From Nitrososphaerales archaeon (GTDB lineage Archaea > Thermoproteota > Nitrososphaeria > Nitrososphaerales > Gagatemarchaeaceae): a stretch of DNA of 64,000 bases. Of this stretch, positions 1 through 64,000 are shown piece by piece. Both the position numbers and the translations under genes were made by a program. Position 1 is the first letter of the stretch, and each line of letters begins with the position of its first letter. The stretch spans positions 1 through 64,000 of the forward strand of contig JAJTZB010000007.1 of NCBI GenBank assembly GCA_032906765.1, written 5' to 3'. The notes below the pieces were generated by a model, which was not told the DNA's origin, did not search any database, and saw nothing but the letters and a program-made list of their open reading frames with translations.

Positions 1-30
1 GCCGGGGTCGCCTAGCTCGGTAGGGCGCAG

Positions 31-47
31 CTCTCTTGGGAGCGCAA
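31..47 (+). other. tRNA intron 1 (anticodon stem)
   Basis: These 17 nt separate CAG (28-30) from GC (48-49) of the 5' anticodon strand. Bases 30-43 form a hairpin GCTC-TCTTGG-GAGC. The non-canonical position is of the kind known in Thermoproteota tRNAs cut by the splicing endonuclease. Boundaries are inferred from folding only. Confidence 0.65.
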
Positions 48-55
48 GCCTGGAA

Positions 56-70
56 TCCAGCGAGCAAGCA
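56..70 (+). other. tRNA intron 2 (canonical 37/38)
   Basis: These 15 nt follow the anticodon GGA and A37. Removing them joins the loop to GCCTG, which completes the anticodon stem. A CTGG-AAT-CCAG hairpin spans the 5' splice site. Confidence 0.65.
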
Positions 71-101
71 AGCCTGTCTTGCGAAAGCGGGTCGAGGGTT
101 C

Positions 102-121
102 AAATCCCTCCCCCGGCGCTT
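102..121 (+). other. attL (tRNA 3' end)
   Basis: AAATCCCTCCCCCGGCGCTT covers the last 17 bases of the tRNA plus three more and is repeated exactly at 17517-17536. Flanking bases differ at once on both sides (C/G before, T/C after). Confidence 0.85.
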
Positions 122-123
122 TT

Positions 124-133
124 TTACTAGTAA
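124..133. repeat. TTACTAGTAA palindrome beside attL
   Basis: A perfect 10-bp palindrome lies 2 bases inside attL. A second identical copy lies 10 bases inside attR (17497-17506). In a circular excised form both would flank the attP core, as recombinase or excision-factor sites do. Confidence 0.5.
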
Positions 134-136
134 TGC

Positions 137-142
137 TTATAA
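137..142 (+). promoter_or_regulatory. TATA box of the RHH-integrase pair
   Basis: TTATAA is centred about 28 bases before the TTG at 168, matching a leaderless archaeal promoter. It supports 168 as the start and excludes longer reading frames that would begin inside the tRNA. Confidence 0.6.
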
Positions 143-167
143 CCTCGGCAAGGTCACAGAGCTTGGA

Positions 168-695
168 TTGGTAGTCTCAAAGCGGCACCTGAAGGAGAGG
201 GCGATCTACGTCTACCTCCCGTCGGTCGCATTGGCAAGCAAGTGGAAGAAGCTCGCTGCGAAGTCCGGCACCCCCGTCTCGAAGTTCGTGGTCGAGCATG
301 TCGAAAACTCGCTCAGGCAGGAGGAAGGAGAGGAGGGCTTCAAAGCGCGCAGCGAGCTGGTTCGCGAGCTCAAGCAGCGGGATGAGGAGGTTGCTAGGCT
401 GCAGACAGAGGTGAGGCTGGCGAGGGAACTCGCGGACAGGCTGGACAGGGAACTCAGGAGGCACCGGGTCCAACCATTTCTGGACGAGTCCTTCCAGGGC
501 GTCAGGGCGTACGAAAAGCAGCTCATCGAGCTCTTCAGGAACGAGAAGGTAGTCGACAGCGACGACCTGCTCCGGAAACTCGGGATCGACCTGAACGAAG
601 AAGAACTGATCAAGGCGATCGATAGGCAGATCTCCGGTCTGGAGGCATACGGGCTCCTTGAGGCCACGGCGAGGGGGTGGAAGTGGAAGGGTTGA
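168..695 (+). CDS. Ribbon-helix-helix/coiled-coil protein next to integrase
   Basis: The protein has 175 aa. Residues about 10-45 read like a MetJ/Arc-type ribbon-helix-helix segment (a basic AIYVYLPS strand, then two helices ending SKFVVEHVENSL). A long charged coiled coil follows (about 55-105) and then a C-terminal winged-helix-like region. It overlaps the start of the integrase gene by 19 bases, so the two are cotranscribed. I infer a directionality factor or repressor for the recombinase. The open frame extends upstream into the tRNA, but the TATA box and tRNA rule that out; TTG 168 is used. The function is not recognised from a named family. Confidence 0.75.
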   Translation: MVVSKRHLKERAIYVYLPSVALASKWKKLAAKSGTPVSKFVVEHVENSLRQEEGEEGFKARSELVRELKQRDEEVARLQTEVRLARELADRLDRELRRHRVQPFLDESFQGVRAYEKQLIELFRNEKVVDSDDLLRKLGIDLNEEELIKAIDRQISGLEAYGLLEATARGWKWKG

Positions 696-1648
696 CGCAG
701 GAACTTCACGCCGAAGAGAGGGTGGAACCGGCCCAACTTGCCCTTGCGTTCGTCCAGGACTGCAGGGACAGAAACCTCGCCCCCGGTACCATAGAGAGCT
801 ATTCACTCGCCGTCAAACACTTTCTCGAATTCCTCGAGCAGATGCGTGTCCATCCGTTCGAGGTCGACCGTTTCACACTTAAGGAATACCTTCGTCACAG
901 GCGGTCTCAGAGCCTTGACCACAAGACGCTGGAGAACAACTTCACTGCCCTGTCGACGTTCTACGGATTCCTCGCCTTCGAGGGGCACGTCGGAGGGAAT
1001 CCCGTCCTGATAGTCAGGAAGAGATTTCTCGCAGAGTACAAGGAGGGGACCAGCGACGAGTCGTCCCGTAAACTAATCTCCGTCGAGCAGATGTCGGCCC
1101 TCATCCACTCTATCCTGAATCCCAGGGACAAGGCAGTGGCGATCCTACTTGCCAAGACCGGTCTCAGGAGAGGGGAGCTGGTCTCTCTGAACGTCCAGGA
1201 CATCGATTGGGCCGATGGCGCGATAACCCTAGAGAAGAAGAGGTTCAAGAAGAGAAGCGGAAGGATCGTCTTCTTCGACGACGAGTGTGCCGTTGTCCTG
1301 AGACGGTGGATATCGATAAGGGAGACTATGCAATTGCAGACCGACGCCCTGTTCGTCGGGGAGACCGGCCGGAGGCTGATGAGGAGTGGTATTTACAACA
1401 TGATGGTGAAGTACGCAGAGAGGGCCGGGCTCCATAACTCGAAGTCCGCCAGCATCGAGGACCATTTCTCGACCCACAACTTCAGACACTGGTTCACAAC
1501 GCACCTTCGGAGAGCGGGTATGTCAAGAGAGTTCATTCAGATACTTCGGGGCGACAAGAGGAGGGACGCGATCGACATCTATGACCACGTTGACAAGGAA
1601 GAGCTGCGCAAGGCTTACCTCACCTGCGTGCCCAAGCTCGGCATATAG
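677..1648 (+). CDS. Tyrosine recombinase/integrase
   Basis: The protein has 323 aa with a SAM-like core-binding domain (about 18-110) and a catalytic domain (about 130-323). Catalytic residues seen are R164 in TGLRRGEL, the H267-x-x-R270 box (HNFR) and nucleophile Y302 in IYDHV. The usual LGH histidine is replaced by the LRGD region. The gene is intact and not split by the att site, so it differs from the SSV type. It presumably integrates and excises the element at tRNA-Ser. The start is GTG 677, with TTG 692 as an alternative. Confidence 0.92.
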   Translation: MEVEGLTQELHAEERVEPAQLALAFVQDCRDRNLAPGTIESYSLAVKHFLEFLEQMRVHPFEVDRFTLKEYLRHRRSQSLDHKTLENNFTALSTFYGFLAFEGHVGGNPVLIVRKRFLAEYKEGTSDESSRKLISVEQMSALIHSILNPRDKAVAILLAKTGLRRGELVSLNVQDIDWADGAITLEKKRFKKRSGRIVFFDDECAVVLRRWISIRETMQLQTDALFVGETGRRLMRSGIYNMMVKYAERAGLHNSKSASIEDHFSTHNFRHWFTTHLRRAGMSREFIQILRGDKRRDAIDIYDHVDKEELRKAYLTCVPKLGI

Positions 1649-1669
1649 AGACGCTGCGACTCATGGAAA

Positions 1670-1725
1670 AGTAGCAAAAGTAACAGATGTAGCAAATGCT
1701 TATGATGTCTGTTACTTCTGCTACT
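1670..1725. repeat. 18-bp inverted repeat after the integrase
   Basis: AGTAGCAAAAGTAACAGA (1670-1687) and TCTGTTACTTCTGCTACT (1708-1725) are inverted copies with one mismatch and a 20-base spacer. The spacer holds another TGTAGCAAAT. It lies between integrase and ATPase and could be a terminator hairpin, an operator or part of a replication/partition locus. Confidence 0.6.
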
Positions 1726-1769
1726 ATCGTTCCGGCATGGAGAAATTGTTCTTCTGCCCCGCAACCTTT

Positions 1770-1813
1770 AACTTGTGGTAGGGCAAGCAACTTGTGGTGG
1801 AACAAGTAACTTG
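1770..1813 (+). repeat. Tandem 19-bp repeats at the ATPase start
   Basis: AACTTGTGGTAGGGCAAGC (1770-1788) is followed directly by AACTTGTGGTGGAACAAGT (1789-1807) and a partial third unit AACTTG (1808-1813) that contains the TTG start of the ATPase. The arrangement suggests iterons or an autoregulatory operator. Confidence 0.6.
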
Positions 1814-2935
1814 CTCTTTGACCAGAGGCCCAAGGACAACAAGAGAGACCTGTACGACACAGAGGAGGAGCTAAAGTCTCTCATCTCCGCCCTGAAGAAA
1901 GGAGTGCCGCTGGTGACAATCATCGGTCTGAGAAGGACCGGCAAGACTTCCCTTCTCCTGACAGCCTTGAATCAGACTGCTCAGCCTTCCATCGTGCTGG
2001 ATATGCGTGCTCTAGCGAGCAAGCCCTATGCTACCAAAAAGGATCTGATTCAGGAGATTGAGCGCACTCTGAACGAGTTCTACAAGGCGCACCTGAGTTC
2101 CGGAAGGAGGCTCTTCAACTGGCTCAAGCGCGTGCAAGGCGTCGGCGTATCCAACGTTGGTTTGAGCATAAGCTGGGGAGGCAAGGAGCCCGCCCAACTC
2201 TCCACCCTGTTCGACGAGCTCAACGCCTGGGCCAAGCACGAGAAGACGAGGATGATCATATCCTTCGACGAAGCGCAGGAATTGAAGAAGGTAGCAGGTG
2301 TTGACATGGCAAAGCTGATCGCTCATGTCTACGACTACTGCCGCAACATTACCGTCGTCCTAACCGGTTCTGCTGTCGGCTTGCTCTACGACTTCATTGG
2401 GAGTCAGGACGCCAAAGCGCCCCTCTATGGAAGGCACATCACCGAGATACGTCTCCACCGCCTTCCCGAAGGGATGGCGAGAGACTTTCTTATGCGTGGA
2501 TTCAAGCAGGCGAAGATGAAGATTGAGGAGGGGGTTATGGATGCCGCTGTGAAGAAGTTGGACGGAATAATTGGCTGGTTGACCCTCTTCGGCATCACGA
2601 GCATTAAGGCAGGCGCGATGTCAGAGAGTGCCATCGACCAGACTGTCGAAGTGGGCAAGTCGCTGGTCAGGCAGGAGTTCAGGAACTTTCTGAAGGGCAG
2701 GGAGGTTGGCACGCAACGTTACGAGGCAATCATCCGGCATCTGGCCAGAGCTCAATCTTCATCGTGGTCGACGACAAAGGGAGCCATGGAAGCCGCTGAA
2801 GGCAGGACCATCAATGACAGAAACATTACGGAGCTCCTGACCAATCTGGTCAAGGCAGGTTTCGTCGAGAAGGAAGGCGAGTCCTACAGTCTGACTGACC
2901 AGATGCTCGCTGAATCGTTCAGGCAAGGAGAATAG
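1811..2935 (+). CDS. Archaeal-type AAA ATPase
   Basis: The protein has 374 aa. Walker A is GLRRTGKTS (about 39-47) and Walker B is MIISFDEAQ (about 148-156). A C-terminal winged-helix-like region (about 290-374, ending LVKAGFVEKEGESYSLTD) follows. The N-terminus LFDQRPKDNKRDLYDTEEEL is the hallmark of the archaeal ATPase family PF01637, and this sets the start at TTG 1811 rather than upstream. Such ATPases are common on archaeal plasmids and islands, but their substrates are mostly unknown. A role in element maintenance is inference. Confidence 0.85.
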   Translation: MLFDQRPKDNKRDLYDTEEELKSLISALKKGVPLVTIIGLRRTGKTSLLLTALNQTAQPSIVLDMRALASKPYATKKDLIQEIERTLNEFYKAHLSSGRRLFNWLKRVQGVGVSNVGLSISWGGKEPAQLSTLFDELNAWAKHEKTRMIISFDEAQELKKVAGVDMAKLIAHVYDYCRNITVVLTGSAVGLLYDFIGSQDAKAPLYGRHITEIRLHRLPEGMARDFLMRGFKQAKMKIEEGVMDAAVKKLDGIIGWLTLFGITSIKAGAMSESAIDQTVEVGKSLVRQEFRNFLKGREVGTQRYEAIIRHLARAQSSSWSTTKGAMEAAEGRTINDRNITELLTNLVKAGFVEKEGESYSLTDQMLAESFRQGE

Positions 2936-3055
2936 TAATCGCCGGTACAGATGGTATCTTGCAGCAGTACCGTTTGGGGAGTACGTCAAGGCGAGGATGT
3001 CAACCTAACCCAACAACTGTAGTCGTCTGTAGCAGTGTGAGAATGCGGACGATAA

Positions 3056-3952
3056 TCAGCTTCGTGATTGATTGGCGATGGTTCGCCCTTCTTTCTTCTG
3101 CGTCTCCTTCTTGCCAGCCAACGCGCCGAGGCACTCCCGAAGAATCTCGCATGTTCTCTCCAGGGTACTCTTCACTTCCATGAACCTTAGCGCGTCCTTG
3201 AACGGTTCGCCCTTTGGAGCTTCAAGTCCGCCGACCACCCCCATCGCGCCGTCATACATCTTCAGGGCATGATTCACGGAGTCATTCCAGCCCTTCAAGG
3301 TCGCCTCCATCAGGTAATCCTCCGGATAGTTGCCCACCCCTGCGGGCGTGTACTTCAGCTCCGGGTCGTACTCGGGCAGCTCCATCCCTTCCTTCGACAG
3401 TCTCTCGGCCTCCCTTTCGGAACCTGCGAGCGGGCTCCACCCGGTCCCCTTCCTGTACCTTATCTCGTAGCGCCATCCTGGCCCGAAGACTTCACCAAGG
3501 AATTGATGGAGGTCGTTATCCAGCTGGACCAGGGCGTCTGACTGATGGGACAGTTCGGCGAACGACTCCCCCAGCTTCTTCCACTGGCCAGTCCTCCTCC
3601 ACCGACTGACCTCCGCGTTGTACGAGCTCGTGACCCACGACAGGCCGGGGTACAGATGGATGAGGTACTTCTTCACATCGATCTGAATGGGGTCACACTT
3701 CGACGCCAGTTCGAGGACCGTCTCGAAATGCGTCTTCTTCCTTTCGCGAGAGGGCGCCTCGCGCCCCCTTTCGGTCAGCACATACCTGCCTTCGCTGTCC
3801 TTTGCAATCAGTCCCTTGTCCGACAGGTCGTTGAGCAGCTCGAGGAGCCTCTTCGGCGTGACGTCCGTCGCTCTGAGCAGGTCTGTCCAGCGCCGAGGGG
3901 ACTTCGCCGCCTCGAGAATCTTGTCCCTGGCATTGCCTGCAGTAGTTCTCAC
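3056..3952 (-). CDS. HTH transcriptional regulator
   Basis: The protein has 298 aa. The N-terminal about 65 residues form a winged helix (KILEAAKSPRRWTDLLRATD, a recognition-like LLELLNDLSDKGLI, then a GRYVLTERGRE wing). The remaining 230 residues are alpha-helical, charged and unrecognised. It is transcribed away from the 4023/4394 pair, from a shared intergenic region with an inverted repeat and a TATATA element, which suggests autoregulation and control of the neighbours. The start is GTG 3952, about 25 bases after the minus-strand TATA. Confidence 0.7.
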   Translation of the reverse strand: MRTTAGNARDKILEAAKSPRRWTDLLRATDVTPKRLLELLNDLSDKGLIAKDSEGRYVLTERGREAPSRERKKTHFETVLELASKCDPIQIDVKKYLIHLYPGLSWVTSSYNAEVSRWRRTGQWKKLGESFAELSHQSDALVQLDNDLHQFLGEVFGPGWRYEIRYRKGTGWSPLAGSEREAERLSKEGMELPEYDPELKYTPAGVGNYPEDYLMEATLKGWNDSVNHALKMYDGAMGVVGGLEAPKGEPFKDALRFMEVKSTLERTCEILRECLGALAGKKETQKKEGRTIANQSRS

Positions 3953-3970
3953 GGCAGTATAGTAGGGGGG

Positions 3971-4004
3971 TAAACTATATAAGCGTCACGAGTTCCATAG
4001 TTTA
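3971..4004. promoter_or_regulatory. Divergent promoter with 8-bp inverted repeat
   Basis: TAAACTAT (3971-3978) and ATAGTTTA (3997-4004) are perfect inverted copies separated by 18 bases. The left arm overlaps a CTATATAAG box usable in both directions. It is a likely operator of the HTH protein at 3056-3952 and promoter for the genes on both sides. Confidence 0.6.
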
Positions 4005-4022
4005 GGGTGGGGCTAAAGTAGA

Positions 4023-4358
4023 GTGAACTCCAGGCAGACGGAAGATGGCGGGGGCGGTCGGGTCACTAAACCTGTCGATGATTCACCGGAAGCGGAGCAG
4101 CTCACGGCAGACCTCAAGGTCACCTCCATCCGCGAGCTGTCGGAGGTGGTAGGGAAGCTCATTGCCGTAAACAGGAACGGCGTGGCAGTCATCGAAGCCA
4201 GGCGCAGGTTCGAGATTCCGGTGGAAGGAGCGCCCAGCTCGCTCAGGAGCGCGGTGGGGAAGGTGGTGGGCGTCATGATCATCGACGGACAGGTCAGGTG
4301 GAGGCTTGTGAACGTCTCTACAAACCGAGGCCCAGGTGACAATGGACCAAATCCGTAG
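4023..4358 (+). CDS. Small unrecognised protein
   Basis: The protein has 111 aa, with a disordered acidic/glycine-rich start and then a compact alpha/beta region. The GKVVGVMIIDGQVRWRLVNV segment resembles GIKVDGEIRWLALI in the 40-aa ORF at 16215-16337, so both may share a small domain. The gene starts at GTG 4023 behind the divergent promoter and is followed after 35 bases by the 4394 gene, so the two are probably cotranscribed. No function is recognised. Confidence 0.5.
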   Translation: MNSRQTEDGGGGRVTKPVDDSPEAEQLTADLKVTSIRELSEVVGKLIAVNRNGVAVIEARRRFEIPVEGAPSSLRSAVGKVVGVMIIDGQVRWRLVNVSTNRGPGDNGPNP

Positions 4359-4393
4359 AGCGACGACCATTCTCGGGAAGGAGCGAAGTAACG

Positions 4394-5686
4394 ATGGGTG
4401 TTGATCTATTCCTGTCCCCGATAACGTTCGGGGCTTTTCTGGCATACTTGGTGTGGGAAGTCACCACACAACTGACGAAGAAGAAGGCGGAGGAGATGGG
4501 CAGGAGGGTCCTTGCGATATCAGTGGGCTTCGTCTTTGCCACCTTCTCTCTGTCCACACTTTTTGCTCAGATTTCAGGTCTCGTGTCTTCGCCTTGGTTG
4601 GATGGGCCTGTCCTGTCCGTGATCTGGCTGGTTTCGATCTATCTCTATTTCAGTTGGGCGTTGGAGCTCTATGACCTGGCTGTTGCCCACTCGAATCGTG
4701 GCGAAGAAGCCGAAGCGAGCGTGGTTGACTACGCCCTGAAGCAACTCGAGACCCGTCTGGGGCCGTTAACGGGTGCTATCGCGACCGCGCAGGCGTCTGT
4801 CTCCGAACTTTCGGGCAGGGTCACCGAGTTAGGTGAGGAGACCGGCGAAATGGTCTCCATCGTAGAGAGCCAAGGCAAGGCGGTAAGGGCACAGACCCAA
4901 GTCGTAGAGAAGATTAGCAAAGATGAGGAACTCAGAGAGTCGGAGTACAAACGAACGGTGGCCGAGTACTATGATTGGTTTGAGAAGCGAGGCGAGTCGG
5001 CCAGAACAATCGCCGGGCTGATCAAGGGCACCGAGGGCATACTGGAGAAGTTCGCCATACTTTCGGAGCAAGTCGATGAGTACCTTGGTTCCCTTGCGCG
5101 AGGGCGTGAATCGCCGAAAGAACAGAGAGAGGACGCAGGTAACGGAGGCGATGGTGCTCAGGGACAGAAGGCAGCTCAGGAGGTCCCGAAGTCGCCCGCG
5201 GAGGTCGAGGCCCCCGCCCCGCAGACCGGCGGGAAGCTGACGAGGGAGGCGGGAATTGCAAACAGAGACAAGGGGAACCGCGCCCAACTCCAGTTCTCTG
5301 AGAACACGCTCCGGAATGCGGGTAAGATGCATACGTCCAGCTTGAAGGAGGGTGAACCAGACTTCATCTTCTACGGTTCTCCCGACAATGTGGTGAAGGC
5401 TGTCGGTGCCTTCAAGGCGTTGACCCTTTCTGAGGCCGGAACGAGGCAGAGATGGATACCCAGAGGGAAGCTCTTGGCGGAGCTCAAGACCGCGATAAAG
5501 TACGGCGTACCCCTAATCCTCTTCATCCTAAACCTGGCGAACGGCAGGATTTGGGCGAAGGTCATAGCGGTGGAAGAGGGGAAGAAGTTCGAGGGGATGA
5601 CGACCCCGCTGATGTTGATTGGAGGTGACCCTGCCTCGGATAAGACGTGCAAGGAGACGCTGGATATGGCCCTAAAGCTCCTGTGA
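4394..5686 (+). CDS. Membrane-anchored coiled-coil protein with nuclease-like C-terminus
   Basis: The protein has 430 aa. Residues about 5-105 contain three hydrophobic segments with a positively charged TQLTKKK loop. Residues about 120-235 are a long coiled coil, about 240-285 are a proline/alanine-rich linker, and about 290-430 are globular. The last part has an order seen in PD-(D/E)XK folds: E in QLQFSENTLRNAG, D in EPDFIFYG, then K in AVGAFKALTLS, followed by RQRWIPRGKLLAELKTA. The acid normally two before the lysine is absent, so it may be inactive or only fold-related. A sensor/effector defence protein is one possibility; this is inference. Confidence 0.65.
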   Translation: MGVDLFLSPITFGAFLAYLVWEVTTQLTKKKAEEMGRRVLAISVGFVFATFSLSTLFAQISGLVSSPWLDGPVLSVIWLVSIYLYFSWALELYDLAVAHSNRGEEAEASVVDYALKQLETRLGPLTGAIATAQASVSELSGRVTELGEETGEMVSIVESQGKAVRAQTQVVEKISKDEELRESEYKRTVAEYYDWFEKRGESARTIAGLIKGTEGILEKFAILSEQVDEYLGSLARGRESPKEQREDAGNGGDGAQGQKAAQEVPKSPAEVEAPAPQTGGKLTREAGIANRDKGNRAQLQFSENTLRNAGKMHTSSLKEGEPDFIFYGSPDNVVKAVGAFKALTLSEAGTRQRWIPRGKLLAELKTAIKYGVPLILFILNLANGRIWAKVIAVEEGKKFEGMTTPLMLIGGDPASDKTCKETLDMALKLL

Positions 5687-5811
5687 ATGGGGGCCTTGCC
5701 ATTAGCTCGCTATTGTCGCGCTAGAGCTGGAGTGCGCAGGACTGCACGGCGCCGCACCGCAGCGCACCTTTCTTATCATAGTGCCCTTGCCTTTTTCTTG
5801 AACGATTCTCT

Positions 5812-5831
5812 GCGACTAGCACGCTAGTCGC
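5812..5831. repeat. Near-perfect palindrome
   Basis: GCGACTAGC-AC-GCTAGTCGC is a 9-bp inverted repeat with a 2-base spacer in the 267-base gap after the 4394 gene. It could be a hairpin or a dimer-binding site. Like the att palindromes it is centred on CTAG. The rest of 5687-5953 shows no gene. Confidence 0.5.
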
Positions 5832-5953
5832 GTAACACAGCCAGTAAACAGCCACTCTGGTAATGGTTCTCGCTTCGGCGAAGTTCGTCCCCTAGTTTCT
5901 CCCTGCGAGTCAAGACGCCCAGGTCACCTCCAATGCCGGTTTCCGACGATGCC

Positions 5954-6253
5954 TCAATCTGCCTCGATGTCCATCCCCAGTTTTGATGCCTTCGACCGAG
6001 GCCGATCATTCCGCCGTTCACCACTTGAAAGCCTTTGACATTGTGGATGAAGGTTCGCGCACCTCCTGCAAGCCTTGAGCACTGACCCATCGGGTTCGAT
6101 ATCAACTATGTTCGCTAGGGTAACCTTCCCGGCCTGGTCCTCCGGCTTCACCACCTGCCCGCAGTACCGACACCTGTAGGTTAGCGGTCCCAGCGGGCTC
6201 GGTGAAGGAGGCTCATCTTTCTCCTGGTCTCTAGTCTCCACGGATATACACAA
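5954..6253 (-). CDS. Possible zinc-ribbon protein
   Basis: The frame has 99 aa with two CxxC knuckles (CRYCGQVV at about 28-31 and CRRCANLH at about 63-66) separated by an acidic strand. It matches the spacing of the zinc-ribbon protein at 6354-6575 (LTY, then CxxCG, about 25 residues, CxxC), suggesting a duplicated family. The C-terminal third is basic and low complexity. No function is assigned; the start is uncertain. Confidence 0.4.
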   Translation of the reverse strand: MCISVETRDQEKDEPPSPSPLGPLTYRCRYCGQVVKPEDQAGKVTLANIVDIEPDGSVLKACRRCANLHPQCQRLSSGERRNDRPRSKASKLGMDIEAD

Positions 6254-6353
6254 GCCCTTGCCTCATCGAAGCGAGGTCGCCATGAAGCTCCGCGATGCTG
6301 TGAGAGAGCCACGGTCGGTGGCGCTCTGTTGATTGAGGCGAGGGCCTCCAGCG

Positions 6354-6575
6354 TCACTTCGAGGCCTGAGCGAATGGAAGAAGCTGCGGATGTTCCGCCG
6401 ACGTAATGACATCCTCGGACCTCCAAACATCGACCTTGAAATGGTCTCTCGAGAGATTTGCTCCGCACTTCTTGCACCTGAAGCCCAACGGCTTCAGGAC
6501 GTCCGCTGGGTTCCTAATGCCAAACCCGGAGTAGAGTGTGCAACCGCACGCTGAACATGCAACCTGATATGTCAA
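6354..6575 (-). CDS. Small zinc-ribbon protein
   Basis: The protein is 73 aa from TTG 6575. Two knuckles, CSACG and CKKCG, are separated by about 22 residues, giving a typical four-cysteine ribbon, followed by a charged tail. A minus-strand CTTAATATC element about 38 bases upstream supports this start over the longer frame that reaches 6680. The function is unknown; such proteins often bind nucleic acid or partner proteins. Confidence 0.5.
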   Translation of the reverse strand: MTYQVACSACGCTLYSGFGIRNPADVLKPLGFRCKKCGANLSRDHFKVDVWRSEDVITSAEHPQLLPFAQASK

Positions 6576-6764
6576 GCCAGAATCGGCAAGGAAAATCAAC
6601 CCGAACACGATATTAAGTGTTCCGAGCGAGCTCGATTGACCCGTAAGTAGGTCAGCAAGGACGGGAGACCAAGAAATCACGAATAACTGAAAACAAGGAT
6701 TTCCCGCTGTCTGTCAAGCCAAGGGAGAGCGGCATGCAAGAAGTTTCTCGACGCCGAACTCGGT

Positions 6765-7074
6765 TTGGCTTGGGGGTCTACTATCAAGGGGAGGGTGGAT
6801 GAGCATCCGCAAGGGTTCGTTCCGTGGCCGGAGGCAAGCCCACGCAGTACGTCCGCTCCTGCGCGGGCTCATGGATACTCCGAGGAAGAATTAGACGAGT
6901 TCGACGTCCTCGTGAGGCCAGTCACCGTTCTTAAGGAACCTTTGACGCCGAAGATCCCGCGAGAGCGAGGTACAGGACAGCGTGCGCCGAATGTGGTCGT
7001 GAGATTGAGGTGGGCCAGCGCATAACAATGTACAAGGACAAGTCGATACACGAGAAGTGCAAGCCGCTCGAATA
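6765..7074 (+). pseudogene. Frameshifted zinc-knuckle protein
   Basis: The first frame (6765-7025) carries an acidic helix ending EELDEFDVLVRPVTVLKEP. Near 6935-6945 the coding sense moves to another frame, which reads FDAEDPARARYRTACAECG and ends KDKSIHEKCKPLE at the TAG at 7072-7074. That tail has CxxC, then H and C, a LIM/zinc-ribbon-like pattern. The second frame has no start codon of its own, so a one-base frameshift or sequencing error is likely. Confidence 0.4.
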
Positions 7075-7156
7075 GGCAACGATGGGCCCCTGTGGAATTC
7101 TTATAGGCGAATCCCGAGGGAAGACCCACGGAAATATATCAACCCGATGACCTGAG

Positions 7157-7414
7157 TTGACACGACTGCTCGTGTTTGTGAATATCTTCGTAGAGTCTCC
7201 ATTGATGGACGAGGTGGTGCAGGCCCTTGGTAAGCTTGACGATCTCGTGGCGCTCTACGAGGTGACAGGCGAGTTCGATATCGTCACCCTCTTCTCGGCT
7301 TCAGATGTCGAGGAGTTCAGGGACGTCCTCGAGAACAAGATAATGAAGATACAAGGCGTGAAGCGCACTGTGAGTTCTATGGTGCTGAAGGTGCACAAGC
7401 TGCCAGGTAGGTAA
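7157..7414 (+). CDS. Stand-alone Lrp/AsnC effector-binding (RAM) domain
   Basis: The protein is 85 aa, consisting only of the beta-alpha-beta RAM domain of Lrp/AsnC regulators (LVFVNIFVES, then ALYEVTGEFDIVTLFSASD and VKRTVSSMVLKV). It lacks the N-terminal HTH. Such proteins oligomerise and bind amino acids or modulate full-length Lrp proteins. AAATATAT at 7132-7139 lies about 22-25 bases before TTG 7157, consistent with leaderless transcription. Confidence 0.8.
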   Translation: MTRLLVFVNIFVESPLMDEVVQALGKLDDLVALYEVTGEFDIVTLFSASDVEEFRDVLENKIMKIQGVKRTVSSMVLKVHKLPGR

Positions 7415-7601
7415 ATAGGCGCCGCCGAAGCAACCGCGAAGCACGGATGCGGAAGGGTTACCTCCAGAGCAGCCGGTCCAGTTATATTCGACGAAGGTGA
7501 TACGCAGGGTATGAGCGCAGGCTCGTCACAATACGACCCCCAATTTGGCTGCGCTAAAGCTCATTAGTGGCTGTCGGGTCTCGTCACGAGCCAGGAGATA
7601 A

Positions 7602-8222
7602 ATGAGCCGAATCTGCGTGATGACCGCCGACGGCAGGGCATACTACACCATAGTCTCGAAGCTGAGAAGCGCTGGCCTGCCGTTCCTGAGCCTCGTGCCC
7701 GGGGACAGGAGCGAAGAATGCGAGCTGGTGCTCACGACGAGGGCAGAGGCGGGGCTGTTCCACACACCCACGATGGCCTTGGAGGACTTGGATGCGAACT
7801 CCGACGTCGCCTCGGGCCAGATACTCGCCCGGCTGTCGGAGGGAGACAGGATGCTGCTGGTCGGGCTCGACCCGGGTTCAAGGATAGGGATGGCCGCCTT
7901 CCTCGGCGAGACGAGGATTGCCTCTCAGACATTCAACTCCAAGGTCTACGCCTGCAACGGAGTCATCAAGCTGGTGGAAGGGGTCTCCGTCAGAAGGTCT
8001 TTCGTGAGGATCGGCGACGGCGACCCAGTCATGGCGGCGTGGCTCGCGGACAACCTAGCGGCCAGGCTCCCGACGACCGTCGTGGAGGTAGTGGACGAGT
8101 CAGGGACGTCTAGGAACTTGCGAGTGAAGGGTCTGCAGAAAGATCAGGGCTCGGTCGCGAAGATAGCGTTCCGCAAGGGCTCGCCCTTTACGCATGACGA
8201 CCGGACCTCAAGAAGTCCCTGA
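7602..8222 (+). CDS. RuvC/YqgF-like RNase H-fold protein
   Basis: The protein has 206 aa. Residues about 1-70 form an alpha/beta module (ICVMTADGRAYYTIV). From about 84 the sequence reads like an RNase H fold: LLVGLDPGSRIGMAAF (first acid), VRIGDGDPV, VVEVVDESGTS (second acid) and KDQGSVAKIAFRKG (third acid before a helix). This order matches RuvC/YqgF-type nucleases that act on branched DNA or rRNA. The substrate is unknown. Its 3' end overlaps the convergent frameshifted gene by 35 bases. Confidence 0.65.
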   Translation: MSRICVMTADGRAYYTIVSKLRSAGLPFLSLVPGDRSEECELVLTTRAEAGLFHTPTMALEDLDANSDVASGQILARLSEGDRMLLVGLDPGSRIGMAAFLGETRIASQTFNSKVYACNGVIKLVEGVSVRRSFVRIGDGDPVMAAWLADNLAARLPTTVVEVVDESGTSRNLRVKGLQKDQGSVAKIAFRKGSPFTHDDRTSRSP

Positions 8223-8743
8223 CGATTTCTTGGACCTCCTCGGCCGCGAAGTCGCCGCTCCTGACGTCTTTCCGCAGCCATGAAGGCATCAGCTCTCTGA
8301 CGAGGTGAGCCTCAGGGGGAAGTCCCCCACTTTCAGGACGGCCGAGGGCAGCCTCCTCTCGTAGGTGATTGACCTCCATGCGGCAGTTGAGCACGCGTTC
8401 AGAGCGAAGGTCAGGTTCTGCAGCCAGACTCCGCCGTGCTCCTCGGCTATCCTCCTGATGAGGGAACCCCTGTCGATGTACCATCCACCCGCCCTTCCCA
8501 TCGCCGCTTCGACCTCCTGCTTGAGCGTCCGCAGCGAAGAGGCGGCCTCGTCCATCAGAAGGGTGTCCGCTTCGCTGATTGCAGCCTTGCCGTTATCTTT
8601 GCCGGTGACGCTTGGGCCGCTGTCTGAGGATTCTGTATTAGCGACTCCAGCTGCTTGACCGTCTGGTCGATCTGATCTCTCGGACGTCTCAACTCTTCGA
8701 GCGTGAACTTGACAGCTTCTTCGTTCACTTCCTCTTCGGTCAT
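8188..8743 (-). pseudogene. Frameshifted coiled-coil protein
   Basis: Three consecutive minus-strand frames give one plausible protein if joined. They are MTEEEVNEEAVKFTLEELRR to about 8640, then ISEADTLLMDEAASSLRTLK with GGWYIDRGSLIRRIAEEHGG (to about 8310), then SWLRKDVRSGDFAAEEVQ to the stop at 8188. Each switch needs a one-base shift. The protein would be acidic and helical; no family is recognised. Alternatively the first two frames are separate overlapping genes (TGATG junction at 8553-8557). Confidence 0.4.
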
Positions 8744-9013
8744 ACCCGCTTCATCACGTCCACCGCCAACCTTTCAGTTTTACTTTCCACCTGTGGGCGC
8801 GGAGGGATGGTTGGAACCATGCCTGACGAACCGATCTTCCTTCCCTCCCTCCTGCTCGAAGGTGCTTACCCCAACATAGTCGTAGGCTGTAGTAACCTAA
8901 TGGCTTTCTACACCCTGCCAACCAGTAGTTGAGAGCTAGGTCGCCGCGATAATAGTGGGCGCGACCCCTGCCACCCTCGATGCTTATCTAAGGCGAGAAA
9001 CCACTTGGCATGA

Positions 9014-9484
9014 ATGAATTACACCGAACCATACATCCCGACTCCGGAAGACATCATACCGAAGATGCTCACCTTGGCTTCTGTGATGCCAGATGAGACG
9101 GTGTTCGATCTCGGCTCGGGCGACGGCAGAATGGTGATAGCAGCGGCCAAGGACTTTCATGCCAGAGTGGTGGGGGTGGAGGTTCGGAGGCGCCTCGTGA
9201 AAGAATGCCGCAGAAAGGTGAAGGAGATGGGACTGTCCCGTCAGATCATGATATCGTGTCGCAGCTTCAAGAAGGTAAGCTTGAGAAAGGCCGACGTCCT
9301 TGCCATGTATCTTTCGAGCTATACCTTGAACTTGATGGCGCCCAAGTTCATGAAAGAACTGAGGCCTGGTGTCAGAATCGTAAATTTTGACTACCCGATT
9401 CCAGGTTGGACGCCTGCGCGTGAGATAGAGGTCACGCCTGCGGGCTGGAGGAAGCCTCATCCGATATACCTGTACGTGATGTGA
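9014..9484 (+). CDS. SAM-dependent methyltransferase (class I)
   Basis: The protein has 156 aa. It has the N-terminal PTPEDIIPKMLTLA helix typical of the archaeal/bacterial KOMT-like family, motif I VFDLGSGDGRMVIAAA (about 32-47), an acidic end of beta2 in VVGVEV, and a C-terminal strand pair VRIVNFDYPIPGW. Related proteins methylate lysines or small molecules; the substrate here is unknown. The region 8744-9013 upstream shows no gene. Confidence 0.75.
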   Translation: MNYTEPYIPTPEDIIPKMLTLASVMPDETVFDLGSGDGRMVIAAAKDFHARVVGVEVRRRLVKECRRKVKEMGLSRQIMISCRSFKKVSLRKADVLAMYLSSYTLNLMAPKFMKELRPGVRIVNFDYPIPGWTPAREIEVTPAGWRKPHPIYLYVM

Positions 9485-9951
9485 ACCGGACCGACCCGTC
9501 AGTCCTTGAGTGCCGGATGCAGCCAGCTCAGTGGCGGGTGGCCGAGCGCGGGCATCGGGAAATAGGTGAGGACACGAGTTGGACCTGAAGTTGTGCGTCC
9601 TCCCTATTTTACCGGCAAATTCAGGCGAGAATCCCATCCTCACTTTTAGGTTAAAAGCTGGAGTTTAAGGAAATTATCGTTCCCTTCTAAGGGGGCGCAT
9701 TTCTGGTCAGCTACTACAAACCCAGCATTTTGTTAGAAGTGGGAGTTGTTGTCCTGGTGTGCAATTCGAAATGCTGACCTAGCGCAGGCAAGCCGCGATT
9801 CCCAAGTGATTCTAATAACTCTTCGGCGTTTGAGGATCATTTGAGATGCGCCTCATCTACCAATCAAGCCTTGCATGACCCGGCATGTTATCGGACCATT
9901 CCCGCCGCCATTAATGTCCTATATAGGCTGTCGAATCTTCACGCCTCCTCA
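9485..9951. other. Gene-free interval with TBP promoter
   Basis: No convincing coding frame is seen. CAGCATTT (about 9722) and AAATGCTG (about 9769) form an inverted pair. CCTATATAGG at 9918-9927 is a strong, palindromic TATA box about 25-30 bases before the TBP start at 9952. Confidence 0.5.
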
Positions 9952-10509
9952 ATGCCCCAAACGAAGGCGATAGTAAGCATTGAGAACGTTGTCGCCTCTG
10001 CCTCGATAAATCAGAGGGTCGACCTCAACCTGATAACCAAGAACTTTGTCGACGTCGAGTATCATCCCGACCAATTCCCTGGACTGGTCTTCAGGCTGAA
10101 GAGCCCAAAGACGGCTACCCTGATCTTCAGCTCGGGGAAGATGGTCTGTACTGGCGCGAAATCGGAGGAGCAGTCAAGAAAGGCCGTGCAGGAGGTCGTC
10201 AGGAGGTTGAAGAAGGGGGGCATCCCCATCAAGAACGAGGCAGAGATAGTGATACAGAACATGGTGGCATCGGTGGACCTTGGAAGAAAGATTCACCTTG
10301 AGGAAGCGGCTAGACAGTTACCAAAATCGATGTACGAGCCGGAGCAGTTCCCCGGTCTCATACACAGAATGGCCGACCCGAAAACGGTGTTCTTGGTGTT
10401 CTCGTCGGGAAAGCTTGTCTGCACCGGAGCGAAGAAGGAGAGCGAGGTTTACAGGGCCGTGAACAACCTGCACGTGATGCTCGAGGAAAAAGGGCTCATG
10501 GTTTACTGA
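9952..10509 (+). CDS. tbp: TATA-box-binding protein (TBP)
   Basis: The protein has 185 aa with the two imperfect TBP repeats. Each contains the stirrup and signature: EYHPDQFPGLVFRL...LIFSSGKMVCTGAK and MYEPEQFPGLIHRM...LVFSSGKLVCTGAK. It binds TATA boxes and recruits TFB and RNA polymerase. ATG 9952 follows a palindromic TATA box, so it may regulate itself; upstream in-frame codons are not needed. It lies inside the integrated element, so it may be an additional TBP rather than the only copy. Confidence 0.95.
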   Translation: MPQTKAIVSIENVVASASINQRVDLNLITKNFVDVEYHPDQFPGLVFRLKSPKTATLIFSSGKMVCTGAKSEEQSRKAVQEVVRRLKKGGIPIKNEAEIVIQNMVASVDLGRKIHLEEAARQLPKSMYEPEQFPGLIHRMADPKTVFLVFSSGKLVCTGAKKESEVYRAVNNLHVMLEEKGLMVY

Positions 10510-10602
10510 CCCTTCCCGCGACCAACCTGACTGATGATGGCCTTCCTCTCTTCGACACCAATCGTCTCCTTGAAGTAGAGGATTTCGGTAACTTCAAGAA
10601 TG

Positions 10603-10923
10603 TCAGTCAGCGAGTGAAGCGAGACGCCATTTCTCCAAGATTTTTTCATCTTTTCTGGCGCCCTCGAGTCTGTCGATCAGGACGATAGTATCCTCCACCT
10701 CGCCTCCCTCCGACCTAATCGCGCTTATCGCGGCGGTCGTCGAGCCTCCCGTTGCGATCACGTCATCGATCACCACGACGTTCCGGCCAGGTTTGATTAT
10801 GCCGTCTTTGGTCTTCTGTCGCCCCTCGTCCTTGGTCTCCTTCCTGACGTAGATCATCGGCATTTTGTGGCCGATGCAACGCTCTAAAAGAGAATGGAGC
10901 AGGGAGAAGGCAGAGTCATCACA
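10603..10923 (-). pseudogene. Truncated orotate phosphoribosyltransferase
   Basis: The open frame (106 codons) encodes only the C-terminal half of PyrE: MIYVRKETKDEG, then the PRPP-binding loop VVVIDDVIATGGSTTAAI. The N-terminal half is missing; a stop lies just upstream at 10924-10926 and there is no start codon before an internal ATG at 10863. A decayed copy of a pyrimidine biosynthesis gene is the likely reading. Confidence 0.7.
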
Positions 10924-10977
10924 CTACGATTACGAGCTTGGTCTTGACGCTGGGCTGAAAAGAATGAGTAAGGCGCT

Positions 10978-11292
10978 CTAAGTAGTCAGAATGATCTCTA
11001 CCTTCACGTCCTCGGGAATCTCCAACCTCGTGATCTGCCTCAACGTCCTGTCGTCCGGCTGGACGTCGAGAATCCTCCTGTGAATCCTTAGCTGCCAGTG
11101 GTCGAAGGTGTGTGTGCCCTCTCCGGTCGGCGCCTTGCGGGTGGTGATCCTGAGCCTCTTAGTCGGAAGAGGCTGCGGGCCCTTTACCCTGACGCCCGTC
11201 TTTTCTGCGATCTCCCTGATGCTCTTCGCCACCCTCTCGAGCTGCTCCAGGTTCGCGCTCGTGAGCTTGATTCGGGCGTACTTCGGCGTTAT
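10978..11292 (-). CDS. rps10: Ribosomal protein S10 (uS10), no standard start codon
   Basis: From ATA 11292 the frame gives 104 aa, the normal archaeal S10 length. It reads TPKYARIKLTSANLEQLE at the N-terminus, then GVRVKGPQPLPTKRLRITTR and THTFDHWQLRIHRRILDV. No ATG, GTG or TTG occurs in frame before an internal GTG at 11232, which would delete about 20 conserved residues. Either ATA is used as the start or the start codon has been lost. The usual upstream neighbour (EF-1A) is absent. It may be a copied, possibly inactive, gene carried on the element. Confidence 0.75.
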   Translation of the reverse strand: MTPKYARIKLTSANLEQLERVAKSIREIAEKTGVRVKGPQPLPTKRLRITTRKAPTGEGTHTFDHWQLRIHRRILDVQPDDRTLRQITRLEIPEDVKVEIILTT

Positions 11293-12225
11293 TCTTCGTG
11301 GGCCGCTTCTTGACTGGATACTTAGGGATTCACTTACAGAAAACTGCTAATTCTTCTGTCATGCCGGAGGTATCCATCAATGTGGCTGCAGAAAAGGTGG
11401 TAGTTGCAAAGTGGAAGCTAGATGTCCAAGTGAAGAAGCAGGCGTCTCCAGATGATGGGTGAATCTAGTTGAAAACATCACGATGGAAACTGAAGCTGGG
11501 CGGTCACGCTGACGAGGTATGTCCCAGTGGTTCTGGTCGACCTCGGAACCAGGGACGTGCAAAGCCCGCCCTCTGGTGAACGCCACTCTCTACTGCGTCA
11601 TCCCCTGCCCAGAGTCTGTTCCTTGGCCAAGACGACGGTCCCCTGGGGAACGCCGGTTTGCGCCAGCTCGTCCGCCGCTCGCCGTGTCGAATCAACTTTC
11701 TCCACCTTCCTGTCGTTCACAACGGGCCCATTCTCGACAAGAAGGTTCTTCTGGTAAGGGTCTCTAGGGTGTCTCTGCCCGCGACCTCTTCTCTTCGGCC
11801 GGCCATCGAATCGGCGTACTTTGAAGGCCGTAAGTTCTACGTGCTTCCTCTAGGAAAGATTGTCCTTGAACTAGTGCCGTACTCAGCTTGATGAACAAGT
11901 ACATTCACCGGTGTAATTATTACAACCAATACAAACCAAAACAGGGCTTCCTTCAGTTCTCATCTCCACCGCTTTTTTTCTACATTTACTACAAAGAACC
12001 AACTCTACCACGCACCGCTTTACTGCCTTACCTGTAGAAAGGCACCCCGACCTACATCGCGAGTGTACGCCTCGAGAACCTTAAGCTGGACCTGCTGCTG
12101 GCTCGCGCCTTTATCACTGTCAGACAATCCTTATCTTCCTGTACCAATCATGAGTCGTCTCCATCAGATAGGTGTTGCTATGGTGGGCTTGCGAGTGCTA
12201 GCCTAGATGACATCTTTCATCGGTG
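11293..12225. other. Degenerate interval
   Basis: No intact gene is convincing over this 930-base stretch. A 33-codon frame starts at 11361 (MPEVSINVAAEKVVVAKWKL) and stops at 11462, and coding sense appears to continue in other frames. Frames around 11520-11890 change phase repeatedly. This looks like a decayed gene. Confidence 0.4.
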
Positions 12226-12636
12226 CTAACTTGACGGACGTTCTAACTTAGTCCTAACCTTCGTGTCATGCTTAAACGTCTTTAGAAATTCAACCAGGTC
12301 AACGAAATCTGGGTTGTCATCTGCTTTGCGAAGTCGCACGCGGATGTCTTCCTTTCCCAAGTTCACCATGAACTCAGATTGATATGGAATCTTGGTGAAG
12401 AGAACAGCGGAGTAGTGTACCCTTCCCTTGAGCTCTTCTCGCACGATATCCTCCGTGTCTGGGAAATGTAATATTGTAAAGGCTATTCCGTCGATCCAAT
12501 TGACGGTAGGGATGACTGGAATTTCTTTCGTCAGTATTTGCTTCACGACGTCTTCAAAGAAGATTATCTTGTTGTCGGACTCCAAGACTTGATGAATGAC
12601 GACTTCCTCTGTCGGCATGTATGTAATCTTAGCCAA
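12226..12636 (-). CDS. Unrecognised 136-aa protein
   Basis: An alpha/beta protein of normal amino-acid composition (VVIHQVLESDNKIIFFEDVV, GIAFTILHFPDTEDI, SAVLFTKIPYQSEFMVNL). It starts at TTG 12636, with an AGGAGAGG Shine-Dalgarno-like sequence about 10 bases before. Its base composition is more AT-rich than the chromosomal genes to the right, consistent with foreign origin. No family is recognised. Confidence 0.55.
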   Translation of the reverse strand: MAKITYMPTEEVVIHQVLESDNKIIFFEDVVKQILTKEIPVIPTVNWIDGIAFTILHFPDTEDIVREELKGRVHYSAVLFTKIPYQSEFMVNLGKEDIRVRLRKADDNPDFVDLVEFLKTFKHDTKVRTKLERPSS

Positions 12637-12756
12637 GTCTAACGTCCTCTCCTAACAGAACGAATTCTTGTCACTCTGAATTAAGGCTATCTGCTTATTC
12701 AGGAGACCAATCTATCTGAAAGACATAATTATGGCGCGACGACCTCGTTTCCGAAG

Positions 12757-12918
12757 TTGTCCGATTACGCGACAGAAGAAGAGAAACTGAGGAAGCTGTA
12801 CGACCAAGCGCGCGCGCAAGGAAATAAGAAGAAGAAGAAGGAGTACAAGGAAAAGATTGCCGAACTGAACCGACTCCGCAAGTCCGTTCGGCGAGAAAGC
12901 AATAGGTCGAAAAGCTAG
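12757..12918 (+). CDS. Lysine-rich coiled-coil microprotein
   Basis: 53 aa from TTG 12757. It is strongly charged and helical, with EEEKLRKLYDQARAQ, a run of five lysines, KEYKEKIAELNRLRKSVRRE and a basic tail. It could bind nucleic acid. No homologue is recognised; low complexity limits confidence. Confidence 0.4.
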   Translation: MSDYATEEEKLRKLYDQARAQGNKKKKKEYKEKIAELNRLRKSVRRESNRSKS

Positions 12919-13229
12919 GGATTCGAACCTTCTAGTCTAGTCCTACTAGACCATGGGTCGCCTGCAGTACATGTTCACCACTCGCAGAGCGAGCCAAGGC
13001 TCAACACCGACGCGCATTTGCTACCGACGTTTCTGGATTGGAATTTGAGACTAGGCGCCCCGGCCGGGCCTTGTCAGTCTGTGTAGGCTCCCCTATGTGT
13101 GAGTGGAACCCGCGGGCGCAGCGGGTCTGACGGGAGTCGACAGGAAACCGTGCCAGAGAAGTAGACGAACTCATGCTTGTTGAATCGCGTAGGCGCAAAC
13201 AAAGCGAGCACCCGCCCTGGGAAACCCAT
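12919..13229 (-). other. tRNA-like remnant and empty DNA
   Basis: On the minus strand 12918-12960 reads GTCTA-GTAGGAC-TAGAC (a 5-bp stem, 7-base loop, 12934-12950) followed by AAGGTTCGAATCCC, like an anticodon arm and T-arm. No D-arm, acceptor pairing or full T-stem is present, so this is at most a decayed tRNA. Nothing else is seen to 13229. Confidence 0.3.
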
Positions 13230-13553
13230 CTAAGAAGCGGACAGAAGCTCCGACAGCCTCTGAGTGAGCCTGCGCCGTACAGCCTTCCGTCGCTGTGACT
13301 TGCCCGCTATAGGTCGCCGCAACCGTTCCTGCAGCTCCCTGACCTCGGCAGCTCTAGACACGTCAGCCTCCTCGCTCTCCACCTTCACCTCGCGCTCCTG
13401 CTTGCGCATCAGCTTCCGACGCTCCCTGGAGTTGGGGAAAACCCACTCGTCGTGCAGCCGGCCGTTCTTATTAGCCCTTCGCAGGAACTCGTCTCCGTTC
13501 CTCTCCCAGTACTCGTTCCCATAGCGCTCATGGACACGGCTCTCGATGCCCAT
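13230..13553 (-). CDS. Charged unrecognised protein
   Basis: 107 aa, ATG start at 13553, rich in Arg, Lys and Glu. The N-terminus is YGNEYWERNGDEFLRRANKN; the C-terminal half is a basic coiled coil (LQERLRRP, KSQRRKAVRRRLTQRL). A DNA-binding accessory protein of the element is possible but not shown. Confidence 0.4.
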   Translation of the reverse strand: MGIESRVHERYGNEYWERNGDEFLRRANKNGRLHDEWVFPNSRERRKLMRKQEREVKVESEEADVSRAAEVRELQERLRRPIAGKSQRRKAVRRRLTQRLSELLSAS

Positions 13554-13840
13554 TAATGATGCCTCCGGTCAAGGCGAAGAGCAAGGACGATCCGAGCTCC
13601 TCACTCAGATGCAGCCAGCGGATCCGGAATCCATCCTCCCGGAGGGCCACGTCACGACGTAGCTGGATGGTCGACCACAATTGACACAAGGTCGTTGCTC
13701 CCCCGTCCAGATGAAAAGATGACATGGTTTGTCACGCTCTGGTTCGATTTGTCCCCTTCAGACCCTTTGTCCCCGCAATCAACGATGAATGGGGATTGCC
13801 AGTTGAAAAGAATTTAAGCAACGTCGAAGGTTACAATCAC

Positions 13841-13933
13841 ATGGCGAAATTGAAGAAGGTCAAGAAGAAGGCTACTAAAGGAAAGGCAACAAGGAAGGCG
13901 GCTCCTGCTACTCCTCAACCTGCAACCAAATAA
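13841..13933 (+). CDS. 30-aa lysine/alanine-rich basic peptide
   Basis: The peptide starts MAKLKKVKKKATKGKATRK and ends with an Ala/Pro/Thr tail, like a histone H1 tail. ATTTAAG at 13812-13818 lies about 26 bases before the ATG, the spacing of a leaderless archaeal promoter, which argues that this tiny frame is expressed. It probably binds DNA or RNA by charge. The following 13934-14259 shows no gene. Confidence 0.45.
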   Translation: MAKLKKVKKKATKGKATRKAAPATPQPATK

Positions 13934-14259
13934 AGCGCCCTTCAGGCGAGCACAACGACATCCCAGGGTTGAGAGCGGGCTGGTCCGCCTCCTACTTTTG
14001 TTACGTAGGAGATCATTACTCTCAGTCACCGCATTCCCCTCCTCGTGAGCCCAAAAACTCGGGGCGGTTAATACCTTCGTCAAAGTGCAAACTCGCGAAT
14101 GGCATGATTAATGGGGCTGCTAAAGGTTACCAGCTTCGATCCGCCTCAGAGCTACTTGGCAACTCTTTCTACGCGGAACCTCTCGGTTCCCTCACGGGGC
14201 CTGGCTCGTTGAGCTTATAGCCATCTACCCGCCACATCGAGAAAGGGCATTCAGAGGGG

Positions 14260-14439
14260 ATGAATGTGAGCGTCAAGAAGGAACGGCGGAAACAAAACAA
14301 GGCTACTGACGACTTGAGGGAAGAGGTCGAAATGCTCAACATCATGCTCTCATCATTGGTTGATGTTCTCGAAGAGAACCGAATCGTTGGCCATAAGGAA
14401 TGGGAGAACAGAATAAAGGAAAGGCCGAGTTCGAAGTAA
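14260..14439 (+). CDS. Small coiled-coil protein
   Basis: 59 aa. A basic start (NVSVKKERRKQNK) is followed by an amphipathic heptad-like helix (DDLREEVEMLNIMLSSLVDV) and a helix ending HKEWENRIKERP. It has a TTATAG element 40-45 bases upstream. A similar arrangement is frequent in short archaeal and viral proteins, but no function is known to me. Confidence 0.5.
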   Translation: MNVSVKKERRKQNKATDDLREEVEMLNIMLSSLVDVLEENRIVGHKEWENRIKERPSSK

Positions 14440-14440
14440 A

Positions 14441-14552
14441 GGGCGTGTCCTTGTCTGCGTCCCCGTACCTCACGTACTTCATGAAGCGCTTGATCACCAT
14501 CTTGAAGTCGGCCACCGTCTCGGCCGAGTAGTGGCACCTGGTTTCGCCGTAC
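14441..14552 (-). pseudogene. Tyrosine recombinase N-terminal fragment
   Basis: The minus strand encodes HYSAETVADFKMVIKRFMKY, then VRYGDADKDTP. This is the SAM-like core-binding segment of archaeal integrases (S-x-x-T-V-x-D-x-K-x-x-x-K-R-F). It has no start codon and no catalytic domain follows, so it is a remnant of a second integrase. Confidence 0.45.
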
Positions 14553-14734
14553 GTTCAAAACAGGAGGAACGTCTGAAGGCGCAAGCCAATTCGCCGTCAG
14601 TCAAGAGAAACGTGTCGGCAGGAGTGCCGTGCCCTGGCTGCCTGTACCACGAATTGAAGCAGGGGCTCATCACATTGCGAGGGGGCCAGTAGAAGAAATT
14701 GGGGGCCTAACTAGAACTTAACAGTAGATTCTAC

Positions 14735-14833
14735 TTAGGGGCATACCTTGTGATAACTTTTCTTCATTAGAAATCCTTTCCTTACTTCCTGACCCGCAGG
14801 AATTTCTTTACCACATTTTGCACAGTTGACCAT
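14735..14833 (-). CDS. 32-aa zinc-knuckle microprotein
   Basis: MVNCAKCGKEIPAGQEVRKG then a tail ending SYHKVCP. C-x2-C and H-x3-C ligands at LIM/zinc-finger spacing argue for a folded metal-binding peptide. A minus-strand TTTAATA element lies about 33 bases before the ATG. Its CxxCG...H..C pattern resembles the tail of the frameshifted gene at 6765-7074. Confidence 0.5.
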   Translation of the reverse strand: MVNCAKCGKEIPAGQEVRKGFLMKKSYHKVCP

Positions 14834-15430
14834 CGCAATCGTCTCGGGTGACGAAGTTGCTTGTATTAAATCTGCTCATTAGCGCCTAATCGAGCTCTTT
14901 CGAGGCTTTAGCTCCTTATCGCCTAAACTTTGGCAGATTTCGCTTTAGCTACTGCTGAACCTCTTTTGTCCTGCCGTCTGATTGTCCGATGCCCCTTTAC
15001 CCCTGCTCATGACACCCACAGTTGAATATCCGACCGAGGCAACATCGTCTCTTCCCGCATTCAAGGACGTGTTCAGCGGGCCTCAGATGGAGAACTTCAT
15101 CAGCTACTTCACGGAGGCTTGATTCAGGTAGGCGTCGAAGTTCTTCAGGATGTCGTGGGGGCCTTTCCTTTCGGGTCGAGCGTAGAGGCCCCCGTAAGAC
15201 CAAGCTCCGCGAGGGCCGTCCTAACGATTACCTCAGACTTCGGCATCATCTTGTCCCGAATTCCCCCCACAAGAGCGTAAACATCAAGCTCTTCGGTCGG
15301 CAATCCTCATGCGTTGCCCTTGATGGCCGTTTAAACATGAGCCGACGCTTGACGGAGGAGTCGGTGAGCCGCTATCTTGATAGTTCCTGCAGAACAGAGC
15401 GTATTCGGGTCAGAGAATTGGTGGAATCCG
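14834..15430. other. Low-content interval
   Basis: One 37-codon frame at 15009-15122 (LPAFKDVFSGPQMENFISYF) resembles the N-terminus of some transposases, but it is too short to assign. Frames beyond it change phase and look non-coding. Confidence 0.3.
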
Positions 15431-15733
15431 CTATATCTCCAGATGAACCTGAACCACGCGGTCGATCTGCTTTCCCGCCTTGGCCATCTTGAACTCTATC
15501 AGGAATATAGCTTTACGCACCTGAACGGAGTGATGAGGAGTAGTACGTATCTGGCGTTCGGTCTCTCCTCGATATGTCACCTTGACCCCTGACTTGGATT
15601 CGGTCTTCGACTTTATGGCTGCCAGACAGAGGCCATAGACGGTTCCTCTTGAAAAACCTAGTCTTTGATCAAGATATTCGAGGTATTCCTTTGAAGTCAG
15701 GTGTTCCTTCCTTGCGTCGGAGCTGTAACTCAT
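15431..15733 (-). CDS. Unrecognised 100-aa protein in operon with cysteine-cluster protein
   Basis: The N-terminus (SKEYLEYLDQRLGFSRGTVY) could be a helix-turn-helix. A basic beta-rich C-terminus follows (VRKAIFLIEFKMAKAGKQID). It overlaps the stop of the upstream cysteine-cluster gene by four bases, so they are cotranscribed. No family is recognised. Confidence 0.5.
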   Translation of the reverse strand: MSYSSDARKEHLTSKEYLEYLDQRLGFSRGTVYGLCLAAIKSKTESKSGVKVTYRGETERQIRTTPHHSVQVRKAIFLIEFKMAKAGKQIDRVVQVHLEI

Positions 15734-16140
15734 ATCTCCACGACTGACCTCTTCTTCTCGCTGCTGTTGGCTTTTCTTTCGCTAGTCAGTCTGAGGTAAA
15801 GCTTTGATGCTTCCCGTCTGGCTTTTGATGAGAGAAGAAACTCCGCTCTGAATGGGCATAACCTGTCCATTACAGGATGGTTCAGGTCTTCGTCGAAGAT
15901 GACGGGATATAGTCTGCACCCCGATGGTCGATTTGGGTAGATTGTGCATTGCTCTCCATCGTGGAAGATGCATCTGCCGTTGTCGTTCCTGAGCTTCTTG
16001 AAGCCTCTGAATTCGACTGCGAAGTCTTCTTTGAAACCTAGGCTCACTATGCGCCGCACGTCATCCTCCAATAAGATCATCTCTGTCTTGTAGCAGCAAC
16101 TTACACAGCGATGATTCCTACAAACATTCTTCGAAGACAA
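15730..16140 (-). CDS. YkgJ-type cysteine-cluster protein
   Basis: 136 aa. It carries the CxxxxxCxxCC start (CRNHRCVSCCYKTEM), a middle hydrophobic helix pair, and the conserved CIFHDGEQCTIYPNRPSGCR segment with three further cysteines. This matches the zinc/iron-chelating YkgJ family (PF03692). Function is generally unclear; metal binding is expected. It is translationally coupled to the 15431 gene. Confidence 0.8.
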   Translation of the reverse strand: MSSKNVCRNHRCVSCCYKTEMILLEDDVRRIVSLGFKEDFAVEFRGFKKLRNDNGRCIFHDGEQCTIYPNRPSGCRLYPVIFDEDLNHPVMDRLCPFRAEFLLSSKARREASKLYLRLTSERKANSSEKKRSVVEI

Positions 16141-16214
16141 CGCCTTGAATCAAGCGATTGCACGGAAGAGTGAGCGTGAACTTAACCCTTCCAAACCACC
16201 CTCTCTTGCTTACG

Positions 16215-16337
16215 ATGACGCCATTGAGACTCTTCGGTGACACGCCAGCGGACAGAGCGGGAATCAAGGTCGACGGAGAGATCAGGTGGCTGGCTCTGAT
16301 TCAGAATGCAAGCCGTCCTAAGGACGAGCCGACTTAG
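16215..16337 (+). CDS. 40-aa ORF with DG-[VE]-RW motif
   Basis: It reads MTPLRLFGDTPADRAGIKVD then GEIRWLALIQ. The GIKVDGEIRW portion resembles VMIIDGQVRW in the protein at 4023-4358, hinting that both derive from one domain. The upstream half is missing, so this may be a fragment. Confidence 0.3.
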   Translation: MTPLRLFGDTPADRAGIKVDGEIRWLALIQNASRPKDEPT

Positions 16338-16576
16338 AAAAAGTGCCTGAGGATTTCGTAGGGGCTGTCGCGACTTTTGACCATGTCGAAGTGGTTCGTA
16401 CAAACCCAGACCCATACTTCTCTCTTGCTACTCTTTTGCCTAAGCTGATACTGTGAGTGTGCCGACGCAGGAATCTGCTTGTTCCTTTCCAATCTACAAA
16501 GGCCACACTCGAAACTTTTCAGAGTGCCGTTCTTATTCCAAATCTCTTTGCGGAGGTCTTCCATGCCCCTCCTCAA
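16334..16576 (-). CDS. Small Cys/His protein
   Basis: 80 aa, with FECGLCRLERNKQI at the first knuckle and WVWVCTNHFDMV at the second, plus an intervening histidine. The C-x2-C...H...C-x2-H pattern suggests a zinc finger or an HNH-like fold lacking an obvious catalytic pair. Start is TTG 16576 or ATG 16564. Confidence 0.4.
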   Translation of the reverse strand: MRRGMEDLRKEIWNKNGTLKSFECGLCRLERNKQIPASAHSQYQLRQKSSKREVWVWVCTNHFDMVKSRDSPYEILRHFF

Positions 16577-17252
16577 ACCATCACTGCCCTAAAAGAACGG
16601 GTCTCCCGACCTAGACCGTCCTGATTCGAGCTATTCTGGACAAGATAAGCTCGATTTGGGAGAACTCTGATTACCATGTTCTGTCAAGCTGGGGTTCGAA
16701 CCCCACCGGATTTGAACCCATGACCACAGATGGCACGTGCCGAGATTTCCCAAACGAGTACCATGCCAAACTAGTACCGAAAACGGCGGTAAATGTGCCA
16801 ATCGAGCACTGGGTCGGCGAATCCTTTCGGAATCATCGGCGCATCAATGCCCTAGTCACAATGACGTCTTGAGCATGGACCGAAACCGGCCGCCTAGAAA
16901 CGTGCTAGGGCACTCCTCAAATGGTATGTCTACCAGACTAGCCGAGCGACTACTGTAGATCCCGCTTCCGCTGTTGCAATCCAGACAAATTTCACTAAAA
17001 CAAAGATAGCGAGGGGTCGATATTGTCCGTCGCCTGCCCGTTGTTAAACGTCCACGCCCTCGATCAGGAAGTGGGTTGCGACCTCGAGGAGCTCCGCGGT
17101 GTCATCCGCCTCATCGAGGAGATGGACGCCTACTTTCCAAGGGTTGGATTGCTCCTATCGGCCCTTGGCAACTGCCCTGCAGCCGAAGTAACAATGCAGG
17201 ATGTCGGTAGAACTTATTAGACGCGGGTCTAATTCGCATTTCTGCTCGCCGA
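16577..17252. other. tRNA T-arm-like scraps; no clear gene
   Basis: GGGGTTCGAACCCC (about 16690-16703) and, on the minus strand, ATGGGTTCAAATCC (about 16709-16722) look like T-arms without the rest of a tRNA. A 65-codon frame at 17023-17220 (DLEELRGVIRLIEEMDAYFP) is plausible but unsupported. Confidence 0.35.
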
Positions 17253-17405
17253 ATGGCATCCTACCGTGAGCGAAACGAAGAGAAGGAGGAGGTGAAGGGG
17301 CACAACCATCCGTTCAACGAGAAGTGTGGTCCGCATTGCCCCCGGAACGAGCACTACAAGGGGCCTGTCAGAAAACAGGGCTTTCGCCACGCGAATAGGA
17401 AGTAG
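17253..17405 (+). CDS. 50-aa His/Cys-rich microprotein
   Basis: MASYRERNEEKEEVKG then HNHPFNEKCGPHCPRNEHYK and a basic tail. Several histidines and two cysteines in a 20-residue span suggest metal binding. It is the last gene-like frame before attR. No homologue is recognised. Confidence 0.35.
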   Translation: MASYRERNEEKEEVKGHNHPFNEKCGPHCPRNEHYKGPVRKQGFRHANRK

Positions 17406-17496
17406 CAGTCGGGTTTAGATGCAAATAGTGGGGCTGAGGATTCCCCTTTTGGATTCGAATCCCTTCCGACCCTTTACCTCGCTTTCTCGCTACAAT

Positions 17497-17506
17497 TTAC
17501 TAGTAA
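17497..17506. repeat. TTACTAGTAA palindrome beside attR
   Basis: Identical to 124-133, ten bases inside attR. The two copies would bracket attP in an excised circle. Confidence 0.5.
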
Positions 17507-17516
17507 ATGAGAGCTG

Positions 17517-17536
17517 AAATCCCTCCCCCGGCGCTT
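17517..17536 (+). other. attR (20-bp copy of tRNA-Ser 3' end)
   Basis: Exact copy of 102-121. Another T-arm-like palindrome, GGATTCGAATCC, lies at 17451-17462. Beyond attR the dense chromosomal gene pattern starts. Confidence 0.85.
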
Positions 17537-17648
17537 CCCGCTTTGGAGCGACTGTCCCGAGTGGTCTCTGCGTCCTCCGGCTCCCGTTGTCCAAGACTAT
17601 GCGGCAGGCGCGCGGCCGAGCCGTGACTGACTGTGTGGATGAGCCCCT

Positions 17649-19478
17649 CTAGCCCTTCACCGAGCCCAACGTCAGCCCGCTGACATAGTACTTCTGCAGC
17701 AGGATCACCATGACTATGAGCGGCAGGGAGACCAGGACCGCGCCCGCGCTCACCGTGGCCCAGTTGATGCCCGTCGCCGATAGGAAGTTGGAGATGTACA
17801 CCGTGACCCCTCTCGCACCCACCGGGACCTGACCGCTGAACACGGTGAGACCGAGGGTCAACGTCAGGAGGAACTCGTGCCAGCAATTGATTATCGCCAA
17901 GATTACCACGGCCACGATGCCAGGCTTCATCAGAGGAAATATCATCCTTGTCAGGATTCCGAGGGTGCCCAACCCGTCAATCCTCGCAGCATCGTCTATC
18001 TGCTTCGGTATGTCCTCCACGAAACCTATCAACAGCCAGACTGCTATCGGGATTGTGAAGATGAGATAGGTGGAGATCAGGGCGAACCAGGTGTTGTAGA
18101 TGTGCGCTGTCCTGACCAGGAGGAAGAGGGGAATCACGAAGACGACGCTCGGCAGGCTGTTGACAATTATGTTCCAGGCGACAATCCAAGTCCCTCCGGT
18201 CTTGAAGCGCGATATGCTGTACGCTGTCGGAATGGCGAAGAGCAGGGTTATGATGACGACGCTGGCTGTCACCACAATGCTCGTCGTGATGTACCCTGAC
18301 ATCTCGTTCAGCGCGGCGGCCCAGCTTGAGAGGTCGATTGCGGACGGGAAGAAGATTGCACCTCCGCCCATGGGGAAGATCTCGTCGAACGTCTTGACGC
18401 TGGTAATCAGGAGCCAGTACACAGGGAAGAGAGCCAGAATCGCCATGAGGGAAAGGGCAGCGTAGGTCAGAGGCCTCCAGAGTCTTGTCGCCCACTTCCT
18501 GTCCCGCGGCGCGAAGACCACAGCCGCCCCCCTCGCTTTCCGCCTATGCACGCGGATGCGTGCCAGTCTCCTGTTCACCGCTGTGCCGAGCCTAGCCATC
18601 AGGCCGGGCTTCTCTTCTCCTGACCCTGGCTTCGCGAGACCCAGCCTTTCGTCGATTCTCATCACGCGGAGAAGGACGAAAGTCGGCACCAGCGCAATGA
18701 GCATGACCAGTGCGCTGAGCGCAGAGCCGTAGTCCTGGAAACTGGAGTAGAACGCGAGGTTGTACAGGTAGTAGGGGAGCGTCTGAACGTACGCGAACGG
18801 CCCGTTGATGGCAAACATGTACACTAGGTCGAAGCTCCTGAAGCTCGTCATCAAGGCGAGCAAGGCGGCGACCACGAGGGTCGGCTTTATCGTCGGGAGC
18901 ACAACCCTGCGGACAAGCGAGAGACCTCCTAGGCCGTCGATCGACGCTGCCTCGTAGATCTGCTTCGGGATCCCTCTGAGCCCAGCGTAGATCACGATGA
19001 AGACAATCGGAGTCTCCTCCCATGAAGAGGCGAGTATCGCGCTGACCATTATCGTGCTCTGCTGCCCGACCCAGAACGGGCCCTGAATCCCGAAGAGCGA
19101 TAGGAAGTAGTTCAGCGGACCGAACTGCGGGTCGAAGATCAGAAGCCAGATGACCCCCACAGCGACCGGGGAAATCAGCACAGGGATAGTGAATGCGAGT
19201 GTGAAGAAGCCGGCTCCCTTCTTCACTCTGTCAACCATCAGGGCGAGCCCTAGCCCTACTGTGAACTCTATCACCACAGCCCCGACAGTGAACACGCCCG
19301 TGTTGACGAGCGTCATGTCCATCTGCGGAAGGGAGAAGAGTGTGAACACCGCTCCAGACGATACGCCGATGTAGATGTTCGCGAGAATCGGGTAGACCGT
19401 GAACATCAGCAGGTACGCGACGACAGGGAGCACGAGGAGCCATTTCGTGTAACCACCCATGGCCTTCGAAGCTCGCAA
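17649..19478 (-). CDS. Fused ABC sugar-type permease (MalF-MalG like)
   Basis: 609 aa carrying two complete MetI-type permease domains in one chain. The first (about 10-300) has an EAA loop with EAASIDGLGGLSLVRRVVLP. After a basic cytoplasmic linker (about 295-325), the second (about 330-609) has DDAARIDGLGTLGILTRMIFP. Separate MalF and MalG subunits normally form the pore. The gene lies 53 bases downstream of the binding protein in one operon, so together with the divergent ATPase it makes a full importer. The substrate is unknown; a carbohydrate or polyol is likely from family. Confidence 0.9.
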   Translation of the reverse strand: MRASKAMGGYTKWLLVLPVVAYLLMFTVYPILANIYIGVSSGAVFTLFSLPQMDMTLVNTGVFTVGAVVIEFTVGLGLALMVDRVKKGAGFFTLAFTIPVLISPVAVGVIWLLIFDPQFGPLNYFLSLFGIQGPFWVGQQSTIMVSAILASSWEETPIVFIVIYAGLRGIPKQIYEAASIDGLGGLSLVRRVVLPTIKPTLVVAALLALMTSFRSFDLVYMFAINGPFAYVQTLPYYLYNLAFYSSFQDYGSALSALVMLIALVPTFVLLRVMRIDERLGLAKPGSGEEKPGLMARLGTAVNRRLARIRVHRRKARGAAVVFAPRDRKWATRLWRPLTYAALSLMAILALFPVYWLLITSVKTFDEIFPMGGGAIFFPSAIDLSSWAAALNEMSGYITTSIVVTASVVIITLLFAIPTAYSISRFKTGGTWIVAWNIIVNSLPSVVFVIPLFLLVRTAHIYNTWFALISTYLIFTIPIAVWLLIGFVEDIPKQIDDAARIDGLGTLGILTRMIFPLMKPGIVAVVILAIINCWHEFLLTLTLGLTVFSGQVPVGARGVTVYISNFLSATGINWATVSAGAVLVSLPLIVMVILLQKYYVSGLTLGSVKG

Positions 19479-19531
19479 GTTCAGCCCTTCTCTAGCTTGG
19501 ACAGTCTAAAAAAAGGCGGGACCGCGCGTTC

Positions 19532-20938
19532 CTAACCATGCTTCACTATCGGTATCCACTGGTTAGCTGCTATTTGAAGCGCGGTCGAAATCTGCTGGGG
19601 TGTTGCCGCGTTTGGCGGGAGGACTGATGCGAGAGCGTTGTCGATGATCGGTATGAGAGCCCACGTCGAACTGATTATGTGGGGCTCTGCGCCTCCTGCT
19701 TGGACCATCGAGAGGGCAGACTGGAAGAACTTGGCTAGGTTCGGATGTTCACTGATCAGGTACTTGTAGCCTGAGAATGTCCCTGGCAGTGCGTGCTGGA
19801 GGTCGTACATCTTGACCTGCTCGGCCGGGGTCAGTGCGAATTGGAGGAACTTGAAGGCGAGCGTCGGGTTCTGCGAGTAGGCGTTGACCGCTGCGCCCGA
19901 TCCTCCCTCCTGCGTGTGACCTCCCGGCAGAGCAGTGAAGGCGACGTCTCCGTTGAGCGTCTTGTTGACGGACGAGAACTGCGCCAGCCACGCGATGGCC
20001 ATGGTGAAGTTCTTGCCCTGGAAGCCCTTCGTGTAGTACGAGACAAAGTTGTTGTAGTTGAATCCGCCATAGCTATTGACGAGCGAAGGCTGTGCGTTGA
20101 GCATCCTGGCCAGCGTCTCAGTTGCCTGGACGCCTGCCGTGCTGTTGAACGACGGAAGGAGTTTGTTCGTGAAGAGTATCCCGTACCCCGGCTTGGCTGG
20201 CCCCATGCTTGATTGCTGGTAGTAGTACGAGTAGACGTCGAGGTACGTGTTCCACAGCTCGTGCGCTGTGGCTGTCTCTACGAAAGCGCCGTAGGTGCCA
20301 GTGTTGTTGTACAGGTAGCCTTCATCGAAGATGAAGTTCTCCCAGGTGTTCAGCGGCTTCAGGCTGCTCTGGTACTGGTTCCAGATGCTCGGCCTGTAGT
20401 AGATGAACATCGTGTCGCTCATCATCGCGAGGGCCTTCGCTCGGACAGTCCCGTTCCCGAGGGCCACGTCGCCATTCGAGGACTGCATCGCTGGGATTAT
20501 GTCCGACTTGTTGAGGTTGTACTGGGATATGTAGGGGTTGAGGTTCAGCGCGAACTGAGCAAGAGTGCCGATCATGCTTGGTGTCCCTGTGACTATGTCG
20601 ACCGACGAGTCGTGGGCCTGGAGGAGCGTCTGCTCTTGGGCGAGGATGCCGCTAAATGGCGCCGTCAGGACCCTGACAGTCACACCGGGGTTCTGGGCCT
20701 CGAAGTCCTTCCCCACTGCCGTGTAGAAGGAATCGCTGAAGCCAGAGATTGACATGATGGTTAGCGTGTTGCCTGCCGAGGCAGTCGTGGTAGTTGAGGT
20801 GGTCGTAGGCGAAGTCGAAGTGCTGGAGGTCGGGCCTGGAACCGAAGAATAGAAGTAGACTGCGACTCCAGCGAGGACGAGAATTACGATGACAACACCC
20901 GCAACAGCTGCTGTGCTTACGCCGTTGCGGAGCTTCAT
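19532..20938 (-). CDS. Extracellular solute-binding protein (family 1)
   Basis: 468 aa. A hydrophobic anchor (about 9-31) is followed by a Ser/Thr-rich stalk (about 35-55), probably glycosylated, then a periplasmic-binding fold. That fold has LTIMSISGFSDSFYTAVGKD at the start, an Asn-rich middle, and a C-terminal hinge (TPAEQVKMYDLQHALPGTF). It presents ligand to the fused permease. The anchor with Thr-rich stalk is typical of archaeal binding proteins held to the membrane. Confidence 0.9.
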   Translation of the reverse strand: MKLRNGVSTAAVAGVVIVILVLAGVAVYFYSSVPGPTSSTSTSPTTTSTTTTASAGNTLTIMSISGFSDSFYTAVGKDFEAQNPGVTVRVLTAPFSGILAQEQTLLQAHDSSVDIVTGTPSMIGTLAQFALNLNPYISQYNLNKSDIIPAMQSSNGDVALGNGTVRAKALAMMSDTMFIYYRPSIWNQYQSSLKPLNTWENFIFDEGYLYNNTGTYGAFVETATAHELWNTYLDVYSYYYQQSSMGPAKPGYGILFTNKLLPSFNSTAGVQATETLARMLNAQPSLVNSYGGFNYNNFVSYYTKGFQGKNFTMAIAWLAQFSSVNKTLNGDVAFTALPGGHTQEGGSGAAVNAYSQNPTLAFKFLQFALTPAEQVKMYDLQHALPGTFSGYKYLISEHPNLAKFFQSALSMVQAGGAEPHIISSTWALIPIIDNALASVLPPNAATPQQISTALQIAANQWIPIVKHG

Positions 20939-21054
20939 TCTTTTTCGAATATCGGAAGCTTCTATGCTTTTTTAAGTGTATCTGGCCCGGTTCAACACGT
21001 CGACAGACTTCCCATACGATTAAAGGGGCGGGACAGGGCGGCTCTGCTGGACCC

Positions 21055-22125
21055 ATGGCGGAGCTCAAGGTAGAGAACGTCACAAAACAGTTCGGCCATC
21101 ACAAGGCTGTGGACGCCGTGGACTTCGAAGTGGGCGACGGAGAATTCGTCGTGCTGCTCGGCCCGTCCGGCTCCGGGAAAACGACCATACTGCGCATGAT
21201 AGCCGGCCTTGAGACTCCCGACAGCGGGAGCATCTACATCGACGGCGAGGTCGTGAACGGCCTGTCTCCACGCGAGCGAGACATAGCGATGGTCTTTCAG
21301 AACTACGCGCTTTATCCTCACATGAAGATCTACGATAACATTGCTCTTCCGCTGAGGGTGAGGAAGCTGGACGATGTAGAGATTGGCAAGAGGGTCAGGG
21401 CCACGGCAGAGCTGCTGCAGATTTCTGGTCTCCTCGAGAAGAAACCGTCGCAGATAAGCGGGGGAGAGCAGCAGAGGGTGGCAGTCGCGAGGGCAGTCGT
21501 GAGGAACCCAAAGGTCTTCCTCTTCGACGAGCCGCTCTCCAACCTGGACGCGAAGCTGCGCGTCCTAGCGAGGGGGTTCCTCAAGAGACTCCAGAAGGAG
21601 CTGAAGGTGACGACCGTGTACGTGACCCACGACCAGGCGGAGGCCATGACCATGGCGGACAGGATTGCAGTCGTGGACAACGGCAGGTTGATTCAGATGG
21701 CCCACCCCATGGAGATCTACCAACAGCCCAGCGACCTGTTCGTCGCAGGCTTCATCGGCTCGCCACCCATGAACCTAATCGACGGCGAAATTACGAGGGC
21801 CGGCACGGCTGCATGCTTCGTGTCGGGGCCGATAAGGCAGAAGGTAGAGTTCGCTGCCCAGGGTGCAGAGGTGGTCGTCCTGGGTGTCAGGCCCGAGGAC
21901 GTCACCGTGAGCGACGGGCCGAGGCCCGGCACGTTCAAGGTCAGAGTCTATGTGGCGGAGCCGATGGGAAGCGTCCAGTACGTCACCGTTGACGCGGACG
22001 GAATCAGGTTGCTGGCCCAGGTCGAGCCGTCTTACGATGCGACGATAAACAAGGAAGTGTACTGCGGCTTCAGGGAAGGGAACACCTACTTTTTCGACAG
22101 GCAGACTGGGAGAAGGTTAGCCTAG
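21055..22125 (+). CDS. ABC transporter ATPase (MalK/UgpC type)
   Basis: 356 aa. Walker A GPSGSGKTT (about 36-44), Q-loop VFQNYALYPHM, signature ISGGEQQRV, Walker B VFLFDEPLSNLD and switch VTHDQAEAM are all present. A C-terminal TOBE/OB region (about 240-356) is typical of MalK-class subunits that serve carbohydrate importers. It is divergent from the binding-protein/permease operon, with GATTAAAG at 21019-21026 as its promoter element. Confidence 0.93.
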   Translation: MAELKVENVTKQFGHHKAVDAVDFEVGDGEFVVLLGPSGSGKTTILRMIAGLETPDSGSIYIDGEVVNGLSPRERDIAMVFQNYALYPHMKIYDNIALPLRVRKLDDVEIGKRVRATAELLQISGLLEKKPSQISGGEQQRVAVARAVVRNPKVFLFDEPLSNLDAKLRVLARGFLKRLQKELKVTTVYVTHDQAEAMTMADRIAVVDNGRLIQMAHPMEIYQQPSDLFVAGFIGSPPMNLIDGEITRAGTAACFVSGPIRQKVEFAAQGAEVVVLGVRPEDVTVSDGPRPGTFKVRVYVAEPMGSVQYVTVDADGIRLLAQVEPSYDATINKEVYCGFREGNTYFFDRQTGRRLA

Positions 22126-22297
22126 TCTAACTGCGCTCTGAGCAGGCTGCAGCGCTTTTCTGGCGGGTGGGACGTTTGAAGTTGATACAGGACAAGACGG
22201 GTCATGCTCCCATGGATGCACCAGTGCGGCGCGGAGGTCTAGAGCACCGCTGCTACTATTCGCCTGCCAGCCTCGTCAGGCCCGAGACGGGACGTGT

Positions 22298-22720
22298 CTA
22301 TCCTGACGGCTCTGCCTGGAACCTCCTGTGTATGCTCCTCAGCTTGTCTGGCGGAATGGCTGCCCGCCTGGACGAGTTCCTCCTGAGGGCAGCCTCGAGG
22401 CCGCAAGCGATGTAGACCACATCGATTCCTGTGACATACTTCCGCAGCGCAGTTTTGGCCCTCGTCCTGTACTCCTCTCGCATGAATGTCCCGTCCAGGA
22501 GGACCGTGTAGCCATTACGAAGCGCCTCCCTAGCCACCGCGATGCACCCCTCATAGACGAACCTCGACTCCTCGCCCCCGAAGTCCGGGTGAGCGATCAT
22601 CTCCCTCACAGCGTCTGTCTGAACGTGAATTGCTTTCGGGAGCGTCCCTGCAACTATCTTGGCCACAGTGGTCTTGCCGCTCCCTGGGATGCCGCAGAAG
22701 ATCAGCAGTCTTCCTCGCAA
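22298..22720 (-). CDS. P-loop kinase (AAA_33 type)
   Basis: 140 aa. Walker A is GIPGSGKTT (about 10-18), then IHVQTDAVREMI (lid/substrate aspartate) and LLDGTFMREEYRTRAKTALR. This is the small Zeta/AAA_33-like kinase family, which phosphorylates small molecules or nucleotides. The substrate is unknown. The start TTG 22720 puts the P-loop at the usual distance from the N-terminus. It reads toward the ABC ATPase gene and away from guaB. Confidence 0.75.
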   Translation of the reverse strand: MRGRLLIFCGIPGSGKTTVAKIVAGTLPKAIHVQTDAVREMIAHPDFGGEESRFVYEGCIAVAREALRNGYTVLLDGTFMREEYRTRAKTALRKYVTGIDVVYIACGLEAALRRNSSRRAAIPPDKLRSIHRRFQAEPSG

Positions 22721-22779
22721 GCGCTCCCAGGGAGGTGCGACGCGTAATTAAGACCAGCAGCATGACGAGTCCAAAACCC

Positions 22780-22785
22780 TATAAA
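22780..22785 (+). promoter_or_regulatory. TATA box of the purine operon
   Basis: TATAAA is centred about 26 bases before GTG 22809, so guaB is probably read from a leaderless mRNA. Confidence 0.6.
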
Positions 22786-22808
22786 TCGATGGAATAACCC
22801 GAAGTCAA

Positions 22809-24284
22809 GTGAAGGGTCCCGATAACGGACTGAAGGTCGGCCTCACTTTCGACGACGTCCTGCTCGTCCCCAAGTTCTCCGACGTCATGTCGCGCAAGGA
22901 CGTTGAAACACGTTCACGCTTCTCCAGAGGGATAGAGCTCAGCATCCCGATAGTCAGCGCCAACATGGACACTGTAACTGAGTCTTCGATGGCCATTGCG
23001 ATCGCAAGCGAGGGAGGGATAGGCGTGATCCACAGGTTCCTGCCCGTGGAGGAGCAGGTCGCCGAGGTCGTCAAGGTGAAGCGCTCGGAAGGAGTCGTCA
23101 TCGAGGACCCGATCACTCTCGGCCCGAAGAGGACTGCGAGCGAAGCTCTCGGCTTGCTGCGAGCGCACAACATCGGGGGCATAATGATAGTCGATGAAGA
23201 GCGCAGAGTCCTCGGGTTGGTCACGACCCGGGACCTCTCGCTCGAGGAAGACCTCGGGCGGAAACTGAGCGAGGTCATGACGCCGATGAAGGACTTGGTC
23301 ACGGCGCCGAAGGGCGTGTCTCTGGAGAAGGCGAAGAAGTTGCTCAGGAAAAACAAGGTGGAGAAGCTGCCCCTTCTTGACAGAGGTGGCAGAATCGCTG
23401 GTCTCATCACCTCCAAGGACATAATGAAGCGAAAGCAGTTCCCATCGGCAACGAAGGACGCGAAGGGGCGCCTACGCGTTGCAGCGGCTGTGGGTGTAAA
23501 GGGGGATTACATAGAGCGTGCAGGCCGCCTCCTGGACGCAGGCGCGGACGCTCTTGTTGTCGACGTGGCCCATGGTCATTCTCTCAGGGCGATCGAGACA
23601 GTGAAGCGGATGAAGAAGGAGTTCGGCAGCGTCGAGGTCGTCGCAGGCAACGTGGCGACCGCGCGCGGTACACTGGACCTCATAAGGGCCGGCGCCGACG
23701 CTGTGAAGGTCGGGGTGGGCTCTGGCAGCATCTGCGTCACTAGGGTCGTCACGGGATTCGGCGTCCCGCAGCTGACCGCGATCATTGACAGCGCCAGAGC
23801 TGCCAGCGACAGTGGCGTCCCCGTAATCGGCGACGGGGGCGTGAGAAACCCGGGGGACGTGACAAAGGCGCTGGCAGCTGGTGCCTCAACCGTCATGATT
23901 GGGAGCTTGTTCGCGGGCACAGAAGAGAGCCCGGGCCCCACGATACTGAGGGAGGGCGCACGCTACAAGCTCACGAGAGGCATGGCTTCGCTGACCGCGT
24001 CGATTGACCGTCGGGTCAGGGAGGGTGCTCGCCAGCAGCCGAGAGAGGAGGAGCTTGTCGAGGAAGTGGTTCAGGAGAGCGTGCCCGAAGGGGTCGAGGG
24101 CTTCATCCCGTATAAGGGGAAAGTGGCCGACGTCGTCAGGCAGCTCGTCGGAGGCCTCAGGTCTGGGATGAGCTACTGCGGCGCAAAGACCGTCGTCGAG
24201 TTGCAGAGGAAAGCAGAGTTCATGAGGATTACCTCCGCGGGCTACAAGGAGAGCCTCCCCCACGACATCGAAAGGGTCGTCTGA
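22809..24284 (+). CDS. guaB: IMP dehydrogenase
   Basis: 491 aa. TIM-barrel enzyme oxidising IMP to XMP for GMP synthesis. It starts [14 protein letters not shown], carries two CBS domains (about 95-215; [20 protein letters not shown]), the cysteine loop [11 protein letters not shown], the [20 protein letters not shown] phosphate site and a C-terminal [10 protein letters not shown] segment. The catalytic loop has SICVTR rather than SICTTR. It is first in guaB-purA-purB, so AMP and GMP branches are made together; purA starts two bases after its stop. Confidence 0.95.
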
Positions 24285-24285
24285 A

Positions 24286-25503
24286 GTGGGGAACCTCTCC
24301 GTCGTCGGTCTCCAGTGGGGCGACGAAGGCAAGGGAAAGCTGGTGGACTACCTCGCTGACAGGTTCGAGGCTGTGGCCCGCTACAACGGCGGCAGCAACG
24401 CCGGGCACACGGTCGTGATAGGGCGGAAGAAGCACACGTTCCACCTCATCCCATCTGGCGCGTTCAAGGCGAAGTCGCTTCTCATCGGGGCCGGCGTCGT
24501 CCTCGATCCAATCGTTCTGTCGGAGGAGCTGCGGTTGCTCAATAAGGAGGGAGCGAAGTCAAGGCCTGTTGTCGACGGCAGGTGCACCCTCGTGTCTCCG
24601 ATGGAGAGAGAGTCTGACCGCCTGCTGGAAGAGATGCGAGGCTCGACCTCAATCGGGACGACGGGTCGCGGGATCGGGCCTGCGTACGCGATGAGGGCCT
24701 TTCGCCTTGCGCCAAGGGTTTCGGATGTTCTTTCTGGCTTCGACTTCGGTCCGATGAAAAGGTTCTACGCCGCCCTTGGAATCGACGGCAGCAAGCTCGA
24801 GTCGTGGGCGAAGGAGGCGAGGCGTCTGCTTCGGGGGCTCGTCGGCGACGTCAGCACAAGAATCGAAGAGATTAACTCTGGAGGCGGCTCAGTTCTTTAC
24901 GAGTCCTCGCAGGGTACCCTCTTGGACATCCTCCACGGGAGCTACCCTTTCGTTACGAGCACCCACACCGTCGTAAGCTACATTCCGGCCAGCCTCGGCA
25001 TCCCGCCATCAATGGCCGGCGAACCCCTCGGTGTGATGAAGTGTTACACGACCAGGGTCGGCGCCGGCCCGTTTCCCACCGAGGTCTCCGGAAAGCTCGG
25101 CGAATCCATAAGGAGGGTGGGCAACGAGTACGGGGCCACGACCGGGAGGCCGCGAAGGGTCGGCTGGCTGGACCTCGTGGCACTGAGGTACGCCATCAGG
25201 CTGAACGGCGTGAAGAAGGTGGCTCTCTCGAAGATTGACGTTCTGGCGAGGATCAAGGAGTTCAAGGCCTGCGTAGCCTACAGGCGCTTGGGCTCGGAGA
25301 GCGCTGACTTCCAGAAGTCGCTCGGCCACCTCGCCGAGGTGGAACCGGTCCTCGCGTCTCCCTTCTCCATCCGGGGCGCAGCGTTCGGCCGAACGCTCCC
25401 CAGCGGTGCTAGGAAGCTAGTCGATTATGTCGAAGCCGAACTCGGTGTCGATGTCAAGCTCGTCTCCTTCGGCGAGGAGAGGTCGAGGACCATTGAACTA
25501 TGA
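24286..25503 (+). CDS. purA: Adenylosuccinate synthetase
   Basis: 405 aa. It joins IMP and aspartate using GTP. Visible motifs are WGDEGKGK (GTP/Mg site, residues about 10-17), NGGSNAGHTV, TTGRGIGPAY, the QGTLLDILHGSYPFVTSTHT region and TTGRPRRVGWLD. The C-terminal KID GTP-base motif is present (LSKIDVL). The start is GTG 24286. It overlaps purB by 11 bases. Confidence 0.95.
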   Translation: MGNLSVVGLQWGDEGKGKLVDYLADRFEAVARYNGGSNAGHTVVIGRKKHTFHLIPSGAFKAKSLLIGAGVVLDPIVLSEELRLLNKEGAKSRPVVDGRCTLVSPMERESDRLLEEMRGSTSIGTTGRGIGPAYAMRAFRLAPRVSDVLSGFDFGPMKRFYAALGIDGSKLESWAKEARRLLRGLVGDVSTRIEEINSGGGSVLYESSQGTLLDILHGSYPFVTSTHTVVSYIPASLGIPPSMAGEPLGVMKCYTTRVGAGPFPTEVSGKLGESIRRVGNEYGATTGRPRRVGWLDLVALRYAIRLNGVKKVALSKIDVLARIKEFKACVAYRRLGSESADFQKSLGHLAEVEPVLASPFSIRGAAFGRTLPSGARKLVDYVEAELGVDVKLVSFGEERSRTIEL

Positions 25504-26785
25504 CGCACTGTCGCCAGTAGACGGCAGGTACGCGCGCGAGAGCGCCCCCCTCGCCCGGTATTTCTCTGAGCGGGCGTTGGTAGGGCAACGAATGCGTGTT
25601 GAACTCGAGTATCTCGGATTGCTCGTCGAGCTTGGTATTGCTCCGAAGCGGAAGGTCCCGAGCATCTCTCTCCAGATGCGCGAGGTGAAGAGACTCGAGG
25701 AGGCGCTTGGGCACGACGTCAAGGCCGTGGAGGTCTTCATCCGGAGGTCTCTGAAAGCGAAGGGAGCCGGTTCACTCGCACCCTTCGTCCACCTCGGACT
25801 GACGAGCGAGGACACGAACAGCGTGGCGTACGGCCTCCTGCTGAAGGATGCCCTCAGAGAAGTCATGGTGCCAGAGTATTCGAGGCTCGCGAAGCAGCTG
25901 GCAGAGCTGTCGAGGCGGGAGGCCCGAACCGTGATGGTCGCTAGGACGCACGGAAGACCCGCTGTCCCAACCACCTTCGGCAAGGAGGTCGCAGTCTTCG
26001 CCGTCAGGCTTGCAGAGAGGGTATCCGCCCTCGGCTCCATGAGACCCATGGCAAAGCTCTCGGGTGCAGTCGGCACGTACGCCTCCTTCACATTGATGCG
26101 GGACCTCGACTGGCCCAGGGTCCTCGGGGACTTCGTGAAAAGGCTGGGCCTCGACTACGCCCCGTACTCCACCCAGGTCGTCCCAGGAGAGAGGCTGTCG
26201 GACATCCTCCACTACGTGATCAACATCAACCAGCTGATGCACTCCCTCGCAATGGACCTCTGGCTCTACCAGACGCTGGACTACGTCCACATCTCCAGGG
26301 CGGGCAAGGTCAGCAGCTCAACAATGCCCCAGAAGGTGAATCCGGTCGACCTTGAGAACGCCGAGGGTCAGGCTGAGGTCTCGAACTCTCTGTTGTCTCT
26401 CCTCGCGTATCGGCTCCAGACGACGAGGATGCAGCGAGACCTCTCCGACTCTGTGATCAGGCGGATGCTGGGCCAGGCGTTGGTACATTCGCTCATCGCC
26501 TGCAGGAGGCTGGAAGGCTCTGTGTCGGCCCTGGTTGTTGACAGAAAGGCCATGGCAGGCGACCTCGCAAGCCACAGGGAGGTCCTAGCTGAGGCAGTCC
26601 AGGTTGCGATGAGGCTCAAGGGCGACGAGCGCGGCTACGAGAGGGTGAAGTCTGCGCTGGAAAGGGGCAAGTTCGCGTCCCTGGCTGGGTACCTGAAGGG
26701 GACAGACGGCTACCTCGGCCTCGCGCCACGGCTGGCCCTAGACTGTCCGAGAGAGGTCGCCAGGCTACTCCGGACTAGGACTTGA
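25493..26785 (+). CDS. purB: Adenylosuccinate lyase
   Basis: 430 aa from TTG 25493. It catalyses two steps of purine synthesis (SAICAR and adenylosuccinate cleavage). The N-terminus NYDALSPVDGRYARE fits the family and fixes the start inside the purA tail. TARTHGRP-type residues (MVARTHGRPAVPTTFGKE) and the signature SSTMPQKVNPVDLENAEG are present. It ends convergently with the dys gene, overlapping by 11 bases. Confidence 0.95.
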   Translation: MNYDALSPVDGRYARESAPLARYFSERALVGQRMRVELEYLGLLVELGIAPKRKVPSISLQMREVKRLEEALGHDVKAVEVFIRRSLKAKGAGSLAPFVHLGLTSEDTNSVAYGLLLKDALREVMVPEYSRLAKQLAELSRREARTVMVARTHGRPAVPTTFGKEVAVFAVRLAERVSALGSMRPMAKLSGAVGTYASFTLMRDLDWPRVLGDFVKRLGLDYAPYSTQVVPGERLSDILHYVININQLMHSLAMDLWLYQTLDYVHISRAGKVSSSTMPQKVNPVDLENAEGQAEVSNSLLSLLAYRLQTTRMQRDLSDSVIRRMLGQALVHSLIACRRLEGSVSALVVDRKAMAGDLASHREVLAEAVQVAMRLKGDERGYERVKSALERGKFASLAGYLKGTDGYLGLAPRLALDCPREVARLLRTRT

Positions 26786-27794
26786 AGACCCAGCTTAGGT
26801 CCGGCGGGTAGCTGCGCTTGGTCACGGTCTCGTTCATCGCATGGACGACGATCGGGAGCGCGAGGGTTATGTCTGCGTACAGCGTGGCCCTCTTCGACTT
26901 GGGCGCTATCTTGCCCCAGCTGATGGCCTCCTCGAGCGTGCAGCCGGACAATCCTCCCCACTGAGGGCTGTCAGCCGTTATCTGGATTGCGTACTCGTGG
27001 GGCGTCTCCTCCTCGCCTCCAGTTGAGAGGGACTTTATGATCGTCGAGAGCTGTATCGTATCCTTCGGCACGCCGCCTCCGAGGTAGACCACCCCCGTCC
27101 GCCTCGTCTTCTCGGCTATCTGGGCCAACTCCTCCATGTCCTTCGTCTGGTCCAGCCGGATCAGCTTGCCCTTCTCCCTGCGAAGGAGGCTGAGGGCCAC
27201 CCCGTACCCGCTGTCTATGAGGCCCGGGGAGTAGACCGGGACCTTGCTCTCGTATGCGGCAGCGACGATGCTGTCTATCCCGCGCTTGGAGAGGTACTCG
27301 CCGAAGAGGTAAAGGAACTCCCTCGTGGAGTAGGTCTTCCTCTCGTCCAGCGTCCCTGCGAACTTCTTGATCGTGTCCTCGAGCCTGCGGTACTGGTACT
27401 CGTCGGCGTAGACGTCGTAGAACCTGTCTATCCTGAGTTTCAGGAGCTCCTCGTCGTCCGCGAGCCAGGTTCCCTGGTAGTAGTGGTACCCCAGTGCCTC
27501 GAGTATGTCCTCGGAGATGTTCGCGCCCGTGCTGACTAGGACGTCGATGTACCTCTTCTCTATCAGCCATCTGATTATCTTCCACTGGCCTGTCGTGCTC
27601 AGCGAGCCAGAGATGCCGAGGAATATCGTGAGGCCCTTCTGGCGCGCCATGTCCGACCAAATGTTCGCGACCTCGCCGAGCTTCTTGCCTTGGAAGCCTG
27701 TCTGAGCCATCTCATTGAGCAGGCCGGAGACGCTCTTTCTTCCGACCTCGATTGTCCTTACGGGTTTGGAGAGGACCTCTTTCTTGGATACCAC
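26775..27794 (-). CDS. dys: Deoxyhypusine synthase
   Basis: 339 aa. It transfers the aminobutyl group of spermidine to a lysine of aIF5A, the first step of hypusine formation. NAD-binding and active-site segments are visible: VSTGANISEDILEALGYHYY, VYSPGLIDSGYG, YLGGGVPKD and SWGKIAPKSKRATLYADITL, whose lysine corresponds to the enzyme-imine lysine. The length is typical. Confidence 0.92.
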   Translation of the reverse strand: MVSKKEVLSKPVRTIEVGRKSVSGLLNEMAQTGFQGKKLGEVANIWSDMARQKGLTIFLGISGSLSTTGQWKIIRWLIEKRYIDVLVSTGANISEDILEALGYHYYQGTWLADDEELLKLRIDRFYDVYADEYQYRRLEDTIKKFAGTLDERKTYSTREFLYLFGEYLSKRGIDSIVAAAYESKVPVYSPGLIDSGYGVALSLLRREKGKLIRLDQTKDMEELAQIAEKTRRTGVVYLGGGVPKDTIQLSTIIKSLSTGGEEETPHEYAIQITADSPQWGGLSGCTLEEAISWGKIAPKSKRATLYADITLALPIVVHAMNETVTKRSYPPDLSWVFKS

Positions 27795-27868
27795 GCGTCT
27801 CCGTTCCCTCCTTGCACTTAATTGCTTTGCTCATGGCGGCGTCGACATTCGCCGGCCGCGCCGGAATC

Positions 27869-29635
27869 CTACTTTACTGTGACCGACTTCGCCAAGTTGC
27901 GCGGGTAGTCCGGGTCGTTCCTCTTGGCGACGGCTGTGTGATACGCGAGCAGCTGCAGCGGGATGGCTTCGACGATTGGCATGTACTTCGGCTGGACCTT
28001 CGGGACCTCGACGAAGTGCATGTAAACCGAGTCTTTCGCGTCTGACACACCGATTACGTCTGCGCCCCTCGCCTTCAGCTCTTCAGCGTTGGAGAGGGCG
28101 TCGTCGTGGGTATCGCCCGAAGGGTTGACGACTACGACCGGCGTCCCCTTCTCGATCAGGGCTATTGTGCCGTGCTTCAGCTCGCTGGCGGGCATCCCCT
28201 CAGCGTGGATGTACGACAGCTCCTTCAGCTTGAGGGCGCCCTCGAGCGCCACAGGGTAGTGGAAACCCCTCGCGACGAAGTAGAAGTCTGGCTTGGACTT
28301 GTACATGGCAGCAAGCCCGACTATCTTGTCATCAGTCTTCAACGCGGCCTCCACCGCCCTAGAAAGTTCGTCCAACCCGTTCTCCCGCTTCCTCCCGAGC
28401 ACTGCGTCGACGACGAGATTCGCCACGACCACCTGGGCTGTAAAGCTCTTGGTAGCAGCGACGCCGACTTCAGGCCCGCAGTTCAGCAGCAGGACGACGT
28501 CGCTCTCCCTCGCGAGCGAGGACCCCGCCGCGTTGACTATCGAGAGTATCGTAGCGCCCTTCTTCTTTGCCTCCTTGACAGCTTCCATCACGTCCGCTGT
28601 CTCCCCACTCTGGGAGAGGACAATCACTGCTGAGCCTCTGCCCACGAAGTCCGAGTGCTCCTTGAATTCCCCTGCGAGGATCGCGTCGCACCTAATGTTC
28701 GCCTCCTTGTTCAGCCTGAACTTCATCAGCAGCCCCGCGTGGTAGCTCGACCCGGCCGCAGTGATGGAGAGGGACTTCGCCCTCCTGATCGAAGCAGCGA
28801 AATCCGAGAGCTTCCTCTCGTCCTGCATCGCAGCGCTTACGACCGTCCTCGGTTGCTCGTTAATCTCCTTCAGAGTGTAGTGGGCGTAGTCCATCTTTGA
28901 GATGTCCGACAACTCCCAAGCGACCTGGGTCGGCTTCCTCCTTACCTCCTTCCCACTCGGCCCAAAGATCCTCACCCTATCCTTCCTAATCTCTGTCACC
29001 TCCAGATTGTCCAGGAAGATGGTCCTGTCCGTGTACTCTATGAACGCCAAGACGTCGCTCGCTATGAAGTTCTTCCCGTCGGCCAGCCCTATGATGAGCG
29101 GCGCGTCCTTCCTTGCGCCGACAATCACGTCCGGCCTCCCTTGGAACATCACGGCCATCGCGTACTGCCCCTTCAGCATCTTCGCCGCTGCCATCGTCGC
29201 CTTCACGGGGTCCTTCGTCCTTGCGTACTCCTTCTCGACTAGGTGCGCTATGACCTCCGTGTCCGTCTCGCTCTTGAAGACGTGCCCCTTGGCGATTAGT
29301 TGCTTCTTCAGAGGAAGATAATTCTCGATTATGCCGTTGTGGATGACAGCGACCCGCTCTTTGCACGAGGTCTGGGGATGGGCGTTCGCGTCAGTCACGC
29401 TTCCGTGAGTCGCCCAACGAGTGTGAGCCATTCCGGTGCTGCCCCGGAGCGCAGAGAGACTGTGCTTCCGCTCTATCTCGTCCACCCTCCCCGCCCCCTT
29501 CCTCACGTTCAACCCTGTCTCAGAGATCGTGGCCATGCCGGCGGAGTCGTACCCCCTGTACTCGACCCTGCGCAACCCTTCAAGGAGCATCCCGGCGACG
29601 GGCTCGCCGCTGACGCAGCCTATTATCCCACACAT
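27869..29635 (-). CDS. glmS: Glutamine-fructose-6-phosphate aminotransferase
   Basis: 588 aa. The true start ATG 29635 exposes the nucleophile Cys2 (MCGIIGCVSG) of the N-terminal glutaminase. GIAHTRWATHG-like (GMAHTRWATHG) and HNGIIENY motifs follow. Two SIS isomerase domains are present (VIVLSQSGETADVMEA; FYFVARGFHYPVALEGALKL), and the C-terminus PDYPRNLAKSVTV matches the family. It makes glucosamine-6-phosphate for UDP-GlcNAc and surface glycans. Confidence 0.95.
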   Translation of the reverse strand: MCGIIGCVSGEPVAGMLLEGLRRVEYRGYDSAGMATISETGLNVRKGAGRVDEIERKHSLSALRGSTGMAHTRWATHGSVTDANAHPQTSCKERVAVIHNGIIENYLPLKKQLIAKGHVFKSETDTEVIAHLVEKEYARTKDPVKATMAAAKMLKGQYAMAVMFQGRPDVIVGARKDAPLIIGLADGKNFIASDVLAFIEYTDRTIFLDNLEVTEIRKDRVRIFGPSGKEVRRKPTQVAWELSDISKMDYAHYTLKEINEQPRTVVSAAMQDERKLSDFAASIRRAKSLSITAAGSSYHAGLLMKFRLNKEANIRCDAILAGEFKEHSDFVGRGSAVIVLSQSGETADVMEAVKEAKKKGATILSIVNAAGSSLARESDVVLLLNCGPEVGVAATKSFTAQVVVANLVVDAVLGRKRENGLDELSRAVEAALKTDDKIVGLAAMYKSKPDFYFVARGFHYPVALEGALKLKELSYIHAEGMPASELKHGTIALIEKGTPVVVVNPSGDTHDDALSNAEELKARGADVIGVSDAKDSVYMHFVEVPKVQPKYMPIVEAIPLQLLAYHTAVAKRNDPDYPRNLAKSVTVK

Positions 29636-29689
29636 AGCACGGTCACCTAGCGGGGCGGTATTAAGGGCCGCAAAACCGTTTCCCCGACA

Positions 29690-29751
29690 ATGCAAGACGT
29701 ACATTGCATGCTCTCTCCTCGATGGCTTCCTACTCCCCGCCTACCATGCAA
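29690..29751. promoter_or_regulatory. ATGCAA half-sites between glmS and HTH gene
   Basis: ATGCAA (29690-29695) and TTGCAT (29704-29709) form an inverted repeat with 8-base spacer. A third ATGCAA is at 29746-29751, just before a CTTATTAG TATA-like element (about 29757). Possible operator of the neighbouring HTH protein. Confidence 0.4.
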
Positions 29752-29785
29752 AACATCTTATTAGTGGTCGCAGCGGACTGATGCC

Positions 29786-30736
29786 ATGGCAAAGGAGCGG
29801 CTCCTCTTCGACCCGAAGTCCGCCGACCGCTTGGCGAAGAGGGTCCTCGCCTCAGACGACCCCGACGATTTCCGTCCCGCCTTCGGGAGAGTAGGGCGGA
29901 AGATACTGCGCGTTCTAGCTGCAGGTCCGAGGTATCCCGCTGACATAGCGCGAAGCCTCGGCACGCACCACCAGACCGTCTACTACAGCATCAAAAGGCT
30001 GGAGAAGGCTGGACTAATCACGAGGGTGAAGAGTGAGGTCATCCGGGGCGGTGAGGCGAATCTGTTCGCCCTCTCCTCCGACGGCTACGCAGTCGAATTC
30101 GCGGTCAGGGGAGAGAAGCTCCCCACCCTCCCCTCCTCTTCTCGCTCCAAGGCTTTCGGCCGTTTCTTCAGGGAGTTCGTGAAAGACGGCGTGCTGGACG
30201 GTTGGGTAGTCGTCGGCTCCCCGACACCGCACGGCGCTGGCGGAACGCAGGCCAGGGACGGCCACTACGCGGTCCAGCTAGGGTTCGCCCTCGGCCAGTT
30301 CGTCTCGCTCCCCGACCGCTTCCCAGTGAAACTTGACGTGGACGTGAAGTCGGAGAAGCTCGAGGGTTCCAACCTCATCGTCGTCGGTGGCCCCAGGACG
30401 AACATCATCTCCGAGGAGTTGAACCCGCACATGCCGGTCAGGTTCAAGCAGGGAGGCTTCTGGGGCTCTGTGGAGGACGGGCAGGGGAGGAGCTACACGT
30501 CTGAGCTCGACTGCGTCGTGGTCAAGATGAGGAACCCATGGAATCCTGAGAGGACGTGCGTCGTCGCTGCAGGACTGACGGGCGCTGGCACCAAGGCCGC
30601 AATAGTGGGTGTCTGCAACTTCGCAGACACGCTTTTCCAGAAGTACAGGTCTGGAGACTACGCATGCGTGCTGCGGGGAGTCGACAGGGACGGTGACGGG
30701 AAGGTTGACTCTATCGAGCTTCTCAAGCAGGCGTAG
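29786..30736 (+). CDS. Winged-helix regulator with S-layer-like C-terminal domain
   Basis: 316 aa. Residues about 30-105 are an ArsR-like winged helix (ILRVLAAGPRYPADIARSLG, HHQTVYYSIKRLEKAGLITR). Residues about 120-316 read like the archaeal S-layer/glycoprotein-associated module: NLIVVGGPRTNIISEELN, then VVAAGLTGAGTKAAIVGVCN. An EF-hand-like Ca loop, DRDGDGKVD, is near the C-terminus. There is no signal peptide or TM segment, so the module is intracellular here. It may sense a ligand and regulate envelope genes. Confidence 0.7.
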   Translation: MAKERLLFDPKSADRLAKRVLASDDPDDFRPAFGRVGRKILRVLAAGPRYPADIARSLGTHHQTVYYSIKRLEKAGLITRVKSEVIRGGEANLFALSSDGYAVEFAVRGEKLPTLPSSSRSKAFGRFFREFVKDGVLDGWVVVGSPTPHGAGGTQARDGHYAVQLGFALGQFVSLPDRFPVKLDVDVKSEKLEGSNLIVVGGPRTNIISEELNPHMPVRFKQGGFWGSVEDGQGRSYTSELDCVVVKMRNPWNPERTCVVAAGLTGAGTKAAIVGVCNFADTLFQKYRSGDYACVLRGVDRDGDGKVDSIELLKQA

Positions 30737-30739
30737 GGC

Positions 30740-31147
30740 TTAGGCCCTCCTTCCCCTTCTTCCACCCTTCTTCCTCGTAGTGTCGTGCGGGATGGGCGTG
30801 GCGTCCTCTATCCTTCCTATCTTGAACCCTGCCCTCGCTATCGCCCTGATGGCAGCCTGCGCACCCGGCCCCGGCGTCCTGGGTCCTGTGCCGCCCACGG
30901 CCCTCACCTTGATGTGAACGGCAGTGATCCCCTTGCTCTTCGCGACGTCCGCGGCAGCCGATGCGCTCCTCATGGCTGCGTAAGGCGACGACTCGAACCT
31001 GTCTGCCTTCACGTGTCTCCCGCCGGAGGAGAAAGATATCGTCTCTGCGCCCGTGAGGTCAGTCATGTGCACTATCGTGTTGTTGTAGCTTGAGTAGATG
31101 TGTACGACGGCCCACTTGTCTTTGAGAACCTCTTCTTCAGTTGCCAC
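30740..31147 (-). CDS. rps11: Ribosomal protein S11 (uS11)
   Basis: 135 aa. Platform protein of the 30S subunit. It contains [20 protein letters not shown], the [18 protein letters not shown] loop and a basic C-terminus [16 protein letters not shown]. It is third in an S13-S4-S11 operon. In most archaea this operon runs on in the same direction into rpoD, but here rpoD is transcribed divergently. Confidence 0.97.
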
Positions 31148-31153
31148 TTGGAA

Positions 31154-31741
31154 TCACTCCGGAGCGGCCGCCTCGACCTCTTGCGGCTTTTCTTCCTTCT
31201 GTCCCTCCGCTTCAGCTAATGCGGTGGGCTCTTCCATCGGCGCTGGCTGGGCCGGTGGAACCTGCGCCTTGACGCCCGTGAGCTTGACCGTTCCCTCCTC
31301 GTCCCTGCTGACTCCGTATCCCGGGATGGTTATCGTCCGACCTCCGACCATCACGTGGCCGTGGACTATCAGCTGCCTGGCGTGGGGCGCCGAAAGCGCC
31401 ATCCCCTTCTTGAAGACCATCGTCTGCAGTCTCCTCGCGAGCACGTCCTCGACCGTGAGATTGAGGATGTCGTCCAGCGCTGCATTCTCCTCCACCAGGC
31501 CTCGCCTGTAGAGACTTGCGAGAAGTTTCCTCTCTTCCCTTAATCTCACCTGCTCGGTCGCAGCGAGAAGTGTCCTTGCCTGCTTCCTCACCGAGCTGAG
31601 GTGCGTCTCCGCCTTCCAAAGCTCCCTCTTGTTCCTAAGTCCGAAGGTGCCGAGGAGGTAGAGTTCTTGCGCGAGCTGGTCTGCGCGCCACGGGCTCCTG
31701 GGCCTGCTGTAGGTTTTCCGTGCTTTCTTGGGGTCTCCCAA
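31154..31741 (-). CDS. rps4: Ribosomal protein S4 (uS4)
   Basis: 195 aa. GDPKKARKTYSRPRSPWRAD is the archaeal N-terminus. The S4 RNA-binding domain is at about 100-160 (ARRLQTMVFKKGMALSAPHA, RQLIVHGHVMVGG). A 35-residue Pro/Ala/Glu-rich C-terminal extension follows. Operon member between S13 and S11. Confidence 0.97.
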   Translation of the reverse strand: MGDPKKARKTYSRPRSPWRADQLAQELYLLGTFGLRNKRELWKAETHLSSVRKQARTLLAATEQVRLREERKLLASLYRRGLVEENAALDDILNLTVEDVLARRLQTMVFKKGMALSAPHARQLIVHGHVMVGGRTITIPGYGVSRDEEGTVKLTGVKAQVPPAQPAPMEEPTALAEAEGQKEEKPQEVEAAAPE

Positions 31742-32248
31742 CTATTTCTTCTCTTCCTTGCCCGCTGCTGCTGCCGCCGCCTTGGCCGCTTCCTGCAGAG
31801 CAGCCTTTCTGACTCCCACAGTCCTGCCCTTCCTACCCGTCGTCCTTGTCCTCTGCCCCCTCACCTTCAGACCCAGGGTGTGCCTTATCCCTCTCCAGCT
31901 CTGGACATTCTTCTCCTTATCCATGTCACCCTTGATGACGAAGTCCAAGTCTGACCCGAGGAACTGCTTAGTCTCGCCTGTCTCCGGGTCGTTCCTTCTG
32001 TTGTAGTACCACTGCGGCAGGGCAGAAGTAGCCGCGTTCTGCAGCGCCCGCTCCACCTCGTGGACCTGCGCCTCCGTCAAAGTCCCTACCCTCACCCTCG
32101 GGTCGATGCCTAGCTTCTTGACTACAGAGGCCGCGAAGTTGTCGCCGACACCCTTGACGTCGGAGAGAGCAACGACCAGCTTCTTGCTCCCGTCTAGGTC
32201 CTTGCCTGATATCCTGACGAGGTGCCTGAATTCCTGGGGCGTCGACAT
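31742..32248 (-). CDS. rps13: Ribosomal protein S13 (uS13)
   Basis: 168 aa. Head protein contacting the 50S subunit. It contains FRHLVRISGKDLDGSKKL, the H2TH segment (GVGDNFAASVVKKLGI) and the tail WRGIRHTLGLKVRGQRTRTT. An Ala/Lys-rich tail ends it. TTATAA at about 32275-32280 on the minus strand is its promoter element. Confidence 0.97.
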   Translation of the reverse strand: MSTPQEFRHLVRISGKDLDGSKKLVVALSDVKGVGDNFAASVVKKLGIDPRVRVGTLTEAQVHEVERALQNAATSALPQWYYNRRNDPETGETKQFLGSDLDFVIKGDMDKEKNVQSWRGIRHTLGLKVRGQRTRTTGRKGRTVGVRKAALQEAAKAAAAAAGKEEKK

Positions 32249-32417
32249 TGGCCAGACGTGCCCGCATGTTTTGGGTTATAAGGTTTGAAGGCGTTGCTAG
32301 TGGCGGACAGAAAGAATCGGCCGACGGGCTATTTCTGCGGCCAAAGCTTTTTAACCACAAATCCTCGCGGAGCCGAGAAACGTGTCCGTCCGATGGCATA
32401 TGAGATAGCTCCAGCCG

Positions 32418-33065
32418 GTGTTGCGATTGGTTAAGGTCAAGGTCCTAGAGGAGAAAGGGAACTCCGTCGTGCTTCAGCTCGAAGGCGTGGACAGGAGCTA
32501 CGCCAACGCCGTCAGGCGTTTCTGCATCTCAGAGGTCCCATCCATGGCAATCGACGACGTGGTAATCCTGGAGAACTCGTCCGTCCTCTACGACGAAATC
32601 CTGGCCCACAGGCTTGGGATGGTACCGATCAAGACGGACCTGGAGAGGTACGTGCTGCCCGAGAAGTGTGATTGCGGGAGCCCGCTCGGCTGCAACAAGT
32701 GCCGCGTACTCTTCGTCCTCGAAGCAACGGGGAAGGAGAAGGTCTCCACCGTCTACTCGGGCGACCTGGTCTCCGAGGACAGGGAGATTCGGCCTGTGAG
32801 CGAGAGCATTCCCCTGGTCAAGCTGGCCCAGGGTCAGACAGTGAAGCTCGAGGCCTACGCCCGGCTGGGAAGGGGTAAGGAGCACGCGAAGTGGCAGCCC
32901 TGCACAGTCGCGGTCCTCACCGACGGGAAGACGGAAGGGACGTTCAACCTCATGGTGGAGTCGGCAGGCGGGTTGCCGGCGAGGCAGATAGTGTTGAAGG
33001 CGATTCAGATTCTCGAGGAGAAGCTCAAGGAGATCCAGGTCTCGGTAGGGGGCAAGGCGGAATGA
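32418..33065 (+). CDS. rpoD: RNA polymerase subunit D (Rpo3)
   Basis: 215 aa. RpoA/Rpb3-like assembly subunit. VDRSYANAVRRFCISEVPSM starts the dimerisation fold. A four-cysteine insert, CDCGSPLGCNKC (about 77-88), matches the metal/Fe-S-binding insertion found in many archaeal Rpo3 proteins. It starts a plus-strand operon, with TTTTTAA at about 32347 as promoter, and overlaps rpl18e by four bases (ATGA). Confidence 0.95.
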   Translation: MLRLVKVKVLEEKGNSVVLQLEGVDRSYANAVRRFCISEVPSMAIDDVVILENSSVLYDEILAHRLGMVPIKTDLERYVLPEKCDCGSPLGCNKCRVLFVLEATGKEKVSTVYSGDLVSEDREIRPVSESIPLVKLAQGQTVKLEAYARLGRGKEHAKWQPCTVAVLTDGKTEGTFNLMVESAGGLPARQIVLKAIQILEEKLKEIQVSVGGKAE

Positions 33066-33415
33066 CCTCGACGAACCCTCTTCTGAGGCGTACAGCAGTG
33101 ATGCTCGAACGCGCGGGTAAGGAGCACAAGGCGGCAATTTGGGAGAAGGCGTCGCAGGCACTCAGAAGGCCCACCTCTGGCAAGGTCGAGGTGAACTTGG
33201 GGAGGATTTCAATGCTCGCGGAGAGCGGAGAGGCGCTCTTCGTACCGGGCAAAGTCCTTGGCTCTGGCCTGATCGACAAGAAGCTCTTCATCGGCGCCTT
33301 TGCATTCTCCGCTTCCGCAAGGAAGAAGATTGTTGCGAAGGGGGGCTCGGCGATGACAGTGGAACAGTTCCTGAAGAAGTATCCAAAGGGGGGAGGAGTG
33401 ACAATTGTCGAGTGA
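33062..33415 (+). CDS. rpl18e: Ribosomal protein L18e (eL18)
   Basis: 117 aa. It starts TSTNPLLRRTAVMLERAGKE and has VPGKVLGSGLIDKKLFIGAF and the GGVTIVE end. ATG 33062 overlaps the rpoD stop. The gene order rpoD-L18e-L13-S9-rpoN is the classic archaeal order. Confidence 0.95.
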   Translation: MTSTNPLLRRTAVMLERAGKEHKAAIWEKASQALRRPTSGKVEVNLGRISMLAESGEALFVPGKVLGSGLIDKKLFIGAFAFSASARKKIVAKGGSAMTVEQFLKKYPKGGGVTIVE

Positions 33416-33845
33416 GGGGACGGTCTACGTGGACGCGACGAATCAAATCGCGGGGAGGCTCGCGTCTAAGGTGGCCAAGCTCATTATCTCCGGCAGGAGG
33501 GTGGTCGTGTTCAACGCGGAGAAGTCACTTCTGTCAGGTTCCAGGCAGTCCGTTCTGACGGAATGGCAGAAGAAGCTGGAGATCAGCAGCAGGGTCAACC
33601 CGATCTACGGCCCGATTCATCCGCGAAGGCCCGACAACATCCTCCGCAGGATGGTCAGAGGGATGGTGCCGAGGAAAAAGCCAAAGGGCGCAGAGGCGAT
33701 GAAGAGGCTCAGGGTCTACATCGGCGTCCCGTCGGGAGTGGAGGCTCAGAAGATGACCGAGTTCGGCGACACCGCTGCCACAAGACCCATCCCGGTCTAC
33801 GTGACGCTGTCGGAGCTTTCGAAGAACCTAGGGTGGAGCGGGTAG
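33405..33845 (+). CDS. rpl13: Ribosomal protein L13 (uL13)
   Basis: 146 aa from TTG 33405, overlapping L18e by 11 bases. It contains VYVDATNQIAGRLASKVAKL, HPRRPDNILRRMVRGMVPRK and KRLRVYIGVPSG. 50S subunit assembly protein. Confidence 0.96.
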   Translation: MSSEGTVYVDATNQIAGRLASKVAKLIISGRRVVVFNAEKSLLSGSRQSVLTEWQKKLEISSRVNPIYGPIHPRRPDNILRRMVRGMVPRKKPKGAEAMKRLRVYIGVPSGVEAQKMTEFGDTAATRPIPVYVTLSELSKNLGWSG

Positions 33846-33847
33846 GA

Positions 33848-34279
33848 GTGCCAAGTCCTACAGCGAAGCAGCAGGCCAAGAAGGCACCAAAGCTCTACTC
33901 GGGCGCCAGGAAGACCGCGAGGGCGACTGCAGCCATCTTCGCGGGAGCGGGGAGGATCAGGATTAACGGCAGGCCGGTCGAACTCTGGGAGCCGGAAGTT
34001 GCACGGCTTCACCTTCTGGGGCCGGTGTCGATAGCGGGCGAGCTCAGGGACAAGTACGACCTAGACGTCAGCGTCGCAGGGGGCGGTTTCATGGGTCAGG
34101 CTGACGCTGCAGCCATGGCGATAGCCAGAGCCTACGTCGACCAGGTGAGGGGGAGCGAGCTGAGGGAGAGACTCAATGCATTCAATAAATACCTGCTATC
34201 GGGGGACCCGAGACAAGCTGAACCCAAGAAGTTTGGAGGCCCTGGCGCGAGGAGAAAGCGCCAGAAGAGTTATCGCTGA
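33848..34279 (+). CDS. rps9: Ribosomal protein S9 (uS9)
   Basis: 143 aa from GTG 33848. YSGARKTARATAAIFAGAGR, then VAGGGFMGQADAAAMAIARA and the tail RKRQKSYR, whose last arginine reaches the P-site tRNA. It is complete; the homing endonuclease-like gene starts 15 bases after its stop. Confidence 0.96.
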   Translation: MPSPTAKQQAKKAPKLYSGARKTARATAAIFAGAGRIRINGRPVELWEPEVARLHLLGPVSIAGELRDKYDLDVSVAGGGFMGQADAAAMAIARAYVDQVRGSELRERLNAFNKYLLSGDPRQAEPKKFGGPGARRKRQKSYR

Positions 34280-34294
34280 CGTTGGTGCTTAAGG

Positions 34295-34975
34295 TTGATT
34301 TCTACCCTGGCCTTTTGGGATTCAGAAGTGAGAAGGTTTCCTGCTTCGAGGGACCTTGTCGTGGAAGCTCTCGCCAGAAGCGGGAGTTTTGGAATGGCAA
34401 GCAACAGAGTCGGTGTCTCGAAGTCCGCTCTCCTCGAATTGATGCAGCAATACCGAATCGAGGCTCCGAAGTCGTGGGGGAGTCCATCTGCTTCCGAGTC
34501 AAGACATCGACGGCCAGTTCCCTTTGTCGTGATTGGCACTGAGCAGGATCGAGTGTTCGTTGGAACTCTGATTGGGACAGAGGGTGCCACGACATGCAGA
34601 TACGAGCCGAAACAACGAAAGACAGCCCTCCTGGTCGTGGTCGAGATGACCGACCGAGATTACATCGCCAGGTTCGCAGAAATCGTCGGGTTGAGTCAAC
34701 CGATGTCGGCGGGGCGGCTGACGCTTCCCGGACACAAGCCCAAGTTCAGGAGGACGTTGATGGGGCTACGAGCGCTCCGCGTACTCCGCGAGGTCCTTCC
34801 CTTCATGTATGGTGTCAAGAAGAGGGAAGCTCAGAGAGCAATCGATTTCTTCTCTCCGACAGGCTACAGGGAAGGGCGCATTGCACCTGATGAGATTTGG
34901 GGCGCGATTCGCGATTCGCGTGATGCGAAGTCAGAAAGGTATATCCACGGTCCTATTCAGGCTGATTCGTCATGA
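34295..34975 (+). CDS. Free-standing LAGLIDADG-type protein with HTH
   Basis: 226 aa. Residues about 20-60 look like a helix-turn-helix ([29 protein letters not shown]). Residues about 85-130 carry one LAGLIDADG-type motif, [13 protein letters not shown], followed by the beta strands [20 protein letters not shown] of this fold. A later helix ends [21 protein letters not shown] single motif implies a homodimer. It sits between rps9 and rpoN, overlapping rpoN by four bases, so it has inserted into the operon without breaking either gene. Activity cannot be judged. Confidence 0.7.
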
Positions 34976-35184
34976 TGATTCCAATCAGGTGCTTCACGTG
35001 CGGGAGCCTCGTCGGAGACAAGTTCGTCTCTTTCCAGTCTAGGGTGAAGGAGGGCGAGGACCCGGCGAAGGTCCTCGACAACCTGGGAGTCAAGCGCTAC
35101 TGCTGCCGGAGGATGCTCATCTCGTCCGTGGACGTCATCGACCAGGTCTTGCCCTTCTACAGTAGGAAGGCAGACAGCTTCTAG
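34972..35184 (+). CDS. rpoN: RNA polymerase subunit N (Rpo10)
   Basis: 70 aa. The zinc-bundle motif CFTCG near the N-terminus ([17 protein letters not shown]) and YCCRRM near residue 45 are diagnostic. It bridges Rpo3 and the large subunits. Length is typical. Confidence 0.96.
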
Positions 35185-35197
35185 CCCCGGAGCTCAG

Positions 35198-35872
35198 ATG
35201 ACCATGTCGCAGTTCGAGGACGACGAAGCCGGCTCCGCCGACAAGATGCTGTACCCGCAGCTCTCAGAGAAGGCGCTCCTCGCAACAGGCATCAGAATCG
35301 GCACTCCTGTCAGGACGAAGACCATGGAGCAGTTCACGACCCAGCCAAGGCCGGATGGGCTGCACATGATCGACTACGTCAAGGCGTTGGCCCGGATCGA
35401 CGTGGCTGGCAAGTTCATCGCCTTTGTAGGCGCGCAGAACACTGTGGTCTACACGAGCAGGGAGCACGGCACGACCGCAGTCGAGAAGTTCTGCGAACTG
35501 ACAGGCGCATTGCCACTGATAGGGAGGTTCATGCCAGGAACGTTCACCAACCCGCTCTTCCCCGGCCACCTCGACGCCGAGCTGGTGCTCGTGGCCGACC
35601 CCATGTCAGACACGCAGGCGTTGGTGGAGGCGGGGAGCCAAGGCTTGCCGGTGATCGCAGTATGCGACACGGACAACGTGACCGACGACATTGACCTGGT
35701 CATACCAGGGAACAACAGGGGGAGAAAGGCAATCGCAGCCATCTTCTGGCTCCTAGCCAGGACGACGCTCACTCATGCCGGGCTGCTCGCCGCGGACCAG
35801 CCGATGAAGTACTCCATCGAGGACTTCGAGACGAAGATGGAGGAAGAGCCGAAGGCAGAAGAGGCGGAATAA
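35198..35872 (+). CDS. rps2: Ribosomal protein S2 (uS2)
   Basis: 224 aa. It contains LLATGIRIGTPVRTKTMEQF, then PGTFTNPLFPGHLDAELVLV and GLPVIAVCDTDNVTDDIDLV, IPGNNRGRKAIAAIFWLLAR. The C-terminus is an acidic tail. ATG 35198 or 35204. Confidence 0.96.
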   Translation: MTMSQFEDDEAGSADKMLYPQLSEKALLATGIRIGTPVRTKTMEQFTTQPRPDGLHMIDYVKALARIDVAGKFIAFVGAQNTVVYTSREHGTTAVEKFCELTGALPLIGRFMPGTFTNPLFPGHLDAELVLVADPMSDTQALVEAGSQGLPVIAVCDTDNVTDDIDLVIPGNNRGRKAIAAIFWLLARTTLTHAGLLAADQPMKYSIEDFETKMEEEPKAEEAE

Positions 35873-35905
35873 GCGTAAATCGAACCGAGTCTGTCTTCAG
35901 GTCGA

Positions 35906-36748
35906 ATGCAAGTCAGAAAGCCGGCCGTGGCGGGCTCGTTCTACCCGGCCGAGAGGGGCGAGCTCGAGAAGATGGTCAGAGATTCGTACGTCCATCCGCT
36001 CGGCCCTGGGAGGCTCCCGCCCTCGCCCAACAGCATCAGCGGTGTCGTTGCCTGCGTCGTCCCGCACGCTGGCTACGTCTATTCGGGCCCTGTGGCAGCG
36101 CACAGCTACCTGCACGTGTCCTCCCTCCGCAAGCCTGAGCTGATAGTCATCGTGGCGCCCAACCACTACGGTATCGGGAGCGGAGTCTCGGCCTACAAGA
36201 GCGGTGAATGGGAGACGCCGCTGGGAAGGATGAGGGTGGACGAGGCAGCGGCCGAGGCGATTGCGAAGTCGACTGGCATCGTCGATTTCGACCCTGCGTC
36301 TCATCTGATGGAGCACTCCCTCGAGGTGCAGCTCCCCTTTCTTCAGATGATCTACGGGGACGCGGTCCCCTTCCTACCCATCTCCATCTCGTTTCAGGAC
36401 CTGGGCACCACGCGGACGCTCGCGGCAGGCGTCGCGGACATGGCCAGGGGAAGGAGGGTTGTCCTCATCGCGTCCTCTGACCTGACCCACTACGAACCGG
36501 AGCAGGTTGCGAGGGAGAAGGACATGGCGCTGATCAAGGAGATCGAGCGGATGGACGAGGATGCGTTCTACTCCACACTCCAGAGGCTCGAGATAACCGC
36601 GTGCGGCTTTGGTGCAATCTCGACGGTGATGCAGGCCGCCAAGTTGCTCGGATTCAAGAAGGGAGAGCTGTTGAAGTACGCGAGCAGCGCTGATACCACA
36701 GGGGATAAAAAGCAAGTCGTAGGCTATGGGTCACTAAGATTCGTGTAG
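35906..36748 (+). CDS. MEMO1 family protein
   Basis: 280 aa. MQVRKPAVAGSFYPAERGEL is the family start. PHAGYVYSGPVAAHSY, the MEHSLEVQLPFLQ block and ITACGFGAIS carry the conserved His and Cys residues of the dioxygenase-like pocket. Its role in archaea is unresolved. In many archaea it precedes mevalonate kinase, as here, where mvk begins three bases after its stop. Confidence 0.92.
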   Translation: MQVRKPAVAGSFYPAERGELEKMVRDSYVHPLGPGRLPPSPNSISGVVACVVPHAGYVYSGPVAAHSYLHVSSLRKPELIVIVAPNHYGIGSGVSAYKSGEWETPLGRMRVDEAAAEAIAKSTGIVDFDPASHLMEHSLEVQLPFLQMIYGDAVPFLPISISFQDLGTTRTLAAGVADMARGRRVVLIASSDLTHYEPEQVAREKDMALIKEIERMDEDAFYSTLQRLEITACGFGAISTVMQAAKLLGFKKGELLKYASSADTTGDKKQVVGYGSLRFV

Positions 36749-36751
36749 ATC

Positions 36752-37678
36752 TTGAAGGCATCAGCCGAAGCACCCTGCAAAGCAATCATCACCGGGGAAC
36801 ACTTCGTCGTCCACGGCGCCTGGGCCCTCGCTGCGGCACTAAACAGGAAGGTCCGAGTCGACGTGAGCGAGTCAGCCAGGTTCAACGTGCGGTCTGAAGG
36901 GTTCAGGGTAAGGAGGAACGCTGTCCTTCCCCTGGCCGCAGTCGTCGAGGCCATGGCCCGTGAGTTCTCGTTCAAGCCCAGCCTAGACATCCACGTCAGC
37001 TCCGGAGTCCCGGACGGCGCTGGGCTCGGTTCGTCGGCATCCACGATGGTCGCGCTGGCCGCAGCACTGTCCAAGATGCGGTCCCTCAGGCTAGGGGTCG
37101 AAGAGTTGGTCGACTTCGCCATGCTCGGGGAGAAGGTGGTCCACGGCCGGCCTTCCGGTGTGGATGTCAACATCTGCGCCCGAGGCGGCGTCATCCTCTT
37201 CAAGATGGGGGAGAGACCGAGACGAGTCTCACTGAAGCGTCCAACGAGTTTCATCGTCGTCTTCTCGGGCAAGAAGAGGAGCACGCGTGCGCTGATCAGC
37301 AGAGTATCAAGCATGAAGGAGAGGTACGCTGGCCTGTTCATGGGCCTGACTGAGGCAGCGAGCGAGATCAGCAAGCTTGCGGCTGCCAAGCTGGCCGAGG
37401 GGGACATGGAGGGTCTCGGGAGCCTCCTGACCTTCAACCACGCAGTCCTCTCAGCCGTCGGGGCGTCCAACAGCTACCTCGACGGGCTCGTGGACACCCT
37501 ACTCACCATGGGCTGCAGAGGGGCGAAGCTGACCGGAGCCGGGGGAGGGGGGAGCGTCATCGCAGTGCCGCCGAGGGGAAAGGAAAAAAGGACTGTATCG
37601 GAGCTCAGGGCGCGGGGTTTTGAGGCATTTGAAGCGAGGATGCCAGTCGAGGGTGTGCGCAGCTGGCTAGGACGATAG
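36752..37678 (+). CDS. mvk: Mevalonate kinase
   Basis: 308 aa. GHMP-family kinase making mevalonate 5-phosphate for archaeal isoprenoid lipids. Motif 1 is GEHFVVHGAWALA, motif 2 is DGAGLGSSASTMVALAAAL, motif 3 is KLTGAGGGGSVIA. TTG 36752 start. It is followed without gap by isopentenyl phosphate kinase and a prenyl synthase, forming an isoprenoid operon. Confidence 0.95.
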   Translation: MKASAEAPCKAIITGEHFVVHGAWALAAALNRKVRVDVSESARFNVRSEGFRVRRNAVLPLAAVVEAMAREFSFKPSLDIHVSSGVPDGAGLGSSASTMVALAAALSKMRSLRLGVEELVDFAMLGEKVVHGRPSGVDVNICARGGVILFKMGERPRRVSLKRPTSFIVVFSGKKRSTRALISRVSSMKERYAGLFMGLTEAASEISKLAAAKLAEGDMEGLGSLLTFNHAVLSAVGASNSYLDGLVDTLLTMGCRGAKLTGAGGGGSVIAVPPRGKEKRTVSELRARGFEAFEARMPVEGVRSWLGR

Positions 37679-38409
37679 TCGCCAAGCTCGGAGGGTCCGT
37701 AATCACCGACAAGTCCAAGCCCTTCTCCTACAGGTCTGACGTCGCATCAGCTCTCGCCGAGGAGATAGCCTCCTCTGACGAGAAGGTGGTTGTGGTCCAC
37801 GGCGGCGGTTCCTTCGGCCACACCGTCGCGAAGCAGTACGGCCTGACGTCCTCCTCGGCCACAGGCAGCTCTGTCGGCGTCCCGCAGACAAGGAACGCGA
37901 TGTATGAGCTGAACCACCTGGTCTGCAAGACGATGATGGAGTTCAAGGTCAGTCCATATCCATTCGCTCCGTTCGACATGCTCACGCGGGCGACGAAGAG
38001 CGCCACAGCCAACTGGCTGAAGGGTCTGCTGAAGGCCGGACTGACACCGGTCACCTTCGGAGACGTCTCGCTCCTCCCCGGCGGCTTCAAGGTTTTCTCA
38101 GGCGACGCAATAGTCCAGGAGCTCGCCCGGATACTGAAGCCCGACTGGTGCGTTTTCGCGCTCGACGTCGACGGAGTCTACGAAGAGAATACGAAGGTGA
38201 TAATCCCAGAGCTTACCCCAGCCAAGATCAGGAGGATGAAGGTCGGGAGGGGTGAGGACGCCACGGGCGGGATGAGGGCGAAGCTCGAGGTCGCAGCAAA
38301 GGTCGCGGCAGGGGGAACACCTGTCTCCTTCGTATCGGGTTACAGAAGGAACGAGTTCTCCAAAGCCTTAAGGGGTCTTGACTTCTACGGCACAGTCGTA
38401 AAACCCTGA
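37675..38409 (+). CDS. ipk: Isopentenyl phosphate kinase, non-standard start
   Basis: About 244 aa. It phosphorylates isopentenyl phosphate to IPP in the archaeal mevalonate pathway. It begins VAKLGGSVITDKSKPFSYRS, the essential N-terminal KLGGS ATP site, and continues VVVVHGGGSFGHTVAKQYGL and VFALDVDGVYEE. There is no ATG, GTG or TTG in frame between an upstream stop and GTG 37786, which would remove the active site. The start must therefore be ATA 37675, overlapping the mvk stop as ATAG, or CTG 37663. Confidence 0.9.
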   Translation: MVAKLGGSVITDKSKPFSYRSDVASALAEEIASSDEKVVVVHGGGSFGHTVAKQYGLTSSSATGSSVGVPQTRNAMYELNHLVCKTMMEFKVSPYPFAPFDMLTRATKSATANWLKGLLKAGLTPVTFGDVSLLPGGFKVFSGDAIVQELARILKPDWCVFALDVDGVYEENTKVIIPELTPAKIRRMKVGRGEDATGGMRAKLEVAAKVAAGGTPVSFVSGYRRNEFSKALRGLDFYGTVVKP

Positions 38410-38425
38410 TTCCCCAGGGCCAAGG

Positions 38426-39469
38426 TTGGCGCAGCAATTGATTGACCTTCAGAAGGAAATGGCAAGGGTGAAGTCGAGAGTGGACGGGGTTATCTTGAAA
38501 GAGCTCCTCCCAAGGTCGAACCCGATACCCGAGGTGGACCTGCTCTACAAGATGATGCGCGACTACCCGGCGAGGACCGCCAAGGGCCTGAGACCTTTCC
38601 TATGCGTCGTCGCCTGCAAGGCGACGGGCGGCACAGAGGAGGACTCGCTCCTCACCGCCGCCTCCCTGGAGATGTTCCAGCACTGGATACTGATACACGA
38701 CGACATCGAGGACGAGTCGGAGCTCCGCAGGGGGGAACCCACGCTCCACATGAAGTACTCAAAATCGCTTGCACTCAACGCGGGCGACGCACTCCACGCG
38801 AGGATGTGGGGCGCCCTCGCCCTGAACGAGAAGAGGCTGGGCCAGGAACGCACGCTGCGTGTGATGGACGAGTTCTCCAGAATGGTCAACGCGACGACCG
38901 AGGGCCAGCACATGGAGCTCGTCTGGGTGCACGAGAAGAAGTGGGACCTAGACGAGTCGGACTACTACGAGATGTGCACCCGGAAGACCTCGTGGTACAC
39001 GACCGCGAGCCCCTGCAGGTTAGGAGCGATTGTAGCCGGCGCGAAAGCCCCAGTCCTTGAGAAGCTCCTCAGGTTCGGCCTCAAGCTCGGCGTCGGGTTC
39101 CAGATACAGGACGACGTGCTCAACCTCGTCGGCGACCAGTCCAAGTACGGCAAGGCGAGGTCGGACGACATCCTCGAGGGCAAGAGGACCGTAATGCTCC
39201 TGAAGCTGCTCGAACTCGCCACTAGCGCCGAGAGGGCAAAGGTCGTGGCAATAATGAACAAGCCCAGGGAGAGGAAGAGCTCAAGGGATGTAGAATACGT
39301 CGTGTCCATGATGAGGAAGTATGACACGATTGGGTACGCCAGCGGGAGGGCGAAGGCGCTGATGAACGAGGCTCTCCTGATAGCCGACACCGTGGCTTGG
39401 GAGGGGGACAAGTCGGCTGTGCAGCTGCTGAAGGCTGTCGCGAGGTTCACAGTAGAGCGACAATGGTGA
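38426..39469 (+). CDS. Polyprenyl (GGPP-type) diphosphate synthase
   Basis: 347 aa. The first aspartate-rich motif DDIED (ILIHDDIEDESELRRGEP) and second QIQDDVLNL chelate Mg and diphosphates. GMLALNAGDALHAR-like (SLALNAGDALHARMWG) supports the family. It builds the C20 (or related) prenyl chain for ether lipids. Product length cannot be fixed from sequence alone. It overlaps gltX by seven bases. Confidence 0.92.
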   Translation: MAQQLIDLQKEMARVKSRVDGVILKELLPRSNPIPEVDLLYKMMRDYPARTAKGLRPFLCVVACKATGGTEEDSLLTAASLEMFQHWILIHDDIEDESELRRGEPTLHMKYSKSLALNAGDALHARMWGALALNEKRLGQERTLRVMDEFSRMVNATTEGQHMELVWVHEKKWDLDESDYYEMCTRKTSWYTTASPCRLGAIVAGAKAPVLEKLLRFGLKLGVGFQIQDDVLNLVGDQSKYGKARSDDILEGKRTVMLLKLLELATSAERAKVVAIMNKPRERKSSRDVEYVVSMMRKYDTIGYASGRAKALMNEALLIADTVAWEGDKSAVQLLKAVARFTVERQW

Positions 39470-41190
39470 ACGAGAAGTCCGCGGTACTCTCACAGGCAGC
39501 GCTCGACGCTCTCGAGAGGAACGCCCTTGTCAACGCCTCGCGCCACGGCGGGAAGGCGGAGGTGGGTGCAATCGTGAGCGGGGTGCTGGGTGAGTTCCCC
39601 GAACTCAGGTCGAGGGCCGGGGACGTCGCGTCGGTGGCCCGCAGCGTGGTCGGGAAGGTCAACGCGATGGGGGAGACCGAGCAGCTGGAGCTACTCACGA
39701 AGAAGTATCCAGAGCATGTCCAGCAGAAGAAGAAGGAGGGGCGGGTTGGACTCCCACCGCTCCCCAACGCAGAGAAGGGTAAGGTGGCCTTCCGACTCCC
39801 CCCGGAGCCCTCAGGCTTCATGACCATCGGCCACGCGATGGCGTTCACGATCAACCACCTCTACTCCGAGATGTACGACGGAGAACTCTGGCTGAGGTTC
39901 GAGGACACGAACCCGAAGAAGGCTGCCAAGAGATACTACGAGAGCTTCAGGGAGGGAATCGCATGGCTCGGCATCAAGGTCGACCACGAGAAGAACGTCT
40001 CCGAGGACAACGAGATGATTTGCGACCACGGGACTCGGCTGATACGGGAAGGGAAGGCCTACACCTGCTCCTGCGACCAGCCGAAGGTCAAGAAGCTTAG
40101 GTTCGAGGGGACAGTTTGCGAGCATAGGGGCAGAGGTCCGGACGAGAACATGCGCGTGTGGGAGGAAATGCTCGGCAGGAAGCACGGGGAGGGTTCGTGG
40201 GTCGTCAGGCTGAAGGGCGACATGGGGAACCCTGACTACTCGCTCAGAGACCCTAACATCTTCAGGATAATCGAGCACAACCACCCCGTCACGGGTTCGA
40301 AGTACGCCGTGTGGCCGACCTACGACCTTGCCAATACGATAGAGGACGAGGTCTGCGGGATAACACACATTCTAAGGAGCTCGGAGTTCCATACTGCGCT
40401 CCAGCGGCTCATCAGGGAGACACTCTCGTTGAGGAGGGTCGAGGTCATCCAGTTCTCCAGGTTCAACTTCAAGGGCACGCCTGTCCAGAAGAGGCTCCTT
40501 AGGCCCCTCGTTGAGAATGGCCTCGTCTCGGGCTGGGACGACCCGCGTATGCCCACTGTTGCAGGTGTCAGGCGGCGAGGGATAATCCCCGAAACCATCA
40601 GGCAGTTCACACTCCAGGTAGGGTACACAAAGTCTGAGCACGAATACGACTGGAGCCTGCTCTTCGCAGTCAACAGGAAGCTCCTCGACCCAGTCTCGAG
40701 AAGGGTCTTCTTCGTTCCGAATCCGGTAGGGCTGCGCGTCGAAGGGGCGCCGAGAAAGAAGGTCACCATCAAGTTCCACCCGGAGAAGGACCTCGGGGAG
40801 AGGACTGTGGATACCTCTGGCGAGTTCTTCGTGCCCGGCGACGACGCGAAGTCGCTCAAGAAGGGATCGGTCTTCAGACTGATGGAACTCTTCAACGTCG
40901 AGCTTCTCTCGACGGAAGGCCGTCTGACCGCCAAGTACACCGGTGACGAGCTCGTTCAGGACACAAGGAAGGTGCAATGGGTAACACCCGACCACGTGGA
41001 GGCAAAGGTGCTCGTGCCAGGTGCGCTCTTCAACGACGCCGGCGAATTCGACCCTGAGAGCCTGACCGAGGTGAGCGGCTACGGCGAGCGGGCAATGGCA
41101 AGCCTGAAGGAGGGCGAGATAGTCCAGCTCCCCAGGTTCGGATTCTGCCGCCAGGACTCTCCCCACACTCTCATCCTAACTCACAAGTGA
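39463..41190 (+). CDS. gltX: Glutamyl-tRNA synthetase (archaeal type)
   Basis: 575 aa from ATG 39463. After a helical N-terminal domain (about 1-100), the class I fold starts with FRLPPEPSGFMTIGHAMAFT (HIGH region, TIGH) and includes LRFEDTNPKKA. The KMSKS region is the atypical FKGTPVQKRLLRPLVENG. The C-terminal beta-barrel anticodon domain is archaeal/eukaryotic GluRS/GlnRS type. It probably charges tRNA-Glu and, non-discriminatingly, tRNA-Gln. Confidence 0.94.
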   Translation: MVNEKSAVLSQAALDALERNALVNASRHGGKAEVGAIVSGVLGEFPELRSRAGDVASVARSVVGKVNAMGETEQLELLTKKYPEHVQQKKKEGRVGLPPLPNAEKGKVAFRLPPEPSGFMTIGHAMAFTINHLYSEMYDGELWLRFEDTNPKKAAKRYYESFREGIAWLGIKVDHEKNVSEDNEMICDHGTRLIREGKAYTCSCDQPKVKKLRFEGTVCEHRGRGPDENMRVWEEMLGRKHGEGSWVVRLKGDMGNPDYSLRDPNIFRIIEHNHPVTGSKYAVWPTYDLANTIEDEVCGITHILRSSEFHTALQRLIRETLSLRRVEVIQFSRFNFKGTPVQKRLLRPLVENGLVSGWDDPRMPTVAGVRRRGIIPETIRQFTLQVGYTKSEHEYDWSLLFAVNRKLLDPVSRRVFFVPNPVGLRVEGAPRKKVTIKFHPEKDLGERTVDTSGEFFVPGDDAKSLKKGSVFRLMELFNVELLSTEGRLTAKYTGDELVQDTRKVQWVTPDHVEAKVLVPGALFNDAGEFDPESLTEVSGYGERAMASLKEGEIVQLPRFGFCRQDSPHTLILTHK

Positions 41191-41318
41191 ACTACCGACA
41201 AGGTTCTGGGCCGCGAGTCGAGAGCTCCCGACAGCAAGTCTGTCACACCAGAAGCTGACCTTCTTCTTCGGAACCGTTTATATCCCAGCCCCGAAGGGCG
41301 AAGGTGGGCGAATTTTTG

Positions 41319-41699
41319 ATGACCCCAAAGCCGTATTACGTGAAGTTCGAGACGCCAAAGGAAGTTTCGGAGGCAGCCTACGAGGTTCTCAGACAGGCGT
41401 CGAGGAGCGGCAAGGTAAGGAAGGGTACGAACGAGGCGACGAAAGCGATAGAGAGGGGCCTCGCAAAGCTCGTCGTGATTGCCGAGGACGTCCAGCCTCC
41501 AGAGGTCGTCGCTCACCTCCCGATACTTTGTGAAGAAAGGAAGATTCCGTACGTCTTCGTCCCCTCGAAGGACCAGATAGGCCCCGCAATCGGCATCGAT
41601 GTCTCGACCGCTTCGGCTGCAGTGCTCGACGCGGGGGAGGGTGCCCAGATTCTTGAGCAGGTCACCCAAGCACTGGCGAGGCTGAACAAGCCGACATGA
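41319..41699 (+). CDS. rpl7ae: Ribosomal protein L7Ae
   Basis: 126 aa from ATG 41319. It binds kink-turns in rRNA, box C/D and H/ACA sRNAs and RNase [21 protein letters not shown] is the RNA-binding helix; [20 protein letters not shown] follows. TTTATAT at about 41277-41283 is its promoter element; by spacing GTG 41304 (five codons longer) is an alternative start. It heads L7Ae-S28e. Confidence 0.96.
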
Positions 41700-41914
41700 G
41701 TTCGAAGAAAGAAGTAGAGACGCTAACCCCGGCCGAGGTCGTTCAGATCGTGTCGAGGACGGGTGTGGCTGGAGAGATCACACAGGTGAGGGTCAAGATA
41801 CTCGAGGGGAAGGAGAAGGGGAGAATCCTGACCAGGAACGTGAAGGGGCCTATCAGGCTGGCAGACGTGCTAATCCTGAGGGAGACGGAAAGAGAAGCCA
41901 GAAAGGTGCGTTAA
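41696..41914 (+). CDS. rps28e: Ribosomal protein S28e
   Basis: 72 aa. [20 protein letters not shown] and the C-terminus [17 protein letters not shown] are diagnostic. It overlaps the L7Ae stop by four bases. It normally runs directly into L24e, but here an endonuclease-like gene intervenes on the other strand. Confidence 0.96.
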
Positions 41915-41954
41915 GTCTTCATACCGGCCGGTGCCCTTGGCCTGATGCTTGCCG

Positions 41955-43238
41955 TCAGGCTTGCAGTGATTCACTAGCACCTCGTTCGGGTTCGGTTCGA
42001 ACACGACTGCTCCACCTCTGCACCGCCTCAAACGTGAGGATGATTCCGAACTCGTCTAGTATCCTCTCAGAAATCTTGGGAATAGACAATCCCCCTCGTC
42101 GCGCTTCCGATATTCTCTCCCTTATCTCCACAGGAATCCGCTTGCCACGTTGGATATGCGCTGCGTTGGCAAGCTTCACGAATCGCTCATAGCGGGCCGT
42201 TCTTAGAAGAGGGGAGAACGCGGGTATCGTATACAGATTGACTACCTGTCTTCTGGCTACAGAAAGGGCTTCGCGGTTGCGAAACGAACTAACTCCGAAG
42301 GTCAGAAGGAGCCGTTTCACGAAGTCCCAGTTAGGGCCAATCCAAAATTCGACAGTCTGCGAGGCAATACTTACTGAACCATCCGACTCTGCCAACCCCT
42401 GCACGAGTCCCCGTCTGAAACCCTTGGGTGCTCTCAGCGCCCAATCCATCCTGACAGAATCATACGTCGTCAATTCATCGTCTGTCAGACCGAGGCACAC
42501 GTTGTATAACCAGTCTACAAGCGCGGTGGACTGCGATCGCCAGACGTAGAATCCGCGAGGTTTGTTGCCGTACGGGGCCCGATCTGACACCCTCTCCATC
42601 CTCACCCCGATTCCACGCGCGCATTCACTCGTGAAGTCGCCTATCATCACGCTTGTATCATATCGTTTGCTCAGTACGAGTTCTAGGTGCCTGTGCCACT
42701 CCGCCTGTCTCTTCTTGGCAGCATCCCCTATCATCACCCCTAAGAGGAAGCCAAACCCGTATGGACTCGAAGCCTCTTCGCGCGGCGTGCCAATTGGCTG
42801 TAGTTGGCCAAGGACGAACTGCACGTCCTTCCAATCTCCTATTACTCGCGGGACTTGAATGAAGGGGTCCAAGGGAACCGCGTGACCCGGGGTGTTGTTG
42901 ATGCTCAGCCAGACCCAACCCTTCTTGGGTCTTCCCAACTCCAGGAATGATTTCAGGTAGTGTGCCAATTTTGGCCTATGTCTGAATCTAGCCCAGCTCT
43001 CGACAGACCACTCTCCAACCCCAGCCTCCAAAGCGGTAGCTCGCCTGGTTGCTCCCTCGGACGCGAGAAGCAACACTTTGGCATACCTTGAGAACCGCTT
43101 GATTTCGTACTCGTTGGGTTCGCAGTTCTTCCAGAAGAAATTCGTGAAGCCGAGGTCGGCCCCGCGCTTGAGCAGGTACTCCATCACTCTGCGGTTGGCA
43201 ATTGCCTCGGCCCGTCTTCGAGACGCATGCTTCGGCAA
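41955..43238 (-). CDS. LAGLIDADG-type homing endonuclease-like protein
   Basis: 427 aa. Two LAGLIDADG-type helices are recognisable: GFLLGVMIGDAAKK (about 165-180) and RRGLVQGLAESDGSVSIAS (about 280-298). Each is followed by beta strands typical of the fold (FWIGPNWDFVKRLLLTFGVS). An N-terminal region (about 1-130) and a C-terminal HTH-like helix pair (RERISEARRGGLSIPKISER) are extra. The second motif keeps an acid (AESDG) and the first has GD. It lies between rps28e and rpl24e, opposite in strand, with both flanking genes intact. Confidence 0.75.
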   Translation of the reverse strand: MPKHASRRRAEAIANRRVMEYLLKRGADLGFTNFFWKNCEPNEYEIKRFSRYAKVLLLASEGATRRATALEAGVGEWSVESWARFRHRPKLAHYLKSFLELGRPKKGWVWLSINNTPGHAVPLDPFIQVPRVIGDWKDVQFVLGQLQPIGTPREEASSPYGFGFLLGVMIGDAAKKRQAEWHRHLELVLSKRYDTSVMIGDFTSECARGIGVRMERVSDRAPYGNKPRGFYVWRSQSTALVDWLYNVCLGLTDDELTTYDSVRMDWALRAPKGFRRGLVQGLAESDGSVSIASQTVEFWIGPNWDFVKRLLLTFGVSSFRNREALSVARRQVVNLYTIPAFSPLLRTARYERFVKLANAAHIQRGKRIPVEIRERISEARRGGLSIPKISERILDEFGIILTFEAVQRWSSRVRTEPERGASESLQA

Positions 43239-43338
43239 CGAGCTTCAACTGGAAGGTTCGATTTAGCGGCAAATTCGACGCGCCCTTTATATTCCAAGCA
43301 GTGAAGGGCAGCGAAAGTCACGAGGCTGATGGCATGAA

Positions 43339-43521
43339 ATGTATGTTCCAAAACGATGTGCTTTCTGCGGCAAGGAGGTCAGGCTCGGCATGGGAATCCT
43401 CTACGTCAGGAACGACGGCTCGACAAAGTCGTACTGCTCGTCGAAGTGCAAGGTGAACGACCAGAAGCTTCGCAGGGACCCCAGGAAGTTGAAGTGGGCC
43501 AGAAGGAACAAGCAGCAATGA
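43339..43521 (+). CDS. rpl24e: Ribosomal protein L24e (eL24)
   Basis: 60 aa. The zinc finger CAFCGKEVRLGMGILYVRND with second knuckle YCSSKC is complete. It overlaps ndk by four bases (ATGA). Confidence 0.96.
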   Translation: MYVPKRCAFCGKEVRLGMGILYVRNDGSTKSYCSSKCKVNDQKLRRDPRKLKWARRNKQQ

Positions 43522-43931
43522 GCTCCACATCAGAGGACACGCTGATAGTACTGAAGCCGGACTCGGTCAGGCGGGGCCTGATCGGTGATATCATCTCGAG
43601 GTTCGAAAGGAAGGGATTCACGGTCAAGCGGCTCGAGATGCTGACAATGTCGAAGGCCCAGGCCGAGGAGTTCTACAGCGTCCACAAGGGCAAGCCCTTC
43701 CTCGGCGAGCTCGTCTCGTTCATCTCCTCCGGCCCAGTCGTGGGCGTGGTCCTTTCGGGCAGGGACGCAGTGGCCACCGTCCGGAGGATGGTCGGAGCCA
43801 CAAAGAGCTGGGAGGCTGCTGCGGGGACGGTCAGGGGCGACCTCTCGCTCGGCTACACAGACAACGTCATCCACGCTTCTGACTCGGCAGATAGCTTTTC
43901 AAAGGAGAGCAAGGTCTTCTTCCGCAGGTAG
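43518..43931 (+). CDS. ndk: Nucleoside diphosphate kinase
   Basis: 137 aa. LIVLKPDSVRRGLIGDIISR start, and the catalytic segment NVIHASDSADSF containing the phosphohistidine are present. It balances NTP pools by transferring phosphate between nucleotides. In many archaea it lies between L24e and infB, as here. Confidence 0.96.
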   Translation: MSSTSEDTLIVLKPDSVRRGLIGDIISRFERKGFTVKRLEMLTMSKAQAEEFYSVHKGKPFLGELVSFISSGPVVGVVLSGRDAVATVRRMVGATKSWEAAAGTVRGDLSLGYTDNVIHASDSADSFSKESKVFFRR

Positions 43932-43969
43932 AGGGTGCCACTGAGCACGAATAGAGAGGCTCGAATGTC

Positions 43970-46900
43970 ATGTCAGAATTCCGGAACCATCTGCGGCAGC
44001 CTGTGGTCGTCGTCCTCGGCCACGTGGACAGCGGCAAGTGCGTTAGTGGCGACACTCTGATTCAGCTTGCCGACGGAAGGATTTGCCCGGCCGAGCGCGT
44101 CTTCGAAGAATTCAAGGAAGGAGAACCAACCCGCAGACCTGACGGGGATGTCTTCGAGGCAAGGGACCTAGATGTGCTGTCGGTTGGACCCGGTGGCAGG
44201 GTTCTGCCGAGGAAGGTCTCGCATGTTTGGAAGCTCCACACTGACCGGCTGGTCAGCGTCGAAACCAAGGCAGGCTATCGCGTCAAATGCACCCCGGAAC
44301 ACAAGTTTCTCGTGATGTCGCCAGAAGGGGAGACGAAATACATCGAAGCGGAGAACCTGCGACTCGGCGACCATCTTCTTCTGCCCTCTAGAGTGCCAGT
44401 CGTCCAGAGCCCGCTGGACCGCGTGAAGGCGGAGATACTCGCGAGGCTTTCTGACGACTTCCTCATCCGAGCGTCCTCCAGGCTAAATGACCAGGTCAAG
44501 TCATTCTCGAAGGGAAAGAGTCAGAAGGTGGGGGATGAGGTCGGAGACGGCCAGTTCCTCTTTCACATCTTCAAGGGCTACTACCGTGCTCCGGTCTTCC
44601 GTCGACTCACGGATGCCCTCGGACTGCCGCTAGGCGAGGCATACGACCAGGTCGAAGCGATAAAGTTCGCTTCCAAGAAGCAGCGTGCCTCACACGTGTC
44701 ACCCTGGGTGAAGCTACCCAGAAGCAGGCAGGGTTTCGAGGCACTCACGTATCTAGTGGGTCTCCTCTACGGAGATGGAATAGCGCGGACAGGCCATCTG
44801 GCAAACATCTCGGACGACATCATGGACGTCTTCTCGAATTGTCTCTTGACGGCGTTCGGGGTGGGGGCCACTAAAGCCTGGCGACGGACGAGCTACGTTG
44901 TGTACCACAAAGGTGGCAAGTCTCTGGCAAGGTTCCTCACGGAGGTCTTCGATTACCCAGTCTCGGACAAGACGAGAAGCCTGCGAGTTCCGGATGTAAT
45001 TTCGCGGATGCCCGACGACCTGGTGGCAGCGTTTCTCCGCGGGTTCTTCGACGCAGAGGGTTTTGTCCAAGAAGGGAGGAACATAGGGGTCGGCTGCCAG
45101 AGCCGTGAACTGATGAGGCAATTGCCCATGCTCCTCCAGAGGTTCGGTTCTCTGGCGTACTTTGGGAAGAGCCACTCCCATGAGATCTTCATCAGCGGAA
45201 GGGACCACGTCGCAGCATTCGTGAAGCACGTCGGCTTCAGGGATAGGGAGAAGATGCTTGCCACAAAGAGGCGGTTGCTGGATTCCGGGATGAATCGTGT
45301 CTTCGACCTCACTCCGATTCCGGGCGGATTCCTGACGTCCGTCAGGAGATCCAATGAAGTCGTCTGGGACAAGAGCTTCCAGCTTACGAGCTTCGAGCCC
45401 TACCAAAGGCTCAGCAAGCACGTCCTCTTGAGGCTACCATCTGTAGTACCCGCCTACAGGAACGAGGCGCTTCAGGTGGCGTTGAGCAACTTCGCCATGG
45501 TCCAGGTGACTAGGCTGGAGGTACTCGACGGAAGCTGGGAGGTCTACGACTTCACAGTCGACGACTTTCACAACTTTCTCGCCAACGGTCTAATCATCCA
45601 TAACACCAGCCTACTCGACAAGATAAGGGGCACAGCCGTCCAGGCCAGAGAGGCAGGAGGCATCACGCAGGAGATTGGTGCGAGCTTCTTCCCGTTGGAA
45701 ACACTCCGAGCCATCAGCGGGTCCCTACTGGACAAGGCAGGGGGCGAGCTCCAGGTACCAGGCCTTCTCGTAATCGACACGCCTGGCCACGAGATCTTCT
45801 CGAACCTACGGCTCAGGGGAGGCTCAGCGGCTGACATAGCGATAGTCGTAGTCGACGTCCTGAAGGGACTGGAGAACCAGACGCTCGAGAGCATAGACAT
45901 ACTGAAGCAGCGGAAGGTCCCATTCCTAGTCGCGCTCAACAAAGTCGACATGATCAAGGGCTGGAGGAAGGGAAGCGTGGGGCCGCTGCTCCAGCTACTC
46001 AAGGAGCAGCCGCCCGAGTGGAACGACGAGCTCGAGGAGAGGCTCTACAACGTAGTCGGCGGGCTCTCGAGGCTCGGCTTTCAGTCCGACGCTTACTACA
46101 GGGTGAAGGATTTCCGCCAGCAGGTCTCGATCGTGCCCGTCTCGGCAAGGTACGGGGTGGGCGTCCCCGAGCTCCTAGCGATGCTGATCGGGCTGGCCCA
46201 GCAGTTCCTCAAGGGGAAGCTGCAGTTGATCGGAGAGGGGCACGGCGGCAGGGGCATCATCCTCGAGATGCAGGAGGAGGTCGGGATAGGCGAGACGGCC
46301 AACATCATTTTGACTGAAGGGAGGCTGAGGGTCGGCGACAGCATAGCACTCGTCAGGAAGGACGGGGCCTTCAGGTCGAAGGTCAAGGCGCTCTTCATGC
46401 CGAAGCCTCTCGACGAGATGAGGGACCCCCGCGACAAGTTCACGACTGTCCACGAGGTCTACGCAGCGGCAGGGGTGAAGCTAGTCTCTGCTGACCTGGC
46501 GGGAGTAGTCGCAGGCACATCTGTCGCCTCGTTCGGCAGCGAGACGGAGTTCCAGTCGCTGAAGCCGGAGATGGAAAAAGACCTGACGAGCGTCCTAGTG
46601 AGGACAGACAACATGGGAGTGATAGTGAAGGCGGGCTCTGTCGGCGGGCTTGAAGCGTTGCTAATGATGCTCGAGGAGAGGGGGATACCCGTGAGGCAGT
46701 CTGACATAGGTGACATCTCGAAGAACGACATAATCGACGCAGAGGTCGTCGGCGAACACGACCCATACCTCGCCGCCATCCTGGCGTTCGACTCGAAGGT
46801 CCTCCAGGACGCGAGAGAATTCGCTGACCGCGTGGCAATCTTCACTTCGAAGGTCATCTACGAGGTGATAGACAACTACTCCGAGTGGGCCTCGAAGAAG

Positions 46901-47329
46901 AGGGAGGAGGACGAGCGCTCCGCCCTCTCGACCATCACGCCGCCGTGCAAGCTGAGGGCGATACCGGGCGACTTCTTCCGGAACAAGGACCCTGCAGTCT
47001 TCGGCGTCGAGATCTTGGCAGGCAAGCTGAGGCCGAAGCTGAGGCTGATGGGCAGGGATGGGGCGGAGCTCGGGACAATAGAGCAGATCCAGGACAAGGG
47101 AAAGAGCATGGCTGAGGCAAAGATGGGGGAGAAGGTGGCGATCTCGGTGAAAGGCCCGACACTCGGGAGGCAGATCAAGGAGAACGACGTGCTCTACACT
47201 CTGCCTAAGAGCCACGAGGCGAAGCTACTGAAGGGCAAGTTCCTCGCAGCCCTCTCACAGGACGACCTGGAAGCGCTGAACGAGATTATGGGAATCAGGT
47301 CAGCGTCGGACCCGCTCTACGGATTCTAG
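43970..47329 (+). CDS. infB: Translation initiation factor aIF5B with intein
   Basis: 1119 codons, of which 522 are an intein (separate entry); the spliced factor is 597 aa, normal for aIF5B. The GTPase P-loop GHVDSGK/TSLLDKIRG is interrupted by the intein. G3 is DTPGHE and G4 is NKVD. Domain II onward (RGIILEMQEEVGIGETANII) and a C-terminus ending DPLYGF match the family. It joins ribosomal subunits at initiation. A tnpB reading in from the other strand overlaps the last 35 bases. Confidence 0.96.
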   Translation: MSEFRNHLRQPVVVVLGHVDSGKCVSGDTLIQLADGRICPAERVFEEFKEGEPTRRPDGDVFEARDLDVLSVGPGGRVLPRKVSHVWKLHTDRLVSVETKAGYRVKCTPEHKFLVMSPEGETKYIEAENLRLGDHLLLPSRVPVVQSPLDRVKAEILARLSDDFLIRASSRLNDQVKSFSKGKSQKVGDEVGDGQFLFHIFKGYYRAPVFRRLTDALGLPLGEAYDQVEAIKFASKKQRASHVSPWVKLPRSRQGFEALTYLVGLLYGDGIARTGHLANISDDIMDVFSNCLLTAFGVGATKAWRRTSYVVYHKGGKSLARFLTEVFDYPVSDKTRSLRVPDVISRMPDDLVAAFLRGFFDAEGFVQEGRNIGVGCQSRELMRQLPMLLQRFGSLAYFGKSHSHEIFISGRDHVAAFVKHVGFRDREKMLATKRRLLDSGMNRVFDLTPIPGGFLTSVRRSNEVVWDKSFQLTSFEPYQRLSKHVLLRLPSVVPAYRNEALQVALSNFAMVQVTRLEVLDGSWEVYDFTVDDFHNFLANGLIIHNTSLLDKIRGTAVQAREAGGITQEIGASFFPLETLRAISGSLLDKAGGELQVPGLLVIDTPGHEIFSNLRLRGGSAADIAIVVVDVLKGLENQTLESIDILKQRKVPFLVALNKVDMIKGWRKGSVGPLLQLLKEQPPEWNDELEERLYNVVGGLSRLGFQSDAYYRVKDFRQQVSIVPVSARYGVGVPELLAMLIGLAQQFLKGKLQLIGEGHGGRGIILEMQEEVGIGETANIILTEGRLRVGDSIALVRKDGAFRSKVKALFMPKPLDEMRDPRDKFTTVHEVYAAAGVKLVSADLAGVVAGTSVASFGSETEFQSLKPEMEKDLTSVLVRTDNMGVIVKAGSVGGLEALLMMLEERGIPVRQSDIGDISKNDIIDAEVVGEHDPYLAAILAFDSKVLQDAREFADRVAIFTSKVIYEVIDNYSEWASKKREEDERSALSTITPPCKLRAIPGDFFRNKDPAVFGVEILAGKLRPKLRLMGRDGAELGTIEQIQDKGKSMAEAKMGEKVAISVKGPTLGRQIKENDVLYTLPKSHEAKLLKGKFLAALSQDDLEALNEIMGIRSASDPLYGF
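44039..45604 (+). other. Intein in the aIF5B P-loop
   Basis: 522 aa. It starts with Cys (CVSGDTLIQLADGRICPAER, block A), has block B GYRVKCTPEHKFLV, and ends VDDFHNFLANGLIIHN before extein Thr, so all splicing residues are present. A dodecapeptide homing endonuclease is embedded: motifs LVGLLYGDG (about 44751-44778) and FLRGFFDAEG (about 45030-45060), both with acids intact. The insertion is between Lys and Thr of GHVDSGKT. Confidence 0.95.
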
Positions 47330-48518
47330 GGTTCTGTTGACTCTTCGGGACAGAGCCAACTTCCATCCATCTGCTCAGGTGATTGCCCACGTCCTCCTGC
47401 GTCTGGGGTTCCCCGTCACGACTTCCCCTGGGTGGCCGAGCCTGCGGAACCACGCAGGCCATGACGTTCTTGCTCGCCAGCACGTCCCTATCCCATGTCT
47501 TGTCGCACTCAGGACAGAACAACTTCCTGTCTGCCAAAGGAACGACGCGGGAGCCACAGTCAGGGCAGTTACGGGATGTGCCTCTTGGATTAACGTAGGT
47601 GACAGGGATTCCTTCCCACCTGGCTTTGTACTCAATCTGTCTCTGGACCTCGTGGAACATCCACGAGTTCATCCTTCCCCTGAATGACCTCCCCTGTCCA
47701 TTCCCCTTCCTGTAGAGCTTCCTTATTCCGGTAAGCCTCTCCATCTTGATGCCGAAGCCTTTGTCTTTCGCGTGATTCACAATCGCTATGCTGATCTTGT
47801 GGAGCTTCTGGATCGTTCGGTTCCTCTCCCGTCTGCCGCACTTGGCGAGGAGCTTCTGCTGAATCCGCCTGTCCCTCTTGGTCTTCTGGGCAATCTTTGC
47901 CCTGTTCTCTCGGTATCTCTCCTTGATTTCCGCCACGTCAGACGTATCGACTTGTTCAGTTTGAGGCGTTGAGTCGGACCAAGTTACATTCCTCTCATTC
48001 ACATCGATGCCGATTTGCCCGTGGGGCTCAATCTCGGCAGTCTCTTTCGAGAAGGCGATGCTCAAGATGCGACCCGTGAGCGTGATTGAGCCCCGCTTCA
48101 GGCTCGGGTCATCGACGAACGAGAGGTGATAGTCCGAGGCTTGAAGGGTCAGATAGATGAACTCCCTCGGCTTTGTAGGTATTCTAAGAATCAGATGGTC
48201 GAGAGTGTAGGACTCATTGTCGAGCTTGATGAACCCTCGCTTGATGTATGGGTCGCTTTTTCGGTTCTTGTTTTGATAGACCGAATAGGCGACCTCGCAA
48301 GCCGAGAGGATGTAGTGGGTGTGGAGGCCATATTCCTTAAGGCGGGGATACGCGAGTTCTTGCAGCTTGAATCTGCTCCTAACCTTTTCGCCCGTTTCCC
48401 TCTCGTGGCCGAGAACAACTCGGATTGCGTCGTTGCACATGAGACGGAAGACCTCAAAGAGCGAATCGAGTTCGTTGGAGGCTTTGTATCGGAAGCGGAC
48501 CGCCTTTACGAGTCGCAT
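47295..48518 (-). CDS. tnpB: TnpB (IS200/IS605-type RNA-guided nuclease)
   Basis: 407 aa. RuvC residues are visible: D in GIDVNERNVTW, E in FGIKMERLTGI and D in WDRDVLASKN. The zinc ribbon CPDCG...CPECD lies between the last two. No TnpA is nearby, so it is a solo tnpB. Its 3' end overlaps the infB stop region by 35 bases antisense. That is where the element's right end and omega-RNA would be expected. A TTATAT promoter element lies about 25 bases before the ATG. Confidence 0.9.
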   Translation of the reverse strand: MRLVKAVRFRYKASNELDSLFEVFRLMCNDAIRVVLGHERETGEKVRSRFKLQELAYPRLKEYGLHTHYILSACEVAYSVYQNKNRKSDPYIKRGFIKLDNESYTLDHLILRIPTKPREFIYLTLQASDYHLSFVDDPSLKRGSITLTGRILSIAFSKETAEIEPHGQIGIDVNERNVTWSDSTPQTEQVDTSDVAEIKERYRENRAKIAQKTKRDRRIQQKLLAKCGRRERNRTIQKLHKISIAIVNHAKDKGFGIKMERLTGIRKLYRKGNGQGRSFRGRMNSWMFHEVQRQIEYKARWEGIPVTYVNPRGTSRNCPDCGSRVVPLADRKLFCPECDKTWDRDVLASKNVMACVVPQARPPRGSRDGEPQTQEDVGNHLSRWMEVGSVPKSQQNPRIRRAGPTLT

Positions 48519-48619
48519 ATGCAGAGAGCTTCAATTTCCATATAACCGCCATGTCCCTAAGAGTTAGCAGGGCCGTTTCTAGTTCTGTTTATAACCACCT
48601 GACATTCGGAGGTCCGAGA

Positions 48620-48976
48620 ATGGCCCAGTTCAAACTGGTCGTGTCGGACTCCAAGACGAGGAAGGCCGAGTCCAAGGAGGTCAAGGACGCTGAGGCCCAG
48701 CCTTTCGTCGGGAGGAAGTTGGGGGAGGTGGTCGACGCCTCGTCGATCGGTCTGGGCAAGGTCAAGATCACTGGAGGAAGCGACAGGGCCGGCTTCCCGA
48801 TGCGCTCCGACGTGCTGGGGGGAGGGAAGAAGTACGTCCTTCTCACCGCGGGAGTGGGTTTCCATTCCGACGTGGAGGGCGTCAAGAAGAGGAGACTCGT
48901 CCGCGGCAACACAATAACCGAAGAGATATACCAAGTGAACGTGAAGAAGGTAGAAGAACAGGAAAGACAGTCCTAG
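48620..48976 (+). CDS. rps6e: Ribosomal protein S6e
   Basis: 118 aa from ATG 48620. AQFKLVVSDSKTRKAESKEV start; GLGKVKITGGSDRAGFPMRS and the KKRRLVRGNTITEEIYQVN segment are diagnostic. GTTTATAACC at about 48586-48595 is the promoter element, which excludes the longer frame starting at 48551. Confidence 0.95.
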   Translation: MAQFKLVVSDSKTRKAESKEVKDAEAQPFVGRKLGEVVDASSIGLGKVKITGGSDRAGFPMRSDVLGGGKKYVLLTAGVGFHSDVEGVKKRRLVRGNTITEEIYQVNVKKVEEQERQS

Positions 48977-49063
48977 AAACCAGCGATAATTGCGCCTAAG
49001 CCGCCAGATTCCTGAAGATTAAAATACGTCCATTTTGCAAGAATTTCACGGGGTGTTGCATCT

Positions 49064-49522
49064 CTGAGCAAGCTTGACGAGACAGACATGAAGATTCTCT
49101 CTGCTCTCTACGCAGACGCCTCCGTATCCGTTCCGAACCTCAGCAAGCAGCTCGGGGTCAACCTCTCAGTGACGTACAGCAGGATAAAGCGGCTGCAGAA
49201 GAGGGGCATCATACAGAAGTTCACGATTCAGGTAAACGAGGACAACCTGGGGTTGAGGGCCTCGGCCATCGCTGGCCTCAACATCGACCCCAAGCTGAGG
49301 GAGCAGGTGGTGTCTGAGATAGAGAAGATCGAAGGGATGAGGCTCATTCGCGAGGTCACCGGCAGGTTCGACATCATAGCGAACCTGAGAGGGAAGTCTC
49401 TCGACGAACTCCACAAGACCGTCTACGATGTTCTCGGCAAGCTGCCAGGCGTGATGCACGCAGAAATCTTCATGGAAGTCTCGCGCCAGACGCCTCCAGT
49501 GACTTTCAAAATAGTCGACTAA
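49064..49522 (+). CDS. Lrp/AsnC family regulator
   Basis: About 152 aa. An HTH (LSKLDETDMKILSALYADAS, then VPNLSKQLGVNLSVTYSRIK) is followed by the RAM effector domain (about 70-150). The first ordinary start is ATG 49088, but family members begin L-D-x-x-D just before it. In-frame CTG 49064 restores this and is used here; the gene may begin at 49088. It is about 90 bases after rps6e. The effector is unknown. Confidence 0.85.
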   Translation: MSKLDETDMKILSALYADASVSVPNLSKQLGVNLSVTYSRIKRLQKRGIIQKFTIQVNEDNLGLRASAIAGLNIDPKLREQVVSEIEKIEGMRLIREVTGRFDIIANLRGKSLDELHKTVYDVLGKLPGVMHAEIFMEVSRQTPPVTFKIVD

Positions 49523-49561
49523 GTCCGAAACTCTTAAGGACGCGACGGGGCTCGGAAATTC

Positions 49562-50248
49562 GTGAACCCTTTGGTGGTTCTCGAGCAGGCCGAGGCGCAG
49601 GGGAAGCTGCCGAAGCCAATCGCCAGAAGAGTCCGCAAGAGGATGAACTTCCTCGCGGGCGCTGTAGGCAGGGTCGAGCGGGCCAGCGGTCTTAGGTATC
49701 CGCCCTACTACGTCGAGCCAGTCCTGCCCGTGTCCAGGAGCGGCGTCGAATTCGGCCAGATGGGCGTCCTGTTCGCGCGCGTGATCCCGACAACGGCCAC
49801 CGGCAAGCTATCCATCATAGTTCAGTTCACGGCCGCGCTCGTCGCTTTCGCGAGCAAGGGGACGCTGGAAGCCGTGGCCGCGCACGAGTTTACTCACTAC
49901 GTCGACCTTGTCAGGAGGCTCAGCACCACCAACGTGGTCAGCGACGAGAAGGCGAGCACGCTCTTCGAGGCTTCGTACGCGGACAGCGAGAGGACTGTCC
50001 CTCCTTCGCTCCTGTTCAGCGAGAGGTCGCTCGTCAGCCTCGTGAAGAGGAAGTTCAAGGACGGGCTCTCAGACGAGAGCCTGAACAAGAAGGTGGACGA
50101 AGGCTGGATATCCAAGAAGATGCCGATGAGACTCGTTGCCCCAGACGAGAACGTCGTAAGAATCTCGATGGGCGGAGTCGTCTCGTCGGCCTTTGACGGG
50201 GGAGTGTTGCGGAAGATAGCCCAGATTGAAGAGAGGGTGAAGCGTTGA
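49562..50248 (+). CDS. HExxH-motif protein paired with NTase-kinase gene
   Basis: 228 aa. AAHEFTHYVDLV (about 107-118) is a zincin-type HExxH motif within a helix. The protein is otherwise unrecognised, without signal peptide or TM segments, so cytosolic. A later acidic residue that could complete the site lies in KASTLFEASYADSE. It is translationally coupled to the nucleotidyltransferase-kinase gene (TTGA overlap). Protease activity is inference. Confidence 0.6.
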   Translation: MNPLVVLEQAEAQGKLPKPIARRVRKRMNFLAGAVGRVERASGLRYPPYYVEPVLPVSRSGVEFGQMGVLFARVIPTTATGKLSIIVQFTAALVAFASKGTLEAVAAHEFTHYVDLVRRLSTTNVVSDEKASTLFEASYADSERTVPPSLLFSERSLVSLVKRKFKDGLSDESLNKKVDEGWISKKMPMRLVAPDENVVRISMGGVVSSAFDGGVLRKIAQIEERVKR

Positions 50249-51870
50249 GACTCGACCAAGCGGAGAGAGAGGCTCTACGGTCTGTCGCCTCCTCGCTCGT
50301 GGACCCGAAGTCCGTCGTAGCCGTCTGCGGATACGGTTCGAAGGTCGCAGGCTACGCGAGGCCCGACTCCGATTACGACCTGATCGTGGTCGCCAAGAGG
50401 TTCGGCGCAGGCGTGAGGTACAGGTACGTCAAGGAGCCGGTAGAGGCGTCGGCCCTGATCGTCGACGAGGATCTGTTGCTGCGCGACGCTCGGACTTCGT
50501 ACCTCGGGGAGTTCGTGGTAGGGCGCCTCCTCAATGTCTACGAGCCTGTGGTCAACGAGCAGCTCCTGAGGAGGGCCGAGGTCGAGTATAAGGAACGCGT
50601 CGTTGTGGAAGCTCTCTTCGAGCTCTCTTCGGACTACGGCGAATTCGCCGGCCACTTGACGGTCCCCTACGACTACTTCCTCTTCGACAAGCTGCGGAAG
50701 AGGTCGGCAGTCTATCCTCCGGCTCTCTACAGCTACGTCAGGACGTACACCTGCACCCTCGGGAAGGAGAACAGGGCGTTCTCCGTGGCCGGGTTCAGGG
50801 AGGCGGCCGAAGCGCTCGAGCCCAAGGGCTTCCTAGATGCGGCCGACGGCGGCGTCCGCATCTTTCCTGAGAAGATGAAAGGGGACTCCTTCACCAAGGT
50901 ACTCTCCCTCTTTTCCCTCACCGCAAGGGGCGTGACGCATTACGCAGTCCACGGCTACGCCGGGAGGGTGGGGCTGGGCGTCTTCCGCAGGGAGGCCCTG
51001 TCGAAACTGAGGAGGATGAGGGAACGGCCGGAACCGCCGATGGAGCTCGAGAAGCCGAGGAGCCTCCTGACCCTCGACGCGGGTGTCTTCGTCCCCAACG
51101 CCTCCAAGCTCAACCAGGAGCTGGCTAGAATAGCGGGCTTCGAGGACTTCAAGGTCACGGAGCGCGACCTGGGCGAGCCCTACTCGACGACGCACGCTTT
51201 GACGTTCAAAAGTGCCGGGCGCGAACGCTCCTTCGTCGTGAAGAACTTCTCCGACGTCAGGTCCCTCAAGTGGGCCCTTCTCGGCGTATGGGCTGTGGCC
51301 GCTCGCAAGTTCAACATGAGCCCCCTTGCGAGGCTGGGAAGGGAGTACCAGTCCTCGATGCTGTTGAGAGGGAAGGGCGTGAAGACGCCGGCGATCGTCG
51401 CCGTTGCGCCCGACGAAAGGGTCCTCGTGAAAGAGTTCGTCGCCGGGCCCCCGCTCTCCAAAATCATTGACGGCCTGCTGAGGGGCAGCGGCCAGGGACT
51501 GAAGAGCGTCTCATCCTACGGGGAGCTGCTTGCCAAGGTCCACGCCGCGGGAGTCGCCCTCGGAGACGCGAAGGCCAGCAACGTGGTCGTGTCCGACGAC
51601 GGCCTCTACCTCACGGACCTAGAGCAGACTATCGAAGGAGGCGACAAGGCGTGGGATTTGGCGGAGTTCCTCTACTACACCGCGAAGCTGTCTCTGAAGG
51701 AGGAGAGGATGAGAGAAGTCGCGGACGCGTTTCTGAAGGGGTACGCGGCGAAGGGAGAAAGGGACGCTTTGACAAGGGCAGGTAGCGCGCGTTATCTCGG
51801 GCCCTTCAGACCATTCCTCTCGCCGGGGATGACGAAGATGCTCAGGGACCTAGTCGCCGCGTACACTTAG
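50245..51870 (+). CDS. Nucleotidyltransferase-RIO/Bud32-like kinase fusion
   Basis: 541 aa. Residues about 25-60 carry a pol-beta nucleotidyltransferase motif CGYGSKVAGYARPDSDYDLI (GS-x-D-x-D). Residues about 300-541 form a small protein-kinase-like fold: VKNFSDVRSLKWAL, VLVKEFVAGPPLSKII, catalytic loop HAAGVALGDAKASNVVV and metal site YLTDLEQT. The two activities in one chain, coupled to a HExxH protein, look like an uncharacterised modification system. The substrate is unknown. Confidence 0.75.
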   Translation: MRLDQAEREALRSVASSLVDPKSVVAVCGYGSKVAGYARPDSDYDLIVVAKRFGAGVRYRYVKEPVEASALIVDEDLLLRDARTSYLGEFVVGRLLNVYEPVVNEQLLRRAEVEYKERVVVEALFELSSDYGEFAGHLTVPYDYFLFDKLRKRSAVYPPALYSYVRTYTCTLGKENRAFSVAGFREAAEALEPKGFLDAADGGVRIFPEKMKGDSFTKVLSLFSLTARGVTHYAVHGYAGRVGLGVFRREALSKLRRMRERPEPPMELEKPRSLLTLDAGVFVPNASKLNQELARIAGFEDFKVTERDLGEPYSTTHALTFKSAGRERSFVVKNFSDVRSLKWALLGVWAVAARKFNMSPLARLGREYQSSMLLRGKGVKTPAIVAVAPDERVLVKEFVAGPPLSKIIDGLLRGSGQGLKSVSSYGELLAKVHAAGVALGDAKASNVVVSDDGLYLTDLEQTIEGGDKAWDLAEFLYYTAKLSLKEERMREVADAFLKGYAAKGERDALTRAGSARYLGPFRPFLSPGMTKMLRDLVAAYT

Positions 51871-52145
51871 GTCTTCGACGGGTACGTGGTGTAGCCGCAG
51901 TTCCCGCAGGTCAGTCTGTTGTTGTGCTGCGCCATGAAGTATCCCCTCCCGCACCTGGGACACTCTTTCCTGAGCCTCGTAAGCGAGCCGCCTTCGACCT
52001 TGTACAGCTTGTGGACCTGTATTCTTCTCTTGGGCGCCTTCGGCTTCTCCTTCTTCTCCGGCTTCTTCTCCTCCGCAGGCGCGGCCGGAGTGGCAGGAAC
52101 TGGCGCGGGTGCAGGAGCCGGTGCCGCAGGTTGCTGTTTCGACAT
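51867..52145 (-). CDS. rps27ae: Ribosomal protein S27ae
   Basis: 92 aa. The zinc finger CPRCGRGYFMAQHNNRLTCG with second pair CGNCG is at the C-terminus (about 62-85). A 40-residue Ala/Pro/Lys-rich N-terminal extension precedes it. In operon after S24e. It overlaps the stop of the convergent kinase-fusion gene by four bases. Confidence 0.95.
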   Translation of the reverse strand: MSKQQPAAPAPAPAPVPATPAAPAEEKKPEKKEKPKAPKRRIQVHKLYKVEGGSLTRLRKECPRCGRGYFMAQHNNRLTCGNCGYTTYPSKT

Positions 52146-52147
52146 GC

Positions 52148-52492
52148 TTACTTCTTCTTCTCCTCAGCTGGGGCTGGTGTAGCCGCCTTCTTCTTCTCCT
52201 GCTTCAGCTTCTCCCTCTCCTCCTTGGTGAGCATCCTCACCTCGAGGTGCTTGGGGTGCGTCCGCTTCTTCGAGGCGGCCGAGCCGTATACGTAGAACTT
52301 CCCCAGGACATCCGTGGTGCCAGACTGCTCCTCAAGCCTCACGAGCCCGACGTTCTCTGCAGGCACGTTCATCTCCTTAGCCAGCAGCTCGATTGCTTCC
52401 TTCCTAGTTACGTGCCCGGCCTTGCCACCGATTGAAAACTCAACGTAGGTCCTGTCCAGCAACTTTGACTCGGCTTTCTTCTGCACTTGCAA
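52148..52492 (-). CDS. rps24e: Ribosomal protein S24e
   Basis: 114 aa. QVQKKAESKLLDRTYVEFSI, then KAGHVTRKEAIELLAKEMNV and HPKHLEVRMLTKEEREKLKQ are diagnostic. Lysine-rich C-terminus. Confidence 0.95.
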   Translation of the reverse strand: MQVQKKAESKLLDRTYVEFSIGGKAGHVTRKEAIELLAKEMNVPAENVGLVRLEEQSGTTDVLGKFYVYGSAASKKRTHPKHLEVRMLTKEEREKLKQEKKKAATPAPAEEKKK

Positions 52493-52538
52493 CTGTCGCA
52501 GCCCCGATTGAAGGCGCTAATTAAGTTCGCCTCGGTCG

Positions 52539-53081
52539 CTACATTATGGCGGGGGCTCCCATCTTCGCCAGCAGAGCCCTGTCCCTCGCCTTCGCAGACG
52601 CGTCCGCCCTGACCATCACGATCCCTTCCCCCGGCTGGCCGTAGAAGACGTCCGCATGGAGCGGGGCCAGAGCTACTGCGGGTATGGCGAGCAGGTCCTC
52701 CTCCCCATCAACCAGCACCCTGGCAGGCTTCTTCCCCTCGAACGCCCTCTTGATCCCCTCTATTGCCTCGGCCGTTATGTAACCAGCAGGGTTCTTCACT
52801 CGTATCAGGCGCCCGTGCGGGACGTCCGGCGGCTCCCTCGCCTTCCTGTTCTCCCTCGCGTCGACAATCTGGACATCTGGGACCCTGCCCATCTCTCCAA
52901 GCACCTCCGTCACCCTGTCCCCGACTGAGACGACCATGCCCGAGTTTCTTACAGCCTTGGCGAACACGCCCGACTCGATCTCCTCACGGCTGAAGAGCCT
53001 GCCGAGAGGTCTCGCGAGCTTCTTGCGCAACTCCTCAGGGAGTCTGTATTGCCCGCTGGTTCTGTCAAGTCGTCGGGGCAT
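52539..53081 (-). CDS. GTP-dependent dephospho-CoA kinase
   Basis: 180 aa. DUF359 family, shown in archaea to phosphorylate dephospho-CoA with GTP in the last step of CoA synthesis. Conserved segments: RPLGRLFSREEIESG, VVSVGDRVTEVLGEMG, KNPAGYITAEAIEGIKRAF and VLVDGEEDLLAIPAVALAPL. The place between Spt4 and S24e is the standard archaeal one. Its 5' side carries a structured RNA candidate. Confidence 0.92.
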   Translation of the reverse strand: MPRRLDRTSGQYRLPEELRKKLARPLGRLFSREEIESGVFAKAVRNSGMVVSVGDRVTEVLGEMGRVPDVQIVDARENRKAREPPDVPHGRLIRVKNPAGYITAEAIEGIKRAFEGKKPARVLVDGEEDLLAIPAVALAPLHADVFYGQPGEGIVMVRADASAKARDRALLAKMGAPAIM

Positions 53082-53268
53082 GAACCCAACTCCTCAACTT
53101 GGAGGCATCAGCTCCGAGGATTACCATCCTCGTCATCGGGTTCCCCTTCACGGCTTCACTCGCCTCCCGCTCCCGTGCGAACCACACACGGACATCCTAT
53201 TGGGGCGAATTGCCACCCAGAGGGCATGGGCAATTCGATTGCCTTTCAGCGGCTGAGGCATAACCGAC
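53082..53268 (-). ncRNA. Structured RNA or leader with kink-turn
   Basis: A 187-base minus-strand segment between spt4 and dpcK has no conserved frame but several strong pairings. GAACCC/GGGTTC (53082-53087 with 53138-53143) encloses a 7-bp hairpin CGAGGAT-TACC-ATCCTCG (53115-53132, plus-strand sense). That hairpin is flanked on the minus strand by GATGA and CTGAT, a C/D-box-like kink-turn. CCGTGTG/CGCACGG and GGCAAT-CGA-ATTGCC hairpins precede it. A minus-strand CTTAAATG at 53289-53296 could promote it. It could be a free RNA or the 5' leader of dpcK. Confidence 0.45.
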
Positions 53269-53341
53269 GACCTCTCACTTGCGGTTCGCATTTAAGCACC
53301 AATGTCCCGATAACCTACCAGAGCCCGCCCGCTCAATGCGG

Positions 53342-53527
53342 CTAGCTTACCTTCAGAGCGTACCTGCCCTTCTTCGTTATCCCGAGCGTCTTCGCGACCT
53401 GGGACTTCTCGGGGTTGATTATGATTATCAGGCCGGACCATTCGTTGCTGAGCTCCGTCGACCCGTCGTTTGGGCACGTCTTCTCGTTGGTGAGCATCTT
53501 GCACTTCCTACACGCAAGCTCCTTCAA
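53342..53527 (-). CDS. spt4: Transcription elongation factor Spt4 (RpoE2)
   Basis: 61 aa from TTG 53527. The zinc site CRKCKMLTNEKTCPND and NEWSGLIIIINPEKSQVAKT, LGITKKGRYALKV are diagnostic. It pairs with Spt5 to increase RNA polymerase processivity. It follows the rpoE stop by 11 bases. Confidence 0.93.
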   Translation of the reverse strand: MKELACRKCKMLTNEKTCPNDGSTELSNEWSGLIIIINPEKSQVAKTLGITKKGRYALKVS

Positions 53528-53538
53528 TGCCCCACTAC

Positions 53539-54123
53539 CTACTTCTCGGCCCGCTCCTCGGCCTTCTTCTGCTTCTGCGCCTTCGTGATCTCGTCGTCGA
53601 TCCACTCGAGCGCGCCGAGGAACGGCTGCCTGCACGTAACTCCTATCTTGCCCATGGAGATTCCGCGGCCAAGGCTGACCGCCGTAATCCTGACGCGCAC
53701 CTTGCTGCCCACCTTGAGCGTCTTCTTGCTCTGGGAGGCTGTGATTATCCCAGACTTTACGTCGCTTGTCAGGTAATCGTCCATGATCTGGCTGAGGTGG
53801 AGGAGGGCGTCTGCCGGTCCGATCCTCACGAAGGCGCCGAAGTCCGTCACCTCGACTATCTCGCCCTCAACGAGCTCCTGTTTCAGGGGGAAGAAGGAGA
53901 GCACCTCGAACTTGACCTTATGGTACGTCGCGCCGTCGCCCGCTATGATCTTGCCCACCTTGTCCACGTCCACCTTTGTGACTAGGATGAGGTACCCATA
54001 GTCGGGGTTGATTGTGCTCTCGTACTTCAGCTTCAGCAACTCGAGCGCGACCTGCTCTAGTTGGGATCCAAAGCGATCTGGGGGAACGCGGACGACGTCG
54101 TCTAGGTTCACAAGCTCAAACAT
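53539..54123 (-). CDS. rpoE: RNA polymerase subunit E' (Rpo7)
   Basis: 194 aa. N-terminal RNP-like tip domain (PPDRFGSQLEQVALELLKLK) and C-terminal S1 domain (LVEGEIVEVTDFGAFVRIGP). It forms the stalk with Rpo4 and binds emerging RNA. A Lys/Glu-rich tail ends it. First gene of rpoE-spt4-dpcK-S24e-S27ae. Confidence 0.95.
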   Translation of the reverse strand: MFELVNLDDVVRVPPDRFGSQLEQVALELLKLKYESTINPDYGYLILVTKVDVDKVGKIIAGDGATYHKVKFEVLSFFPLKQELVEGEIVEVTDFGAFVRIGPADALLHLSQIMDDYLTSDVKSGIITASQSKKTLKVGSKVRVRITAVSLGRGISMGKIGVTCRQPFLGALEWIDDEITKAQKQKKAEERAEK

Positions 54124-54229
54124 GAATGGTCAGGAACGGGCCACCGCTTGAAGTGGGCGATATTAATCTTTAGAAGGCGAGGAGCCCACTTGGCTAATAA
54201 TCGTCCAGAACAAGGCAGGGTGGGCGTAC

Positions 54230-55747
54230 TTGACCTCTATCGTTCGCCCGCGTAGGACGGGGCTAATCGTCTTCGCGGCTAGGATAATCAGCGTCTTCAC
54301 AGGCCTCATCTTCCTCGTCATGATGACGAGGTGGCTCGCGCCCGCGCAATTCGGCCTCTGGGAGGTGATCACGACGATAGTCGCGTTCTCTGCCTATCCA
54401 GTCGGCGTGGTCACGTACTGGGCGACTCGGGAGGTGGCTAGGGGGTCCGCAGTCGCGAAGACGACGCTCGTCATTAACCAGCTCGCGAGCCTGGTTGGCG
54501 TCGTCATCTATCTTGCGTTCGCGCTTCTCAGCTACGACGTCCTCCGTACGAACCTGGCCGCATTCGTGCTCGCGATCGTACTCGTGCCCCTAGCTTACTG
54601 GACTCAGGCGACCGGTGCTCTGCTCGCAGGCTACGACCCTGCAGTCAACGGCTACTCGCTCCTCCTTTCAGAGCCGACAAAGCTGATCGTGGCGTATCCT
54701 CTCCTCTTCCAATTCAAATTGGGGATCTACGCGATAATCATAGCGATAGCGGCCTCTTATCTCGTCCAAGGCCTCTACACGACGTACAGGCTGTGGCCCG
54801 TGGCGGCGGGAAAGCTCGACCTCTCGCTCGGAAGGAAGTGGCTCGGGCTGTGGCACGTCCCGTCGCTCGGGACGCTGACCTACCTCCTCGGGATAGCTGA
54901 CACGTTCGTTGCATCGCTCGCCCAGGGGGCTACGATTCTCGCCGGATACTACCAGGCAGCCTTCCAGATATCGACCGTGATAGCTTACGGCCAGTACCTC
55001 TCGGTCGCCCTGTACCCAGCCCTCCTCAGGAGACACTCGGACAAGCTCGCGGGAGAGATACTCGAGTTCTCCATGCTCTTCGGAGTCCCGATGGCCGCGG
55101 GAGTGATCTCGCTCGCCCCCCAGATCCTTTACCTCTTGAGACCTGAGTATGCCTCCGTCAGCTTCGCACTTGTGATCCTCGCAATCTCTTCCTTGATCAT
55201 GCTCTTCTCCAATGTGATAGACCAGACGCTGACTGGGAGGGAGACTGCGGACCTCGCGCAGGAAGGCAGGGCGGGGCGCATCATCAGAAGCGACCTGATG
55301 TTCGTGCCAGTGACAAACCTCGTATTCGTTTGTGGTTACGTTGCTGTCGTCTTCGTGCTGGGGCTCCTTGGAAGAGGAGGTCAGGTCCCACTGAGCCTGC
55401 TCGCAGCTTACTGGGCTCTCGCCCAGCTAGGGGCATGGCTGCTGATGGTGGCTGTCAAGTTCGAAAGGCTCAGAAGCAGGGTGGCCTTCACCTTCCCGAG
55501 GCCGATTCTTGCATACGTCGCCGTCGGAGCCCTGATGGGCGTCGTCGTCCACTTCGCGGGAGTGGCGGTGCTCCCGTCGGGGCTCGGAGGCCTCGAGTAC
55601 GGAACTAGGCTCCTCCTTTTGGTACTCCTCGGCGCGGCGGTATACTTCGGCGTCCTCGTCTCTTTCGAAAAGCGCGTCAGGGGCTACTTCAGGGCAGTCC
55701 TCGGGCGCATCCCGCGGGGCACTGCTCCTTCTCCTACCACGGCTTGA
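54230..55747 (+). CDS. Polysaccharide/lipid-linked glycan flippase (MATE/Wzx-like)
   Basis: 505 aa with about 12-14 hydrophobic segments. It starts with the basic patch RPRRTGLIVFAARIISVFTG and FLVMMTRWLAPAQFGLWEVI, the typical start of Wzx/polysaccharide exporters. It likely moves a lipid-linked glycan across the membrane. With the two glycosyltransferases at 56636 and 57459 it suggests a surface-glycan locus. TTG 54230 start. Confidence 0.85.
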   Translation: MTSIVRPRRTGLIVFAARIISVFTGLIFLVMMTRWLAPAQFGLWEVITTIVAFSAYPVGVVTYWATREVARGSAVAKTTLVINQLASLVGVVIYLAFALLSYDVLRTNLAAFVLAIVLVPLAYWTQATGALLAGYDPAVNGYSLLLSEPTKLIVAYPLLFQFKLGIYAIIIAIAASYLVQGLYTTYRLWPVAAGKLDLSLGRKWLGLWHVPSLGTLTYLLGIADTFVASLAQGATILAGYYQAAFQISTVIAYGQYLSVALYPALLRRHSDKLAGEILEFSMLFGVPMAAGVISLAPQILYLLRPEYASVSFALVILAISSLIMLFSNVIDQTLTGRETADLAQEGRAGRIIRSDLMFVPVTNLVFVCGYVAVVFVLGLLGRGGQVPLSLLAAYWALAQLGAWLLMVAVKFERLRSRVAFTFPRPILAYVAVGALMGVVVHFAGVAVLPSGLGGLEYGTRLLLLVLLGAAVYFGVLVSFEKRVRGYFRAVLGRIPRGTAPSPTTA

Positions 55748-56525
55748 CCATTGGCGGGTACGCCCTCTTGTGCGCCGACTCCCTATACTTCTTGAGGACG
55801 GCGTCTACGATGCCCCTGCCCACGCCAGATTCGGCAGCCGCACGCGCCGGGGACATCTTCTCGTCGAAGAGGCAGTAGAGGACGACGTCGAGGGTGTCGT
55901 AGTCGGCGGGCAGCTCGTCGGCCGCGAGGTGGCCTGGCCAGAGTCTGGGGGACGAGGGCTTTGTCACGACGCGCTCCGGCAACCCGAGGTGTCCGGCGAG
56001 CTCCCGGACCTGGCTCTTGTAGAGATGAGCTATGGGGAGGAAGTCGACGCCGCCGTCCCCGTGTTTAGTAAAAAAGCCTAGGAGGTCTTCCGATCGGTCT
56101 CCTGTCCCAGCAACGAGCAGGTTCAGCACGTTGGCCACGTAGTAGCTCATCGTCATCCTAATCCTCGCGTGTGAATTTCCCCTGGCTACCTTGTCGCCGT
56201 CCAAGTCGATGGCAGAGAAGAATCGTGAAGCGATGGGCGAGATGTCTGACTTGAAGGTCCTGACGCCCCACGACTCCGACAGGGTTGTCGCGTCCTCGAT
56301 GTCCTCTTTCGGGGTGGACTCCGACGGCATCAGGATCGTCACCACCCGTTCCTTCCCGAGCGCCTTCACGCAGAGAGCGCCCACGACTGCGCTGTCTACC
56401 CCGCCGCTGAGGCCGACGACTGCGCCCTTCGCGCCAGCCTCTTTCACTGTCTTCCTGATGAACCCGACAATCTCGCCCCCAGCTTTCACGTAGTCCAACT
56501 TCAGCGCCGAGATTGTGACAGTCAT
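55734..56525 (-). CDS. nadE: NAD synthetase
   Basis: 263 aa from ATG 56525. The P-loop SGGVDSAVVGALCVKALG, ARIRMTMSYYVANVLNLLVA and GTGDRSEDLLGFFTKHGDGG are conserved. It amidates nicotinate adenine dinucleotide. It lacks a glutaminase domain, so it uses ammonia or a partner. It is convergent with the flippase, overlapping by 14 bases. Confidence 0.95.
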   Translation of the reverse strand: MTVTISALKLDYVKAGGEIVGFIRKTVKEAGAKGAVVGLSGGVDSAVVGALCVKALGKERVVTILMPSESTPKEDIEDATTLSESWGVRTFKSDISPIASRFFSAIDLDGDKVARGNSHARIRMTMSYYVANVLNLLVAGTGDRSEDLLGFFTKHGDGGVDFLPIAHLYKSQVRELAGHLGLPERVVTKPSSPRLWPGHLAADELPADYDTLDVVLYCLFDEKMSPARAAAESGVGRGIVDAVLKKYRESAHKRAYPPMVKPW

Positions 56526-56635
56526 CTGGGGCGCATGACTCAGGTCTCGGTTAAAACCCTTCGTCGGCCGTAGGTCCCAGATTCCTGGCGGAAGAGTTTT
56601 GAAAGACTGAAGGGCGACTCGTTGAGCGTATCGCT

Positions 56636-57445
56636 GTGGCAACTGCCCAGATCGACGTGTTCATCCCCACCTACAACAGCGCTGCCCATCTTCAGGACTG
56701 CATCTCGAGCGTCAGGCGCGCGCTCCCAGCGAGGAGGGTCGTACTGTTGGACCACGACAGCACGGACGGGACCTTGAAGATTGCGGAGAGAGAGGACTGC
56801 GAGGTCGTCCGGGAGGATAAGGGCCTCGGCTACGCGAGGCAACTCGCAATCGACCTCGCCGAGACTGAGGTGTTCGCGATGGTGGAGAGCGACCTTGTCT
56901 ACAGTCAGTTCGGCTGGTACGAGGACGCACTGAAGCTGATGCAGGGGATGGTAGGGGCCGTCGTCGTCTACGTCCCTAGGAGCGCGAGTGAAGAGAGGGG
57001 AAGGTACGCAGAGTTCTGGAGCAGAAGAACCCCGCTGGGGGAGCGCAGGCACGGGTTCAGCGCTGGTTCGACACTATTCAGGAAGGAGGCGGTAGAGGGT
57101 GTGCATCTCCCCCCTTTCCTGAACGCTTACGAGGACATCTACATCATGAGGCAGATGAGGAGGAGGGGATGGACCTACAAGACTCTGGAGGTGGCCGGCA
57201 CACACCACTCCGATATCCAATCCTCCAAGAAGGCCAGGTGGTACGGCGCGAACGCGAGGCTGCTCTACTCCGTCGACCCCGGCGACGTGACTCTCGTGAG
57301 AAGGCAGCTCGCTCTCCCGCTCATGGGGCTCGTGGCAGCCATCGGTTCCAGAAGCCCGTCCGTCTTTGCTTGGTCACTTTCGTTCAGCGCCAACTTCCTC
57401 CTCGGATGGAGCGACCCGAAGAGGTTCTCGAGGCTGAAACGCTGA
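56636..57445 (+). CDS. Glycosyltransferase family 2
   Basis: 269 aa. GT-A fold: VFIPTYNSAAHLQDCISSVR, LDHDSTDGTLKIAE (nucleotide), then FAMVESDLVY in place of the DxD position and FLNAYEDIYIMRQMRRRGWT near the catalytic ED. No long TM, so cytosolic or peripheral. Donor and acceptor are unknown. GTG 56636 start. Confidence 0.88.
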   Translation: MATAQIDVFIPTYNSAAHLQDCISSVRRALPARRVVLLDHDSTDGTLKIAEREDCEVVREDKGLGYARQLAIDLAETEVFAMVESDLVYSQFGWYEDALKLMQGMVGAVVVYVPRSASEERGRYAEFWSRRTPLGERRHGFSAGSTLFRKEAVEGVHLPPFLNAYEDIYIMRQMRRRGWTYKTLEVAGTHHSDIQSSKKARWYGANARLLYSVDPGDVTLVRRQLALPLMGLVAAIGSRSPSVFAWSLSFSANFLLGWSDPKRFSRLKR

Positions 57446-57458
57446 GGCGCGCGACAGG

Positions 57459-58940
57459 CTACTGGGGGTGCTCGAGCACTGCGGACAAGTACTCGAACCC
57501 GTCCTCGTCCCTCGACAGCTCAGTCAAATGCGACTCAAGAAACTCCTTCGATAGGCTCTCCTCGGCCAAAATCCCCTCAAGATTCCTGATCAACGCGCCG
57601 ACCTCGAGCCTCTTGTGGAGCAGAGAGGCGCCGAACGACTTCACGGCGCGCCCGACCGCGTGCGCCTTGAAGAAGGACATCACCCTTACGGCCTGGGCCT
57701 GTCTGGCCTGGAATGAGTCAAGCGCCACGATAGGCCTTGAGAACCTCTTCGCCATCGTCATCACGCCTGAATTCTGAAGGTTCGACGTTGTGTGTGCGAA
57801 TACGATGTGGGAGCACTCTTCCATCGCCTTCGCTATCTGGACTGGCTCAAAGAAGCCGACCTTCAGCTCGACCTCGCCGCTCGAGTACGACCCCGGGCCT
57901 GGTATCGCAGAACCGAACTCTTGCTCGATTTGCTTCAAGGCCGTCATCGACCTCTCCACTCCGACCTCAGCGTTGAGGCTCACCATCAGCCTGAGCGGGA
58001 CTTGGAGCCTGCGGGCCAGCCTGATGATCAAAGGATAGCGCTTGTACTTGGCTGCGAATCCGAACGACCCAATCACGAGGCCGCCAGCCTCCTTGGATGG
58101 GAGGGCCGGCATGTTGGTGTACGACGCATGAGGTACGATGACGTAACGCCTTACGCCGTCCCTCTCGGCTGCCTCGTTCGCCCTGTAGGTGAGGGTTGCT
58201 TGCCTCTGGAGCCAGAGCCTCTCCTCCGGCTTGAATCGCTCTAGGGTGTCGTGAACCTTGACAACTACCCTCTTGCCCTGTGCAGCAAGCAGCTCCACAT
58301 CCCGGACCAGCTCACCTCCGCGGCTGAGGCCGTTGGCATACTCGACTACGACGCTGCTCGCGGACGCGTCCCGGGCCGAGTCGACCATCTCCGCCTTCAC
58401 CCTGGCGGAGGAGAATCGGGCCACCAACAGCCTCGCGTACTCCCCCATCCCGCCGGAAGCCGTAGAGTAGGTCAGTATGCTGACAGCATCCTGCGTCTGC
58501 CCCGTGGCGCTTTCCGACTTCTCCCAGCAGACCACGCCGGCCCCGACCTCCCCCGCCTTTCGTAAGCCAAGCCGTGCCACCTGGTCCGCGGGCACTCCTC
58601 CCGGAGCGGGGAAGAACGCAAACCCGTCCCCCTTCAAGAGCTCGGCGACGCGCCCCACCTCGACGAGCGAAGGCGGTCTGAGGAGGACGCAGCAATCGGC
58701 GAACGACTGGGGGAGATGGGTCTGTGTCGACCGAGAGTAAAGGTACCTTATCGATGTATAATGGGGGAGGTCGTAGACCGACCTGCGGGAGGATGTTCCG
58801 TAAAGCCTGGAGTAGCCCTCGCCGTGGAGGTCCACGAGGAGGTTCCCGCGCTCAACTTCCAGCTCGATGACGCGGGCGCGCTTGTCCGGAATCCTGTCAG
58901 CAACTTCCGAGGCGAGCGCCCCGAGGCCGTCCTCACGCAA
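57459..58940 (-). CDS. GT-B type glycosyltransferase with N-terminal methyltransferase-like segment
   Basis: 493 aa. Residues about 70-130 (DCCVLLRPPSLVEVGRVAEL, LKGDGFAFFPAPGG) resemble the late strands of a SAM methyltransferase without motif I. From about 150 a GT-4-like protein follows: ILTYSTASGGMGEYARLLVA (donor/acceptor glycine loop), VIGSFGFAAKYKRYPLIIRL, and FAHTTSNLQNSGVMTMAKRF near the usual E-x7-E position. It overlaps the PIN gene upstream by eight bases. Confidence 0.7.
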   Translation of the reverse strand: MREDGLGALASEVADRIPDKRARVIELEVERGNLLVDLHGEGYSRLYGTSSRRSVYDLPHYTSIRYLYSRSTQTHLPQSFADCCVLLRPPSLVEVGRVAELLKGDGFAFFPAPGGVPADQVARLGLRKAGEVGAGVVCWEKSESATGQTQDAVSILTYSTASGGMGEYARLLVARFSSARVKAEMVDSARDASASSVVVEYANGLSRGGELVRDVELLAAQGKRVVVKVHDTLERFKPEERLWLQRQATLTYRANEAAERDGVRRYVIVPHASYTNMPALPSKEAGGLVIGSFGFAAKYKRYPLIIRLARRLQVPLRLMVSLNAEVGVERSMTALKQIEQEFGSAIPGPGSYSSGEVELKVGFFEPVQIAKAMEECSHIVFAHTTSNLQNSGVMTMAKRFSRPIVALDSFQARQAQAVRVMSFFKAHAVGRAVKSFGASLLHKRLEVGALIRNLEGILAEESLSKEFLESHLTELSRDEDGFEYLSAVLEHPQ

Positions 58941-59310
58941 GAGCTACCCTGCCCCTGTGGAGAGTTACGACCTCCAGCTTCAAACGCTTCAGGGTCACGA
59001 TCATCTCCTTGTCGACTGTGGCCACGACGGCCCCGCTTTTCCTGGCGTAGCCCACGACACAGTCGTCGACGCTCCCGCCTTCGCATCTCTCAGTCCGGAA
59101 GCTCCCGGCTAGCTCCTCCGCCACGCGTGCCACCTTCGACCTGCGCCACTCCTTCCCTGAGATTGTCCTGAGCTCCACTAGGACGCAATCGAGAGCGACG
59201 GGCTGGAAAGAGCCTAACTCCTGCGTCATGTCTTCGAACCACGTTGTCGGCCTCTCGACGACGGCCATCAGGAAGCTGCTGTCAAAGACGACGAACCGAC
59301 TGCCCTTCAA
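58933..59310 (-). CDS. PIN-domain protein (Nob1/Fcf1-VapC9-like)
   Basis: 125 aa. FVVFDSSFLMAVVE has the first catalytic Asp, CVLVELRTISGK the Glu, GSVDDCVVGYARKSGAVVAT the middle Asp pair and VDKEMI the last Asp. In many archaea this type of PIN gene lies beside aIF2-gamma and rpoE, and aIF2-gamma is about 0.8 kb away here. It is probably a nuclease acting on RNA, perhaps rRNA. It lies in an operon with the glycosyltransferase. Confidence 0.82.
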   Translation of the reverse strand: MKGSRFVVFDSSFLMAVVERPTTWFEDMTQELGSFQPVALDCVLVELRTISGKEWRRSKVARVAEELAGSFRTERCEGGSVDDCVVGYARKSGAVVATVDKEMIVTLKRLKLEVVTLHRGRVALA

Positions 59311-59413
59311 CTCCTGAACCAGCTTGCGCGCACTAATTCAACTTCACAGTGAAGGCGCAGCAGGGAGAACGGTTGCAGGGAAGCCCTAATATGCTCATAG
59401 GGACATTAGTGGG

Positions 59414-59665
59414 ATGGGAAACCGGATGGGCGAGGCGACGATTGATGAAAGGGGGAGGATTGTCATCCCTCATGAGATCAGGGACAAGCTGAAGCTGCGG
59501 CCAGAACAGAGACTCCGCGTTGAAGTGAAGGACGATGGACTTCTGATCAGACCCTATGTCTCGACGGAGGAGTTCATCAGGGAGATGAGGGGGTGCGTCT
59601 CCGGGTCCAAGGTCAGCCCAGAGAGACTCAAAGAAATCTGGGGTGCGAGACATCCTCATAATTGA
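59414..59665 (+). CDS. AbrB/MazE-type antitoxin
   Basis: 83 aa. The swapped-hairpin DNA-binding domain reads EATIDERGRIVIPHEIRDKL, RLRVEVKDDGLLIRP. A C-terminal helix would block a partner PIN toxin. It overlaps the start of the broken PIN gene by 23 bases. ATG 59414 or 59426. Confidence 0.85.
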   Translation: MGNRMGEATIDERGRIVIPHEIRDKLKLRPEQRLRVEVKDDGLLIRPYVSTEEFIREMRGCVSGSKVSPERLKEIWGARHPHN

Positions 59666-60056
59666 TTCGAACACTTGGGCCTACTACGACGGGGACGCCC
59701 CGGAACACGCCCGCGTGAGCGCGGTCATGGACAGGGCTCTGAAATCGTAACAGATCGGTGTCAACACAGTCATAGCAATGGAGGTGGCCCACTTCCTGAT
59801 AAGAAACCTCGGGCCAGTCAAGGGCCAGTCGAAGGTCGCGGAATTCCTGGGCTTCCCGATGGTCGTGGCGGATTTCGACTACGGCACCCTGCTCGACTCC
59901 GTCGGGGAACTGGCGATGAATTCGCACTTCGGGGTCGGCGGCAGGGACGCCACCCTTCTCGCTTCGATGAAGAAGTTCGGGTGGAAGAGGATAATGACGC
60001 ACGACTCGGCGCTGAAGAAGATAGACTGGCTCGATGTGCAAGACCCTGTCGGCTGA
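59643..60056 (+). pseudogene. PIN (VapC) toxin with in-frame stop
   Basis: The frame encodes a full-length PIN toxin: RDILIIDSNTWAYYDG, then VNTVIAMEVAHFLIRNLG, GGRDATLLASMKKFGWK and ITHDSALKK. A TAA at 59748-59750 interrupts it after codon 35. Both halves keep PIN signatures, so it is recently inactivated or translated by readthrough. The antitoxin upstream is intact. Confidence 0.8.
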
Positions 60057-60083
60057 CCAGGAGACTCTCTGCCTGCGCGAATG

Positions 60084-61352
60084 CTACTTCAGCAGGCCCG
60101 AGCCTATCAGGCGCCACCTCTCTGCTATGCGCCTGCTGACCGCCGCCCGCATCCCTGTCTCGATCGCGACCGGCTTCTTCAGGTCTACCTCGATGACGTC
60201 GCCTCTCGCAGACGTGACGACCGCAGGCGACGACGAAGTGCCAAGGTTGAGCCTGAGGTTCTCCGCCGGCTTCACCTTGTCCACCTTCACAAGCTCAGCG
60301 GAACCAACCGCCGTCTCGAAGAGGTCCAGGTCGAGCGTCAGGTGTTCCAGAGTCTGCGGCAGGGTTCCTGGCTTCCCAATCACGCTTCCGACCATCTGAT
60401 CGCCCTTCGTGAACGTCGGGTCAAGATGGGTGCCAACGGCGATGAGGCCGCCGGGTCCCACCCTGTCCGTGTCTCCTGCGCCGGTCTGAAGACTTGAAAC
60501 TTTGGTGATTATCGGGACGTACTTGCCGCTCCTCTCATCGACCATCCCCGGCCTGACCTCAACCTCTTCGCCGACGCGCAGCTCTCCCTTCACGAGGCTC
60601 CCGCCCAACACCCCTCCCGACAGCGACTCTATCCCCATTCCGGGCCTGTTGACGTCGAAGCTCCTGACCACGTACATCAGCGGGTCAGCCTTCGGGTCCC
60701 TCTTCGGCGTCGGGATGACCTCCTCGAGCGCCTCAATCAGAGCGTCAATGTTCAGCTTCTGCTGCGCTGAGATCGGCACGATGGGCGCGTCTGCAGCGAC
60801 CGTGTTCGCGATGAACGCCTTGATCGCCTCCTCGTTCTTCTTCGCCTCCTCGTCGGTCACAAGGTCGATCTTGTTCTGGGCTACCACTATCCGCTTCATC
60901 CCGAGCATCTGGAGAGCTTGCAGGTGCTCCCTCGTCTGGGGCTTGGGAACAGGCTCGTTCGCAGCTATCACGAGAAGAGCGCCGTCCATCAGGAAAGCAC
61001 CAGCGAGCATGTTCGTCATCAGGGACTCGTGGCCGGGGCAGTCGACGAAGCTTACGGATCTCAGCAGCTTCGTCTCCTTGCCGCAGACGGGGCACTTCGG
61101 GCTCGTCGAGTAGTTGGCCGGCGCAGGTGTGTGGGCGCACTTGTAGAAAGCCGCGTCTGCGTATCCGACCTTGATCGTGATCCCCCTCCTCAGTTCCTCG
61201 CTGTGGGCGCTCGCCCACACTCCCGTAATCGATTGGATCGTCGTGGTCTTACCATGATCTACGTGACCTGCGCTTCCGATGTTGACCTCAGGCTGCTTCG
61301 GGAGAAGAGGTCTTTGTAGTCCCGGATCGGCAACCAACCTCTGTTCTGACAA
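60084..61352 (-). CDS. eif2g: Translation initiation factor aIF2 gamma
   Basis: 422 aa. GTPase that delivers initiator tRNA. G1 AGHVDHGKTT, G3 DCPGHE, G4 NKID and the archaeal zinc region (CAHTP...CPVCG) are present. Domain II (VLGGSLVKGELRVGEEVEVR) and a basic C-terminus ERWRLIGSG follow. The region encoding EPVPKPQTREHLQALQMLGM is partly duplicated at about 63632-63706. Confidence 0.96.
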   Translation of the reverse strand: MSEQRLVADPGLQRPLLPKQPEVNIGSAGHVDHGKTTTIQSITGVWASAHSEELRRGITIKVGYADAAFYKCAHTPAPANYSTSPKCPVCGKETKLLRSVSFVDCPGHESLMTNMLAGAFLMDGALLVIAANEPVPKPQTREHLQALQMLGMKRIVVAQNKIDLVTDEEAKKNEEAIKAFIANTVAADAPIVPISAQQKLNIDALIEALEEVIPTPKRDPKADPLMYVVRSFDVNRPGMGIESLSGGVLGGSLVKGELRVGEEVEVRPGMVDERSGKYVPIITKVSSLQTGAGDTDRVGPGGLIAVGTHLDPTFTKGDQMVGSVIGKPGTLPQTLEHLTLDLDLFETAVGSAELVKVDKVKPAENLRLNLGTSSSPAVVTSARGDVIEVDLKKPVAIETGMRAAVSRRIAERWRLIGSGLLK

Positions 61353-61409
61353 GAGAATCGCGTTCGACCTCGGCCCTTTTTAAACGCGGCGAGGCTCTGA
61401 GTGTTTACC

Positions 61410-61823
61410 TCACCCGCGAGCTCTATCCGCCTTGAGGGGAAGCCTCTCGAGCCCGCGAATCTTGTCGAACTCTCTGTCAGTCGAGACCACCTTACCGTCA
61501 CGTGCTAGCGCCTCCGCCGCGACCAGAGCGTCGAAGTAATCGAGGCCGTGCACCTCTTGAAGGATTGCCGCCGTGAAGAGGATGGGTGCGGTCACCGAAC
61601 CAACAGCTTGAATCGAAGATGGGAACTCCGCGGCCATACTCAGGAACACAGTCCTCCGTTGCGAAGGAGAGAACCCATTGCTCTTGAGAACGAGGTCGAA
61701 CTCAAACATGGCTGACCCAGCAATTACCAAGTCGTCCACTGCAGAAGAGAGGTGAGCTACGGCGTCTTCATGATGCTTGTCCAAGGGGTCGCTGGCTGCG
61801 AAGAGGACAACCGTGTCAAGCAC
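61410..61823 (-). CDS. PIN-domain (VapC-like) toxin
   Basis: 137 aa. LDTVVLFAASDPLDKHHEDA has the first Asp, AGSAMFEFDLVL the Glu, DYFDALVAAEAL the middle Asp and STDREFDKI the last. It overlaps the AbrB-type gene by eight bases in one operon. It probably cleaves RNA when released from its antitoxin. Start is at 61823. Confidence 0.85.
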   Translation of the reverse strand: MLDTVVLFAASDPLDKHHEDAVAHLSSAVDDLVIAGSAMFEFDLVLKSNGFSPSQRRTVFLSMAAEFPSSIQAVGSVTAPILFTAAILQEVHGLDYFDALVAAEALARDGKVVSTDREFDKIRGLERLPLKADRARG

Positions 61824-62064
61824 CGGCAGTCTTGATCACCGTCTTCAGGTAGCTTGAGGCTTCGTGCTTCTCCTCCTTGAAGGCGAAGCCCCGGAGGCTC
61901 TCACTGAACTTCCTCCCACGGCTGCTCTCAACGATGAAGCCTCCCCTGAATGGAACGACCACGAGCTTCTCGCCCTTGCGCAGGCCAGAGGCCCTGGCAG
62001 CATCGCATCCGATGGCCAGCCTGTACTTGTCGTCGAGGGTGGTGACGCCCTTCGGCCTTGGCAT
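61816..62064 (-). CDS. AbrB-type antitoxin (VapB)
   Basis: 82 aa from ATG 62064. KGVTTLDDKYRLAIGCDAAR, then GEKLVVVPFRGGFIVESS forms the swapped-hairpin domain. The C-terminal helix EKHEASSYLKTVIKTA may bind the toxin. TTAAATAAG about 30 bases upstream on the minus strand sets the start. Confidence 0.8.
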   Translation of the reverse strand: MPRPKGVTTLDDKYRLAIGCDAARASGLRKGEKLVVVPFRGGFIVESSRGRKFSESLRGFAFKEEKHEASSYLKTVIKTAGA

Positions 62065-62137
62065 TGTTCCCACATTACTGCAATTCTTCCCACTTATTTA
62101 AGCCCAACTGCTCATGAGGCAGAACGCCGCCTTTCGG

Positions 62138-62572
62138 TCAGCTCTTCGGTCTGAAAGCCTCGGGACTCTCCCTCTTCAAGCCGGGGACCGCGTCCAGGTC
62201 TGCGTCGCCGGAGATGACGACCTGAACTCCCTTGCTCATGGCTGACGCGCAGTGGACCGCATCCCTGGGGGCCAATTCATGATCTTCCACAAGCTTCTGG
62301 GCGCGGACCAGGAGCTCCTCGGTCACTGGTACGAACCTCAGATTCGGAAAGTGCAGTAGCTTCTTCCCCGCGCTCAAGGAATCCGCCTTGCCCACGGTCC
62401 TAAGTACCACCCAGACCACCTCGTCCCAAGTCAGGACGGAAGTGTATGCCACGATTCTCCCCTGCTCGATATAGCGGAGGACCCTCGTCGCCGCCCGTGC
62501 CCTTCCGATGTCTCCATAGAGGACCGGGCCGATGAAGACGTTCGAATCAACGTAGACGCTTGAAGCGCTCAA
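62138..62572 (-). CDS. PIN-domain (VapC) toxin
   Basis: 144 aa from TTG 62572. SASSVYVDSNVFIGPVLYGD (Asp), LTWDEVVWVVLRTVG (Glu), LAPRDAVHCASAM (Asp) and ISGDADLDAV (Asp) form the four-acid site. It overlaps the antitoxin gene at 62547 by 26 bases. Confidence 0.85.
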   Translation of the reverse strand: MSASSVYVDSNVFIGPVLYGDIGRARAATRVLRYIEQGRIVAYTSVLTWDEVVWVVLRTVGKADSLSAGKKLLHFPNLRFVPVTEELLVRAQKLVEDHELAPRDAVHCASAMSKGVQVVISGDADLDAVPGLKRESPEAFRPKS

Positions 62573-62807
62573 GATGCTCTTCCTCCAGAATCTCTTCCAC
62601 ATCCACTTCGTGGTCCAGCTTCTTGGAATACGTGCTCAAGAAGTAATCGACGTAGTTCTCCGTCGGAGCCCCGAGCCTCCTGACAACCACTTCCCCGTTC
62701 CTGAACTCGACCGTGACATCGGTTCCCTCCCGGATCCCAGCCTTCTCCCTGACATCTTTCGGGATGACAACCTGTCCCTTTTCGCCTACTCGCATCCTCA
62801 TTTTCAT
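62547..62807 (-). CDS. AbrB-type antitoxin (VapB)
   Basis: 86 aa. MRVGEKGQVVIPKDVREKAG, then TDVTVEFRNGEVVVRRLG is a classic AbrB hairpin; an acidic C-terminal helix (DHEVDVEEILEEEHLERF) would cover the toxin. Upstream direct repeats TTATACTTT at 62816-62824 and 62835-62843 overlap the promoter and could be its operator. Confidence 0.88.
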   Translation of the reverse strand: MKMRMRVGEKGQVVIPKDVREKAGIREGTDVTVEFRNGEVVVRRLGAPTENYVDYFLSTYSKKLDHEVDVEEILEEEHLERFKRLR

Positions 62808-63016
62808 ACTTCAGGTTATACTTTTAACTACCACTTATACTTTCACTTGGCTAATCTCTGACCCGCCATGCAATCGATGCATTGGGGCATCCCGGAGCTC
62901 TCGAGCCTTCAAGTTCGGCTCGTCTCTTGGATGGGGGTGGTGTTTATGATATCAAAAAGTAGATGAATGTAGGTGTCTGACGGTTGGACGGCGACCGGCC
63001 CTGGAGTTGGACAACT

Positions 63017-63580
63017 ATGGAAATCGGCGAGCATTTTGAGCGAAAGGCCAAGACCGTCCTCGCGGACCTTGGGTTCGCGGACATACGGGATGGTCCCAAG
63101 ATGGCGCCTTACGACTTGACGGCGATGAAGGATGGCAAACTTCACTATATCGAAGTCAAAGGAAGCCTCAGCGAGAAGATAGCGGTCATGTACTATGTCC
63201 AGATGGGCAAGCTGAAAGCGCTGGCACACATGGACAACGTGCTCTTTCTTTTCATCGCTGGGAGGAACGCAGAAAGGTGGAAACTCGTTGAATTTGATAA
63301 GATGCAGGATGTAAGTGCCAGAGTAAGGCTGTACTCTGGGAAACTCAGAGTCAGGATCAGGACCGCGACGAAGAACCTCACCCTTCCCTCTGGAAACCCC
63401 GTTGGGCGCCCCCGCACACTTCAAGGAACCAAGCTGGTCCCTCTCAGAATCGACCGCCGACTCATCGATTTGTTGGACAAGCAGGCCGAAGAGGAGGGTG
63501 TTTCCAGGCAGACGCTAATGGGCCGCATCCTTGCCTCGGCCGTGCTGGAGCAATTGCGTACGTCTGCGAAGGCAGAGTGA
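63017..63580 (+). CDS. PD-(D/E)XK nuclease fused to ribbon-helix-helix domain
   Basis: 187 aa from ATG 63017 (TTG 62984 possible). MEIGEHFERKAKTVLADLGF is a typical first helix with Glu. APYDLTAMKDGKLHYIEVKG gives D-x(n)-E-x-K at the active site. The C-terminus (about 135-185: TKLVPLRIDRRLIDLLDKQA, then SRQTLMGRILASAVLEQL) is a ribbon-helix-helix DNA-binding segment. A combined nuclease and DNA-binding protein could be a restriction or toxin-like factor. The partner is not evident. Confidence 0.75.
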   Translation: MEIGEHFERKAKTVLADLGFADIRDGPKMAPYDLTAMKDGKLHYIEVKGSLSEKIAVMYYVQMGKLKALAHMDNVLFLFIAGRNAERWKLVEFDKMQDVSARVRLYSGKLRVRIRTATKNLTLPSGNPVGRPRTLQGTKLVPLRIDRRLIDLLDKQAEEEGVSRQTLMGRILASAVLEQLRTSAKAE

Positions 63581-63631
63581 CCGCCAGGAAGCGCTTGTAT
63601 GTTCACAACGGGGCAGGGAATCGCGATAACA

Positions 63632-63706
63632 GCCTCATCCCGAGCATCTGAAGCGCCTGGAGGTGCTCCCTCGTCTGGGGCTTGGGGACTGGTTCGTCCG
63701 CGGCGA
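63632..63706 (-). pseudogene. Displaced fragment of an aIF2-gamma gene
   Basis: The minus strand encodes DEPVPKPQTREHLQALQMLG, matching aIF2-gamma (60895-60968) almost exactly at protein level while differing at many silent sites. Similarity stops abruptly on both sides. It is too short to function and probably comes from a diverged aIF2-gamma allele. The rest of 63581-63832 has no gene. Confidence 0.65.
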
Positions 63707-63832
63707 GGGCCTCCTTCCCGGAGACCGGGTATTCCATCCAGATGGCCGAAGCGAGAGTACCGAGTCCAAGTCGTCGGGATGCGATGGAAGAATCGGACGC
63801 CTGTGTTCCAAAGAATCAGCAGTGCTCGTCAC

Positions 63833-64000
63833 TCATTCGAGGTCGTTCCATCGTACTATCAGCTCCCCAAACTTTCTGGTTATTATCCTCATGAATCGTC
63901 TTGGGCTCACAATCCGGATGCCCTTGAACTTCTTCAAATCCTGCAAATGCCTGTCTCCAGACACGACGTAAGCAGCCTTCCCATCGTAGGCGGTGTTCAA
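63833..64000 (-). CDS. PIN-family toxin, C-terminal part (runs off window)
   Basis: The last 55 codons are present; the 5' part lies beyond 64000. AYVVSGDRHLQDLKKFKGIR and IVSPRRFMRII match the C-terminus of COG1569-type PIN toxins (SGD-x-HLL). Another member of the TA-rich region. Confidence 0.75.
   Translation of the reverse strand: MNTAYDGKAAYVVSGDRHLQDLKKFKGIRIVSPRRFMRIITRKFGELIVRWNDLE

Follow-up and report, generated by a model that had tools for sequence, protein, structure and literature searches.

The spt4-dpcK gap

The window, the whole 64,000-nucleotide stretch of Nitrososphaerales archaeon DNA that was analysed, contains a gap of about 260 nt between spt4 and dpcK. The gap is non-coding and all neighbouring genes lie on the minus strand (Table 1). 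As minus-strand RNA the gap folds at -85.5 kcal/mol, against -73.5 kcal/mol in shuffled sequences (z -2.66; 3 of 200 shuffles were equally good). An Rfam search of the gap gave nothing above threshold, the sole overlap being sR14, whose 14.3 bits fall short of the gathering score (38), and a search for tRNA and tmRNA found none. Bacterial promoter and terminator patterns were absent, although such patterns are uninformative for archaea. The preliminary description had proposed a structured RNA that belongs to no recognised family and a promoter-like element, and both proposals are borne out: the gap folds better than its shuffles and matches no Rfam family, and a TATA-like box lies at the same distance, about 25-35 nt inside the left end, in several related elements. 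The structured stretch it delimited is also real, but the true unit runs beyond both edges, on one side through codon eight of dpcK as annotated and on the other 29 nt further.

Table 1. Features of the locus and of the possible trans partner in the window.
Feature	Position	Strand	Basis or remark
rpoE1	53539-54123	-	Pfam/NCBIfam
spt4 (RpoE2)	53342-53530	-	PF06093, NF041664; stop codon 53342-53344
dpcK, GTP-dependent dephospho-CoA kinase (DUF359)	52539-53081	-	PF04019 114 bits, NCBIfam; annotated ATG 53079-53081
rps24e and rps27ae, two ribosomal protein genes after dpcK		-	Identity read from sequence
Whole non-autonomous element, 268 bp	53058-53325	-	Left end 53325, right end 53058; inverted repeats and duplication, empty site
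TTG directly 5' of left duplication	53334-53336	-	TAM-like motif; presumably the ancestral start codon of dpcK
Left target-site duplication AGCGGGCG	53326-53333	-	End search
Left terminal inverted repeat GGCTCTGGTAGGTTATCGGGACAT	53302-53325	-	End search
TATA-like box CTTAAAT, inside left end	53290-53296	-	Recurs in several related left ends
5' stem-loop of omega-RNA, TCCGTGT-GTGGTTC-GCACGGG	53172-53192	-	
Omega-RNA scaffold core	53091-53184	-	Model R1, 91.4 bits; 16 pairs, 96.2% paired
Hairpin of the preliminary description, CGAGGAT-GGTA-ATCCTCG	53115-53132	-	Not conserved
Right terminal inverted repeat	53058-53081	-	Encodes ATG and seven codons (MPRRLDRT) in the dpcK frame
Right target-site duplication AGCGGGCA	53050-53057	-	End search; equals first 8 nt of predicted guide
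Predicted guide AGCGGGCAATACAGACTCCC, dpcK codons	53038-53057	-	20-nt length assumed; inferred from known TnpB arrangement
TnpB of same group, possible trans partner	47295-48518	-	PF07282; NF040570 guided_TnpB 128.6 bits; RuvC D/E/D and zinc ligands in alignment
Weaker omega-RNA scaffold overlapping 3' end of that tnpB	47353-47452	-	R1, 61.9 bits; non-standard helix positions

A transposon at the start codon of dpcK

The structured stretch is a 268-bp transposon that lacks tnpB but contains an intact TnpB omega-RNA scaffold. When its ends were searched for independently of flank motifs, 17/24 positions matched between the terminal inverted repeats and 7/8 between the target-site duplications. 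The mismatches, at 7/24 and 1/8 positions, may mean that the element is an old and immobile relic. Full-length relatives have terminal inverted repeats of about 24 bp and 8-bp target duplications. We counted a duplication as proven where the repeats matched in at least 11/24 positions and the duplications in at least 7/8, flank motifs again being unused. Nineteen elements reach these values, as do 2 of 3298 mismatched pairings, and several (L007, L138, L231) have perfect 24-bp repeats and 8/8 duplications. A search of genome contigs with dpcK gave no match, and named relatives were gathered through TnpB; they include Bathyarchaeia, Asgard archaea and Thermoplasmatota. Six more duplication-proven elements were identified in named genomes, among them L306 in an Asgard record and L360 in Ca. 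Sysuiplasma, which brings the total to 25. The genome of the window carries another solo element belonging to the same subfamily of 266-268 bp (L002; G000:C6, about 15.4 kb), whose 8/8 duplication ATAAATCC is preceded by CTGG rather than a TT motif.

The empty site can be read from relatives. In about 25 of them dpcK starts 0-10 nt after the spt4 stop codon, mostly at TTG. Removal of the element and one duplication from the window gives ...AAGGTAAGCTAG CCGCA TTG AGC GGG CAA TAC AGA CTC..., the layout found in those relatives. Since the deletion restores their arrangement, the element landed directly behind the ancestral TTG start. The present in-frame ATG belongs to the right inverted repeat, which extends the dpcK product at its start. 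An omega-RNA transposon has thus landed on the start codon of dpcK, which serves CoA synthesis and is probably essential, and itself supplies the new start.

The omega-RNA scaffold

Copies of the gap sequence occur at about ten loci of the same genome, and at many loci elsewhere in the family. The section that the copies share (about 53093-53201) maps to the 3' end of tnpB genes and the bases that immediately follow. Of 400 genomes of the order, 59 contain matches to a covariance model (R1) built from 50 copies; a search of viral contigs found no relative. The consensus structure comprises an outer helix, a short GC helix, the pairing GGGGA/UCCUC and an inner helix. Nine of its 16 pairs have changed on both sides while 96.2% of cells remain paired, and covariation is 0.481; shuffles reach 0.143, and sliding the structure leaves about 0.1 at most. 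Around GGTTC, 59/61 copies form a 5' stem of 5 bp or more, built from 34 distinct stems; with shuffled flanks the figure is 19%. The window copy breaks none of the 34 near-invariant columns and has the second-best score among the copies of its genome.

A TnpB-like frame lies upstream in 109 of the 133 copies that have enough upstream sequence. By our reading of the list, the remaining 24 divide into about 8 apparent chance pattern matches and about 16 solo scaffolds, the window copy among them. A regular expression for the scaffold returned 166 candidate loci, of which at least 8 are apparent chance matches within genes nearby; the 25 duplication-proven elements include none of them. Five solo scaffolds of one type (L195, L227, L233, L239, L250) occur in another family of the order (f8), which suggests that tnpB-less copies are recurrent. 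Within the window, 5 kb from the element, a full-length TnpB is accompanied by a degenerate omega-RNA scaffold.

Shared ends with IS6-like transposons

The genome of the window has 20 matches to the TnpB family and 7 to a SWIM-finger DDE transposase of the IS6-like type. The inverted-repeat consensus GGTTCTGT is common to the TnpB-type elements and to autonomous IS6-like elements, four of which (L098, L099, L101, L102) have matching ends and 8-bp duplications in this genome. No element carrying both tnpB and the IS6-like transposase was found, and the autonomous IS6-like loci have no omega-RNA scaffold. Because the two kinds of element share their ends, we infer mobilisation in trans; an IS6-like DDE transposase supplied by another element most likely inserted the window element.

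The autonomous elements show some peculiarities. In L098, L101, L277 and L283 (and, with variant ends, L270 and L282) ACAGAACC, or a sequence very similar to it, stands immediately before the 8-bp duplication. As ACAGAACC is the end of another element, IS6-like transposons often lie exactly one duplication from an older end. A 2988-bp IS6-like element with 23/24 inverted repeats and a 9-bp duplication (L103/L074; G002:C2, about 113449-116436) has, besides its transposase gene, another open frame (236 aa) on the opposite strand.

Model for the window element

We propose that the window element is a non-autonomous omega-RNA transposon, mobilised in trans, whose guide would be the 5' end of dpcK and which may home; judged from sequence, we put the probability of this reading at about 0.8. 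The element would have kept its ends, the promoter-like box and the omega-RNA and lost tnpB. An IS6-like DDE transposase acting in trans would have inserted it with an 8-bp duplication behind the dpcK TTG, after which dpcK would start at the ATG of the right end. Transcription from the box at the left end would yield an omega-RNA whose 3' guide is dpcK 5' coding sequence. Since the element encodes no nuclease, any function needs a partner in trans: TnpB from another copy could load the omega-RNA and cleave chromosomes in which the site is still empty (TTG-AGCGGGCAATACAG...). An allele already carrying the element would escape, as there the guide match follows the transposon end instead of TTG. 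Cutting and repair would then favour the insertion, and the system may still be active.

The strongest competitor, to which we give roughly one chance in three, is that the element is a dead relic that now forms only the 5' region of dpcK: the omega-RNA would be inert, the right end would serve as the start codon and the left-end box perhaps as a promoter. The lack of tnpB, the diverged repeats, the in-frame ATG of the right end and the conserved TATA-like box all fit such a history. The intact scaffold fits it less well, since its match to every near-invariant column and its rank exceed what would be expected of a sequence decaying like the inverted repeats, and TnpB proteins with near-consensus catalytic residues are still present in the genome.

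A TT motif beside the left duplication

If the guide starts at the right end, homing would need a TAM at a defined position, and TT occurs exactly where it is expected. TT is found at -3/-2 of the left duplication in 16 of the 19 duplication-proven elements, compared with a local TT frequency of 6.9% (P 2.5e-17). The further elements from named genomes have it in 4/6 cases (20/25 in total); L306 and L360, with inverted repeats and duplications, are without the left TT motif, and the TAM may differ in their hosts. The pattern was first noticed on eight elements and fits 8/10 of those first seen afterwards in the search that gave the 19. Elements with good inverted repeats and no matching duplication have TT more rarely, in about 7/19 as counted by eye. 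In the empty site of the window locus, TTG is the TAM-like motif beside the guide match.

The homing model assigns this bias to TnpB. The motif could instead reflect a target preference of the mobilising transposase; many DDE transposases do favour certain target bases. We consider such a preference unlikely. The bias is confined to the left side, the mirrored AA to the right of the right duplication occurring in 4/19, though the inverted repeats can be identical (L007, L138, L231). Autonomous IS6-like elements, which have the same kind of ends and were treated with the same end search and the transposase gene as orientation, have TT in only 2/19 (Fisher p 1e-5).

Selection after insertion explains the TT bias, as only TAM-flanked copies could home, and guided insertion is unnecessary. 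That the RNA itself picks new target sites is unlikely, because what the guide encodes is the old site rather than the new one.

Relation to known TnpB systems

IS200/IS605 transposons lack terminal inverted repeats and target-site duplications, have subterminal hairpins and are moved by a Y1 HUH transposase (TnpA); the TnpA of IS607 is a serine recombinase. The present elements resemble both in a scaffold located where tnpB ends and at the right end of the transposon, in a guide expected from the right flank, in the T-rich motif on the left and in a TnpB with RuvC D/E/D residues and zinc finger. They differ in having terminal inverted repeats and 8-bp duplications and, in the window copy, in the loss of tnpB. 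That we are dealing with an ordinary IS200/IS605 (IS1341-type) element, moved by a Y1 transposase and with inverted ends by accident, is therefore very improbable, although the protein does belong to the TnpB family. The inverted repeats are element-specific and match in up to 24/24 positions beside the 8-bp duplications. Neither a Y1 transposase domain (PF01797) nor a serine recombinase/Resolvase domain (PF00239) was detected in the genome of the window, which is 95.6% complete, whereas control genomes gave matches. A Y1 gene in the missing 4-5% would still leave the duplications unexplained.

IS6/IS26 transposons and their miniature derivatives are closer in their ends. They share with the present elements an inverted repeat beginning GGTTCTGT (GG..CTGT), an 8-bp duplication, at 8/8 in the best relatives, and non-autonomous copies beside autonomous ones. 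They differ in cargo, which here is a TnpB/omega-RNA cassette, and the autonomous transposases, which contain a zinc finger of the SWIM type, reach 90.8 bits where the NCBIfam IS6 model requires 125.

Cas12 descends from TnpB, whose part in transposon biology is usually judged from IS200/IS605, where the transposase itself imposes the TAM. An IS6-like transposase leaves a mark of its own, the duplication, and here shows no TT preference, so that the share of TnpB in the survival of insertions can be read separately. This is what makes the idea of homing or drive testable from genome sequence. Such a drive is known experimentally for IS200/IS605 TnpB in plasmids (PMC11870625); there as in our proposal the guide records the insertion site and copies lacking the insertion are cut, but here the process is deduced from site bias in DDE-type elements. 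Fanzor proteins, which are eukaryotic or viral, are TnpB relatives that likewise reside on DDE-type transposons with terminal inverted repeats and duplications (PMC3627910, PMC10711439), as described for eukaryotes (PMC3627910). Prokaryotic TnpB-only elements have been stated to lack both (PMC3627910), TnpB elements are classed as IS605, IS607 and IS1341 (PMC9956272), and the consulted passages of a thaumarchaeal IS survey do not mention TnpB elements with IS6-like ends (PMC6563490). The searchable literature, mostly without subscription papers, holds no description of prokaryotic TnpB with such ends. The transposon type of the full-length relatives is thus provisionally new for prokaryotic TnpB.

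More tentatively, at somewhat below even odds, TnpB in Nitrososphaerales-type archaea may have been captured by IS6-like DDE transposons, a prokaryotic parallel to Fanzor, and would there filter or direct the persistence of insertions, with solo omega-RNA copies driven in trans by TnpBs elsewhere in the genome. If captured TnpB does filter insertions, nearly every surviving copy would lie behind NTTN at the edge of an 8-bp duplication.

The hairpin of the window copy

The preliminary description had read the gap as a C/D-like kink-turn RNA and had proposed covariation as a check. Covariation exists, but the covarying structure is the TnpB omega-RNA. The GA/GA-flanked hairpin on which the kink-turn was based is present in the window copy; across the 50 copies it is paired in 51%, with covariation of 0.073 against 0.076 in shuffles. 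A conserved leader for the CoA-synthesis and ribosomal protein genes is refuted by relatives with almost no spt4-dpcK gap. With no conserved hairpin, no leader in relatives and no Rfam match, next to no credence can be given to an independent kink-turn or C/D-like RNA that binds L7Ae, or to a leader regulating CoA synthesis. A secondary, locus-specific effect of the element on dpcK is conceivable. The hairpin is private to the window copy, where it competes with the conserved GGGGA/UCCUC pairing.
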